From contig CALSCO010002395.1 in assembly GCA_943704415.1 (NCBI GenBank), positions 1-44,315 of the forward strand: 44,315 nucleotides of DNA, written 5' to 3'. This stretch comes from Parvularia atlantis. Its lineage: Eukaryota; Opisthokonta; Rotosphaerida. The position numbers were made by a program, and so were the translations under genes. The notes under the pieces were generated by a model. The model saw nothing but the letters and a program-made list of their open reading frames with translations, had not been told where the DNA came from and ran no database searches. This document shows, piece by piece, positions 1-44,315 of this stretch. Numbering within the stretch: position 1 is the first letter of the stretch; each line of letters begins with the position of its first letter.

Positions 1-1467
<1,467 letters not shown>

Positions 1468-1672
1468 GTCCGCTGCTCTGTGCGCATGGCGGGGGAAGTA
1501 CAGCAACACAGCATTGCACACGCCGTGTGCGAGACGGCGGTGTCCTCGGTCGGCGGCCCGTCTCGTGAGCGCGGAGGCTCAGAGGTTGAGGGCACGCGAC
1601 GTCAACGGATGCTGTGCACATGTTCCTCCAATAAGTTCATTCTAGCAAGCGCCGCACGTGCGTGTGCACGAC

Positions 1673-3276
1673 TCAGTAGAAGCCGAGCGACGGCGGCGCG
1701 ACGGCGGCGGCGGTGACGGTGACCGTCACGATCGCCGCAAAGATCATCATCTGTGTCCTCCGAGTCGTCAGCCCGCCGCCCGACGTGCGCACGCACGGCG
1801 CGGGGCGGGCGCGCACCCGCAGCGTCAGGCCCCGGTGGATCTTGAGGATCTCGGGCACGGCAATCTTCTCGGTCACCCCGTTCCGGGTGCGAGTGCCGAA
1901 GCTGGGCAGGCTAGTTAGAAGCAGACTGACGCGGCTGGGCACGCACCCGGCACGCCGGTTTCACAAGCCCGTCTGGCTGATGACCGCGCGCGTGAACGCG
2001 TACGGCACGAGCGGCAGCACGGCGAGGCGTGCCCAGCGTGTCTGGCTCGAGAAGAGCAGGGACAGGAACAATGCGAGGATGCAGATCTGCGCATAATGAT
2101 AGCGCGGTGTCAGCGCCGCGCTGGGTTGGCAAGCGCGCGCACGCCACCGTCAGCACGACCGCGTGGATTAGATACTCACGCTGCACCGCCCCGTCCACAT
2201 TGGTCGTCATCGCGCGGCGCTTGAAACGCGGGAAGCTGTCGGTCAGCATCAGGTTGAAGATCTCCTGTTGCGCCTCTGCCGCGGCGCGTAGTCGCTGAGC
2301 CCCTCGCACGCGTGTAACGCACGCGCCTGCCCGCACCAAAGAACGGCGAAAAGTCATCCATCTTCTCGTCCACGACGCGCATCATCTTGAGCGCCGCGCC
2401 TTGCTCGATGTTGACCGCGCTGCCAGCCTTGTCGATCACGAACTTGTTGACGATTGCCTGCGCGCGTTGTCAGCGACGCGAGCGGACGGTGCGGGGGGAG
2501 AGACGCGCACCCGCGCCAGCGCGCGCTCCGACCGCGGCGCGTCGGGCGTGTACGTGACCGAGTACAGAGACAGCGCGTCGAACGACGTGCCTGACTCGGA
2601 GCGCGTGTCCGAGTTGTGCGCCATGCTCGGGTGCTTCCGCGCCTGCGCGGCGGCCATGGGTGCGGGCGGCTCGGCGACCGGCGCCGCGGCGGCTTGCGTG
2701 ATCTCCGCGCCGAGGCCGAGGTCGCTGAAGTCGTCCTCGGGCTCGCTGCCGGACGGCGCGTTGCCGTCACGGTTGCCGGCGCCGGCGGGCGCGGGGATGC
2801 CCTCCTCCTCGTAGCCGGCACTGAGCGAGTCGTTGTGCGTGCTCATGAGCGTAGTGCGCTCATTCGCGCGGTGCGTGTGCCGCTCGAGCTCGTGCTCGCG
2901 CTTCTGGCGCTTGTCGACCATGCGGCGTAGTTTCTCGGCCGCGGCCCTGCGCATGGACGCGGCCGTCAGCTGCCACGCAGCGGCACACGTGACGGCATGC
3001 GGCGCACCAGAACTTGAGGTTCTCGACCGAGTTCTCCTCGACCAGGAACGCGCGGAAGCAGTTGCGCGAGACGGGCACCTTGGTCTTGTTTCGCAGGACG
3101 TCGATCAGGCGGATCTCGGGCAGATCCAGCACGGCGCTCCAGCGGAAGAAGTTGCCCGACGACGACCGGCGCAGCTCGCCGAGCGGACGCGGCGGCGCCG
3201 AGCGACGCGACACGCCCACGGTCGGCAGTGACGTCGCCGAGGTCGCGACGCCGGCCTCAAGCGACGTGTGCGACAT
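1673..3276 (-). CDS. RGS-domain protein with C-terminal membrane segments (Rax1-like layout)
   Basis: Seven exons close in phase to 402 residues: 3276-3008, 2946-2511, 2457-2337, 2275-2187, 2086-1965, 1910-1817 and 1750-1673. The first half of an RGS domain is clear (LPEIRLIDVL, CFRAFLVEENSVENLKFW). A long polar, acidic, low-complexity insert of about 120 residues follows. The domain then finishes with AIVNKFV, a VNIEQGAALKMM helix and IFNLMLTDSFPRFKRR. Downstream are a hydrophobic stretch (ICILALFLSLLF with VLPLVPYAF) and a terminal one (MMIFAAIVTVTVTAAAV). RGS domains usually speed GTP hydrolysis by G-alpha subunits. An RGS domain followed by C-terminal membrane helices recalls fungal Rax1, but that is inferred from layout only. 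The 100-nt intron at 2087-2186 is the least certain junction. The Met at 3276 is the first that precedes the domain. Confidence 0.78.
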
Positions 3277-3510
3277 GCCTGCGACGGCGCGTTTCAGCCG
3301 CCCGTGCGCTTGGGCAGCGAGGTGCGCGTGCTGCGTGCGGAAGAGGGCGTCAAAAGGGAGGCAAAAAAAGGGGTGGCGGCAGACACAAGGCCGTGCGTGC
3401 GGCACGAGCATGGGGAGTGATGCGAAGGAAAAAAAGGCAACAACAATGACAGATTGCGGCGCGGCGGGATTCGAGCGACTGTTTGGCGCCGTCGGCTGAG
3501 CGCACCGTGT

Positions 3511-3564
<54 letters not shown>

Positions 3565-3698
3565 GCTCCCCTGCGCGCCGTCCCCCCTTCCCTCTCTCTC
3601 GCACGCACTTTGCCGACGCGCGCGCCCGCCCGCCCCGCACAGGTCACGTGCGCACAGGCCGACGAGGACAGGGGAAGAAGAAGGGAAAAGAAAAAAAA
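3277..3698. promoter_or_regulatory. Shared 5' region between the divergent RGS and PP2A-scaffold genes
   Basis: This 422-bp stretch separates two divergent start codons and is the longest gene-free interval in the window. It holds a pure (TC)24 tract, several A-rich runs around 3361-3450 and an A-rich block (GAAAAG then nine A) directly before the PP2A-scaffold ATG. I see no convincing exon. Open frames here are low-complexity translations of the repeat. It probably contains both core promoters and 5' UTRs. Confidence 0.55.
3513..3561. repeat. (TC)24 microsatellite upstream of the PP2A-scaffold gene
   Basis: An uninterrupted TC dinucleotide run lies 138 bp before the ATG at 3699. In other eukaryotes CT/GAGA tracts near promoters can exclude nucleosomes or bind GAGA-type factors. 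Here that is only a possibility. Length variation between strains is likely. Confidence 0.95.
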
Positions 3699-6248
3699 AT
3701 GCCCTTCACGGAGGAGGACGCGCTGTACCCGATCGCGGTGCTCATCGACGAGCTCAAGCACGAGGTGCGGCCCGCCGGCCGGCGCCGTGAGGGGCGCGCA
3801 TCGCTCATGAGAAACGGCCGCGACGCGCAGGACGTGCAGCTGCGCCTCAACGCCATTCGCCGCCTCTCGACCATCGCACTCGCGCTCGGCACGGACCGCA
3901 CGCGCCTCGAGCTCGTGCCCTTCCTGAGCGGTGCGCGCCCTCTGCCAGCCGTGCGCACGTCAGCGCTGACGTGCGCGGCCGGCAGAGGCCATCGACGACG
4001 AGGACGAGATCCTCCTGGCGCTGGCTGAGGAGCTGGGCAAGTTCACGGAGCTGATCGGCGGCCCTGAGCACATCCCCGTGCTGCTGCCGCCGCTCGAGAA
4101 CCTGGCGGCGCAGGAGGAGACGGTCGTGCGCGAGAAGGTGCGGGCGCGGGCGGCGGGGCGTCCCACAAGCGCGGTGGCGTCATCGGTGTCGTGACGCAGG
4201 CCGTCGAGTCGATCAACAAGCTGTGCCTGCTGGCCAAGGACGACGCGCTCGTGCGCGACTTTGTGCCGATGGCCAAGCGCCTCTCGGCCGCCGAGTTCTT
4301 CACGTCACGCACGTCCGCGTGCGGCTTGTACGCGACGCTGTACGGCCGCGTCGGCGCCGAGCACCGCGACGCGCTGCGGGCGTGCGTTGCCGCTGTCATT
4401 GCGGCGCTCGGCCGACGGCTTATCGCGCTCGTGCGCGCAGGATCTACGCCCAGCTGTGCAAGGACGAGACGCCGATGGTCCGCCGGGCCGCGGCCACGCA
4501 CCTCAAGGACTTGGTCAAGAAGCTGACCAAGGAGCACCTGGTCAAGGACGTTGTTCCAATGTTTGCCGTGCTCGCGGCCGACGAGCACGTGCGTTCTGCT
4601 CGTTCTCGGCGCGCCATTCTACCGCGCTCACGCTCACACGCACGCCGCACCGCTCGCCAGGACTCGGTGCGCCTGCTCGTCATCCCGGCCTGCGTCGCCA
4701 TGGCGTCGATGCTGCAGCCAGCCGAGAGCAAGGCACGCCGGACCGTGCGCGCCAGTCTTTCCTGCTGCCGTTGACGGCCTGCATCGCGCAACAGGCGCAC
4801 CTGCTCGCTCAGGTCAAGGCCCTCGCTGGGGACAAGTCGTGGCGCGTGCGGTATATGACGGCCGACAACTTTGTCGACGTGCGTGCTCCCCGCCGCGGCT
4901 GCGCTTCTCCGGCTCAGTGGCGCACGCCGCGCCCAGGTCGCCATCGCGCTCGGGGACGACATCACCAAGCAGGAGCTCGTGACGGCCTACGTTGCGCTGC
5001 TGCGCGACAACGAGGCCGAGGTCCGGACCGCGGCCGCGGCCAAGGTGCCCGGCTTCAGCAAGCTCATCGTCGCCAAGGACGACACGTCGGTCGTGGTCAA
5101 GCAGATCCTGCCGTGTGTCAAGGAGCTTGTGACGGACACGTCGCAGCACGTGCGCGCGTCGCTCGCGCAGCACATCAGCGCGCTGTCGCCCATCCTGGGC
5201 AAGGCGAGGTGCGCCGTGCTTTGCGCGCGTGGTGCCTGTGCTCACAAACGCACGCAGCACGATCGAGCACCTCCTGCCGCTGTTCTTGCAGCTACTCAAG
5301 GACGAGTTTCCGGACGTGCGCCTCAACATCATCTCGAAGCTGGACTTTGTCAACGAGGGTGCGCACGCCGTGCGTTGCAGGGCGACCAGGCTCATGTCGA
5401 CGCGCGCGCTAGTGATCGGCATTGAGCTGCTCTCGCAGTCGCTCCTGCCGGCTATCGTCGAGCTGGCCGAGGACAAGCAGTGGCGTGTGCGCCTGGCCAT
5501 CATCGAGTACATCCCGCTCCTCGCCAAGCAGCTGGTGCGCGCGCCGGCCTCACCCGTGCGCCAGGCTCACGCGCGGTGCTCCCCGCAGGGTGTTGAGTTT
5601 TTCGACGACAAGCTCTCGAGCTTGTGCATGTCGTGGCTGGGCGACTCGGTCTTCTCGATCCGCGATGCGGCCGCGCTTAACCTGAAGAAGCTGGCCGAGG
5701 TGTTTGGGCCCGCGTGGGCACAGCAAGCGATCGTGCCCAAGGTGCGTGCGCGCACGTGCGGGCTGCAGCACGCGCCCTGGCGCTCACGCCCGTACAGGTC
5801 ATCGGCATGAGCACACACTCCAACTACCTCTACCGCATGACGACGCTGCTGGCCGTGCGGGTGCGGCAAGCCTGTGGCGCTTGCGCCTGCGTGCGCTGTG
5901 GCTGATCGCGCCGCATCACGCGCGCACACAGACACTGTCCGAGGTGCTGAGCGCACAGGTCATCGTTGACTCGATGCTACCGACCATCCTCAACCTGGCC
6001 AAGGACCCGATCCCCAACATCCGCTTCAACGTCGCCAAGACGCTCGAAAAGGTCATTGGCGCGCTCAGCAGCACGCACAAGAGCGTGATCGACGCGAGCA
6101 TCAAGGTTCGCCGTGCCTGCCGCGCGTGCTTAACGTCCACTGACGCCGACGGGCGGCGCCGCCACAGCCCATGCTCGACACGCTCACCAAGGACGCAGAC
6201 CAAGACGTGCGCTTCTTCGCCGCGCAAGCACTGTCAAAAGCAAACTGA
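3699..6248 (+). CDS. PPP2R1A: PP2A 65-kDa regulatory (scaffold) subunit A
   Basis: Fourteen exons sum to exactly 588 codons (587 residues; human PR65 has 589). The protein is built of about 15 HEAT repeats and scaffolds the catalytic and B subunits of protein phosphatase 2A. Almost every repeat matches PR65 by eye: [11 protein letters not shown] near the start, [84 protein letters not shown]-like and FNVAKTLEK. The 13 introns are 49-77 nt. The one at 4733-4794 fits the family length only if spliced as GC-AG (AAG then GCACGC). The ATG at 3699 directly follows an A-tract. The neighbour at 6394 is convergent, 145 bp away. Confidence 0.97.
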
Positions 6249-6393
6249 GCGGGTCGGTACCTGGTCGGGTGAATCGGTCGGCGCGGCGTCTTGTTTCTCC
6301 CTATCTTTCCCCCTCCTGTGCGCGCCCCGCGCGGCCGCATGCGGGCCTGCGCGTGTGTGTGTGTCGTGGGACGGAGGAAGGATCGGCATGAGC

Positions 6394-9019
6394 TACAAGT
6401 GCGCGCGCGCGTCGAGCAGGTGCTCGTCCAGAAAGCGCAGCATCAGCTGGGCGTGCGCTACCTCGGTCTTGCTCGCCTTGAAGACGTGGCCCTCGCCCGC
6501 GGGAAAGAACGTCACGCACAAGCTGAAACCCGCGCAGCACCGTCAGACCGACCGCAGAGAGGTCTTTTCGAGCGCGCCGCACCGCTTGCGCGCAGCGAGC
6601 GCCTCGGCCATGCGCAGCGACTGCGCAACGGGCACGCTGTGCAGTCGCTGCGCATGAGTGTGATCCAGCGCGCAAGGGGCATGGCAGCACGCGCGCACCG
6701 CGTGTCGCCGCGTCCGTGCGCAATCAGCACGGGCCGCGTGATGCGGTCGACGCGCGACAGCGGCGAGATGCGCTGCAGAAACGCGCGCACGGCCGGGTCG
6801 CGCTCGTCGCCATACTCGGGCCTGCCGCGGCTGCGTGAGGCGCAGTTGTGCAGTGCACAGAGCGCTGCGCACCGCCGCAGGTCGCGCCGGTACTCGGCCG
6901 TGCTCTCGAGGAAGGCAACGTAGTCGCTGATGCCGCACGTCGAGAGGCCGCAGCGCAGGCGCACGCCGTACTCGGCCAGCGCGGCGTACACAAGGTAGCC
7001 GCCGTCTGAGAGCCCCGCGCGAGTAAGCAGCGCGCGGTCGCAGCAGGCGCGCGACGCACACGAGCGACCCATCACAGCCACGCGCGACGCGTCAAGGTCG
7101 GGCTGCGATGCGATCCAGTCCAGCACGGCGCCGACGTCGCTGAGCTCGGGCGTGAGCGGTTCACGCAGTGGTAACGGCCGCGCGACGCACCGCACAGAGT
7201 CCTCACGCTTGAGTTGGTCGTCGAGCGCGGCGTAGCGGTGCCCGTAGCCGGTTGAGCCGCGCACGTTGGGCGCGATCACGGCGATGCCTCGATCGCCGAG
7301 CGCCTGCTCAGCACCATCAGCGCGCAAGGTCCGGTTGCGCCCAAGGACGCGCCTGGAAGGGCAGAGCGTGGTTCGACGGGAGGAACGTGGGGCGGTGTTG
7401 CGACGCGGGCCCGCCGTGCAGGTACACGACGACAGGGCTGCGATGCCACACCTGGCGCGTCGGCTGCGAGCACAGCAACGTGTGAGCCAGGCGTGTCACG
7501 GCAATTCGCGCGAGGCAGCGCACGCACGCGGTGCACAAACGCAGGCACGGCCAGACCGTCGAATGACGTGACGCGGACGATCTCGGGGTCGACGGCGCGC
7601 GGGAAAGACGGCGGCAGGGCGGTCGTCGTCCACTGCGTCCACGTCTGGCGACGACAGAGAGAGTTAGTCGTGCGACGGCATGTCGCGTCGGCGTTGCACC
7701 TGTGTCGCGAGATCGACCGTCCACAGGTCGCCGGGCGAGTGCACGCTCTCGATGTCGACGGCGAGCGCGCGCCCGTCCGCCTTTGGTGCGATCGCGTGCA
7801 CGACGCCTTCGCGCGGCTGCGCGCCCGTTCACGTCCAGACGCACGCGCGCGGGCAGCACGCACCAGCGGCACGGCCTCGACGGCGTCACGCGCAGTCGAC
7901 CACAGGTGCAGCCGCGACCGCCCGTCCTCGTTGCTCACGAAGACGACGCGTTCGTCACAGTCGTCCTTCCCCACACGCGGCAGCACCGCCATCAGCTCGA
8001 CGTCCCACGCGACCGCGCCGCTGAGCACACGCGCCGTCCGCGCGCCCGTGTCGACGGCGACGAGGCGGTCGAGGTCGCCGCTGACGTCGGCGATCGCGTA
8101 CACGACGCGCTGCGCACGCGCCCGATCAGGCGACGAGACGCGTCCACGACGCGACACGCAACGGCGTCACGAGGGCTGAACGCAGCCGCCGCGACGGCAG
8201 CAGGCGCGTTGTCGATGCCGGCGAAGACGTCGCTGACGGCGCCGCTGTCGATCTGGCGACGTTGACGGACGACGATCAGCAGCAGCAGCAGCACCAACGA
8301 GGCAACGAGGCAGCAGCAGCAGACGGCGCACGTCGACGATGTGCAGCGACGCGCGCGAGACGGTGACGAAGCAGAGCACGAGCAGCCGCGTCTCGCTGCT
8401 GTCGAAGCCGAGCGCGCGCCACGTGCCAGCGCGCTGCGTGACGGGCCGCGCCGTCCTCGCGACGTCGTCCGCGTCGGCTGCGACGTCGCGTCGATGTCAC
8501 GTCGATGTCGCGTCGATGTCGCGTCGATGCGGAACACGCACCGACCCACACGTCGCCGTCGCGTCCCGTGCGCCGCGTGCTCGTGAAGGCGACGCGACGG
8601 CGCGACGGCGCCACGACGACCTGGCGCCACGTCGCGCGTTGTTGGCGCCACTTCCTTCCTTCCTTCATCCGGCGCCACCCTCGACGCACCGCATCGGTGC
8701 GCGCCGCGCCGTCCGTCGCCCACGCACCCGCGCCGCCGCCCGCCCCCAGCGCCACCACCAGCAGCTGGAAGCGCTCGGCGCCGCCGCCGGCGTCGACGCG
8801 CGCGAGGCCCGTGCGCGGCCCGAGCGCGTGCCACGCCGCGACCGGCCACGGCGCGTCGGTGAGGCGCCGCGGCCGCGCGCCCGGCGACAACAGGGACACG
8901 GCCTGGTCCACACCGCGCCGCCGCGAGCGCACGATTGCCGTCAGCGCGGGCGCGCCCGTCGCTGCGTCGTGGCCCCAGCCCTGCAGACGTGGACCGCGCA
9001 TCGCGATCGCCTGCTCCAT
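6394..9019 (-). CDS. S9 (prolyl oligopeptidase) family serine peptidase
   Basis: Fourteen exons close in phase to 625 residues. The N-terminal half is a beta-propeller-type domain with WD-like/TolB-like blades (for example RVAFTSTRRTGRDGDVWV, AAFSPRDA, RVVFVSNEDGRSRLHLWS). The C-terminal half is an alpha/beta hydrolase: VVVYLHGGPASQ oxyanion strand, VIAPNVRGSTGYG, catalytic Ser in GRSYGGYL (about residue 476), Asp in AHGRGDTRVP (about 560) and His in GEGHVF (about 592). The codon for the Tyr after the catalytic Ser is split by the intron at 7006-7059. The layout matches the acylaminoacyl-peptidase or dipeptidyl-peptidase group of COG1506. No signal peptide is visible, so a cytosolic enzyme is likely. 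The intron at 7304-7352 must be GC-AG (CAG then GCGCGT) to keep the FQALGDRG strand intact. Its start lies 37 bp from the stop of the next gene. Confidence 0.9.
8484..8530. repeat. 12-nt minisatellite inside an S9-peptidase intron
   Basis: About four tandem copies of a 12-nt unit (core GTCGATGTCRCGTC on the plus strand) fill most of the intron at 8478-8541. They have no coding role, and they leave the acceptor and donor intact. Confidence 0.75.
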
Positions 9020-9056
9020 CTTCTGCGTCGACGAACAAACTGCGACTCACTCGTCT

Positions 9057-12000
9057 CTACCGGAACTGCGTGAAGGCGCCCGGCGCGGCCCCCGTCGCCC
9101 CGCCGCCGCCAAACGCGCTCGCGGCGCCACCAAACGCCGTCGGAGGGCTGCGGTGCGCACGATCAGCAAGCACAGCCGAGATCAGCAGCGCCAGGCGAAC
9201 GCACCGCTGCTGTGCGAGCGCCGCAAATCCGCCCGCTGGGGCGCCCGGAGGCGCGCCGAACGCGGGTGCAGGCGCGGACGACACTGGGCGGCCAAACGCG
9301 CCAAAGGGAGACGGCGCATTGCCCGCCGCGCCCAGCGAGGATGCCTGGCCAAACGCCGGTGCCGGTGCCGCGCGGGCGGCCGCGCCAAAGCCGAGCGCCG
9401 ACGGCTGACCGAAGGCCGGCGTGGGCAAGCCAAAGGCCGATGAGCCGGTGCCGCCGGCGAAGGCCGATGGCTGGCCAAAGGCGGATGCGGTCGGCTTGCT
9501 GGCGAACGGCGAGGCCTGGCCGAGTGCTGAGGGCTGGCCGAACGTCGACGAGCCAAAGGCAGACGGCGACGCCACGGTCCCGAACGTCGACGTTGGCGCG
9601 GGCGTGACCGGCTTGCCAAAGGCGCCGAACGGCGAGGCTGCAGTGTTGCCGAGCTGAGCGGGCTGGCCAAACGCCGGTGCTTGCGCGGCTTGCCCGAAGG
9701 GTGTCGCGGCCTGGCCGAAGCCTTGCGCGGGTGACGATGTCGCGGCGAGGGCTTGCCCGAACGGGCTTGTTGGACGCGCAGCTTGGCCGAACGGTGATGC
9801 TGCGGGCTGGGCCTGGCCAAAGGGTGCGGGCGCGGTCTGGGCCTGGCTAAATGGCGATGCTTGACCGAATGGCGACGCGGCCGGCTGAGCTGCTGACGGT
9901 TGTACTTGGCCAAACGCGGCTGCATGGCCAAAAGGTGAGGCGGCCGCAGCCGGCTGACCACCGAGCGACAGCTGGCCAAACGCGGGAGCGCTGTCGGCCT
10001 TGGCGACGGGCGTGCCGAACGCAGACGTGGCAGGCTTGGCATTGGCAGCAGCGGGCGTGCCGAACGCCGTTGTCGCAGGCTTCACGTCGGCAGCAGCAGG
10101 AGTGCTGAAGGCTGACGCGGCAGGCTTCACGTCGGCAGCAGCAGGAGCGCCGAATGCAGACGCAACAGGCTTCACGTCAGAAGGAGCGCCAAAGGGCGAT
10201 GCGGCAGGCTTGCTTGCCGCGGGCTGGTCGCCGAGCGAGAGCTGGCCGAACGCGGGGGTGCTGTCGGCCTTGGCAGCGGGCGTGGCGAACGCTGTTGTCG
10301 TAGGCTTGGTGTCAGCCGAAGCGGGTGTGCCGAAGAGCGACGTCACGGGCTTACTTGCCGCGGGCTGACCACCGAGAGACAGCTGACCGAAAGCGGGAGT
10401 GCTGTCCGGCTTGGCAGCGGGTGTGCCGAACGCAGACGCGGCAGATTTGTCGGCGTCAGAAGGAGCGCCAAAGGGCGATGCGGCAGGCTTGCTTGCCGCG
10501 GGCTGGTCGCCGAGCGAGAGCTGGCCGAACGCGGGGGTGCTGTCGGGCTTGGCAGCGGGCGTGGCGAACGCCGTTGTCGTAGGCTTGGTGTCAGCCGAAG
10601 CGGGTGTGCCGAAGAGCGACGTCACGGGCTTACTTGCCGCGGGCTGACCACCGAGAGACAGCTGACCGAAAGCGGGAGTGCTGTCCGGCTTGGCAGCGGG
10701 TGTGCCGAACGCAGACGCGGCAGATTTGTCGGCGTCAGAAGGAGCGCCAAAGGGCGATGCGGCAGGCTTGCTTGCCGCGGGCTGGTCGCCGAGCGAGAGC
10801 TGGCCGAACGCGGGGGTGCTGTCGGCCTTGGCGACGGGCGTGCCGAACGCAGACGTGGCAGGCTTGGCATTGGCAGCAGCGGGTGTGCCGAACGTCATTG
10901 TCGCAGGCTTCACGTCGGCAGCAGCAGGAGTGCTGAAGGCTGATGCAGCAGGCTTCACGTCGGCAGCAGCAGGAGCGCCGAATGCAGACGCAACAGGCTT
11001 CACGTCAGAAGGAGCGCCAAAGGGCGATGCGGCAGGCTTGCTTGCCGNNNNNNTCACGTCGGCAGCAGCAGGAGCGCCGAATGCAGACGCAACAGGCTTC
11101 ACGTCAGAAGGAGCGCCAAAGGGCGATGCGGCAGGCTTGCTTGCAGCGGGCTGGCCGCCGAGCGAGTGCTTGCCAAAGGCCGGTGCGCTGGCCGTCTTGG
11201 CAGCGGGCGTGGCGAGCGCCGTTGTGGTTGCAGGCTTCGTGTCGGCAGCAGGGGCGCCAAACGTAAACTGGCCAAATGCGGGTGCGCTGCTGGGGGCGAC
11301 TGCGGCGGGCTCGGGCATGCTGGCCAGTGCCGCGTCGGACGACGCCACTGACGCGCCGAACGAGAACGCTGTCGGCGCAGGCTGCACGGGCTGGGCCGGC
11401 TGGGCGGCGGCAGGAACGGCCGGTGAGGGCACCGCCGCCGCAAACAAGAAGCTGGTGGGCGCGGCTGCAGTGGTCGGGGCGGGCGCTAGCGTCGAGGTCG
11501 TGCTCGCGCTCAACGTCTTGCTCGGAGTCGTGGCGGCGGCCTTCGCTGGCGATGCGGCCGACTGCGCCTTGACAAGTGCGACCGCCGTGGCGCGGCGCTG
11601 GAGGGCCTGATGAAGCATGGGCCGCGTGAGCCAAGCTCCGTAGTGTACAGACCGCCCGCACCTGACGCAGTGCCTCTTCCGCGCCGACAGCGTCCGAGAC
11701 CGCGGGCGCCGGGCGCGGCAGCTTGCTCGCGCGCTGCAGGAGACTGCCGAGCGTGACCTTGGTCCCGACGCGGCTCACCTGCGTGTGTCGCGCTCAGGCC
11801 ACACGCGGCAGATGTGCGTGATCGCACCGACTGCTCGAGCGCATTGAGGCGCGGCTGGAGGCCCAGCATCGTCCTGCGCTGCGTCATGATGATGTCGCGC
11901 AAAGCAGAGACAGATGCGTCGCGGCCGAGCATCGCCGCGGCTGCATCGCGCTTGGTGTTCGCCTTGCTCTCGAGATACTCGAGCTTCTGCACCACACGCT

Positions 12001-15000
12001 GCGCACAGTCGTGTCAGCTCACGCTCGCACACCAGCTGCGTGCAATCACCGCACCGTCTTGCCGGCCTGCAGCGCGTCCCACAGCCGCTGCGACTCGGGG
12101 TCCAGGGGCGCAATAAGCGCGTGCGAGCTGGCCGTCTCGTCCGAGAGCGATGCGAGCCCGCGCTCGGCTTGGTCGCGCTGCAGCTCGGCTGTGCCGCGCG
12201 TCAGTGCTAGTCGTTGCGCAACGCCCAGCGAGCGCACGCACCCCGCGTGAGCAGCTTGAGCAGCTCGTCTTTCGCGGCGACCACCTGCGCCAGAGCCGTG
12301 CGCGTACCGTTGAGCTGCTCCTGCAAGTCTGCGATGCTCGCGACCGGAGACGCGGCGCTGCCGCTCGTTGGCGTCGGCGCAGGGGCTATCTGCGGCTGCG
12401 GCGCTGGCGGTTGCTGCGTCGGAGCGGCGGTCTTGCTTGTCGCTGCGGGCTGCGGCACCGACTTGGTGGTCGCAGCAGGCTGCGCAGGCGTTGCGACTGG
12501 CTTGTCGGTCGCGTCAGGCTGCTGCTCCGGCTTGTCGGTCACGGTAGGCTTGCCGATCGTTGCGGGCTGAGCCGTCGCTGCGGGTGGCTTGTCGGCGGCC
12601 GCCAGTGCGCCAAAGCTGAACGCCGGCGCGATCGTGGCCGCCGCAGCAGGTGTCCCAAAGCTGAACGCGGGCTGTGCCGTCTCTACGGCTTGAGCAGGCG
12701 TGGCCGCTGCGGCGGGCTGTGTCGGCGATGCAGGCTTGTCGGCAGCCGTTGATCCCGATACGCCAAAGCTGAACGCGGGCTGCACTGCGGTGGCGGGCTC
12801 GTCGGCAGCGGCGAGCTTGTCGACCGGGGCAGCAGGTGCGCCAATGCTGAACGCGGGTTGTGACAACGGCGCAGCGGGCTTCGTGCCTGGCTTCGCAGCC
12901 GCGCTGTCCGCAGCCATGCTGAAGCTGAACGGCGGTGCGGCTGTCGGCTGTGGCGTGGCCGGCGCAGGCCCAGACGCAGCGGCCGCGGTTGACACGCCGA
13001 AGCTGAACGGTTGCAGTGCGCCCGACTTGCTCGCGGGCTTGTCGGCGGGCTTGTCGGCGGGCTTGTCGGCGGGCTTGCTGGCTGCCGGCTGCGATGTGGC
13101 GGGAGCAGGCGTGGCAGCAAAGCTGAACAGCTGCGGTATCGACTGCTTGCTCGTGGCCGGCTCGTTGGGCTTGATCACAACGGGCTCGGTGGGCTCAGAT
13201 GCAGGCTGGGATGCAAACGTGAAGCCACCCGCTGGGGTCGCAAATGCAAAGCCCGGCACGGGCGCCGGTGACGGAGTCTTAATGGGCGTGGTCGCGGCCG
13301 GCGTGGTCGGCGATGAGGCTGGCTGCGCAGCGTTGGCTTGCTCGAGCGCCTTGGAGAACGAGAACATCGGCGCACTAGGCGCGCCCGCCGTGCTGGTTGC
13401 CGCCGCGCCAAAGCTGACTTGGCTGAACGGCGACTTGCCCTGCGTCGCAGCGTGCGCGCCAAAGCTGACCTGGCCGAACGGCGACTTGCCTTGCGACGAG
13501 GCGGATGGCGCAAACGGCGAGGCAGTTGTGGCGGCCGCGCCCCAGACGCCCTTGGCAGCGGCGGCCGGCGCAGCGCGCGGCACAGTGGCGTCGCTACTCT
13601 CCTCCTCGTCGTCCAGCACGTCGTCCTCGAGCTCGGCTTCGTCGTCGTTGTCGTCCTCGTCGCCCTGGCCCTCGTCCTCGTTGTCGCTCTCGCTACCGCG
13701 CGTGTCGTCGTCGCCGTCGTCGCCTTCCGTCACGGGCACGTCGGGCACCTCGTCATCCTCCTCACCATCGACCTCGACACCGCCGGCGCACGGCACCACC
13801 TGCTCGTCGCGCACGGCGTCGTCCGTAGTGCCCTCCAGCGTGAACCGGCATAGCTCGCCCTCGGACGAAAGCAGCAGCACGACAGCGTCGTCTGCGCAAC
13901 GCGCCGTGAGCAACGCAGCGGAGGAATCGTGTTGCACGCACGAGCTTTCGCGCCGCCCGGCGCGCCGCTGCGCACAAAGCCCGCCGCGCCCACGATGAAC
14001 GACTGCTCGTACGTCTCGGCGTTGGTCGGCGTCGTCACGAGGTCCATCTCCGTGAACAGCTCGTGCGGTCCGTTGTCGCCCACGCGCCTGATCACCACAG
14101 CCTCGTCCGTGATCGAGCACGCCAGCAGCACAAACGTCTCCATCCTGGGGCAAAGCGGCGTCAGTACTGCAGCCGTTCGTGTGGCACGCGCACGCACGGG
14201 AACGCAAAGGTCATCGCCGTGACGTCAAACTGCTCGGCCTTGGGCCGCACGACCGACATAAAGACGTCTGGGATGTGCTCAACGCTACGGGCGTCGCCGG
14301 CGGCCTGCGCAGCGTTGTCAGCCACAGCAGGCCACATGCAGCCACGCGCACGCACGAGCACGCCCGGCGCCAGCACGTGCAGCGTGTACCGGTCCTCCGC
14401 GCGCGTGAAGGCAAAGGTGCGGCCGGCGTCGCACGCCACGGCCTCGACTGCGGTAGTGATCGTGTGAGGATATGCTGGCACGTGTGCAAGAGGGGCGCAC
14501 CGGGCTCCTCGCCGCTCACGACCTTGACGCGGTGCCGCACCTGGCGCTTGCGGTCAAGCTCGATGACCCAGCCCGAGCACGTGCCGAGCACGAAGCCATC
14601 GGCCGCCGCGCAGACTGCACACGGAAGACGACGTCAGGCCGGCTATATCGCGCACGTCGCACGCCGCACACCGCACCGGCGAGGACCGTGTAGTCGACGT
14701 TGACGGTGACGGCCCTAAGTGCAGGCGGGGTTGCACGCAGGCCGATGTCGATCGCGCGCAAGGCGCCGTCGCTTGAGCGAAAAAGGACGGACGTGCCGAC
14801 GGCGGCGAGGTGCGTCACAAGCGCGCCAGGGAACACGGTCGTCTTAGCAACGGGCTCGCTCGCGCTCAGCTGCGACGGCGGGCACGTGACGCCGTCAGCA
14901 ACCCGCCACGGCCGAGTTAAGCAGCGGCGAGGGCGACGACCTTGCCGCGGGACGCGTCAACAGCGAAGACGAGCAGCGTGTTGCCGCTGGCCACGAGCAG

Positions 15001-15365
15001 CAGCGCATCGTTCGCGGCGAACTGTAGCGCGGCGACGGGCAGCGCCGTCTTGACCTGTGCCGCCGCCCCTCTACCTCAGACGCCAGCGGCCCTGACGCGC
15101 GCAAACGGGGGCACCTTCACGAGCGCCTTGTCGACGTCCGCGGCGTAATCGCTCAGCACGCCGACGCCGAACCCTGCCGCCGCCCCGCGTGAGCCACGAA
15201 CGACGCCGCTCACGCCACACGACACACACCGCGCTCGAGCGCCACTGCCACGAGCCCCGCCGCTGCCGCCGTCGCCGCGCGCGCCACAAGCCGCCCGCGC
15301 GCGTCGCTCGCGAAGGGCGCGGTCACGTGCACGGCCGGCGCCACGGCTGAGAGGCCCGGCGGCAT
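9057..15365 (-). CDS. FG nucleoporin, NUP214/Nup159 type
   Basis: Fourteen exons close in phase to about 1860 codons, counting six N. Order from the N terminus: a beta-propeller-like domain of about 350 residues (strands such as AALQFAANDALLLVASGN, GFVLGTCSGWVIEL, METFVLLACSI, DDAVVLLLSSEGELCRF); a strongly acidic D/E tract (around 13580-13760); a first FG region with FSFG, AFSFG and SFG motifs; a coiled-coil stretch from LQEQLNGTRTALAQVV through MTQRRTMLGLQPRLNALEQ to LLQRAS; then a long AFG/SPFG/AFGQ-rich region to the stop. NUP214/Nup159 sits on the cytoplasmic face of the nuclear pore and tethers the DEAD-box mRNA export factor DDX19/Dbp5 through its propeller. The assignment rests on domain order, since FG regions are not alignable. 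The start at 15365 leaves only 29 bp to the divergent gene. Confidence 0.85.
9960..11160. repeat. In-frame tandem repeat array in the second FG region
   Basis: A 279-bp unit (93 codons) is present in two nearly identical full copies and a partial third: the same landmark, AAAGGGCGATGCGGCAGG, starts at 10191, 10470 and 10749. A second segment of about 220 bp at about 9990-10210 recurs at about 10820-11047. Part of it recurs again after the run of N. The copies are close enough to imply recent duplication or ongoing homogenisation, and they keep the reading frame. Confidence 0.9.
11048..11053. other. Assembly gap (six N) within the nucleoporin repeat array
   Basis: The N run is flanked on both sides by the same segment of roughly 90 bp, so the assembler probably could not span the repeat. 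The true copy number and protein length are therefore unknown. The frame is kept if the gap really is 6 nt. Confidence 0.95.
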
Positions 15366-15394
15366 CGCTGTCCACGTGGATTTCCACGGAAGAA
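15366..15394. promoter_or_regulatory. 29-bp spacer between divergent start codons
   Basis: The nucleoporin (minus, start 15365) and the Cys-rich membrane protein (plus, start 15395) are separated by only 29 bp. No TATA-like box fits. The spacer is relatively A/T-rich for this region (GTGGATTTCCACGGAAGAA). If both starts are right, each transcript must begin inside or very close to the other gene, and the promoter elements lie in coding sequence. Confidence 0.55.
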
Positions 15395-16621
15395 ATGGGC
15401 CGGCCCGTGACCGCGCTCGTTGTGGTCGCGCTCGCCCTGCTGTCGGCGGGCGGCGCACGCGCGCAGTGCACCGGCGTGTACTCGACGTGCAGCACGTGCG
15501 CCAGCACGGCCAACTGCCGCTGGTGCGCTGCTCGGGGGCGCGCGGCCCGTTGTTGACGCAGTCATCTTGCCGTGTTACATAGGTGCTCGGACTCGTCCCT
15601 CGCCACGAGCGGCAACTGCTACAACTACCCGTCGACGTCGTGCTCGAGCGTGGGCTACACGTACACCTTTGACCTGGTGCGTGCGCGCCGTGTGCGACGG
15701 AGGGGGAAGGAGACTGAAAAAAAAAAAACGACGCGCACAGCCATCGCAGTGCTCGGGTAGCCCGCAGAGCAGCTGCTCGTCGTACTCGTCGTGCTCGTCG
15801 TGCGCAGCGACGAGCAGCTGCGTCTGGTGCGCGCGGTCTGCGTCGGGGTTCCACCGGCGGCGTCTCACCGGCCGCGCAGGTGCTCGTCCTTCTCGTCGTA
15901 CCCGGGCTCGTCCGGCAGCTGCATCAGTACCGGCAGCGCGTGCTCGTCGAGCGGCTACTCGTACACGTACATCTACGTGCGTGCTTGATGGCTCTCTGCG
16001 CGCTGCATGCCGTGCCGTGCTGATTGTGCCTTTCGCGCGGGCGCAGTCGAGCTCGTGCAGCAGCACCAGCGGCGGCTCATACAACTACAGTCCGTACTAC
16101 TACACTGGCCTCGTGGGCACGATCCTCTACGTCGTCATCATCATCCCCACGCTCATCTTCGTGCGTCGCGGCCACGCAGTGGCGGTGCACCGTCGTCTAA
16201 CGCGCGTGGCCGCCGCAGGTCATCATCGTCGCGACCGTGATCACGATCATGGTCCGCCGCCGCCGCATGATGGCCACGGGCACCGTCATCGTCTCGTCGC
16301 CCCCGGCCCCAACGGCGCGTGCGCGTGTTGCGCTTGCTGGGGAGGGCGGATGCTGATCAGCTCGCGGCACAGCAGACCGTCGTCAGCACCAACTCTGTCG
16401 CAATGAATGGCCCCGGCCCCGGCTACCCGCCGCCGCAGGGCACCTACTACCCGCCGCCGCAGGGCACCTACTACCCGCCGCAGCAGGGCTACTACCCGCC
16501 GCCGCAGCAGCAGCAACAGGACCAGTACGCGTACCCGCCGCCGCAGCAGCAACAGGACCAGTACGCGTACCCGCCGCAGGGCCCGCCGAACAACGCCTTT
16601 CCTGGCCCGCCGCCGATGTGA
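15395..16621 (+). CDS. Secreted/type I membrane protein with PSI-like Cys modules and a YPPPQ tail
   Basis: Seven exons give about 292 residues. A clear signal peptide (MGRPVTALVVVALALLSAGG, cleavage near ARA-Q) is followed by two similar modules. Each has a C-x2-C-x5-C-x-W-C core (CSTCASTANCRWC and CSSCAATSSCVWC) and a Ser/Tyr-rich stretch with further Cys, resembling the PSI (plexin-semaphorin-integrin) fold. In both modules an intron falls inside the WC pair at the same phase, which supports duplication. One membrane helix follows (LVGTILYVVIIIPTLIFVII and onward) and then a basic stop-transfer RRRR. The cytoplasmic tail is rich in Pro, Tyr and Gln, with repeated YYPPPQ/YPPPQ. Such tails can bind WW domains, but partners are unknown. 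The last intron (about 16327-16360, 34 nt) is uncertain. I do not recognise a named family. Confidence 0.75.
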
Positions 16622-16762
16622 GCGCGTGTGCACGCGCGGAGCGATGCAGTGCAGGCCTCTCTTTGTGTGTTGTCCCTTCTCCTGTGCCGCGTGTTACCGT
16701 GTGCCTCCACACTCCACTTGACCATTTCTTGTTGTGTTCGCACAAGGGTATCGGCCTCACTG

Positions 16763-19290
16763 CTACGCCATCGTGTTGCCCGCAGGCTGCGTGGCCGTCG
16801 CGCCGCCGAGCAGCTTGATCTCGCCGCGTTTCTCGAGCTATGCACCCGTGGCCGGTTCGTGCGTGAGTGTCAGCCATCGGCGCCGATCAGCGCACCTCGT
16901 GGATATCCTGGATGGCCGTGCACATGCCGCAGAGGCCCACGCCGCACGTCGACGCGTCCTCGCTCTCGCTAATGCCGAACTTGGCCTGGACGTTGCGGCG
17001 GAGGCGGTAGAGCGAGATGCCCGAGCACAGGCACGCGACCAGGTTGAAGCCCTGCTTGTCCATCTGGCCGACGACGTGGCCCTGGGCACATTCGCACGGT
17101 CAGCACACGGTGGATGCTCACGGTCCAACTGGCGCACGCGCGCGCACCATGACGAGGCACGGGCAGCAGCACACCGCGACCGTGGTCGGGATGTCCTTGA
17201 AGCACTCGAACGTGCCAATGTCGTAGCCCTGCGTCTCCCAAAAGCTGGCCTGCACGGACGTGTTGAGCGTCATGGTCGTCGCCGACACGCTCGGCGCCGA
17301 AGTGCTGGGCGAGTCTTTGGCGGGCGTGGTCGGCGTCATGGTGGCGCCCGCCACGGCGTCCTTGGCGGGCGGGGCGGGGTTCGGCGCGGCGTCATCCTTG
17401 GCGGGCGGGGCGGCAGCAGGCGCAGCAGCGGCGGGCGCAGCGGCAACAGGCGCAGCGGCGGCGGGCGTAGCGGCGGCGGGCGTAGCGGCAGCAGGCGCAG
17501 CGGCAGCGGATGCGACACCGGCGAGCGCGGCCAGATCCGCAAGGCGCTCCTGCACGATGCGCCACGGCGCCTGGTCCTTCGCCGCCTGCCCAGCGTAGTC
17601 CGGGTCAGCAGCTAAGTGCAGCGCGTCACGGCCGCGCGCCTTGATGCGGCCGAGCAGGGACGACAGCACGACCGGGTCGTGCTCCTTGAAGAGAACGCCG
17701 AGGTTGAAGACGTACGTGTCGAGCTCGGCGGGGTTGAGGCCGGCAAGGATAAAGACATCCACACCGAGCGGGTCTGTCGTGGCGTAGACCTGGCGCATCG
17801 TCTTGATCTGCTCCGCGGGCTCAGCTTTGGACGAGAGCGGGAACAGGTGCGTCTCCTCGCTCATGAGGTGGGCCTCCATGTGGTCCAGCAGCTGGGCGAT
17901 CGAGGCGCACGTGAGCGGGTGAGAAACTAAGGAGGCATTTGCGCACCTCGTCGAGGCTTTTCTTGGCCTCCGCCACGGCGTCGGCGGCGGGCTGTGGCGC
18001 GGCCGCGAGCGCCGTGAGCTTGTCGAGGATAGGGCCGTACAGTGCCTCCTCGTGCTCGTGCTCTGCACCGGGCGCTCAGAGCGCCGTTGCACATGCAGCC
18101 TGTGAACCGCGCACCCTCGTGCTGCGTCTTGGTCGCGCCGGCTTGCATCGCCTCGAGCAGCGGGAAGAGGATCTTCTCCTCGTACACGGCGTGGTTGTCG
18201 CGCACGAGCGTGACGAGCTTCGCCAAGGTGTCGGCGGCCTGCTGCAGTGCGTCCTGCGTACCCTTGTCCAGCAGGGCTGCAAAGGGGGGTGAGCGCACGA
18301 GCGCGCGCGTCGATCGCGAGGGAGGAGCCGCACCGCGCAGCGCGCGCGCGTAGAAGCGCACGGCCTGGTGCTGCAGCTGGTTGTTGGCAAACACGGGCGC
18401 GCGGGGGATGGCCATGATGGCGCGCTGCGACGACAGCGACGGTCACCGTGCGCGCGCAGATGGGCATCGGCGATCGCACCTTGAGCAGCGCGTCGACCGG
18501 CGTGGCGACCTTGGTGTGCGCGGGTAGGGCAAGCAGGCGGTCCTTTCGCGACGCGTGCGTGGTCAGCAAGACGGCGCCGGAGGGCCGATGCGCGCACGCA
18601 CACCTTGTACGCCGTCAGCGCCGTCAGCTTGCCGTCGGGCTCAACCCAGCGCATGTACTTGAGCACAGGCAGGCGGTAGAGCAGCGGCAGGACGTACACA
18701 TCGATCATCGACGGCTGCGCGCCGAAGAAGAACGGGCCGGGCGCAGCGGCCAGGTGCGCGTCCAGCTTGGCGAAGGCCACGGCGAGCTTCGGGCGGAACT
18801 CGCGCTGGACGGGCATGCCGGGCGCCTGGAGGACCTTGGTGAAGGCCGCCGTGAGGTCGTCGCGCACAAAGGCCAGCCACGTCGCGTAGTCGTCCGCGGG
18901 CACGGCGTCGGGCGCGGGCACGGCCGGCGGCTCGGGCACGGTCGTGTCAATGTAGGCGAGGGCGTCGTCGCTGGACGCGAGCACGACGTCGCCGTGCAGC
19001 ACGACGGGCACGGTGCCGGCCGGGTTGTACTGGCGCAGCCGTGCGCTGTCAGACGCGACGTGGCGACGAGCGGGATCCGCGCGCACCTGCTTGATCTGCG
19101 CGAGATCCGCCTCGTTGCTTAGGTTCACCTCGCGCTGCGGTACTACACGTGTCAGCGGAAGATGGGCGGCGCGCGGCCGGCGCACAAACTCGCTCGCGAC
19201 GCCCTTGAGCTCGAGCAGCACGCGCACGCGGTGCGTGTACAGACAGAACCTGTGGCTGAGCACGACGAAGGGCGCGGTCGCGGCGGCCAT
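16763..19290 (-). CDS. GST - hemerythrin - PLAC8 fusion protein
   Basis: Ten exons close in phase to 671 residues with no stop. Residues 1 to about 214 form a glutathione-S-transferase: thioredoxin-fold start FCLYTHRVRVLLELKG with a Cys in the active-site position, AGTVPVVLHGD and SSDDALAYID (cis-Pro and Ser-Asp signature), then a helical domain (FFFGAQPSMIDVYVLPLLYR). Residues about 220-350 form a hemerythrin bundle with all iron ligands in order: His in QLQHQAVRF, HxxxE in NHAVYEEKILFPLL, His in EEHEHEEALYG, HxxxE in HLMSEETHLFPL. A helical stretch and an Ala/Pro-rich linker follow. Residues about 550-650 form a PLAC8 domain (FWETQGYDIGTFECF, AVCCCPCLVMG, CGVGLCGMCTAIQDIHE). One exon (17148-17891) covers the last hemerythrin helix through the start of PLAC8, so that fusion is certain. 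The GST joins by two ordinary introns (18543-18603 and 18425-18479). The likely role is redox or metal sensing, by inference. Confidence 0.88.
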
Positions 19291-19350
19291 CGCGCGGTGA
19301 CTCAAACGGTGAACTGTGTACGCGTACGTCACAGTTGACTTTGGAAGGAG
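19291..19350. promoter_or_regulatory. 60-bp divergent promoter region (GST-hemerythrin-PLAC8 and CIAO1)
   Basis: Two divergent ATGs are 60 bp apart. The interval is noticeably more A/T-rich than its flanks (for example CTCAAACGGTGAACTGTG and CAGTTGACTTTGGAAGGAG), as expected for a compact bidirectional core promoter. No specific factor site is recognised. Confidence 0.5.
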
Positions 19351-20821
19351 ATGCCGCTTGAACTGATCGCGACGCTGCACGGTGCGCCGGGGGGGGGAAG
19401 CGATGCGGGTCGTCGCCGGCCGCTGAGCCACGCGCGCGGGCGCGCCAGGCCACGCGGACCGCGTCTGGTCCGTCGCGTGGAATCACAACGGCACGCTGCT
19501 GGCCAGCTGTAGCGGCGACAAGACCGTGCGGCTGTGGCGGCAGGCACGTGCGATGCGATGCGTCGCCGGGGACAGTGCGAGCGCGCGCCGGCTGACTGCC
19601 ACGCCCGGCGACCGTCAGGAGGGCGGCGCGTGGATCGAGGCCGGGCGCCTGGACGACGCGCACCAGCGCACCATCCGCGCCGTCGCGTTCTCGCCCGACT
19701 CGCGGCACCTGGCCACGGCCAGCTTCGACGCGACCACGGGCGTGTGGGAGTACAGCGCGACGACGGGCGGTGCGCGCCCCCCGCGACGGCGATCGCGCGC
19801 CAGGCCGCGGCACCGATCGTCACTCGCGGCAGAGTATGAGCTGCTGGCCAACCTCGAGGGCCACGAGAACGAGGTCAAAAGCGTGGCCTGGTCGGCGTCG
19901 GGCGCGCTCCTGGCGACGTGTGGGCGCGACAAGAGCGTGTGGGTGTGGGAGGGTGCGTTGCAGCACACCGCGCGATGCGCGGGCGGCGCGACTGACAGAG
20001 GTACAGTCGAGGCCGATAACGAGTTTGAGTGCGCCGCCGTGCTGCAAGACCACACGCAGGACGTGAAGATGGTCCGGTGGCACCCGTACGACGACGTGCG
20101 TGGTTCCGGGCGCGCAACGGCACGCTGAGCCGCAGGCGCAGGTGCTTGTGTCGTGCAGCTACGACGATACGATCCGTTTCTGGGCGGAGGACGGCCACGA
20201 CTGGGTCGGCGCGGGCACGCTCACCGGCCACACGTCCACCGTCTGGGCGGTCGACTTTGACGCGGCCGGCACGCGCTTGGGTGCGCGCCCGCTGCTTGCG
20301 TCTTGCTGCGTGCGAGCTCACGTCGCGCGCTGCGGCCGCAGCATCGGTCGGCGACGACCGCGCGCTCAGGATATGGCGCCGCTTCCTGCCGGGCAACGCC
20401 GAGGGCGTGGACGTGGGCGGGGCGCGCTCGCGCTGGGTGTGCACGGCGACGCTCGACGACCAGCACACGCGCACGATCTACACCGTGTCGTGGTCCGGCG
20501 CAGATGTGATCGCGACGGGCGCGGGCGACGACGCGATCCGCCTGTTTGGCCCCACGGTGCGCGCGCGCGCGGCCCTGTCCGGCTGCACCGGCTCAGTGCA
20601 CGCACGCAACCACGTCAGGGCGCAGGGCCGGACACGTACGCGCAGCTGCACGTCGTCAGCAAGGGTGTGTGCCTCACCCGAGCTGCCGCCCGCTGACACG
20701 CGCGCGCGCGGCAGCACACGACTCGGACATCAACTGTGTGCGCTGGAGCCCCGGCGACCCGACGCTGCTGGCCTCGGCGAGCGACGACCGCTCGATCAAG
20801 CTGTGGCGGTGGCGGGCGTGA
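19351..20821 (+). CDS. CIAO1: Cytosolic iron-sulfur assembly component, CIAO1/Cia1
   Basis: Nine exons close in phase to 330 residues (human CIAO1 has 339). The protein is a seven-bladed WD40 propeller. It is the substrate-docking part of the targeting complex that inserts Fe-S clusters into cytosolic and nuclear proteins. Blades are clear: GHADRVWSVAWNHNG with CSGDKTVRLW, RTIRAVAFSPDSRHLATASF, GHENEVKSVAWSASGALLAT, DHTQDVKMVRWHPYDD, GHTSTVWAVDFDAAGT, RTIYTVSWSGADVIATG and AHDSDINCVRWSPGD with SASDDRSIKLW. The FDATTGVW segment is characteristic of Cia1 and not of general WD proteins. The intron at 19544-19618 fits only as GC-AG (CAG then GCACGT). The S9, DDAH and PP2A neighbours are unrelated. 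Known clients of the pathway include some DNA helicases. Confidence 0.95.
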
Positions 20822-20857
20822 GAGAACGAGCGCAATGGTGCCGGGTTGGGGTTGTTG

Positions 20858-20875
20858 TTTTTTTCTTTTTTTTTT
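20858..20875. repeat. Poly(T) tract 3' of CIAO1
   Basis: An 18-nt T run broken by one C begins 37 nt after the CIAO1 stop, in an otherwise GC-rich region. It may be part of the 3' UTR or a termination region, or of the promoter of the next gene. Nothing decides between these. Confidence 0.6.
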
Positions 20876-20894
20876 CGCGACTTTCTTCGCCGAC

Positions 20895-21029
20895 ATGCAT
20901 CGCGCGCTCGTCCGCGCCCTCGCCGCGGCCGCATTTGCGGCCCTCGCCAGCACGGTCACGGGCTACCTCGTGATCGGCATCCAACCGAACCGCACCTCGG
21001 CCGGGATCGGGTGGCGCCACCCTAACTGA
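20895..21029 (+). CDS. Possible 44-residue hydrophobic small protein
   Basis: This small ORF fills much of the 225-bp gap between CIAO1 and the helicase gene. It starts MHRALVRALAAAAFAALAST and continues with VTGYLVIGIQPNRTS, which is one plausible membrane helix or signal sequence with an early Arg-rich flank. It ends 17 nt before the next ATG, so it could equally be an upstream ORF in the helicase 5' UTR or chance. No family is recognised. Confidence 0.2.
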   Translation: MHRALVRALAAAAFAALASTVTGYLVIGIQPNRTSAGIGWRHPN

Positions 21030-21046
21030 ACATTCGTGACAGAGCG

Positions 21047-24000
21047 ATGGCGCGCGCGCCAACCGAGGCGCCGGCGGCCGCGGCCGTGTTCGAGGTGCTG
21101 TGGACGGCGCACAAGACGCGCAAGGCCAAGACGTGGCACGAGGGCACGCTGCGCTGCACGGCCGACGGGCGCAAGGTCCAGCTGCTGGACGACCAGGGCC
21201 GCCCGATCGACGGCGGCTTCCTCGCCGCGCCCCACGCCGACCTCCGCGCCGACAGCACGTTTGAGCTCGAGCGGCACATCGTCACGGTGCAGCAGCGCGT
21301 GTGCTCAGCGGTGCAGCGCAGCGTGCGCGGCGCGTGGCGCCACGCCGACGGGCCCGACATCGGCCCAGACGCCGACGCGCTCGCGCCACCACCACCTGCC
21401 ACCGGCAGCTCGTCGCCGCCCGCGCCGCCCGCGCCGCCCGGGCCGCCGACCGAGAGCGCGACCGAGGCACGTTGCTGGCACACCGCAGTCGCCTCTAGTC
21501 GCTTAACTGGCGTGCGCGCACTTGCGATCGCAGCCGCAGCCCCTGCCGCGCCGGCGACGCCCGTTCCGCCCGCCGACGCGCGTCGTCGCCGAGCCGATCG
21601 CGGCACCCGCACCCGCCTTGCCACCGCCTGTTGCACCTGCACCAGCACCCGTGCCCACACCTGCATTGGTGCCTGCACCAGCGCCGATCGTCACCCGCCG
21701 CGCGTTCAGGCCGCCGCGCCCTGCCGTTGTCTTCGACGCGCCGCCTTCTGCAGCAGCACCAGCTCGGCGGATCGCCGCGCCCGTGCGCCTGTTTGACACG
21801 CCGGCCGTCGACGACGTGGGTCTCTTTGGCGCGCCGCACGACAAGTACCCCTCGCTGGCCGCCGCACCGTCGTGGCCGCAGGCGCCTGCCGAGCCGGTCA
21901 GCGGGCGCCCATCGCTCCTGCTCGACCTGCTGCTGCGCCGCGCTGCCGCCGACGGCACGTACACTGCGGCGCCGCCTACTGCGGTGACACCCGCGCCAGC
22001 GGCCGCACTGCACAGCGACGAGCACCTCATGGGTACGCCCGACGACGCGCTGCAGCTCGACAGCACGCCCTGGAATCTGCCCGACTCGTCGCCGCCACCC
22101 ATGCGCTTCAGCCTGCCGCTGGCTGCGTCGCAGTCGCCCGCGTCGCGCCGGCCGACATCGATCGCCCGGCCGCTGTTTGACCTCGAGGGCGCGGCGGCCG
22201 CAGCAGGTGCATACGTGCAGCAGCCCCTGCAGCGGCAGTCGGCCTGGCTGCTGTACGACAACCCGCCGCCGTCGGCCAGCAGCCAGCCGTCGCACGCACG
22301 CACAATCCAGCCGGCGCGTGCAAGCCAGGCGCTACACGGCAGCAACGGCGACGACGGCGACGGCGACGACGACAGCGAGGTCTACAAGCGCATGAAGCAG
22401 CGCGCGGCCGAGCGCGACCGCCGCCGCGAGCAGCAGCAGCAGCAGCGTGAGGGCGGACGGCGCGGACGCTTCGACGGCGGCGGCGGCGGCGGTGAGGACG
22501 ACTTTTTCAGCAGCGATCGGCCCGCTGGGAAGCGGTGCGGTTGAGCCCTACCCGTTCGCTCGCTGCTGTGCACTCACGCCGAAGGCACAGGCACCGCGAT
22601 GAGGACGTCGAGAATGTGCGCCCACGGCACCAGTCGGCGTTCCCCAAGCGGGCAGCGGAGCGTGGCGACGCCGACGGCGCTGACAGTGCCGGTGCATCAC
22701 GGTCCATCTTTGGCATTGTGCGCGACCCGACGCCGTCCATGTGCGTGAGGGGCCGTCAGCCGCGTGGCGCGCCTCACCGGAGCGCGCGCTCAGCCCGCTC
22801 GTTGGCAAGGATCTCGTCTTCCCGTCGGCCGTGGCGTGTGCCGGCCAAGACGCGCGCGCTGTGCGGCGCAAGGTGAGCCTGCCGGTCGAGTTTGCCGACG
22901 CCGTCGCGTACAAGCAGGCCTTTGGCGAGGCGCTGCACGAGAACCTGAAGGTGTGTAGGGCACGCGGCGTGTCCGCCCGGGTCGCCGCCGATGCGTGCCT
23001 CTGCGCGCAGGTCCAGGTGCGCCAGCTCGCCATGACCTACCACACCATCCGCGCCGAGTGGGCGCAGAAGCCGCCGGCGCAGCAGTACGACGCGGCCGAG
23101 CGCGAACGCTTCTTCCGCTTCCGCGGCGTCAACGTGTACCTGGACGGCAGCCTGTGGTGCGTCGCCCCGGGTGGCAGCATGCCGCCATCTGACGTCGTCT
23201 CGCGCGTGCGTCAACAGCAACGTCAACAACCAGTGGCGGCGCCCGGGCATGATGATGATGCAGCTGCTTGTCCAGCGCAAGCAGCACTCGTCCATGTGCG
23301 TGTGCGCGCGTTTACGGTGCCAGCGCCCCCCGCCGTGACCAGGCGTTGTGCGCACGCGCTCATAGGTACAACAAGGACGACCTGTGGGTGATCTCGGCGA
23401 GCGAGGCGTTTGATGAGGCCAGCACGTTCATGGCGCGCAGCACGTTCTTCGGCCCGAGCGCGAGCGGTCACGTCGAGGTGTGCATGTGCCGCGGCTCGTA
23501 CCCCGCCCGCTGTGGCTCAAGTCGTCCCGCAACAGCTCGCGCTGCTTAACCCGGCGCAGAAGCGGCAGGCCGAGGCGCTCATGCGTCAGGCGAGCGTGTG
23601 CGCCGTGCACGTCGCTGAGGCCGCGTCCGAGTTTCTCATGCAGGAGACCCTGATGCTGCACGTGGACAGCATGGTGCGTGCGCCGCGCGCCTGTCGCCCC
23701 GGCTGCTCAAGCGCGCGCGCGTCGTGCAGCCGCTCCTCGACCAGCTCTTGCGCCCGTCGGCCTTTAACAACGTCAGCCTGCGGTCCAAGTGCGTCAAGTG
23801 CCGCTGACGCTCGTGCGCTGACGTGCTATCCGCGCCAGCACGCCGATCGTCGGCGCGGCCTTTGCGACGCTCGCCTTCGCGGTCGTGATGGACCTCGCGA
23901 GCGCCGTCGCGGCCGAGTTTCACCTCAACATGGACCAGGAGAACGTGCGTCGCGCGAGAACGACCGCAGCGAGCGCGGGTACTGAGGCACGTCGCGCGGC

Positions 24001-26042
24001 AACAGGTGCTGCAATCATTTGCGATGGGCTTCGCCGACCCGCGCTCGCTGCTGCGCGTCAGCGTCCCGACCGCGCCCTCGCCCGTCACGCTCGTGCACGG
24101 CGTTTTTGGCGCGGGCAAGTCGTTCTTGCTGGCGGTGCTGATCATCTTCCTGCAGTGCGCGCACTGTGTGCGTGACACCAGCAATTCGCTCACGCCGTGC
24201 TCCTTCGCGCAGCCGGCTGCGTGCCAAGCTGCCGCCGGCGCAGGCCAAGACGTTCCGCGTGCTCGTCTCGTCGTCGACCAACGTGGCCGTCGACCGCGTG
24301 CTGCGCTGCCTGCTGTGCGCACCGCATGCGCGAGATGCGCGCACGCGCTCCTGCTCACGCGCCATGCCGGCACAGCGACCTTGGCTTCCGCGAGTTTGCG
24401 CGCGTCGGCTCGCTCAAGAAGATCGCCAAGTGCATCCTGCCGTACACGGCCAACGGGCGCAACAGCGAGGGTGGCGCATCGCACGCGGCCGTCGCTGCGC
24501 GTGCTCATGTCCGCGCGATCGGCCGGCTGCGCGAAGACGTCAAGGAGCTTCAGTCGATGCTGCGCGCGCGCGGCGTGAGCCACGAGGACGAGATGTACAT
24601 GCGCAAGACGCTTGAGAATCTCAAGTCGGAGACGCGCAAGGACACGATCAACAAGGCGCTCGTCGTCGGTACCGCGGCCACCGCCGCGATGAGCAGCCGC
24701 GTCTGAGTGCCGTTTGGGCAGGCGCAACGTGCTCCGCCTCAAGCTTCCCCGTGCTCGACGGCGTCAACTTTGCGGTCGTGCTGCTAGACGAGTGTTCGCA
24801 GATGGTCGAGCCGATGTCGCTCGTGCCCGTGGCGCGCTTCTCGTGCATGCGGCTGGTGCGCGGATGCTCGCTGGCTCAACAGTCGCCTGTGCTGAAACCG
24901 ACGACGCACGTGCAAGGTGCTCATCGGTGACCCGCTCCAGCTCTCGCCCACGATCCCGAGCGAGAGCGCCACGACCGACGGCCTCGACCGCACACTCTTC
25001 GAGCGCCTGCACGACGCCGGGCAGCGCCCGGTCATGCTCGCGATCCAGTACCGCGTGCGCACATGCCTTGCTGCGCCTGTGCCTGTCTGTGCCGCTCACA
25101 CCGCGGCGCAGTGCCATCCGACCATCAGCGCCGTGTGCAACGACCTGTTCTACGCCGAGCGCCTGCAGAACGGCGTGGACGCAGAGCAGCGGCGCGCGCT
25201 CGTGGACGGCCTCGGGCCGCTCGTGTTTGTCAACGTCGCGGACGGCGCGGTGCGTGCGCGCGTGGTGAGGCCGGCGAGCATGGCTGAGCTTGGCCCGGTC
25301 GGCAGGAGCGCTACCTGGGCAGCAGCTGGTACAACGACGGCGAGGTGCAGGTGCTCGCGGGCGTCGTGCGGCACCTTCTGCGCGTGGGCCTGCAGGCGGA
25401 GCACATCGGCGTGATTTCGCTCTGTGCGCATGTGCGGCGTGCGCGACGGGCGTTTGGCTCACGTGTGCGCGGCCGCAGACAAGGCGCAGACGACCAAAAT
25501 CAAGGAGAAGCTTGACGCGCTCCGCGGCGGATCAAGCGTGCAGGTCTCGACCGTGGACGCGTTCCAGGGCGCGGAGAAGGAGGTCGTGCTGGTGTCGTGC
25601 GTGCGTACGCGCTCGCAGCAGCACGACTTTATCGACTCGCACCGGCGCATCAACGTGGCCGTGTCGCGCGCCAAGCGGTGCGCCCCGTGTGCGCGTGGCA
25701 TCCCGTGCTGACACGGGCGCATATGCAGGCACCTAATCATCGTCGGGCACGCCGACATGCTCGGGCGAAACGCGACGTGGGGCCGCGTGCTGGAGCACTG
25801 CAACGGTGCGTGCCGGCTGCCTAGCGTGCGCGCGCGGCACTGACGGTGCTCACCCAGCATCCGGCACCGTGCTCGCGCACGACACGCTGCTGTACCACGC
25901 GGCGCAGTGGACGGCGGGCGCGGGGATGCGAGAGGTGCTGGCTGCGCCGACCGACACGGGCGCGGACGACGACGACGACAAGGGCGACGAGCCAGACCCG
26001 GGCGAGCTGGCCGCGGCGGCCGCAGCCGACGCTGGCTTCTGA
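21047..26042 (+). CDS. ZGRF1: ZGRF1-type DNA helicase (DUF2439 + SF1 helicase)
   Basis: Twenty exons close in phase to 1309 residues. The N terminus is the DUF2439 domain of ZGRF1/Mte1/Dbl2 (FEVLWTAHKTRKAKTWHEGT, VQLLDDQGRPIDGGF, RHIVTVQQ), followed by the RPFRPP motif often found after it. A long disordered Pro/Ala/Ser-rich middle contains repeated LFD/LFG-type short motifs. The C-terminal part matches human ZGRF1 step by step: RRKVSLPVEF, YNKDDLWVIS, ARSTFFGPSA, Walker A in HGVFGAGKSFLLAVLIIF, SSSTNVAVDRVL, FARVGSLKKIAKCILPY, LLDECSQMVEP (motif II), LIGDPLQLSPTI (III), IQYRCHPTISAVCNDLFY (IV), STVDAFQGAEKEVVLVSC (V) and INVAVSRAKR (VI). Relatives unwind D-loops and help repair interstrand crosslinks by recombination. 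The CxC/GRF zinc finger present in human ZGRF1 is not seen. Confidence 0.93.
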
Positions 26043-26095
26043 CTGCGGGGCATGTTCTTTATGTTGGCACGGTACAGACAAGACAGGAGGCTCAC

Positions 26096-26300
26096 TTAGA
26101 AGGCCTCGACGAGCTCAAACAGGTGGTTGGCCACGCGCGACAGGTTGCCGTGGTACAGCCGGAACAGGTGCTGGTTCAGGTCCGCGTCGGTGAAGCCGAG
26201 GGCGCTGAGCACGGCGTGCGGGTCCTGCTCGGCCTGTTGCTGCTGGCGCTGCGCCGGGCCGCAGCGGTGAGGGCCGCAGCGCTGCGGGCCGCACTGCTGC

Positions 26301-26348
<48 letters not shown>

Positions 26349-26612
26349 GGGCAACGGGCCTCGCACCACTGCCGCCTCTGTTCATGCGCCTCGGTTTGCG
26401 CCTTGGCCCACTGCTGCCGCCGCTGCTCCCAGTGCCGCTGGCGCTCCTCGACCCACTTGCGGCGCGCGGCCTCGTGCTCCTCTCGGATCTTGGTCCACAG
26501 CTCCTGCTTGAGCGCGCCGAAACGCTCAAAGATGTCCGCGTTGCGCTCCTTGAACACGTCCCATAGGCGCGCGAGCTCCTCGCGGACCGTGTCGCTCGTG
26601 CGCGCGTCGGCC

Positions 26613-26647
<35 letters not shown>

Positions 26648-27130
26648 GGTAGCACCGTCGACGGCCGGCGCCTTGCCCTTGTCGGCCGCGGCGCTCGTTG
26701 GCGCGTCCTCCTCTTCGTCGTCGTCGTCCTCGTCGACCTCGTCCTCGACCGTCACGGTGTTTTTGACGATGCCGTTGCTGACACCAGCCGTCGTGCTCTT
26801 GGTCACGGTCGGCTCGCTCTCGCTCTCGGTCACGGTCGGCTCGGTCGCGGTCACGGTCTCGGTCTCGGGCACGGTGGCGCCGCGGACGACGAGGCGCACG
26901 GTGTCGTTGAACGTGAGCAGCTCGGCGACCTCGCCGTCCGAGCTGACGACGACGTCGTCGCCGTCGGCGTCGGTGTAGTGCACGGCGAAGGGCGCGGCGG
27001 CAAGCCCGAAGACAGCGGCGATGCGCTCGCGCAGCTCGGCCCAGCCGGCCGTCCGCGACAGCGTGAAGCGGCGCGTCTCGCCGTTGGTGTCGAGGCGGAC
27101 CTTGACCGCGGTCGTGGTGGTGGCGCTCAT
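26096..27130 (-). CDS. PB1-UBA protein, p62/NBR1-like, with polyglutamine tracts
   Basis: This intronless gene encodes 344 residues. Residues about 8-85 are a PB1 domain: basic cluster (VKVRLDTNGETRRFTL) and an acidic OPCA-type loop (YTDADGDDVVVSSDGEVAEL), so both interaction faces may exist. A T/V/E-rich and acidic linker follows, then a polyQ tract, a charged coiled coil (about 175-255, rich in Trp, Glu, Arg, Gln), a second polyQ tract and a C-terminal UBA domain (VLSALGFTDADLNQHLF, GNLSRVANHLFEL). PB1 plus UBA is the core of selective-autophagy receptors p62/SQSTM1 and NBR1, but no ZZ finger or FW domain is present. LIR-like motifs (for example WTKI) occur, unproven. A ubiquitin adaptor of another kind remains possible. 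Its stop is 53 bp from the convergent helicase stop. Confidence 0.8.
26294..26348. repeat. CAG/CTG repeat (polyQ, second tract of the PB1-UBA gene)
   Basis: CTG repeats on the plus strand, broken by one TTCTG, encode about 17 Gln with one Lys between the coiled coil and UBA domain of the minus-strand gene. Confidence 0.95.
26614..26646. repeat. CAG/CTG repeat (polyQ, first tract of the PB1-UBA gene)
   Basis: About eleven uninterrupted CTG triplets on the plus strand encode a run of Gln before the coiled coil of the minus-strand PB1-UBA gene. Confidence 0.95.
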
Positions 27131-27316
27131 GGTGAGGGTGGTCAGGGTGGTGCTCAGCCGAGGGAAGGTGCAGACGACGAGCGCGCGGCCCGCGGCTTAA
27201 GAAGGCCGCGGCGCAGATGGCTCGCGTCAGCCCACAGAAGGTTCGCGGGCTTTGTCAGCACATGTGTACGCCTACAACATTGTTCATGTTCGAGAGTTAC
27301 GCGGCTCGCAAGGAGA
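27131..27316. promoter_or_regulatory. Divergent 5' region between the two polyQ genes
   Basis: This 186-bp interval separates the PB1-UBA ATG (27130) and the membrane-protein ATG (27317). It includes an A/T-richer part around 27265-27300 (CTACAACATTGTTCATGTTCG) that could hold core promoter elements. An earlier in-frame start on the plus strand cannot be excluded. Confidence 0.4.
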
Positions 27317-27429
27317 ATGCTGCCGACCACCCCGCCAACCAGCCCACCAACCAGCCCGCGCGTGCGCCTGAACAGCCGGCAGCTGCGCCAGCGCCAGAAT
27401 CTCGAGCAGGCGGAGCACGCCGAGCGGAC

Positions 27430-27500
<71 letters not shown>

Positions 27501-28281
27501 CGCGAACGCGAGCGCGAGCGCTCAAGTTCGCCGGGTGGCTGCTCGGCGTCGTCGCGCGCATAGTCATCGCCCACGCCCTCGCCCAGCCGCTGTTCCGCAC
27601 GGTCGTGGGCGGCGAGTTCTCGGCGCTGACGCAGATAGTGCGCAACCGAGCGTGTTTCGCGGACGTAAACCACGCCACGCGCACCGCAGGAGGACCGCGC
27701 GTGCACGGCCGGCATGGCGATCGCGGCCTGGTGCAGCGGCGCCTCGCTGCACTCGCTCACAGACAGCATGCCCGTCGTCGACGACTTTTTCGCGGCCTTC
27801 AGCCGGCTGAGCACCCAGCCCGTGCGTGGCAAGATCGAGCGCGGGCTCGAGGCCGCCGCGTTCTGGGAGAGGCAGCGCGGCAACGTGCAGCGCCTCGTTG
27901 ACCAGTACTGCCACAAGAAGCAGGTGCTCGTGCGGCTCACCTCGCTCGAGCTCTTCGGCAAGTCGTCGGTGCGCGCGCTGGGTCTGCGACTGTGCTCAGC
28001 AGGCAAGCTGACCGTGGCTCGCCAGGTGCTGCTCAACACGTCGCTCGATCTGCTTGCGATCGCCGTCGTCGTCGCGCTGCTTGACCTGCGGGTGGGCCTG
28101 CTGTGGCTGCTCGCGCTTGCCGGCCTGCACCAGGTGTGACCACCGCCGCTTGTGTGCGTGGTTCGCTCACCCGTGCGATGCGGTGCAGGCGCTCTGGGGC
28201 ACGACGACGCTCCCGGGCATGCAGGTCTCGGCCGTCGCGGGCGCCCTCGTGGCCGCAAGCGGGCTGTTGACGGCCAGTTGA
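27317..28281 (+). CDS. Unrecognised multi-pass membrane protein with N-terminal polyQ
   Basis: Three exons (27317-27637, 27690-28133, 28189-28281) give 285 residues. After MLPTTPPTSPPTSPRVRL and a short charged helix comes a run of 23 CAG-encoded Gln, then TRTRARALKFAGWLLGVVAR leading into a hydrophobic segment (IVIAHALAQPLF). The second exon has a Cys-containing small-residue segment (GMAIAAWCSGASL), a soluble helical part (FWERQRGNVQRLVDQYCHKK) and a long hydrophobic stretch (LDLLAIAVVVALL with GLLWLLALAGL). The chain ends with a small-residue helix (AVAGALVAASGLL). The arrangement recalls small peroxisomal or mitochondrial membrane proteins, but I cannot name a family. The last codons and stop lie in a 58-bp direct repeat that recurs downstream. 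Confidence 0.65.
27431..27499. repeat. (CAG)23 tract coding polyglutamine
   Basis: Twenty-three uninterrupted CAG codons lie in the first exon of the membrane-protein gene. No CAA interruption is present, which usually marks an unstable, recently expanded tract. Confidence 0.97.
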
Positions 28282-28388
28282 GCGTCACACAGAAGCCAAC
28301 AGCTAGCCGCACATCTCGGCCATCGCGGGCGGGCTGATGACGGCCAGTTGAGCGTCACACAGAGGCCAACAGCTAGCCGCACATCTCG
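28261..28388. repeat. 58-bp direct repeat pair spanning a gene end
   Basis: Copies at 28261-28318 and 28331-28388 differ at about two positions and are separated by 12 bp. The first copy contains the last codons and TGA of the polyQ membrane gene. The second repeats the same codons and stop in what should be the 3' UTR or the NAA35 5' region. The unit includes GACGGCCAGTTGAGCGTCAC and CCAACAGCTAGCCGCACATC. It looks like a small tandem duplication. Confidence 0.95.
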
Positions 28389-28457
28389 AACGCCATACAG
28401 AAGCCTATACTGTTGCAAAGCTAGTCGCACACCACGATCTCTTTCGCGCAAACAGCC

Positions 28458-31400
28458 ATGGAGGACTGGAAGGACGTCACCGATCTGCTTCTGGAGGCGA
28501 CGCAGGGCACGGGCCTCGCCCCTCGCTGCCCGCTGCCCTCCCGCTGCTCACGCGCCACGCCGCACCCCCGCAGGCTTCGCCGTCGGCCAGATGATTAAGG
28601 TGCCGTCGCTGACGATGGGCGAGGCGATGAGCGCGATCGAGGCGCGTTCCGCCGGCGCGATCAGCGCGATCTGCCTGCGCGCGCAAGCAGCTGACAGTCG
28701 CGACCGCAGCTGATGGACCCGAAGATGGACGCCGGGATGGCGCTGCCCGGCGCCGAATCGCTCACGGTCGACGAGGTCTTTGCGCAGCGCCTGGTCAAGC
28801 TTGGCGGCTACGCGGCCGACGAGGTGGTGGCGCTGATGGACGACCTCGTCACGGCCGAGGTGCGCGCGCCTGGCGTCCCTCGTGCGCGGCTCACACGCAC
28901 GGCGCAGATGCGCTACGTCGCCGGCGACATGCTCTGCCAGAGCGTGCTCACGTGGGCGCAGCTGGTGGCCGCTGCGCATGCTGTGTGACGGCGGGACGTT
29001 GACCCGCCGCGCAGCACCGGCCGCACCAGCTCGAGGACCCGATCCTCAAGGGCTTCTGCCTGTCGGTGCTGCTGGCCGTTGACACGATGCGCGGCCGCAT
29101 TGCCAAGGCTGGCATCGCCGAGGCACGCACGCCAGCTCGTTGTGCACGCACGCCGACTGCTCACCCGCGCGCGCGAGCGCAGGAGGAGGACCAGATCCTC
29201 GAGTCGCGCGCCTTCCTGCTTGTGAGCGAGCTCGCCGTGGCCGATGACGCTATGCCGGCCCTGGCCAAGGCCGTGCAGGAGGCCTCGGCACGCTCGGACG
29301 CAATCGCGAACCGCGTCGCGATGCGCCAGGTGCGCCATGGGGGCCACGGCTGCTGCTGTGCGCACGCCGACCGCGCCGTGTGTACGCCAGCTGTGGGTGC
29401 GCCTGCTGCTCGACATGGAGAAGGACGACCTCAGCAAGGTACCCGAGACGGCCGCCAAGCTGCGCGCGACGCTCAAGGCCGTCCGCGACACTCTGCCCGA
29501 GGGGCGTGGTGCGTGCGAGAGGTCGCAATGACAGCCCGCACTGACGCACCAGCACGGGGCGCAGAAGGCCTGTCGTCGGGCTACTACGGGTCGCTCACGC
29601 GCTCGTTCGGCACGCACGCACCGCCGCGGCCGGCGCAGACGTTCACGCGCGCTGAGGTGTGCACTCGCGGCTGAACACGATGTGCCGCCCGCTGACGCGA
29701 CCGAGCGCAGGCCTACGCCTACTTTGATCACGTCGTGGGGTACCTCGAGGCGATCTGCGCCATGACCAAGGCGTCGTCGCTGCCCGAGGTCCTGGTGCGT
29801 GCGCGCATGTGCACCGCGAGTAGCCGTGCCTGACGCGACAACGAAAGCGCCTGGTCGACCACCTGTGCGCATCGCAGCCGACTCCGCCCATCTTTGTCCG
29901 CTCACGCTTGCGGGTGAGCGCGTATGCGCGTCGTCTGCGTGGCTGCTGTGGCTGCTGTGGCTGAAGTGCCCTGCAGAGCTCGCTGTTTGTCGAGAAGGAG
30001 CAGAACGACCCGCTGCTATTTGGCAAGCTCTCGCTGTACAAGACCGTGCTGCCGCGCACGCTGCTGCAGCTCGTGCGCGCGCCGTTCTGCATCCCGAGCA
30101 ACCTGCCCGAGTCGTTCGGGGCGCCGAAGGGTGCGCTGCTTCTCGCGGCAGCCGGCACCAATGCCAACGCGCTCCCGCCAGACGACAAGCTGACCAAGAG
30201 CGAGCTCAAGGCGCTGCAGCAGCTCCTGCCCGTCGTGCCCAAGGAGGCGCACGAGCACGTTGAGGCGCTGCTGCCGACACTCGCCAAGGTGCGCATCTCA
30301 GCGCATTCGCGACTGCACACAGTCTGATGGGCGCGGCCACTGCAGAACGTCGTTGAGATGTTTCATGTGCGGATAAAGAACCGCGCACGCCTGCGACGGC
30401 GCCTCAAGCGCACGCTGAACGAGTGGGAGTGGCTGCACGCGCTCGTGCGGCGCCCGCGGCTGCAGCCTGCTGTGCTTTTGCTCACGCCTGCCCGTGCGCC
30501 AGACGGACCAGGCTGACGCGGCCATCTGCGTGCTGCTTGAGAGGGCTAACGAGGCCAGCCCAAAGGTGCGCTTGCACCGTGCTGCGGCCGTGTGTGCATT
30601 GAGTTTTGCCGCAGATGCCCATCTACGCAACAAGCATCGGCGCATTTGTGCACATCTACAAGGTGCGCATGATGGCCGACTACCTCCTGCTCGGCTTCGA
30701 GCTGGACGTGTACTGCGTAAGCGAGTACGCCATGGTTTACTGGTGCGCGCACGCCCCCGCACACTCTGCCTGTGCAGGCAGCTGACGCACGCCGACGCAG
30801 GTACGTCGACTTCCTGTTTGAGTGCGAGATCGGCCAGCGCCAGAACCTCGCGCATCACATCCTCGCCGAGAAGGCGTACCAGGAGACGGGTGCGCTGCGC
30901 GTGTTTTGCGTCACACGCGCTCACCGCGGCCAGCAGGCGTGCAGACGATCAAGGGCGTGCGCGGCGCGTCTAGCCTGCCGCTGCCGTACCCGCCACAGTC
31001 GGTCGCGGAGCTCGCGCTGCTGTCGATCAAGCAGGCCATCATCCGCGGGGCGCTGCGGGTGCGACGACTCTGTCTGCCTGCGATGCACGGAACTGAGCGC
31101 AGCCGCCACAGCTGCTCGTGGCGCTGCACAAGGACGGCGTGTTTAAGAGCGCCGAGTCCACGTTCGGCTCGGAAGAGGTGCCACCGCGTACACGCGCCTG
31201 GTTTGCGCTGATCCAGGCTGACTCGGCGCGCCAGCTCGTGTACCAGCACCGCTTCGCGCCGTTCTCGCAGCTCTCGGCCAACCTGCAGCTGACCTTCAAG
31301 CAGTACCGCGAGATGGTCTGGACCGACAAGGTCACGGTGCGTGCCTGTGCGCGCGCACGCCTCTCCACCAGGCCAGCGCTGAGCCGCACCGCCCGCCCAG

Positions 31401-31715
31401 ACCGCCCAGATGTACCAGGGCGCAACCGAGATATTTGGGCAGTGCAAGAAGATGTTGGAGCGGTTCAGCAAGCTCTCGCTCGGCGACAAAGACGCGGTGC
31501 ACAGCGAGGCGCAGCTCAAGCAGGCGCGTGGTCGCGAGCGCAGCACGAACGTGCGCTGACTTGCGCGCGTGCGCCTGCAGGAGGTGACTGCGTATGGCCG
31601 CATCGCCATCGCCAACACGCTCTTCTGCCTCGGGCATGCCAAGCAGCCGTTCAGCAGAGTGCGCATCACGTTCAAGGATCACCCGTGCCTGCCGGTGTTT
31701 GTCGGCGAGCCATAG
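28458..31715 (+). CDS. NAA35: NatC auxiliary subunit NAA35/Mak10
   Basis: Nineteen exons close in phase to 744 residues (human NAA35 has 725). NatC, made of NAA30, NAA35 and NAA38, co-translationally acetylates N-terminal Met followed by a hydrophobic residue. NAA35 is the large ribosome-anchoring scaffold. Diagnostic stretches are EAMSAIELMDPKMDAGM, CQSVLTWAQL, DPILKGFCLSVLL, LGFELDVYCVSEYAMVYWY, ARQLVYQHRFAPFSQL and LPVFVG near the end. Four introns fit only as GC-AG: 28507-28573, 28642-28709, 29123-29182 and 31524-31580. The intron at 28965-29014 was chosen because it reproduces the human spacing between CQSV and EDP exactly. The stop is 18 bp from the convergent methyltransferase stop. 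Confidence 0.95.
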
Positions 31716-31733
31716 AAACATGCACCGAGACCG

Positions 31734-32894
31734 TCACTGAGGCCGCGACAGCTCGTACAGCGTCACGGTGGGCGGCGTGTCTGTCTTGGCTGCGGCCACA
31801 GCCGGCGCCGTCTGCTGCGTGCTCTGGGCACGTGGCCGTAAGCCCCGCGCGCAAGTCTCGTGCGTGCGTGTCCGCGCACCGTGATCACGCACAGCCGGCG
31901 TACGTGGAAGCCGAAAGGCGCGGCTTGCGCTTCGCCCAGGAAACGGCTGGTCACGTCAGCTGGTACGTAGCCGCCGACACTTACGAGCACGCGGCCCGTC
32001 ACCGGCTTGAGCAGCTGTCGCGAGCCGTGAGCGCAACGGCAGCCACACCCAGACGCACGCACACGCGCGCACGACGTCAGCAGCGCCGTGTGGCTGGACG
32101 CGATCCAGAGCAGGTCGGCCATGAGAATCACGTCAAAGCACAGCTCGTCCATGCGGTGCCGACGGTCGTGCTCGCCGCGCGCCGTGTCGCTGTGCCACAG
32201 CGACGCGAGTACGAGCTGCAGCGACGTCGTGTCCTCGCCCCAGATGTACGGTGCCGCGCGCACACGGTGCTGCACGGCCGGCGGCAGGTTGCGCTCGATG
32301 TTGTCCTGCTCGCGTGCGCCGTCGTGAGCTGCGCACGTCACACAACGGCGCGGCACCTGAAGGTTCGCGATCAGCACGGGGTCGGGCAGGTCCGTCAGCA
32401 CCACAGCCCGTGCGCCGCGCCTTGCCGCGACCACGCCAGGCAGGCCCGCGCCGCTGCCGAGCTCGAGGACCGACTGGCCGGCGAGATCGACGCCGGCCAG
32501 GTGCCGCGCGAGCACGACGGCCGCGTGCCACACAAACTGCCCAAACTTGCTCGTCTGCGCTCGCGCGCTCGGCGATCAGGTGCGGACGCGCACGGACGCG
32601 CACGGCGCACCTTGGATGCGGCCGCGAGCGAGAAGCGCAGGCGCACGTCGCGGCCGAGGGCGTCGCGCGCCGTCAGCACAAACAGGCCGTCCGGGTCAAG
32701 CGTGACGCGCTGGTGCGCCGAGAGCCCGCGCACGACGTCCTCCGGCAGGGTATCGTCCGGCCCGCGCGTCTGCGGCGGCATCAGCTTGCGCGGCCGCGAG
32801 CGCGAGCGCGAGTGCAACGCACCAGAGGCGTCACGCGCTGCCCTCGCCGACGGAACAGGTCCCACCACGACGACAACCGCTCGGCTGGCTGCAT
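31734..32894 (-). CDS. Class I SAM-dependent methyltransferase (METTL21/Efm7-Nnt1 type)
   Basis: Six exons close in phase to 303 residues. A short N-terminal extension (MQPAERLSSWWDLFRRRGQR) precedes a small strand-rich region and the catalytic fold: FGQFVWHAAVVLARHL, SAM-binding motif I VLELGSGAGLPGVVAA, post-I VVLTDLPDPVLIANL, then FDVILMADLLWIASSHTALL and GRVLVSVGGYVP. The W-A/V-LA then LELG-G-GLPG then LTD pattern is that of seven-beta-strand protein lysine or N-terminal methyltransferases (METTL21, METTL18, Efm7/Nnt1). Substrates in this group include eEF1A, Hsp70 and VCP. Which one applies here cannot be told. The upstream Met at 32894 is joined by a 38-nt intron. A start at 32781 is an alternative. 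It lies downstream of the kinase gene on the same strand. Confidence 0.8.
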
Positions 32895-33002
32895 CTGCGG
32901 GGCGGGCAGCGCGAGGAACTACAAAGGGGGGGTTAGCCGCGGCAGTGCAAAGGGGTGCAGAGTGATCGTGGTCAGTGGGTACAGGCCACTGTGTCGGTGC
33001 AG

Positions 33003-36000
33003 TCACTGTGCGCCGGTCTCTGGAAAGGGGGCCTGTCAGCCCGTCGGCGCGTGCACGCGTGCGCTGTGCGCACCTCGGTTGGTCGCGCATGCTTGCCAAT
33101 CACGCCCGCGAGCTTCTCGAGCGACACGGGCTTCATGATCAGGTCGTCCATGCCGCAGCGCAGGCACTCGCTCCGGCGCTCCTCGTCGTCCGCCGTTAGT
33201 GCGATGATCGCGACTGGCGCCTGGCCGTTGGCGGCCTCGAGCCGCCGGATGTCGGCCGTGGCCTCGATGCCGTCCTTGACCGGCATTGACAGGTCCATCA
33301 GCACCAGGTCGACAGCGCCCGTCGGCTTGCCCTCGATCTCGATGACGCGTCTGCGAGTGCCGTTAGCAAGCGACCGCCGCATGTGCATGTGCATGCGCGC
33401 GCGCGCGCGCACCGCTCGACGTTGAGCGTTCGAAACAGATCCACGGCCTCCTGCCCGTTGAACGCAAACACGTGCGAGTGACCCAGCCGCCCGAGCTGCT
33501 TCGAGATGATAAACCGGTTGATCTGGTTGTCCTCGGCCACGAGGATGCTGAGCGCGTGCGAGCCAACCGTGTCCGGCACCTGTGCTGCCGCTCGTCTGAT
33601 CGCGTTGTGCGAGTGTGATCTCGCTCGCATGCCCGCTTGTTGCGCTTGCCCGTCATCGTCGTGCTCGCCATCGGTGCCGCCCGCGCCAGGCAGCGCAAAG
33701 TCGGCCGAGTGCGACGCGACGAGACCGCTGTCGTCGCCGGCGTCCTCATCGTCCTCGGGCGGCCGCCCAGGGGCAGACGGCGTAATCACAGAGCTCGGCC
33801 GCGACACGCGCTCGACTGCCACCTGCCATGAGTGAGCGCGTGAGCCCTCGTCGCACACTGTGCACGCGCACGCACCGCGCTGACGTCCATCAGGCCCTCG
33901 GCCGCCAGCGACTCGAGCGCGTTGATGGTCGACAGCTTGGGCTTGCTCACCGCGAGCACAGTGTCCGCGTCGTGCGGCCCGGCACCAGAACCGGGCCGGT
34001 CGAGCGCAAAGGCGACCGTGAATACGACCGTTGTGCCCTTGCCGACCGCTGCACGTCGCGTGCCAGTGTGAGCGTGCGCCGGCGAACGGCACACACGCAG
34101 CCGCCGCACTCGACGTGCACGAGATGGACCCGTGCATCATCTCGACCAGCTCCTTGCAGATAGACAGGCCCAGGCCAGACCCACCGTTTCCGAGCGCCTT
34201 GTTGGACGCCTGCCGCCGTGCGTGGCTGTGTCAGCCACGCACTGCGCTGCGCAAGGGTAAGCACCTGCTGGAACGGCTTGAAGAGCTCAAACGTCTTGTC
34301 GTCAAAGCCCACGCCAGTGTCTGTCACGGCGAAGCGCACGCGCACTGCGTGCCACGCGAATGAGGCGGCCTTGCCTGAGCTGTGCGCGGCGAGGAGCACA
34401 CCGTGCGACGGCGTGACCTCAGCGGCCCGCGCAGACATGCGGATCTCGCCGTCGCTCGTGAACTTGATGGCGTTGCCTGTTCGCGCAGTGCGTCAGCCCG
34501 TAAACAGCCGCCCCGGCCCGCGCGCGAACGCACTCAGCAGGTTGCCGATGACCTGCAACAGGCGCGCTTGGTCGCCCAGCACTGCGGTGCTCGGCGTCAG
34601 TGAGCGTACGGCAGCAATGCGTGGGCGGGCGCGCACCGATTGGCGGGATGCCCTCGTCGACGCTGACCGCGAGCCGCACGCCCCTGCGCGCGCTCGCGCT
34701 CGCAAACATGTCGCTCGCGGTTTGCATCACCGTCTGCACGCTCATCGGCTGCGCACAGTCAGCCGCGGGCCGCGACGTGAGCGCACGCGCACCGACGCCT
34801 CCACCGAGACCATCCCGGCCTCGATCTTGGACAGGTCGAGCACGTTGTTGATCAGCTGGTGCAGGCGACGGCAGCTCGAGCAGATGATGTTGATCTGCAG
34901 CTGCGTCCTGTGCGGGCCATCAACGATGTGCGGAGGTGCGCGCGGCGCACACACTCGGCCGAGATCTCCTGGTTGGGCACGAGCATCTCGGCCATGCTGA
35001 GGATGCCGACGAGCGGCGTGCGAATCTCGTGCGACTGCGGCACAAAAATGAGGGACGGTCGGGCAGTGCACGGGGCCGGTGCGCACCATCGTCGAGATGA
35101 AGCGCCTGCGCGACTCGCTCGTCGTCGCCAGCTCCGACACGGTGCGGCGCAAGAAGTGCACGGCGAAGGACGCGAACGCCGTGAAGATCCACAGGCGCGC
35201 GACCTGCGCCGCAGCCGCAGCCGCGCGATCAGCCGCACACCTCGCACCACCACGCCGCCCGCGCGCACCTCGGCCATCACAAGCGACACGACCGTGAACG
35301 TGCGCGGCATGTCGAAGACCTCGCCCCAGAACTGCATCAAGTGCTCGCCCGAGTGCGCGTATGCGACCAGGACCTCGATCGAGCTGATGCACGAGATCTG
35401 CGCCGCACGCGACATCACGCGACGTCACTCGCCGCACGCATCGCACGCACAAAGACCGCAAAGTGCTCGTTGACCATGAGCGCGCCGATGGCCGCAATGA
35501 GCCCGTTGAGCGAGCAGAAGAAGAACATGAGCGCGCGGTCCGGCCCGAGCGAGAAGCCGTACCAGGTGATGCATATCTGTCGCGTGCGCGTCTCAGCCGC
35601 GTCGCAGTGCGGTGCGATATGCGTGCCTTCATGAACAGCGTCATGAACGCCGAGGCCAGCTTGACGCTGTGCTCGTCGCGCACGACGAAGAGTATGTACC
35701 TGCGTCCTCGTCGTCAAAGCGGGCCGCACTCCCTGGCCGCACGCACGCGTTGGCGAGCATGCACCCGACGAGGTACAACTGCACGACAAAGCTGAGCGGC
35801 GTGAGCAGGAACAGCGCGTTGAGCACAAACATGAGTGCGACGACCTTGGTGCCCGTGCGCTCAGTCAACGTGGGAGCGCTGCGGAAAAGGGGCAGGCGGC
35901 CGGGGCCCACGACGCGCACCGCCCGCAGCACGCTCCGCCGCAGCTCCACAAACTGCACCGGGTCCGCGTCGGCGCCCGGCCGCGCGACGCCTAGGGCCTG

Positions 36001-36018
36001 GCCCGCCGTGACCGGCAT
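33003..36018 (-). CDS. Membrane-bound hybrid histidine kinase
   Basis: About 14 exons give roughly 770 residues. The N terminus holds about five hydrophobic segments (VVALMFVLNALFLL, FVVQLYLVGCML, ALMFFFCSLNGLIAAIGALM, WIFTAFASFAVHFL) without a recognised extracellular sensor. Then come HisKA with the phospho-accepting His in SHEIRTPLVGILSMAE and the second helix INNVLDLSKIEAG; HATPase_c with N-box NLLSNAIKFTSDGEI, G1 VTDTGVGFDD, F-box and G2 GNGGSGLGLSICKELV; an acidic linker; and a receiver domain with SILVAEDNQINR, phospho-acceptor Asp in LVLMDLSMPVKDG and Lys in LIMKPVS. All catalytic residues are present. Output would pass through a separate HPt protein, not seen here. The intron at 35577-35626 is GC-AG. 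The shared promoter with the permease hints at co-expression. Confidence 0.9.
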
Positions 36019-36115
36019 CGCAGATCGCGTAGGAAGACGTCACTCATCGGCGGCCAGAGAGACGACAGACGTGGCCGCGCCCGCCACATCCGTGCGCGCA
36101 TTGCCCATCACGCGC
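36019..36115. promoter_or_regulatory. 97-bp divergent promoter region (histidine kinase and FtsX-like permease)
   Basis: Only 97 bp separates the kinase ATG (36018) from the permease ATG (36116). Nothing resembling a TATA box or repeat operator is visible. The spacer contains ACGTCACTCATCGG, a CRE/AP-1-like core that may be chance. Confidence 0.45.
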
Positions 36116-39100
36116 ATGTCGTCGTCGCGGAGCAGCAGCGCGTCGAGCGGCGCGGCGCACGGCGGCGGCGACGGCGACGAGGGCCGCGGCGGCGCGGGCG
36201 GCGCGGCGGCATCGCTCGTGACGGACGCGTCCAGCGATAGCAAGGACAGCAAGGACAGCGACCCGCCGCCGGGCTACGTCACCGCGGCCCAGCGCAGCCT
36301 CCGCACGCCCTCCGCGCCGCCGACGCCCGCCGAGCCCGTGGCCGCGCCGGCGACGGCCGCGGAGCCCAAGCCGGCGCGCACGTGGATGCTGTGGCGGCGG
36401 CTGGTGCGCGGCGGCGCCGTCAGCCCGGACGCGGAGCCCGTGGTGCGGGCGCGTGACGGCGAGCACGTGCGCGCAGACGCTGACGTGGACCGGGGGGCGC
36501 GGACAGGACGGGCCACGTGTGCGCATCGCAGCCACGCGACCGCTGTCGGCGGCCGAGCAGTACCGCAACTACGTGCGTCAGGCGCGCATCGAGATCAGCC
36601 GCAACAAGTGCCAGTTTGTGCTCGGCTGCGGCTCCATCTGCCTCGTCGTCTTTGTCGTGTGCGGTGCGCGCGGCACTTGTGCCGATCGCGATGTGCCGCG
36701 CTCAGCCCCGCGCGCGCGCGCGCAGTGTCGCTGTCCGTCCTCAGCTTCGCGCCGATCCTCTTCCTTGGCCTGGCCGAGGCGTCCAGCGGGCAGATCGACC
36801 TCACGATCACGGCCGGCGTCAGCGGTGCATCTCCGCTCGCCGCTTGATCGCCGATTGCGCGCGTCTGACCTTGCTCCGCAGACGTCTACGGCATCAACTA
36901 CACGTTTGTGAACGAGCTGCTCACCGCGCAGGGCTCGAGCGACATGCTCTTCAGCAGCCCGCGCTACGTCACGGCCGAGTACGCCTACAACCCGCTGCGG
37001 TGCGCCGGCTACCTACCAGAGTACCCCGACGACAACGCCTGGTGCGCACATGCCTGCACAATCACGCGCAACGCCTGACGGTGACGCCGCACGCACGCAG
37101 GGCCTACGACAGCTCGGGGCCGATCGCGAGCAACCCCAGCCCGACGTGCTCGGGCGACCCGTCCAACTGCGTCTCCGGCAAGTGCACGGGCGGCCAGAGC
37201 ATCAACCGTGCGTGCGGCGCACAGGCCGGTGCCGGCAGCGGGACCTGAGGCGCGCACACGCAGTGGTCGCGCTCGACTCGATCAAGGAGGCCGCGATCGG
37301 CATCGGCCGCGAGTGGAAGCTGCCGCCCGTGCCGCGCGGCTCGTGCTACATCTACTCGTCGCTCGCGTCGCGCCTGGGCGTCAAGGTGGGCGACTACGTG
37401 CTCGTGGCGACCAAGTGCGCGCCCCGTCCGTCGGCTTGCGCCGATGCTGACTGTCGGTGCCAACCAGCTTCTACCGCTCGTACACTTGGTTTGCAACAAA
37501 CGCGCGCAGCAACACGTCCGAGGTGCGCTCGCCACTCGTGTATCTGATGCTCAAGGTGCGTCTGCGCGCCTGCACCCGCCCCGTACGGCACGCGGCTCAC
37601 GGGGACACGCGGCAGGTCGACCGGCTGCTGCCGTCGTCGCTGGGCAAGTTTCGATCGTCGCTCGACAAGGGTGCGCGCGCGGCGGGCGCGTGCGGGCGCC
37701 GCGCTGCTCACCTGCGCGCGTCGCGCACAGTCGTCGTGGTCGAGTCGTCGGACGTGCTCGGCCTGATGGCGGACTTTGCCAACTCGACGTGGTCGATGGA
37801 GTACCGCGCGGCCGTGGCGTCACTTGACATCAACTACTGCGTCAAGGTGCGTCCGGCCGGGCTTGCTCTGTGCGGCTCTGGGCTGAGTGCGAACCCTCGC
37901 GCTCGCAGCAAGTGAACTTCAACCTGCCCGCGCCGCGCTTCCAGTACTACTCCAACTCGGACTTCCCGACGGTGGCGCGCGGCGTTGTGTCGTGGGCGTC
38001 GTCAATCGTGTTCCTGCTGGGCGTCGACGAAGTCAACCGTGTGTGCTGCGCGTGGGCGTGCCGCTGCGCCAGCGCCTCGTAACGCTGTGGGCGGCAGAGG
38101 AGCTCGGCGTACTGTCGCAGCTGTTTTCGACGCGCAACGCGTCGTCGTTCCTGAAGCTGGTGCTGAACCTTGTGCGTCCCCGCGCGGCGGTGCCGTGTGC
38201 GCGCGCGCTTAGCTGAAGGCATTGTGGCGTGCACCGCAGATCATTCTGCTGCTCTCGGGCATCTCGATCCTGCTGATCTATTCGCTGCTGCTCGTCTCGG
38301 TCGAGAGCCGCACGTTCGAGCTGGGCATCTTCCGCATGATCGGCCTCAACCGCGCGGGGCTCGTGCAGATGCTGCTCGTGCACGCGATGATGTTTGCCGT
38401 GCCCGCGTGGGCGATTGGGCTCGTGCTTGGCCAGCTCGCGTTCCTCGGCGCCTCGCGCGTGCTGTCGGTGCGCCAGAAGGCTGCGCCTCGCGTGTGCGCA
38501 GCGGCTGAGAGAGGTGTGCGCGCAGAGCTTGACGGCGACACCGGTCGACAGCCGCCTGTCGGACGACGGCATCCTCGTCGCGAGCCTGCTCGGGCTGGTG
38601 ATTCCGGTCATCGCCGCCATCTTCCCGATCAGGGTAGCGTGGCCCGCCTGCTCAGCCGCATCGCGCCTTGACCCCTGCCGACCCGAACGCAGGCCGCGCT
38701 GACGAAGAACCTGCACGACGCGCTCGACACGCAGCGGTCCAAAGTCAAGGCCGTCGAGGTCACGGTCGAGCGCTCGAGCAAGGACGAGTACGCGAGTGCG
38801 GCGTTGGCGTGCGTGACTCGCCCTGCGATAAGGTTGGTCAGGCTGATGCGCGCGCGGCAGCGTCGGCGTGCTGCTGGCTGTCGTTGGCTTCCTGATCTAC
38901 TACCTCCTGCCGCTCTCGCTCCTGTACAACAACGTGACCCTTCTGTTCAACATCTTCCTGATGCTGCTGGTTGGCATGCTCATCGGGTTGGTCCTGCTCG
39001 CGCTCAACCTGCAGGTGCGCGCCCCTGCACGCGTTTGCAGTGCGAGCTCACGCGCCGGCCGGCCGGCCAGCCGCTGCTCGAGTCGCTCCTCATCTGGGTC

Positions 39101-40976
39101 CTCTTCAAGGCGCTCTTCTTCGAGAACAAGTCGATGGCGTCGATCGTACGCAAGAACATGGGCTCGCACCGGCAGCGGTGCGCGCTCTTCTGCCGCGCAC
39201 GCACGCGCGGCTCACGCAGCGCTACGCGCCTCAAGCAACCGCAAGACGGCCATCACGTACGCGACCGCCCTCGGCTTCCTCATCTTCCTCGCCGTCGCGG
39301 TCGACATTCAAATCAGCAACCTGTACTACGAGTGCGTCGTTGTTGTTTATTTTGCCCCCAGAGGCGCCGTGCGCCCGTGCCCGCGCCGTGACCCACGCGT
39401 CGTGCGCTCGCCAGGACGATCCAGAGCAACGGTGCGGTCCTGCAGATCGAGTCATACGCGACTGCGGATGGTTTCGCGCTCGGCATCACCCCGAAGAGGC
39501 GCGAGATGCCTTCTCAGCGCGGTGCGGCGCTCATGTGGCGCGCGGCTGCAGGGCGCTGGAGGATTGGGCGGCGGCCCAGCGTGACGTCGTCGACTACGCC
39601 TGGATATCGTACGAAATGCAGAGCACGTGGAACGTGCGCCGGGGCCTGCAGGTGTCAAACGTGGGCAGGCACGTAGCGGCACCTTGTGCGCGGCACGGGG
39701 CGGTTGCTGATTGCGTCGCGCGCACGGTCGTTAACCGGTAATGCAGGTACCTCACGAGCAACACGTACCTCTACGCGGGCTCGCCCAACGTGTGGGAGGC
39801 ATTCCTGCCCGGGTACACGAACGTGGTCAGGTCGCAGCCGCGGTCGCCGTACACGCTTGGTCAGCAGGTGCGACCGTGCATTGCTCCGGGAGGCGCTGCG
39901 TGACGCTGCGTGCTCGGGCAGCTGTACGCGCAGCAGGGCGACCACGGGATCATCACGGGCGAGTACTTTGGCAGCCAGTACGGCCTGGCCGACCCCTCGC
40001 GCGAGATCTTCATTATCACGACGATCAACACTCAGCCCGTCAACACGGTCACACGCACGCGCGCGCGCGGCACGGCCACGCTGGACGGCACGCCGGTCTT
40101 CACCATGACGTCGTTCCCCAACAGGCACGCGCGCGCGCGCCACTGGGCCGCAGGCTGAGCCGGCGCGCCCGCGCAGCTTTGAGGACATCGTCGTCAACCT
40201 ACCGTTTTTCGTAGAGCTGTCTGGCGGGCAGTTCAAGTCGGTTGACGACATCCCAATGCGCCGGTTCATCATCAGGCTGGCGCCAGGTGCGGGCTGGCTG
40301 TGTGCGGCCGGCTGCCGCCGTGCTGACGCAGCGAGCAGGCCTGAACGACTCGCGCGTCGACGCCGTGATCGCGTCACTGCCGCCGCTGTCCATCGGGTAT
40401 CTGACGGACGTGCGCGGGCAGTTTGGGCTGCTTGTGACGCAGCAGGGCACGATCCAGTGGATCTTCCAGGTGCGTGGCAGCTGCAGCGGGCGCCGCGGCC
40501 GTGCTGCCTGACGCAGGCCGCAGATCGTCACCGTCTTCACGCTCGTCATCGCCTTCTTCTCGCTCAGCACGTCCATGTTTACCAACATCATTGAGCAGAC
40601 GAAGGAGGTCGGTATCCTGCGCGCGCTCGGCCTGTCGCGCTTCCCGATCTTCCGCATCTACATCTACGAGGCGTTCTTCCTCGTGATCTCGTCGGCGATC
40701 CTCGGCGTGCGTCCGCTCACCGCCTGTGCGCACCGGCGCGGGCTGACGCCGTCCGCTTGCCGTGCACACTGGCAGGGCCTGATCGGGCTGATCATCGGCT
40801 GGTCGATCAACGCGCAGTTTGCGCTGCTGACGCAGACGCCCGTGCCGTTTGTCTTCCCCTGGAGCCTGGCCATCACCGTGCTCATCGTCGCGGTGCTCTC
40901 TGCCATCTTCTCGACGGTGCTGCCGGTGTGGCGCCTGGTGATGATGCCGGTCGTGGGCATCTTCCGGCTCAAGTGA
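36116..40976 (+). CDS. Large FtsX/MacB-type permease with two FtsX modules
   Basis: Many exons (about 20) give roughly 1200 residues. A disordered Ser/Gly/Pro-rich cytoplasmic N terminus leads to the first helix (KCQFVLGCGSICLVVFVV, LSVLSFAPILFLGLA). A large extracytoplasmic domain resembling MacB_PCD follows (KEAAIGIGREWKLPPVPRG). The first FtsX core is LLLSGISILLIYSLLLVSVE, RTFELGIFRMIGLNRAGLV and IPVIAAIFPIRAALTKNLHDA. Two or more middle helices and a second extracytoplasmic domain follow. The second FtsX core is VTVFTLVIAFFSLSTSMFT, EQTKEVGILRALGLSRFPIF and AIFSTVLPVWRLVMMPV. FtsX proteins normally pair with an ATPase in lipoprotein, lipid or peptide handling. No ATPase is fused or adjacent. 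The intron at 39499-39551 is GC-AG. I could not settle one junction near 38038-38075. Confidence 0.8.
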
Positions 40977-41140
40977 TAGATTTTGTTGTCATGTAAAGAG
41001 CGCGACAAGTACTGCGGTGGCACTGCCGCGAGTGAGGCTGAAGACTGAACGACACGGACGGCACAAACAAGACAGGATAAACTGATCGGTCACGGCGGCC
41101 TCGCGCCTGGTGAGGCGACCACCATCCTGCCATTTCGGCC

Positions 41141-43192
41141 ATGCTCGACAAGGCGGTAGGAGCGTGGCTGACGACGCAAGGTGCGCGCCAAGCCGGTCGC
41201 GCCACCCGTCGGCTGATCGGGCTCGCAGGCGTCGCCGTGCGCGCGCCGTGGCTCGAGGCGGCACTGGCGCAGCTCGCGCCGGCCGGTGCGACGACAGCGG
41301 TGGCGGGCGTGCGTGGCGCTGCGCACCTCAACCCGATTGGGATGACGATGGCGCGCGCGCACACGACACAGCTGCGCGAGCGCGTGCTCGAGCGCGTGCT
41401 GCACGCCAATCTGCGCGACGCGAGCGCAGGCCGCCTCCCGCTCGGCGTCGGCCAGCTGCACAAGCAGCAGATTGCCGGGCCGGTCATGCTGCAGATCGAG
41501 ACAACGCTGGACGTGGGCGACTCGCTCAACCACCAGCTCGACAGGCTCGAGGGCAAGGAGGACGCGGTGCCGGACGTGTGTGCGGCTGCGAGAGCGCACG
41601 GCGCACGGCTTAGCAGCGCGGGCGATCGCAGGCCGACGCTGACGGCGGCGAGCTGTTTGCGGCCGCGGCGCAGGTCGGCGGCAAGCAGGGCTCGGCGGCA
41701 AAGGGCGCGCAGAGGACGTGGGCGAGCCCGTCGCGGGTGCGGCTGCGCCCGTGCTCACCCATGCATCGCTGACGGCGGTCGCCGCCCCGCAGATGCTCAA
41801 GCTCGAGCTGACGGACGGCGCCACGACCGTCGTGGCGATGGAGTACAAGCGCATCGACGCGCTCACGGGCGTGCAGGCGGGCGCCAAGGTGCGTATGGCT
41901 CTAGTTGCACGCCAAACTGACGAGCTGCGCTGCACAGCTGGTCGTGAAGCAGGTCGAGGTGCTGCGCGGCACGCTGCTGCTGCGACCCGAGAACGTGACG
42001 GTGCTGGGTGGGAACGTCGCCGAGTACGAAGAGCGCAACGACCTCGGCCGGACGCTGCGGCGTGCGCTCAAGTGCGTTGCCGGCAGCCCGCGCTCGCCTG
42101 TCTCACCCTCAACGCAGACTGGACGACGCCAGATCGCTGCCGCTGCCGCTGCAGCAGCAGCCGCCCGCTGCCGCCAAGAAGCCCGCCGCGGCGCCTCCAC
42201 CGGCACGCCCGCCGCTCCAGACGATCCCCGCCCGGCCAGCTCCCGCGCCTGCTCCCCGCGGCGGGCCGAGCGACCCGTTCGAGCTCGACGACGATCTGCT
42301 CGCGCAGATGATCAGCGCGGACGACGACGACTTTGCTTTTTCGCCGCCGTTGCCGCCAGCAGCGCCGACAGCGCCGACGATGCAGCGAGCACCTGCGCCC
42401 GCACCTGCGCATGTGCGGGCCGAGGTCGTCACGGTCGAGGACTTGGACGCGGCGGCGATCGAGGCGGCGATGGACGCGGACGTGGACGAGAGCTTCTACG
42501 AGGACGTGCTGGCCGCGGCCGACCGCGTCGAGTTGTCGTCTATGGCGGCGTTCAAGCACGCGGCGCCTGCGTCTGCGCCCGTGAACGACGCCAAGAAGCC
42601 GCGCACGGCCGCGCCCGTCTTCTTGTCTGCGCCTGCACCCGCTCGCATGGCCGTGCCGTTCGCGTCGCCTGCGCCTGCTCGCACTACCGCAAGCACGGCC
42701 GCAACGGCAACCGCACCAGCAACGGCGAGCGCACCGGCACCCGCCTTGCTGCGCGACCTGCAGCTGCCGAGCACGCAGCGCGTCGAGATGACGGTGCGAC
42801 CCAGTGCCTGTGCGGGCGCGCAAACTCGTACCGACGGGCCGCAGCTCTCGATCGAGTCGCTGCTGGGCAAGCTCGAGTACGAGGGCGACGCGTTCGAGCT
42901 GCACCTCGCCGTGGTCGACGAGCAGCGCCAGCGCGCCGAGGTCGTGTTTGCGGACGAGCTGCTAAGCCGCCTGCTGGGCATGACCGCGACGCAGTTCAAG
43001 CTGCTGTCCAAGACGGGCCGCACCGAGGCACGCCTCGCGCGTCTTGCCCGCCCTCGCTGACGCGCTGCACCCGGGCAGGTGCGCGACCGCCTCCTCAAGC
43101 CCGTGCTGCAGGCAAGGCCCACGCGCATGACCCTCGACCTCACCTGCGCCAACCGCCGCCGCGTGCCGGCCGTGGTCGCGCTCGGGCGATGA
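41141..43192 (+). CDS. RMI1: RecQ-mediated genome instability protein 1 (RMI1)
   Basis: Six exons close in phase to 597 residues (human RMI1 has 625). RMI1 is the OB-fold subunit of the BLM/Sgs1-topoisomerase III alpha dissolvasome. The N-terminal helical region (WLEAALAQLA, VLHANLRDASAGRLP) and OB1 fold are visible: IAGPVMLQIETTLDVGDSLN, MLKLELTDGATTVVAMEYKR, GAKLVVKQVEVLRGTLLLRP and ENVTVLGGNVAEY. A disordered, acidic middle follows (DPFELDDDLLAQMIS, EDLDAAAIEAAMDADVDESF). The C-terminal OB2-like domain (LLGKLEYEGDAFELHLAVVD, RMTLDLTCANRRRVP) is preserved. The last intron, 43028-43078, is GC-AG (GAG then GCACGC). The next gene starts only 40 bp after its stop on the same strand. Confidence 0.88.
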
Positions 43193-43232
43193 CCACGATC
43201 TGTATCTACTACCTCACTTTGTAGCGAGCACG

Positions 43233-44315
43233 ATGCGGCCGCCCTCGCGCGACGTCCTCGCCCAGCAGCTGCTGCGCAAGCTGCGCCGCTCGCAGCAGCT
43301 GAGCGCGGCACGGCGCGAGCGCCACGACGCGCCCGATGCGCGCGACGCGTCCGATGCCGAGCAGCGCCCCAAGCGGCGCAAAGTCTCGGCCGTGACCGTC
43401 GAGGTCGAGGGCGGCGCGGACGGCGCCGATGCGGCGACGACGCTGCTGCAGCCGCGGCGCGAGCTGTGCGAGCCGACGGCGCACGAGCTGGACGCGGCCA
43501 AGGACGGCGCGTCGCCCTTCCTGTCTGTGATCATCCGACGTCGCTGAGCGCGCCGCAAACGCGCAGAGCTGCTGCCGGCGTGGCTCGCGCGGCCGATCGC
43601 CGTCTCGCCGCACGTCGCCGACGCCGTGCCCGTGGCGCGTTTCGCGGCGCGCATCGGCGAGCGCGTGCTCGGCGTGCTCGACGCGCTCGGCATCGACGCG
43701 CTCTTTCCCGGTGCTGTCGTCGCCGTCGTCGACGTGCCGCCGGCTCACCCGCGCCCGCGCATCGATAGTCCAGGCCGCCGTGCTGCCGCTGCTGCTGCCA
43801 CACGAGGTGCCGTGCACGCCGCCCGGCGACGTGCTCGTCTCGGCGCCGACCGGCAGCGGCAAGACGCTCAGCTACGTCCTGCCCCTCGTCGTCGCGCTGC
43901 AGCGGCGCATCGTCGTCCGCCTGCGCGCGCTGGTGCTGCTGCCCACGCGCGAGCTCGTGACGCAGGTCGCCGAGGTGCTGCGGCCCTTTGCCGAGGCCAC
44001 GGGGCTCAAGGTGCGCGCCCTGCCCTATTCTTTGGCGTGCGCCTGATCGCGTCGACGCGGCGCGCAGTTTGCGAGCCTCACGGGGCAGACGAGCTTCGCG
44101 ACCGAGCAGAAGCTGCTCGTGGCGCAGCAGAGCCCACCGTGCGCAGCCTCCCGCATTCGGCACACACGGCGCCCGCTGACGACGGCGCAGGCTGCGTGGC
44201 GGCAGCTCCAGAGTTGACATTGTCATCAGCACGCCCGGACGCCTGGTTGACCACCTCGCCGGCACGCCCAACTTCACGCTGCAGCACCTGCGCTACCTCG
44301 TGCGTCCGGCGGGGG
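43233..44315 (+). CDS. DDX51: DEAD-box RNA helicase DDX51/Dbp6, 5' part
   Basis: This is the first 286 codons in five exons: 43233-43526, 43569-43710, 43769-44010, 44068-44138 and 44191-44299. A further intron donor sits at 44300 and the gene continues past the window edge. After a basic N terminus (LLRKLRRSQQL, QRPKRRKVS) come LLPAWLARPIAVSP, the Q-motif region GIDALFPVQAAVLPLLLPHE, motif I SAPTGSGKTLSYVLPL, motif Ia RALVLLPTRELVTQVAE, SLTGQTSFATEQKLL and motif Ib DIVISTPGRLVDHLAGTPNF. The LPAWL segment, the FPVQAAV Q-motif and the SLTGQ segment are typical of DDX51/Dbp6, which acts in early 60S ribosomal subunit assembly in the nucleolus. The DEAD motif itself lies beyond the window. Confidence 0.92.

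Follow-up and report, generated by a model that had tools for sequence, protein, structure and literature searches.

Gene structure at the locus

The window analyzed here is a stretch of 44,315 nucleotides of Parvularia atlantis DNA with a GC content of 69%, and it carries, on its minus strand, a gene for a predicted protein of unusual domain composition, next to a divergently oriented gene for a CIAO1-like protein (Table 1). When spliced and translated, the frame that starts with the ATG at 19290 and closes with a TAG ending at 16763 joins ten exons in phase, contains no internal stop and yields exactly 671 residues, as had been proposed in a preliminary description of this DNA. The nine introns are short (51–66 bp each) and uniform in type: each begins with GTG (GTGCG in eight, GTGTG in one) and each ends with AG, preceded by C in seven, with AAG closing intron 3 and TAG closing intron 9. 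The introns read in the neighboring CIAO1 gene resemble them in size and type (46–75 bp, seven of eight starting with GTG and one apparently of the GC-AG kind); the GC-AG boundary appears to belong to the second CIAO1 intron, at 19544-19618. In all ten exons of the minus-strand gene the GC content by codon position follows the same course, typical of coding sequence, reaching 0.85–0.97 at third positions vs 0.25–0.55 at second positions.

The translated product contains the three domains originally claimed, each exceeding its Pfam cut-offs: a glutathione S-transferase (GST) part (GST_N_2, E 5.1e-12, residues 15-80; GST_C_2, E 1.7e-9, residues 130-177), a hemerythrin part (E 3.5e-14, residues 232-356), and, by a narrow pass, a PLAC8 part (PF04749, E 2.4e-8, residues 562-645; 35.2 bits against a gathering cut-off of 34.4). 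Scanned on their own, residues 361-460 matched zero Pfam families. The protein has 11 cysteines, of which C16 is the only one in residues 1-549, the other ten being in the PLAC8 part.

Table 1. Features of the minus-strand fusion gene and its divergent neighbor, in positions of the window
Feature	Position	Strand	Basis and remarks
Whole coding region	16763..19290	-	10 exons, 671 aa; splicing, translation, codon-position GC
PLAC8 module and C-terminus, residues 550-671, exons 8-10	16763..17255	-	Pfam, 35.2 bits; CCCPC 578-582, CGVGLCGMC 631-639
Ala/Pro-rich linker, residues 461-549	17256..17522	-	60% Ala+Pro composition; codon-position GC
Post-hemerythrin tail, residues 360-460	17523..17825	-	Without Pfam family; initial part, up to residue 389, alignable with the contig C88 paralogue
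Hemerythrin/HHE bundle, residues 215-359 (Pfam 232-356), exons 5-8	17826..18424	-	Pfam; YtfE and paralogue alignments
Intron 4, GST-hemerythrin junction, 55 bp	18425..18479	-	GTGCG...CAG
GST module of the Cys type (residues 1-214, exons 1-4), its one Cys being C16 of CLYT	18480..19290	-	Pfam; 4qq7 alignment
Gap between start codons, possible shared promoter	19291..19350	.	60 bp; ATG 19290 (-), ATG 19351 (+)
CIAO1, cytosolic iron-sulfur assembly WD40 protein, divergent neighbor	19351..20821	+	WD40 match; spliced reading, last two introns unsettled (frame lost there), end by sequence

Continuity of the reading frame across the domain junctions

Whether the three domains belong to one protein depends on two junctions, and both look real from the reading of the DNA. 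At the GST-hemerythrin junction, a stop scan with intron 3 retained left the GST frame open to 18078, and with intron 4 retained the frame from exon 4 stayed open to 17120, so that a GST encoded separately would lack a stop codon ahead of the hemerythrin part. A GST transcript ending there, followed by a restart at an internal methionine near 18415, which the preliminary description had raised as a way for the fusion to fail, is thus unsupported in the DNA, no stop in the GST frame being found upstream. The small exon 4 and its frame are supported in turn by the alignment of the GST module to the solved structure 4qq7, which reaches the end of that exon (residue 214). At the hemerythrin-PLAC8 junction, exon 8 spans the boundary with 248 codons free of stops, with a chance expectation of about 0.007 when calculated from base composition alone, ignoring codon structure. 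PLAC8 had been described as fused through one uninterrupted exon, and this is correct for the junction itself; the PLAC8 coding sequence, in contrast, is divided by intron 8 (17147-17082), its second half being supplied by exons 9 and 10.

Two or three adjacent genes, i.e., a GST gene, a hemerythrin gene starting at Met 218 and possibly a PLAC8 gene, could mimic a fusion where stops are rare. An internal methionine does lie directly before the bundle (MAIPRAP, residues 218-224), intergenic gaps in this DNA go down to 60 bp, and long open frames are not rare at such GC content, on the antisense strand as well: one of 297 codons stays open at 16722-17615, overlapping the exon 8 region, which calls for caution about chance in the frame of the fusion gene itself. 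The absence of a GST-frame stop with either intron retained, and the long open exon over the second junction, nevertheless make separate genes very unlikely. An artificial join in an assembly of 616 contigs is more improbable still, to the point that we rejected it: the only run of N in the window is six bases long and distant from the gene (11048-11053), and splicing in phase over ten exons would hardly survive a misjoin. We therefore regard the fusion as strongly indicated, although short of proof, and the reading of one gene encoding GST, hemerythrin and PLAC8 as a single protein as very probable.

The GST module

Among solved structures, the GST module matches SspA (stringent starvation protein A) proteins best (E 1e-14), and in the alignment to the SspA structure 4qq7, which covers residues 8-215, C16 stands opposite the cysteine of CPFS. 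Omega GSTs match as well (8qll, E 1.5e-10). The best NCBIfam model for this part is likewise SspA, albeit at 55.7 bits against a cut-off of 314. SspA is a transcription regulator that is not known to act as a GST, and omega GSTs are free-standing enzymes. The putative active-site motif, CLYT at residues 16-19, has the Cys, Tyr and Thr of CP[F/Y]T and Leu in the place of Pro; it is accompanied by a cis-Pro pair, VP, at 58-59, and by a Ser pair, SS, which was placed by eye at 69-70. The classes of cysteine GSTs treated in PMC4138524 carry ES, DS or GS at the Ser-pair position, and with SS there and a CLYT motif short of the usual Pro, the glutathione-site signatures of the module are weak.

These features could be accommodated by a GST part that is an SspA-like scaffold or regulator devoid of glutathione chemistry, in which case the diiron bundle would do the work along with the membrane tail, and both the ranking of SspA among structures and models and the altered CLYT and Ser-pair motifs point in that direction. 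Retention of C16 and of the VP pair, together with the match to omega GSTs, points away from it, and we consider such a scaffold rather unlikely. In favor of a catalytic GST, solved proteins of the GST fold could be aligned along the entire module, their cysteine falling at C16. Cysteine GSTs generally strip glutathione from conjugates (deglutathionylation; PMC11449216, PMC4138524). The suggestion that the protein is a metal/redox or oxygen sensor or detoxifier can be followed as far as a redox or metal role, which is reasonable since C16 occupies the catalytic-cysteine position of these enzymes; its oxygen-sensing part is not favored, for reasons that lie in the hemerythrin bundle.

The hemerythrin bundle and its putative iron site

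Four histidines and two glutamates (H233, H273, E277, H302, H345, E349) are the candidate iron ligands of the presumed four-helix bundle. Among solved structures the closest in sequence is that of the repair protein YtfE of E. coli, to which five of the six could be aligned, in a weak match (E 0.0023-0.0027): H273 with H129, E277 with E133, H302 with H160, H345 with H204 and E349 with E208. In YtfE, H84, H129, E133, H160, H204 and E208 are named as ligands (PMC9268430). The candidate for the sixth, H233, would correspond to H84; it lies outside the YtfE alignment and was placed by the Pfam span and by alignment with a hemerythrin paralogue from contig C88 of the same genome. E301 aligns with YtfE E159, which forms a hydrogen bond with H129, while the position of E125, a gate residue highly conserved in RIC proteins, is a gap. 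The NCBIfam model FeS_repair_RIC scored 28.2 bits, far below its cut-off of 204.7, and a true RIC was rejected on this ground. The weak match, the gap at E125, the position of H233 beyond the alignment and the RIC score all count against the function proposed below.

In oxygen-binding hemerythrins, helix 3 carries HxxxH and helix 4 carries HxxxxD; this pattern is absent here, the corresponding stretches reading H302-E-E-A-L and H345-LMS-E-E. An oxygen carrier was rejected accordingly. A full set of His/Glu iron ligands had been reported for this part, which holds for the four-His/two-Glu set of the HHE/RIC (YtfE) kind (five by alignment, H233 by position) and fails for the set of the oxygen carriers. 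Oxygen sensing is not favored either, given the absent pattern and the standing of YtfE as nearest, if weakly matching, solved relative.

A bundle that changes shape with iron or oxygen, and in this way regulates the GST or the tail at the membrane, can be modeled on FBXL5 and BRUTUS, in which a hemerythrin bundle confers iron- or oxygen-dependent control. The four-His/two-Glu site (H233 again by position) would suit such a sensor, and so would the extra stretch that follows the bundle, which is reminiscent of the stretch found after the bundle in plant BRUTUS/HRZ proteins. Set against this are the missing oxygen-carrier pattern, the absence of any FBXL5 chain among the six solved-structure matches obtained up to E 10, and a Pfam scan of the fusion protein that returned no degradation or output domain. 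We judge a sensor of this kind unlikely, somewhat more so than the SspA-like scaffold.

The PLAC8 tail

The cysteines ascribed to the PLAC8 part are indeed in place, as CCCPC and as CGVGLCGMC, which conforms to CGxxxCGMC, and the most hydrophobic 19-residue stretch of the whole protein, residues 571-589, also falls within this module; together these suggest that the tail mediates membrane attachment. The model of the plant PCR/CNR Cys-rich proteins, TIGR01571, gave 25.8 bits, below its cut-off of 35.05. No solved structure matched the PLAC8 part up to E 10, and no relative was found among nine pattern matches in viral contigs. Members of the PLAC8/cornifelin family are usually small stand-alone proteins, and the function of PLAC8 in general is unsettled. 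Palmitoylation is predicted for human members of the PLAC8 family (PMC5655499).

Neighboring genes

A 42-residue WD40 stretch of the divergent neighbor placed the CIAO1 chains 3fm0, 9uky and 6tbl among the best of 509 matches, behind a generic WD40 protein. The location of a cytosolic iron-sulfur assembly gene 60 bp away would fit a role of the fusion protein in Fe-S protection, a weak argument given that the genome is very compact, for which reason the adjacency may mean nothing.

Several other features were noted in the window. On the plus strand at 15400-16620, in convergent orientation with the fusion gene, there is by eye a predicted protein rich in Cys and Ser, which combines a hydrophobic stretch with a tail of Pro/Tyr/Gln-rich repeats. 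The minus strand holds a long, low-complexity, coding-like region at 11000-15100, resembling by eye an FG-type nucleoporin, and the run of N lies within it. Plus-strand matches to the arginine-deiminase family (859-1461, E 5e-8; dimethylargininase-like by eye) and to an FtsX-like permease domain (40512-40970, E 2.6e-15) were also recorded, the latter in a eukaryotic window and belonging to a family best known from bacteria.

Relatives in databases and elsewhere in the genome

Query words in the protein database searches came from residues 1-500 or a named region, the PLAC8 part being outside, and targets of about 369–1174 residues were covered. The whole fusion protein gave no match up to E 0.001 among the 7,994 candidates with the most words in common, and residues 1-440 gave none up to E 1 among the 7,997 so selected; both are weak negatives, as the candidates were probably swamped by Ala-rich words. 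With residues 335-435, no match up to E 10 was obtained among all 708 candidates. In prokaryote genomes, none of 46 pattern matches proved related to the hemerythrin part, and one of 25 was related to the GST part, over 31 residues encoded in the MAG of an alphaproteobacterium.

The genome itself, a 16.25-Mb assembly, was surveyed by a six-frame search with exons searched singly. GST_N_2 was found at no fewer than seven places on seven contigs, the window's own included, and hemerythrin at two or more places elsewhere, on contigs C88 and C282; PLAC8 was found at one place at least, the only one seen being the fusion gene. The counts are lower bounds, the hemerythrin search having missed the window's own exon-split domain. 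Among the six-frame matches, no other contig carried two of the three domains. When the genome was searched at the DNA level with the fusion gene, the gene found only itself and four short matches, all in the Ala/Pro linker (query 642-748). The C88 paralogue is 29% identical to the fusion protein over an alignment of 163 columns that includes the start of the post-hemerythrin tail. In this paralogue (L006 1501-1887) the hemerythrin lies in one open frame after a long Ala/Pro/Val-rich stretch, so that low-complexity sequence stands beside a hemerythrin at least twice in the genome.

Photosystem reaction-centre and chlorophyll a/b-binding genes had no match in the assembly, the control matching in Synechococcus only, and within the limits of that assembly the host thus seems to be non-photosynthetic. 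The assembly also includes contig C530 (L011, L012), with a bacterial-type SSU rRNA and, named by eye, cox1, nad3, nad6, rps3, rps13 and ccmC, which we read as a gene-rich mitochondrial genome.

Proposed function

We propose that the product of this gene, which resembles the GSTH class of plants, is a membrane-tethered, glutathione-linked diiron enzyme directed against reactive or metal stress; as an explanation of the whole this is plausible while falling a little short of probable. From an observed frame, its domains and their ligand-type residues we infer that the protein is tethered, uses glutathione and contains iron, and that its parts cooperate. The mechanism could be as follows. The PLAC8 cysteines, probably S-acylated, and the hydrophobic segment would hold the protein at a membrane, and the flexible Ala/Pro linker would let the GST-hemerythrin body act nearby. 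C16 of the GST may then use glutathione to reduce oxidized, nitrosylated or metal-thiolate adducts, and the diiron centre, with its YtfE/RIC ligand set, may handle NO or peroxide, or hold labile iron. Acting together, GST, diiron centre and PLAC8 would form a thiol-linked unit for iron/redox detoxification or repair at the membrane, a mechanism we put forward more tentatively than the overall reading. Four GSTHs of moss are reported to be nucleo-cytoplasmic and not membrane-bound (Liu et al. 2013, cited in PMC4138524), which speaks against a membrane-bound enzyme, although no PLAC8 is reported for them in the account of the class given there.

A combination of GST, hemerythrin and PLAC8 was thought not to have been described. 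For all three domains this agrees with the open-access literature, in which we did not find it, and neither glutathione nor PLAC8 occurs in the main texts of a survey of O2-binding hemerythrins (PMC4919030) and of an older hemerythrin survey (PMC2556348). It does not apply to GST plus hemerythrin, which is the layout of the published GSTH class. The class is listed for Bryophyta and lycophyta in Table 2 of a 2014 review, where it is called not yet characterized (PMC4138524), and has been found in P. patens, M. polymorpha and A. agrestis (PMC9937507). The older survey is cited for the distribution, with a main text that does not contain the word glutathione; the cited statement probably concerns hemerythrins in general, and if the statement is right, the present host is less surprising.

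The published origin of the class is touched by a GSTH-like layout found outside plants: its occurrence in an apparently non-photosynthetic microbial eukaryote would mean that the layout is older or shared, or else that the same fusion was arrived at independently. The added PLAC8 hints at a site of action and offers a way into a class described in the review as uncharacterized. As a long shot, GSTH may be no land-plant invention at all but an older or laterally shared protein of eukaryotes, and may in this lineage have become a diiron/glutathione unit anchored in the membrane, which protects cytosolic Fe-S assembly or feeds it and is co-expressed with CIAO1 from a shared, divergent 60-bp promoter.

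Comparison with known systems

SspA and omega GSTs share with the fusion protein the GST fold, as judged by sequence, and SspA also shares the position of C16 by alignment; unlike the fusion protein, neither is known to carry hemerythrin or PLAC8. RIC/YtfE proteins, in which the diiron ligands are four histidines and two bridging glutamates, have the same set in a hemerythrin-like domain, with the E159 place taken by E301, whereas the fusion protein lacks ScdA_N in the Pfam scan, shows the gap at E125 and has GST and PLAC8 attached. With the PLAC8/cornifelin family it has in common the two cysteine motifs, the hydrophobic Cys-rich segment and the Pfam match, and it departs from that family in scoring below the plant PCR/CNR model and in carrying PLAC8 fused instead of alone.

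The closest resemblance is to GSTH, which is described as a cysteine GST with CP[F/Y]T, a hemerythrin of about 150–200 residues and some 100 unannotated residues, about 510 in total, with [F/Y]P and GS as signature pairs (PMC4138524). In the fusion protein a Cys-GST with GST_N_2 and GST_C_2 likewise stands N-terminal, a hemerythrin module of about 145 residues comes next, and about 100 domain-free residues follow; its CLYT comes close to the class motif, with Leu for Pro. It differs in having VP and SS at the signature pairs, an Ala/Pro linker and PLAC8, features not reported for GSTHs in that review, a length of 671 residues, and a host that is apparently non-photosynthetic. Since neither signature pair is present, and by comparison with the published description of the class, we call the protein GSTH-like and stop short of assigning it to GSTH. 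What is known, then, is the fusion of GST with hemerythrin; what is new is the PLAC8 tail on its Ala/Pro linker, and an apparently non-plant host.
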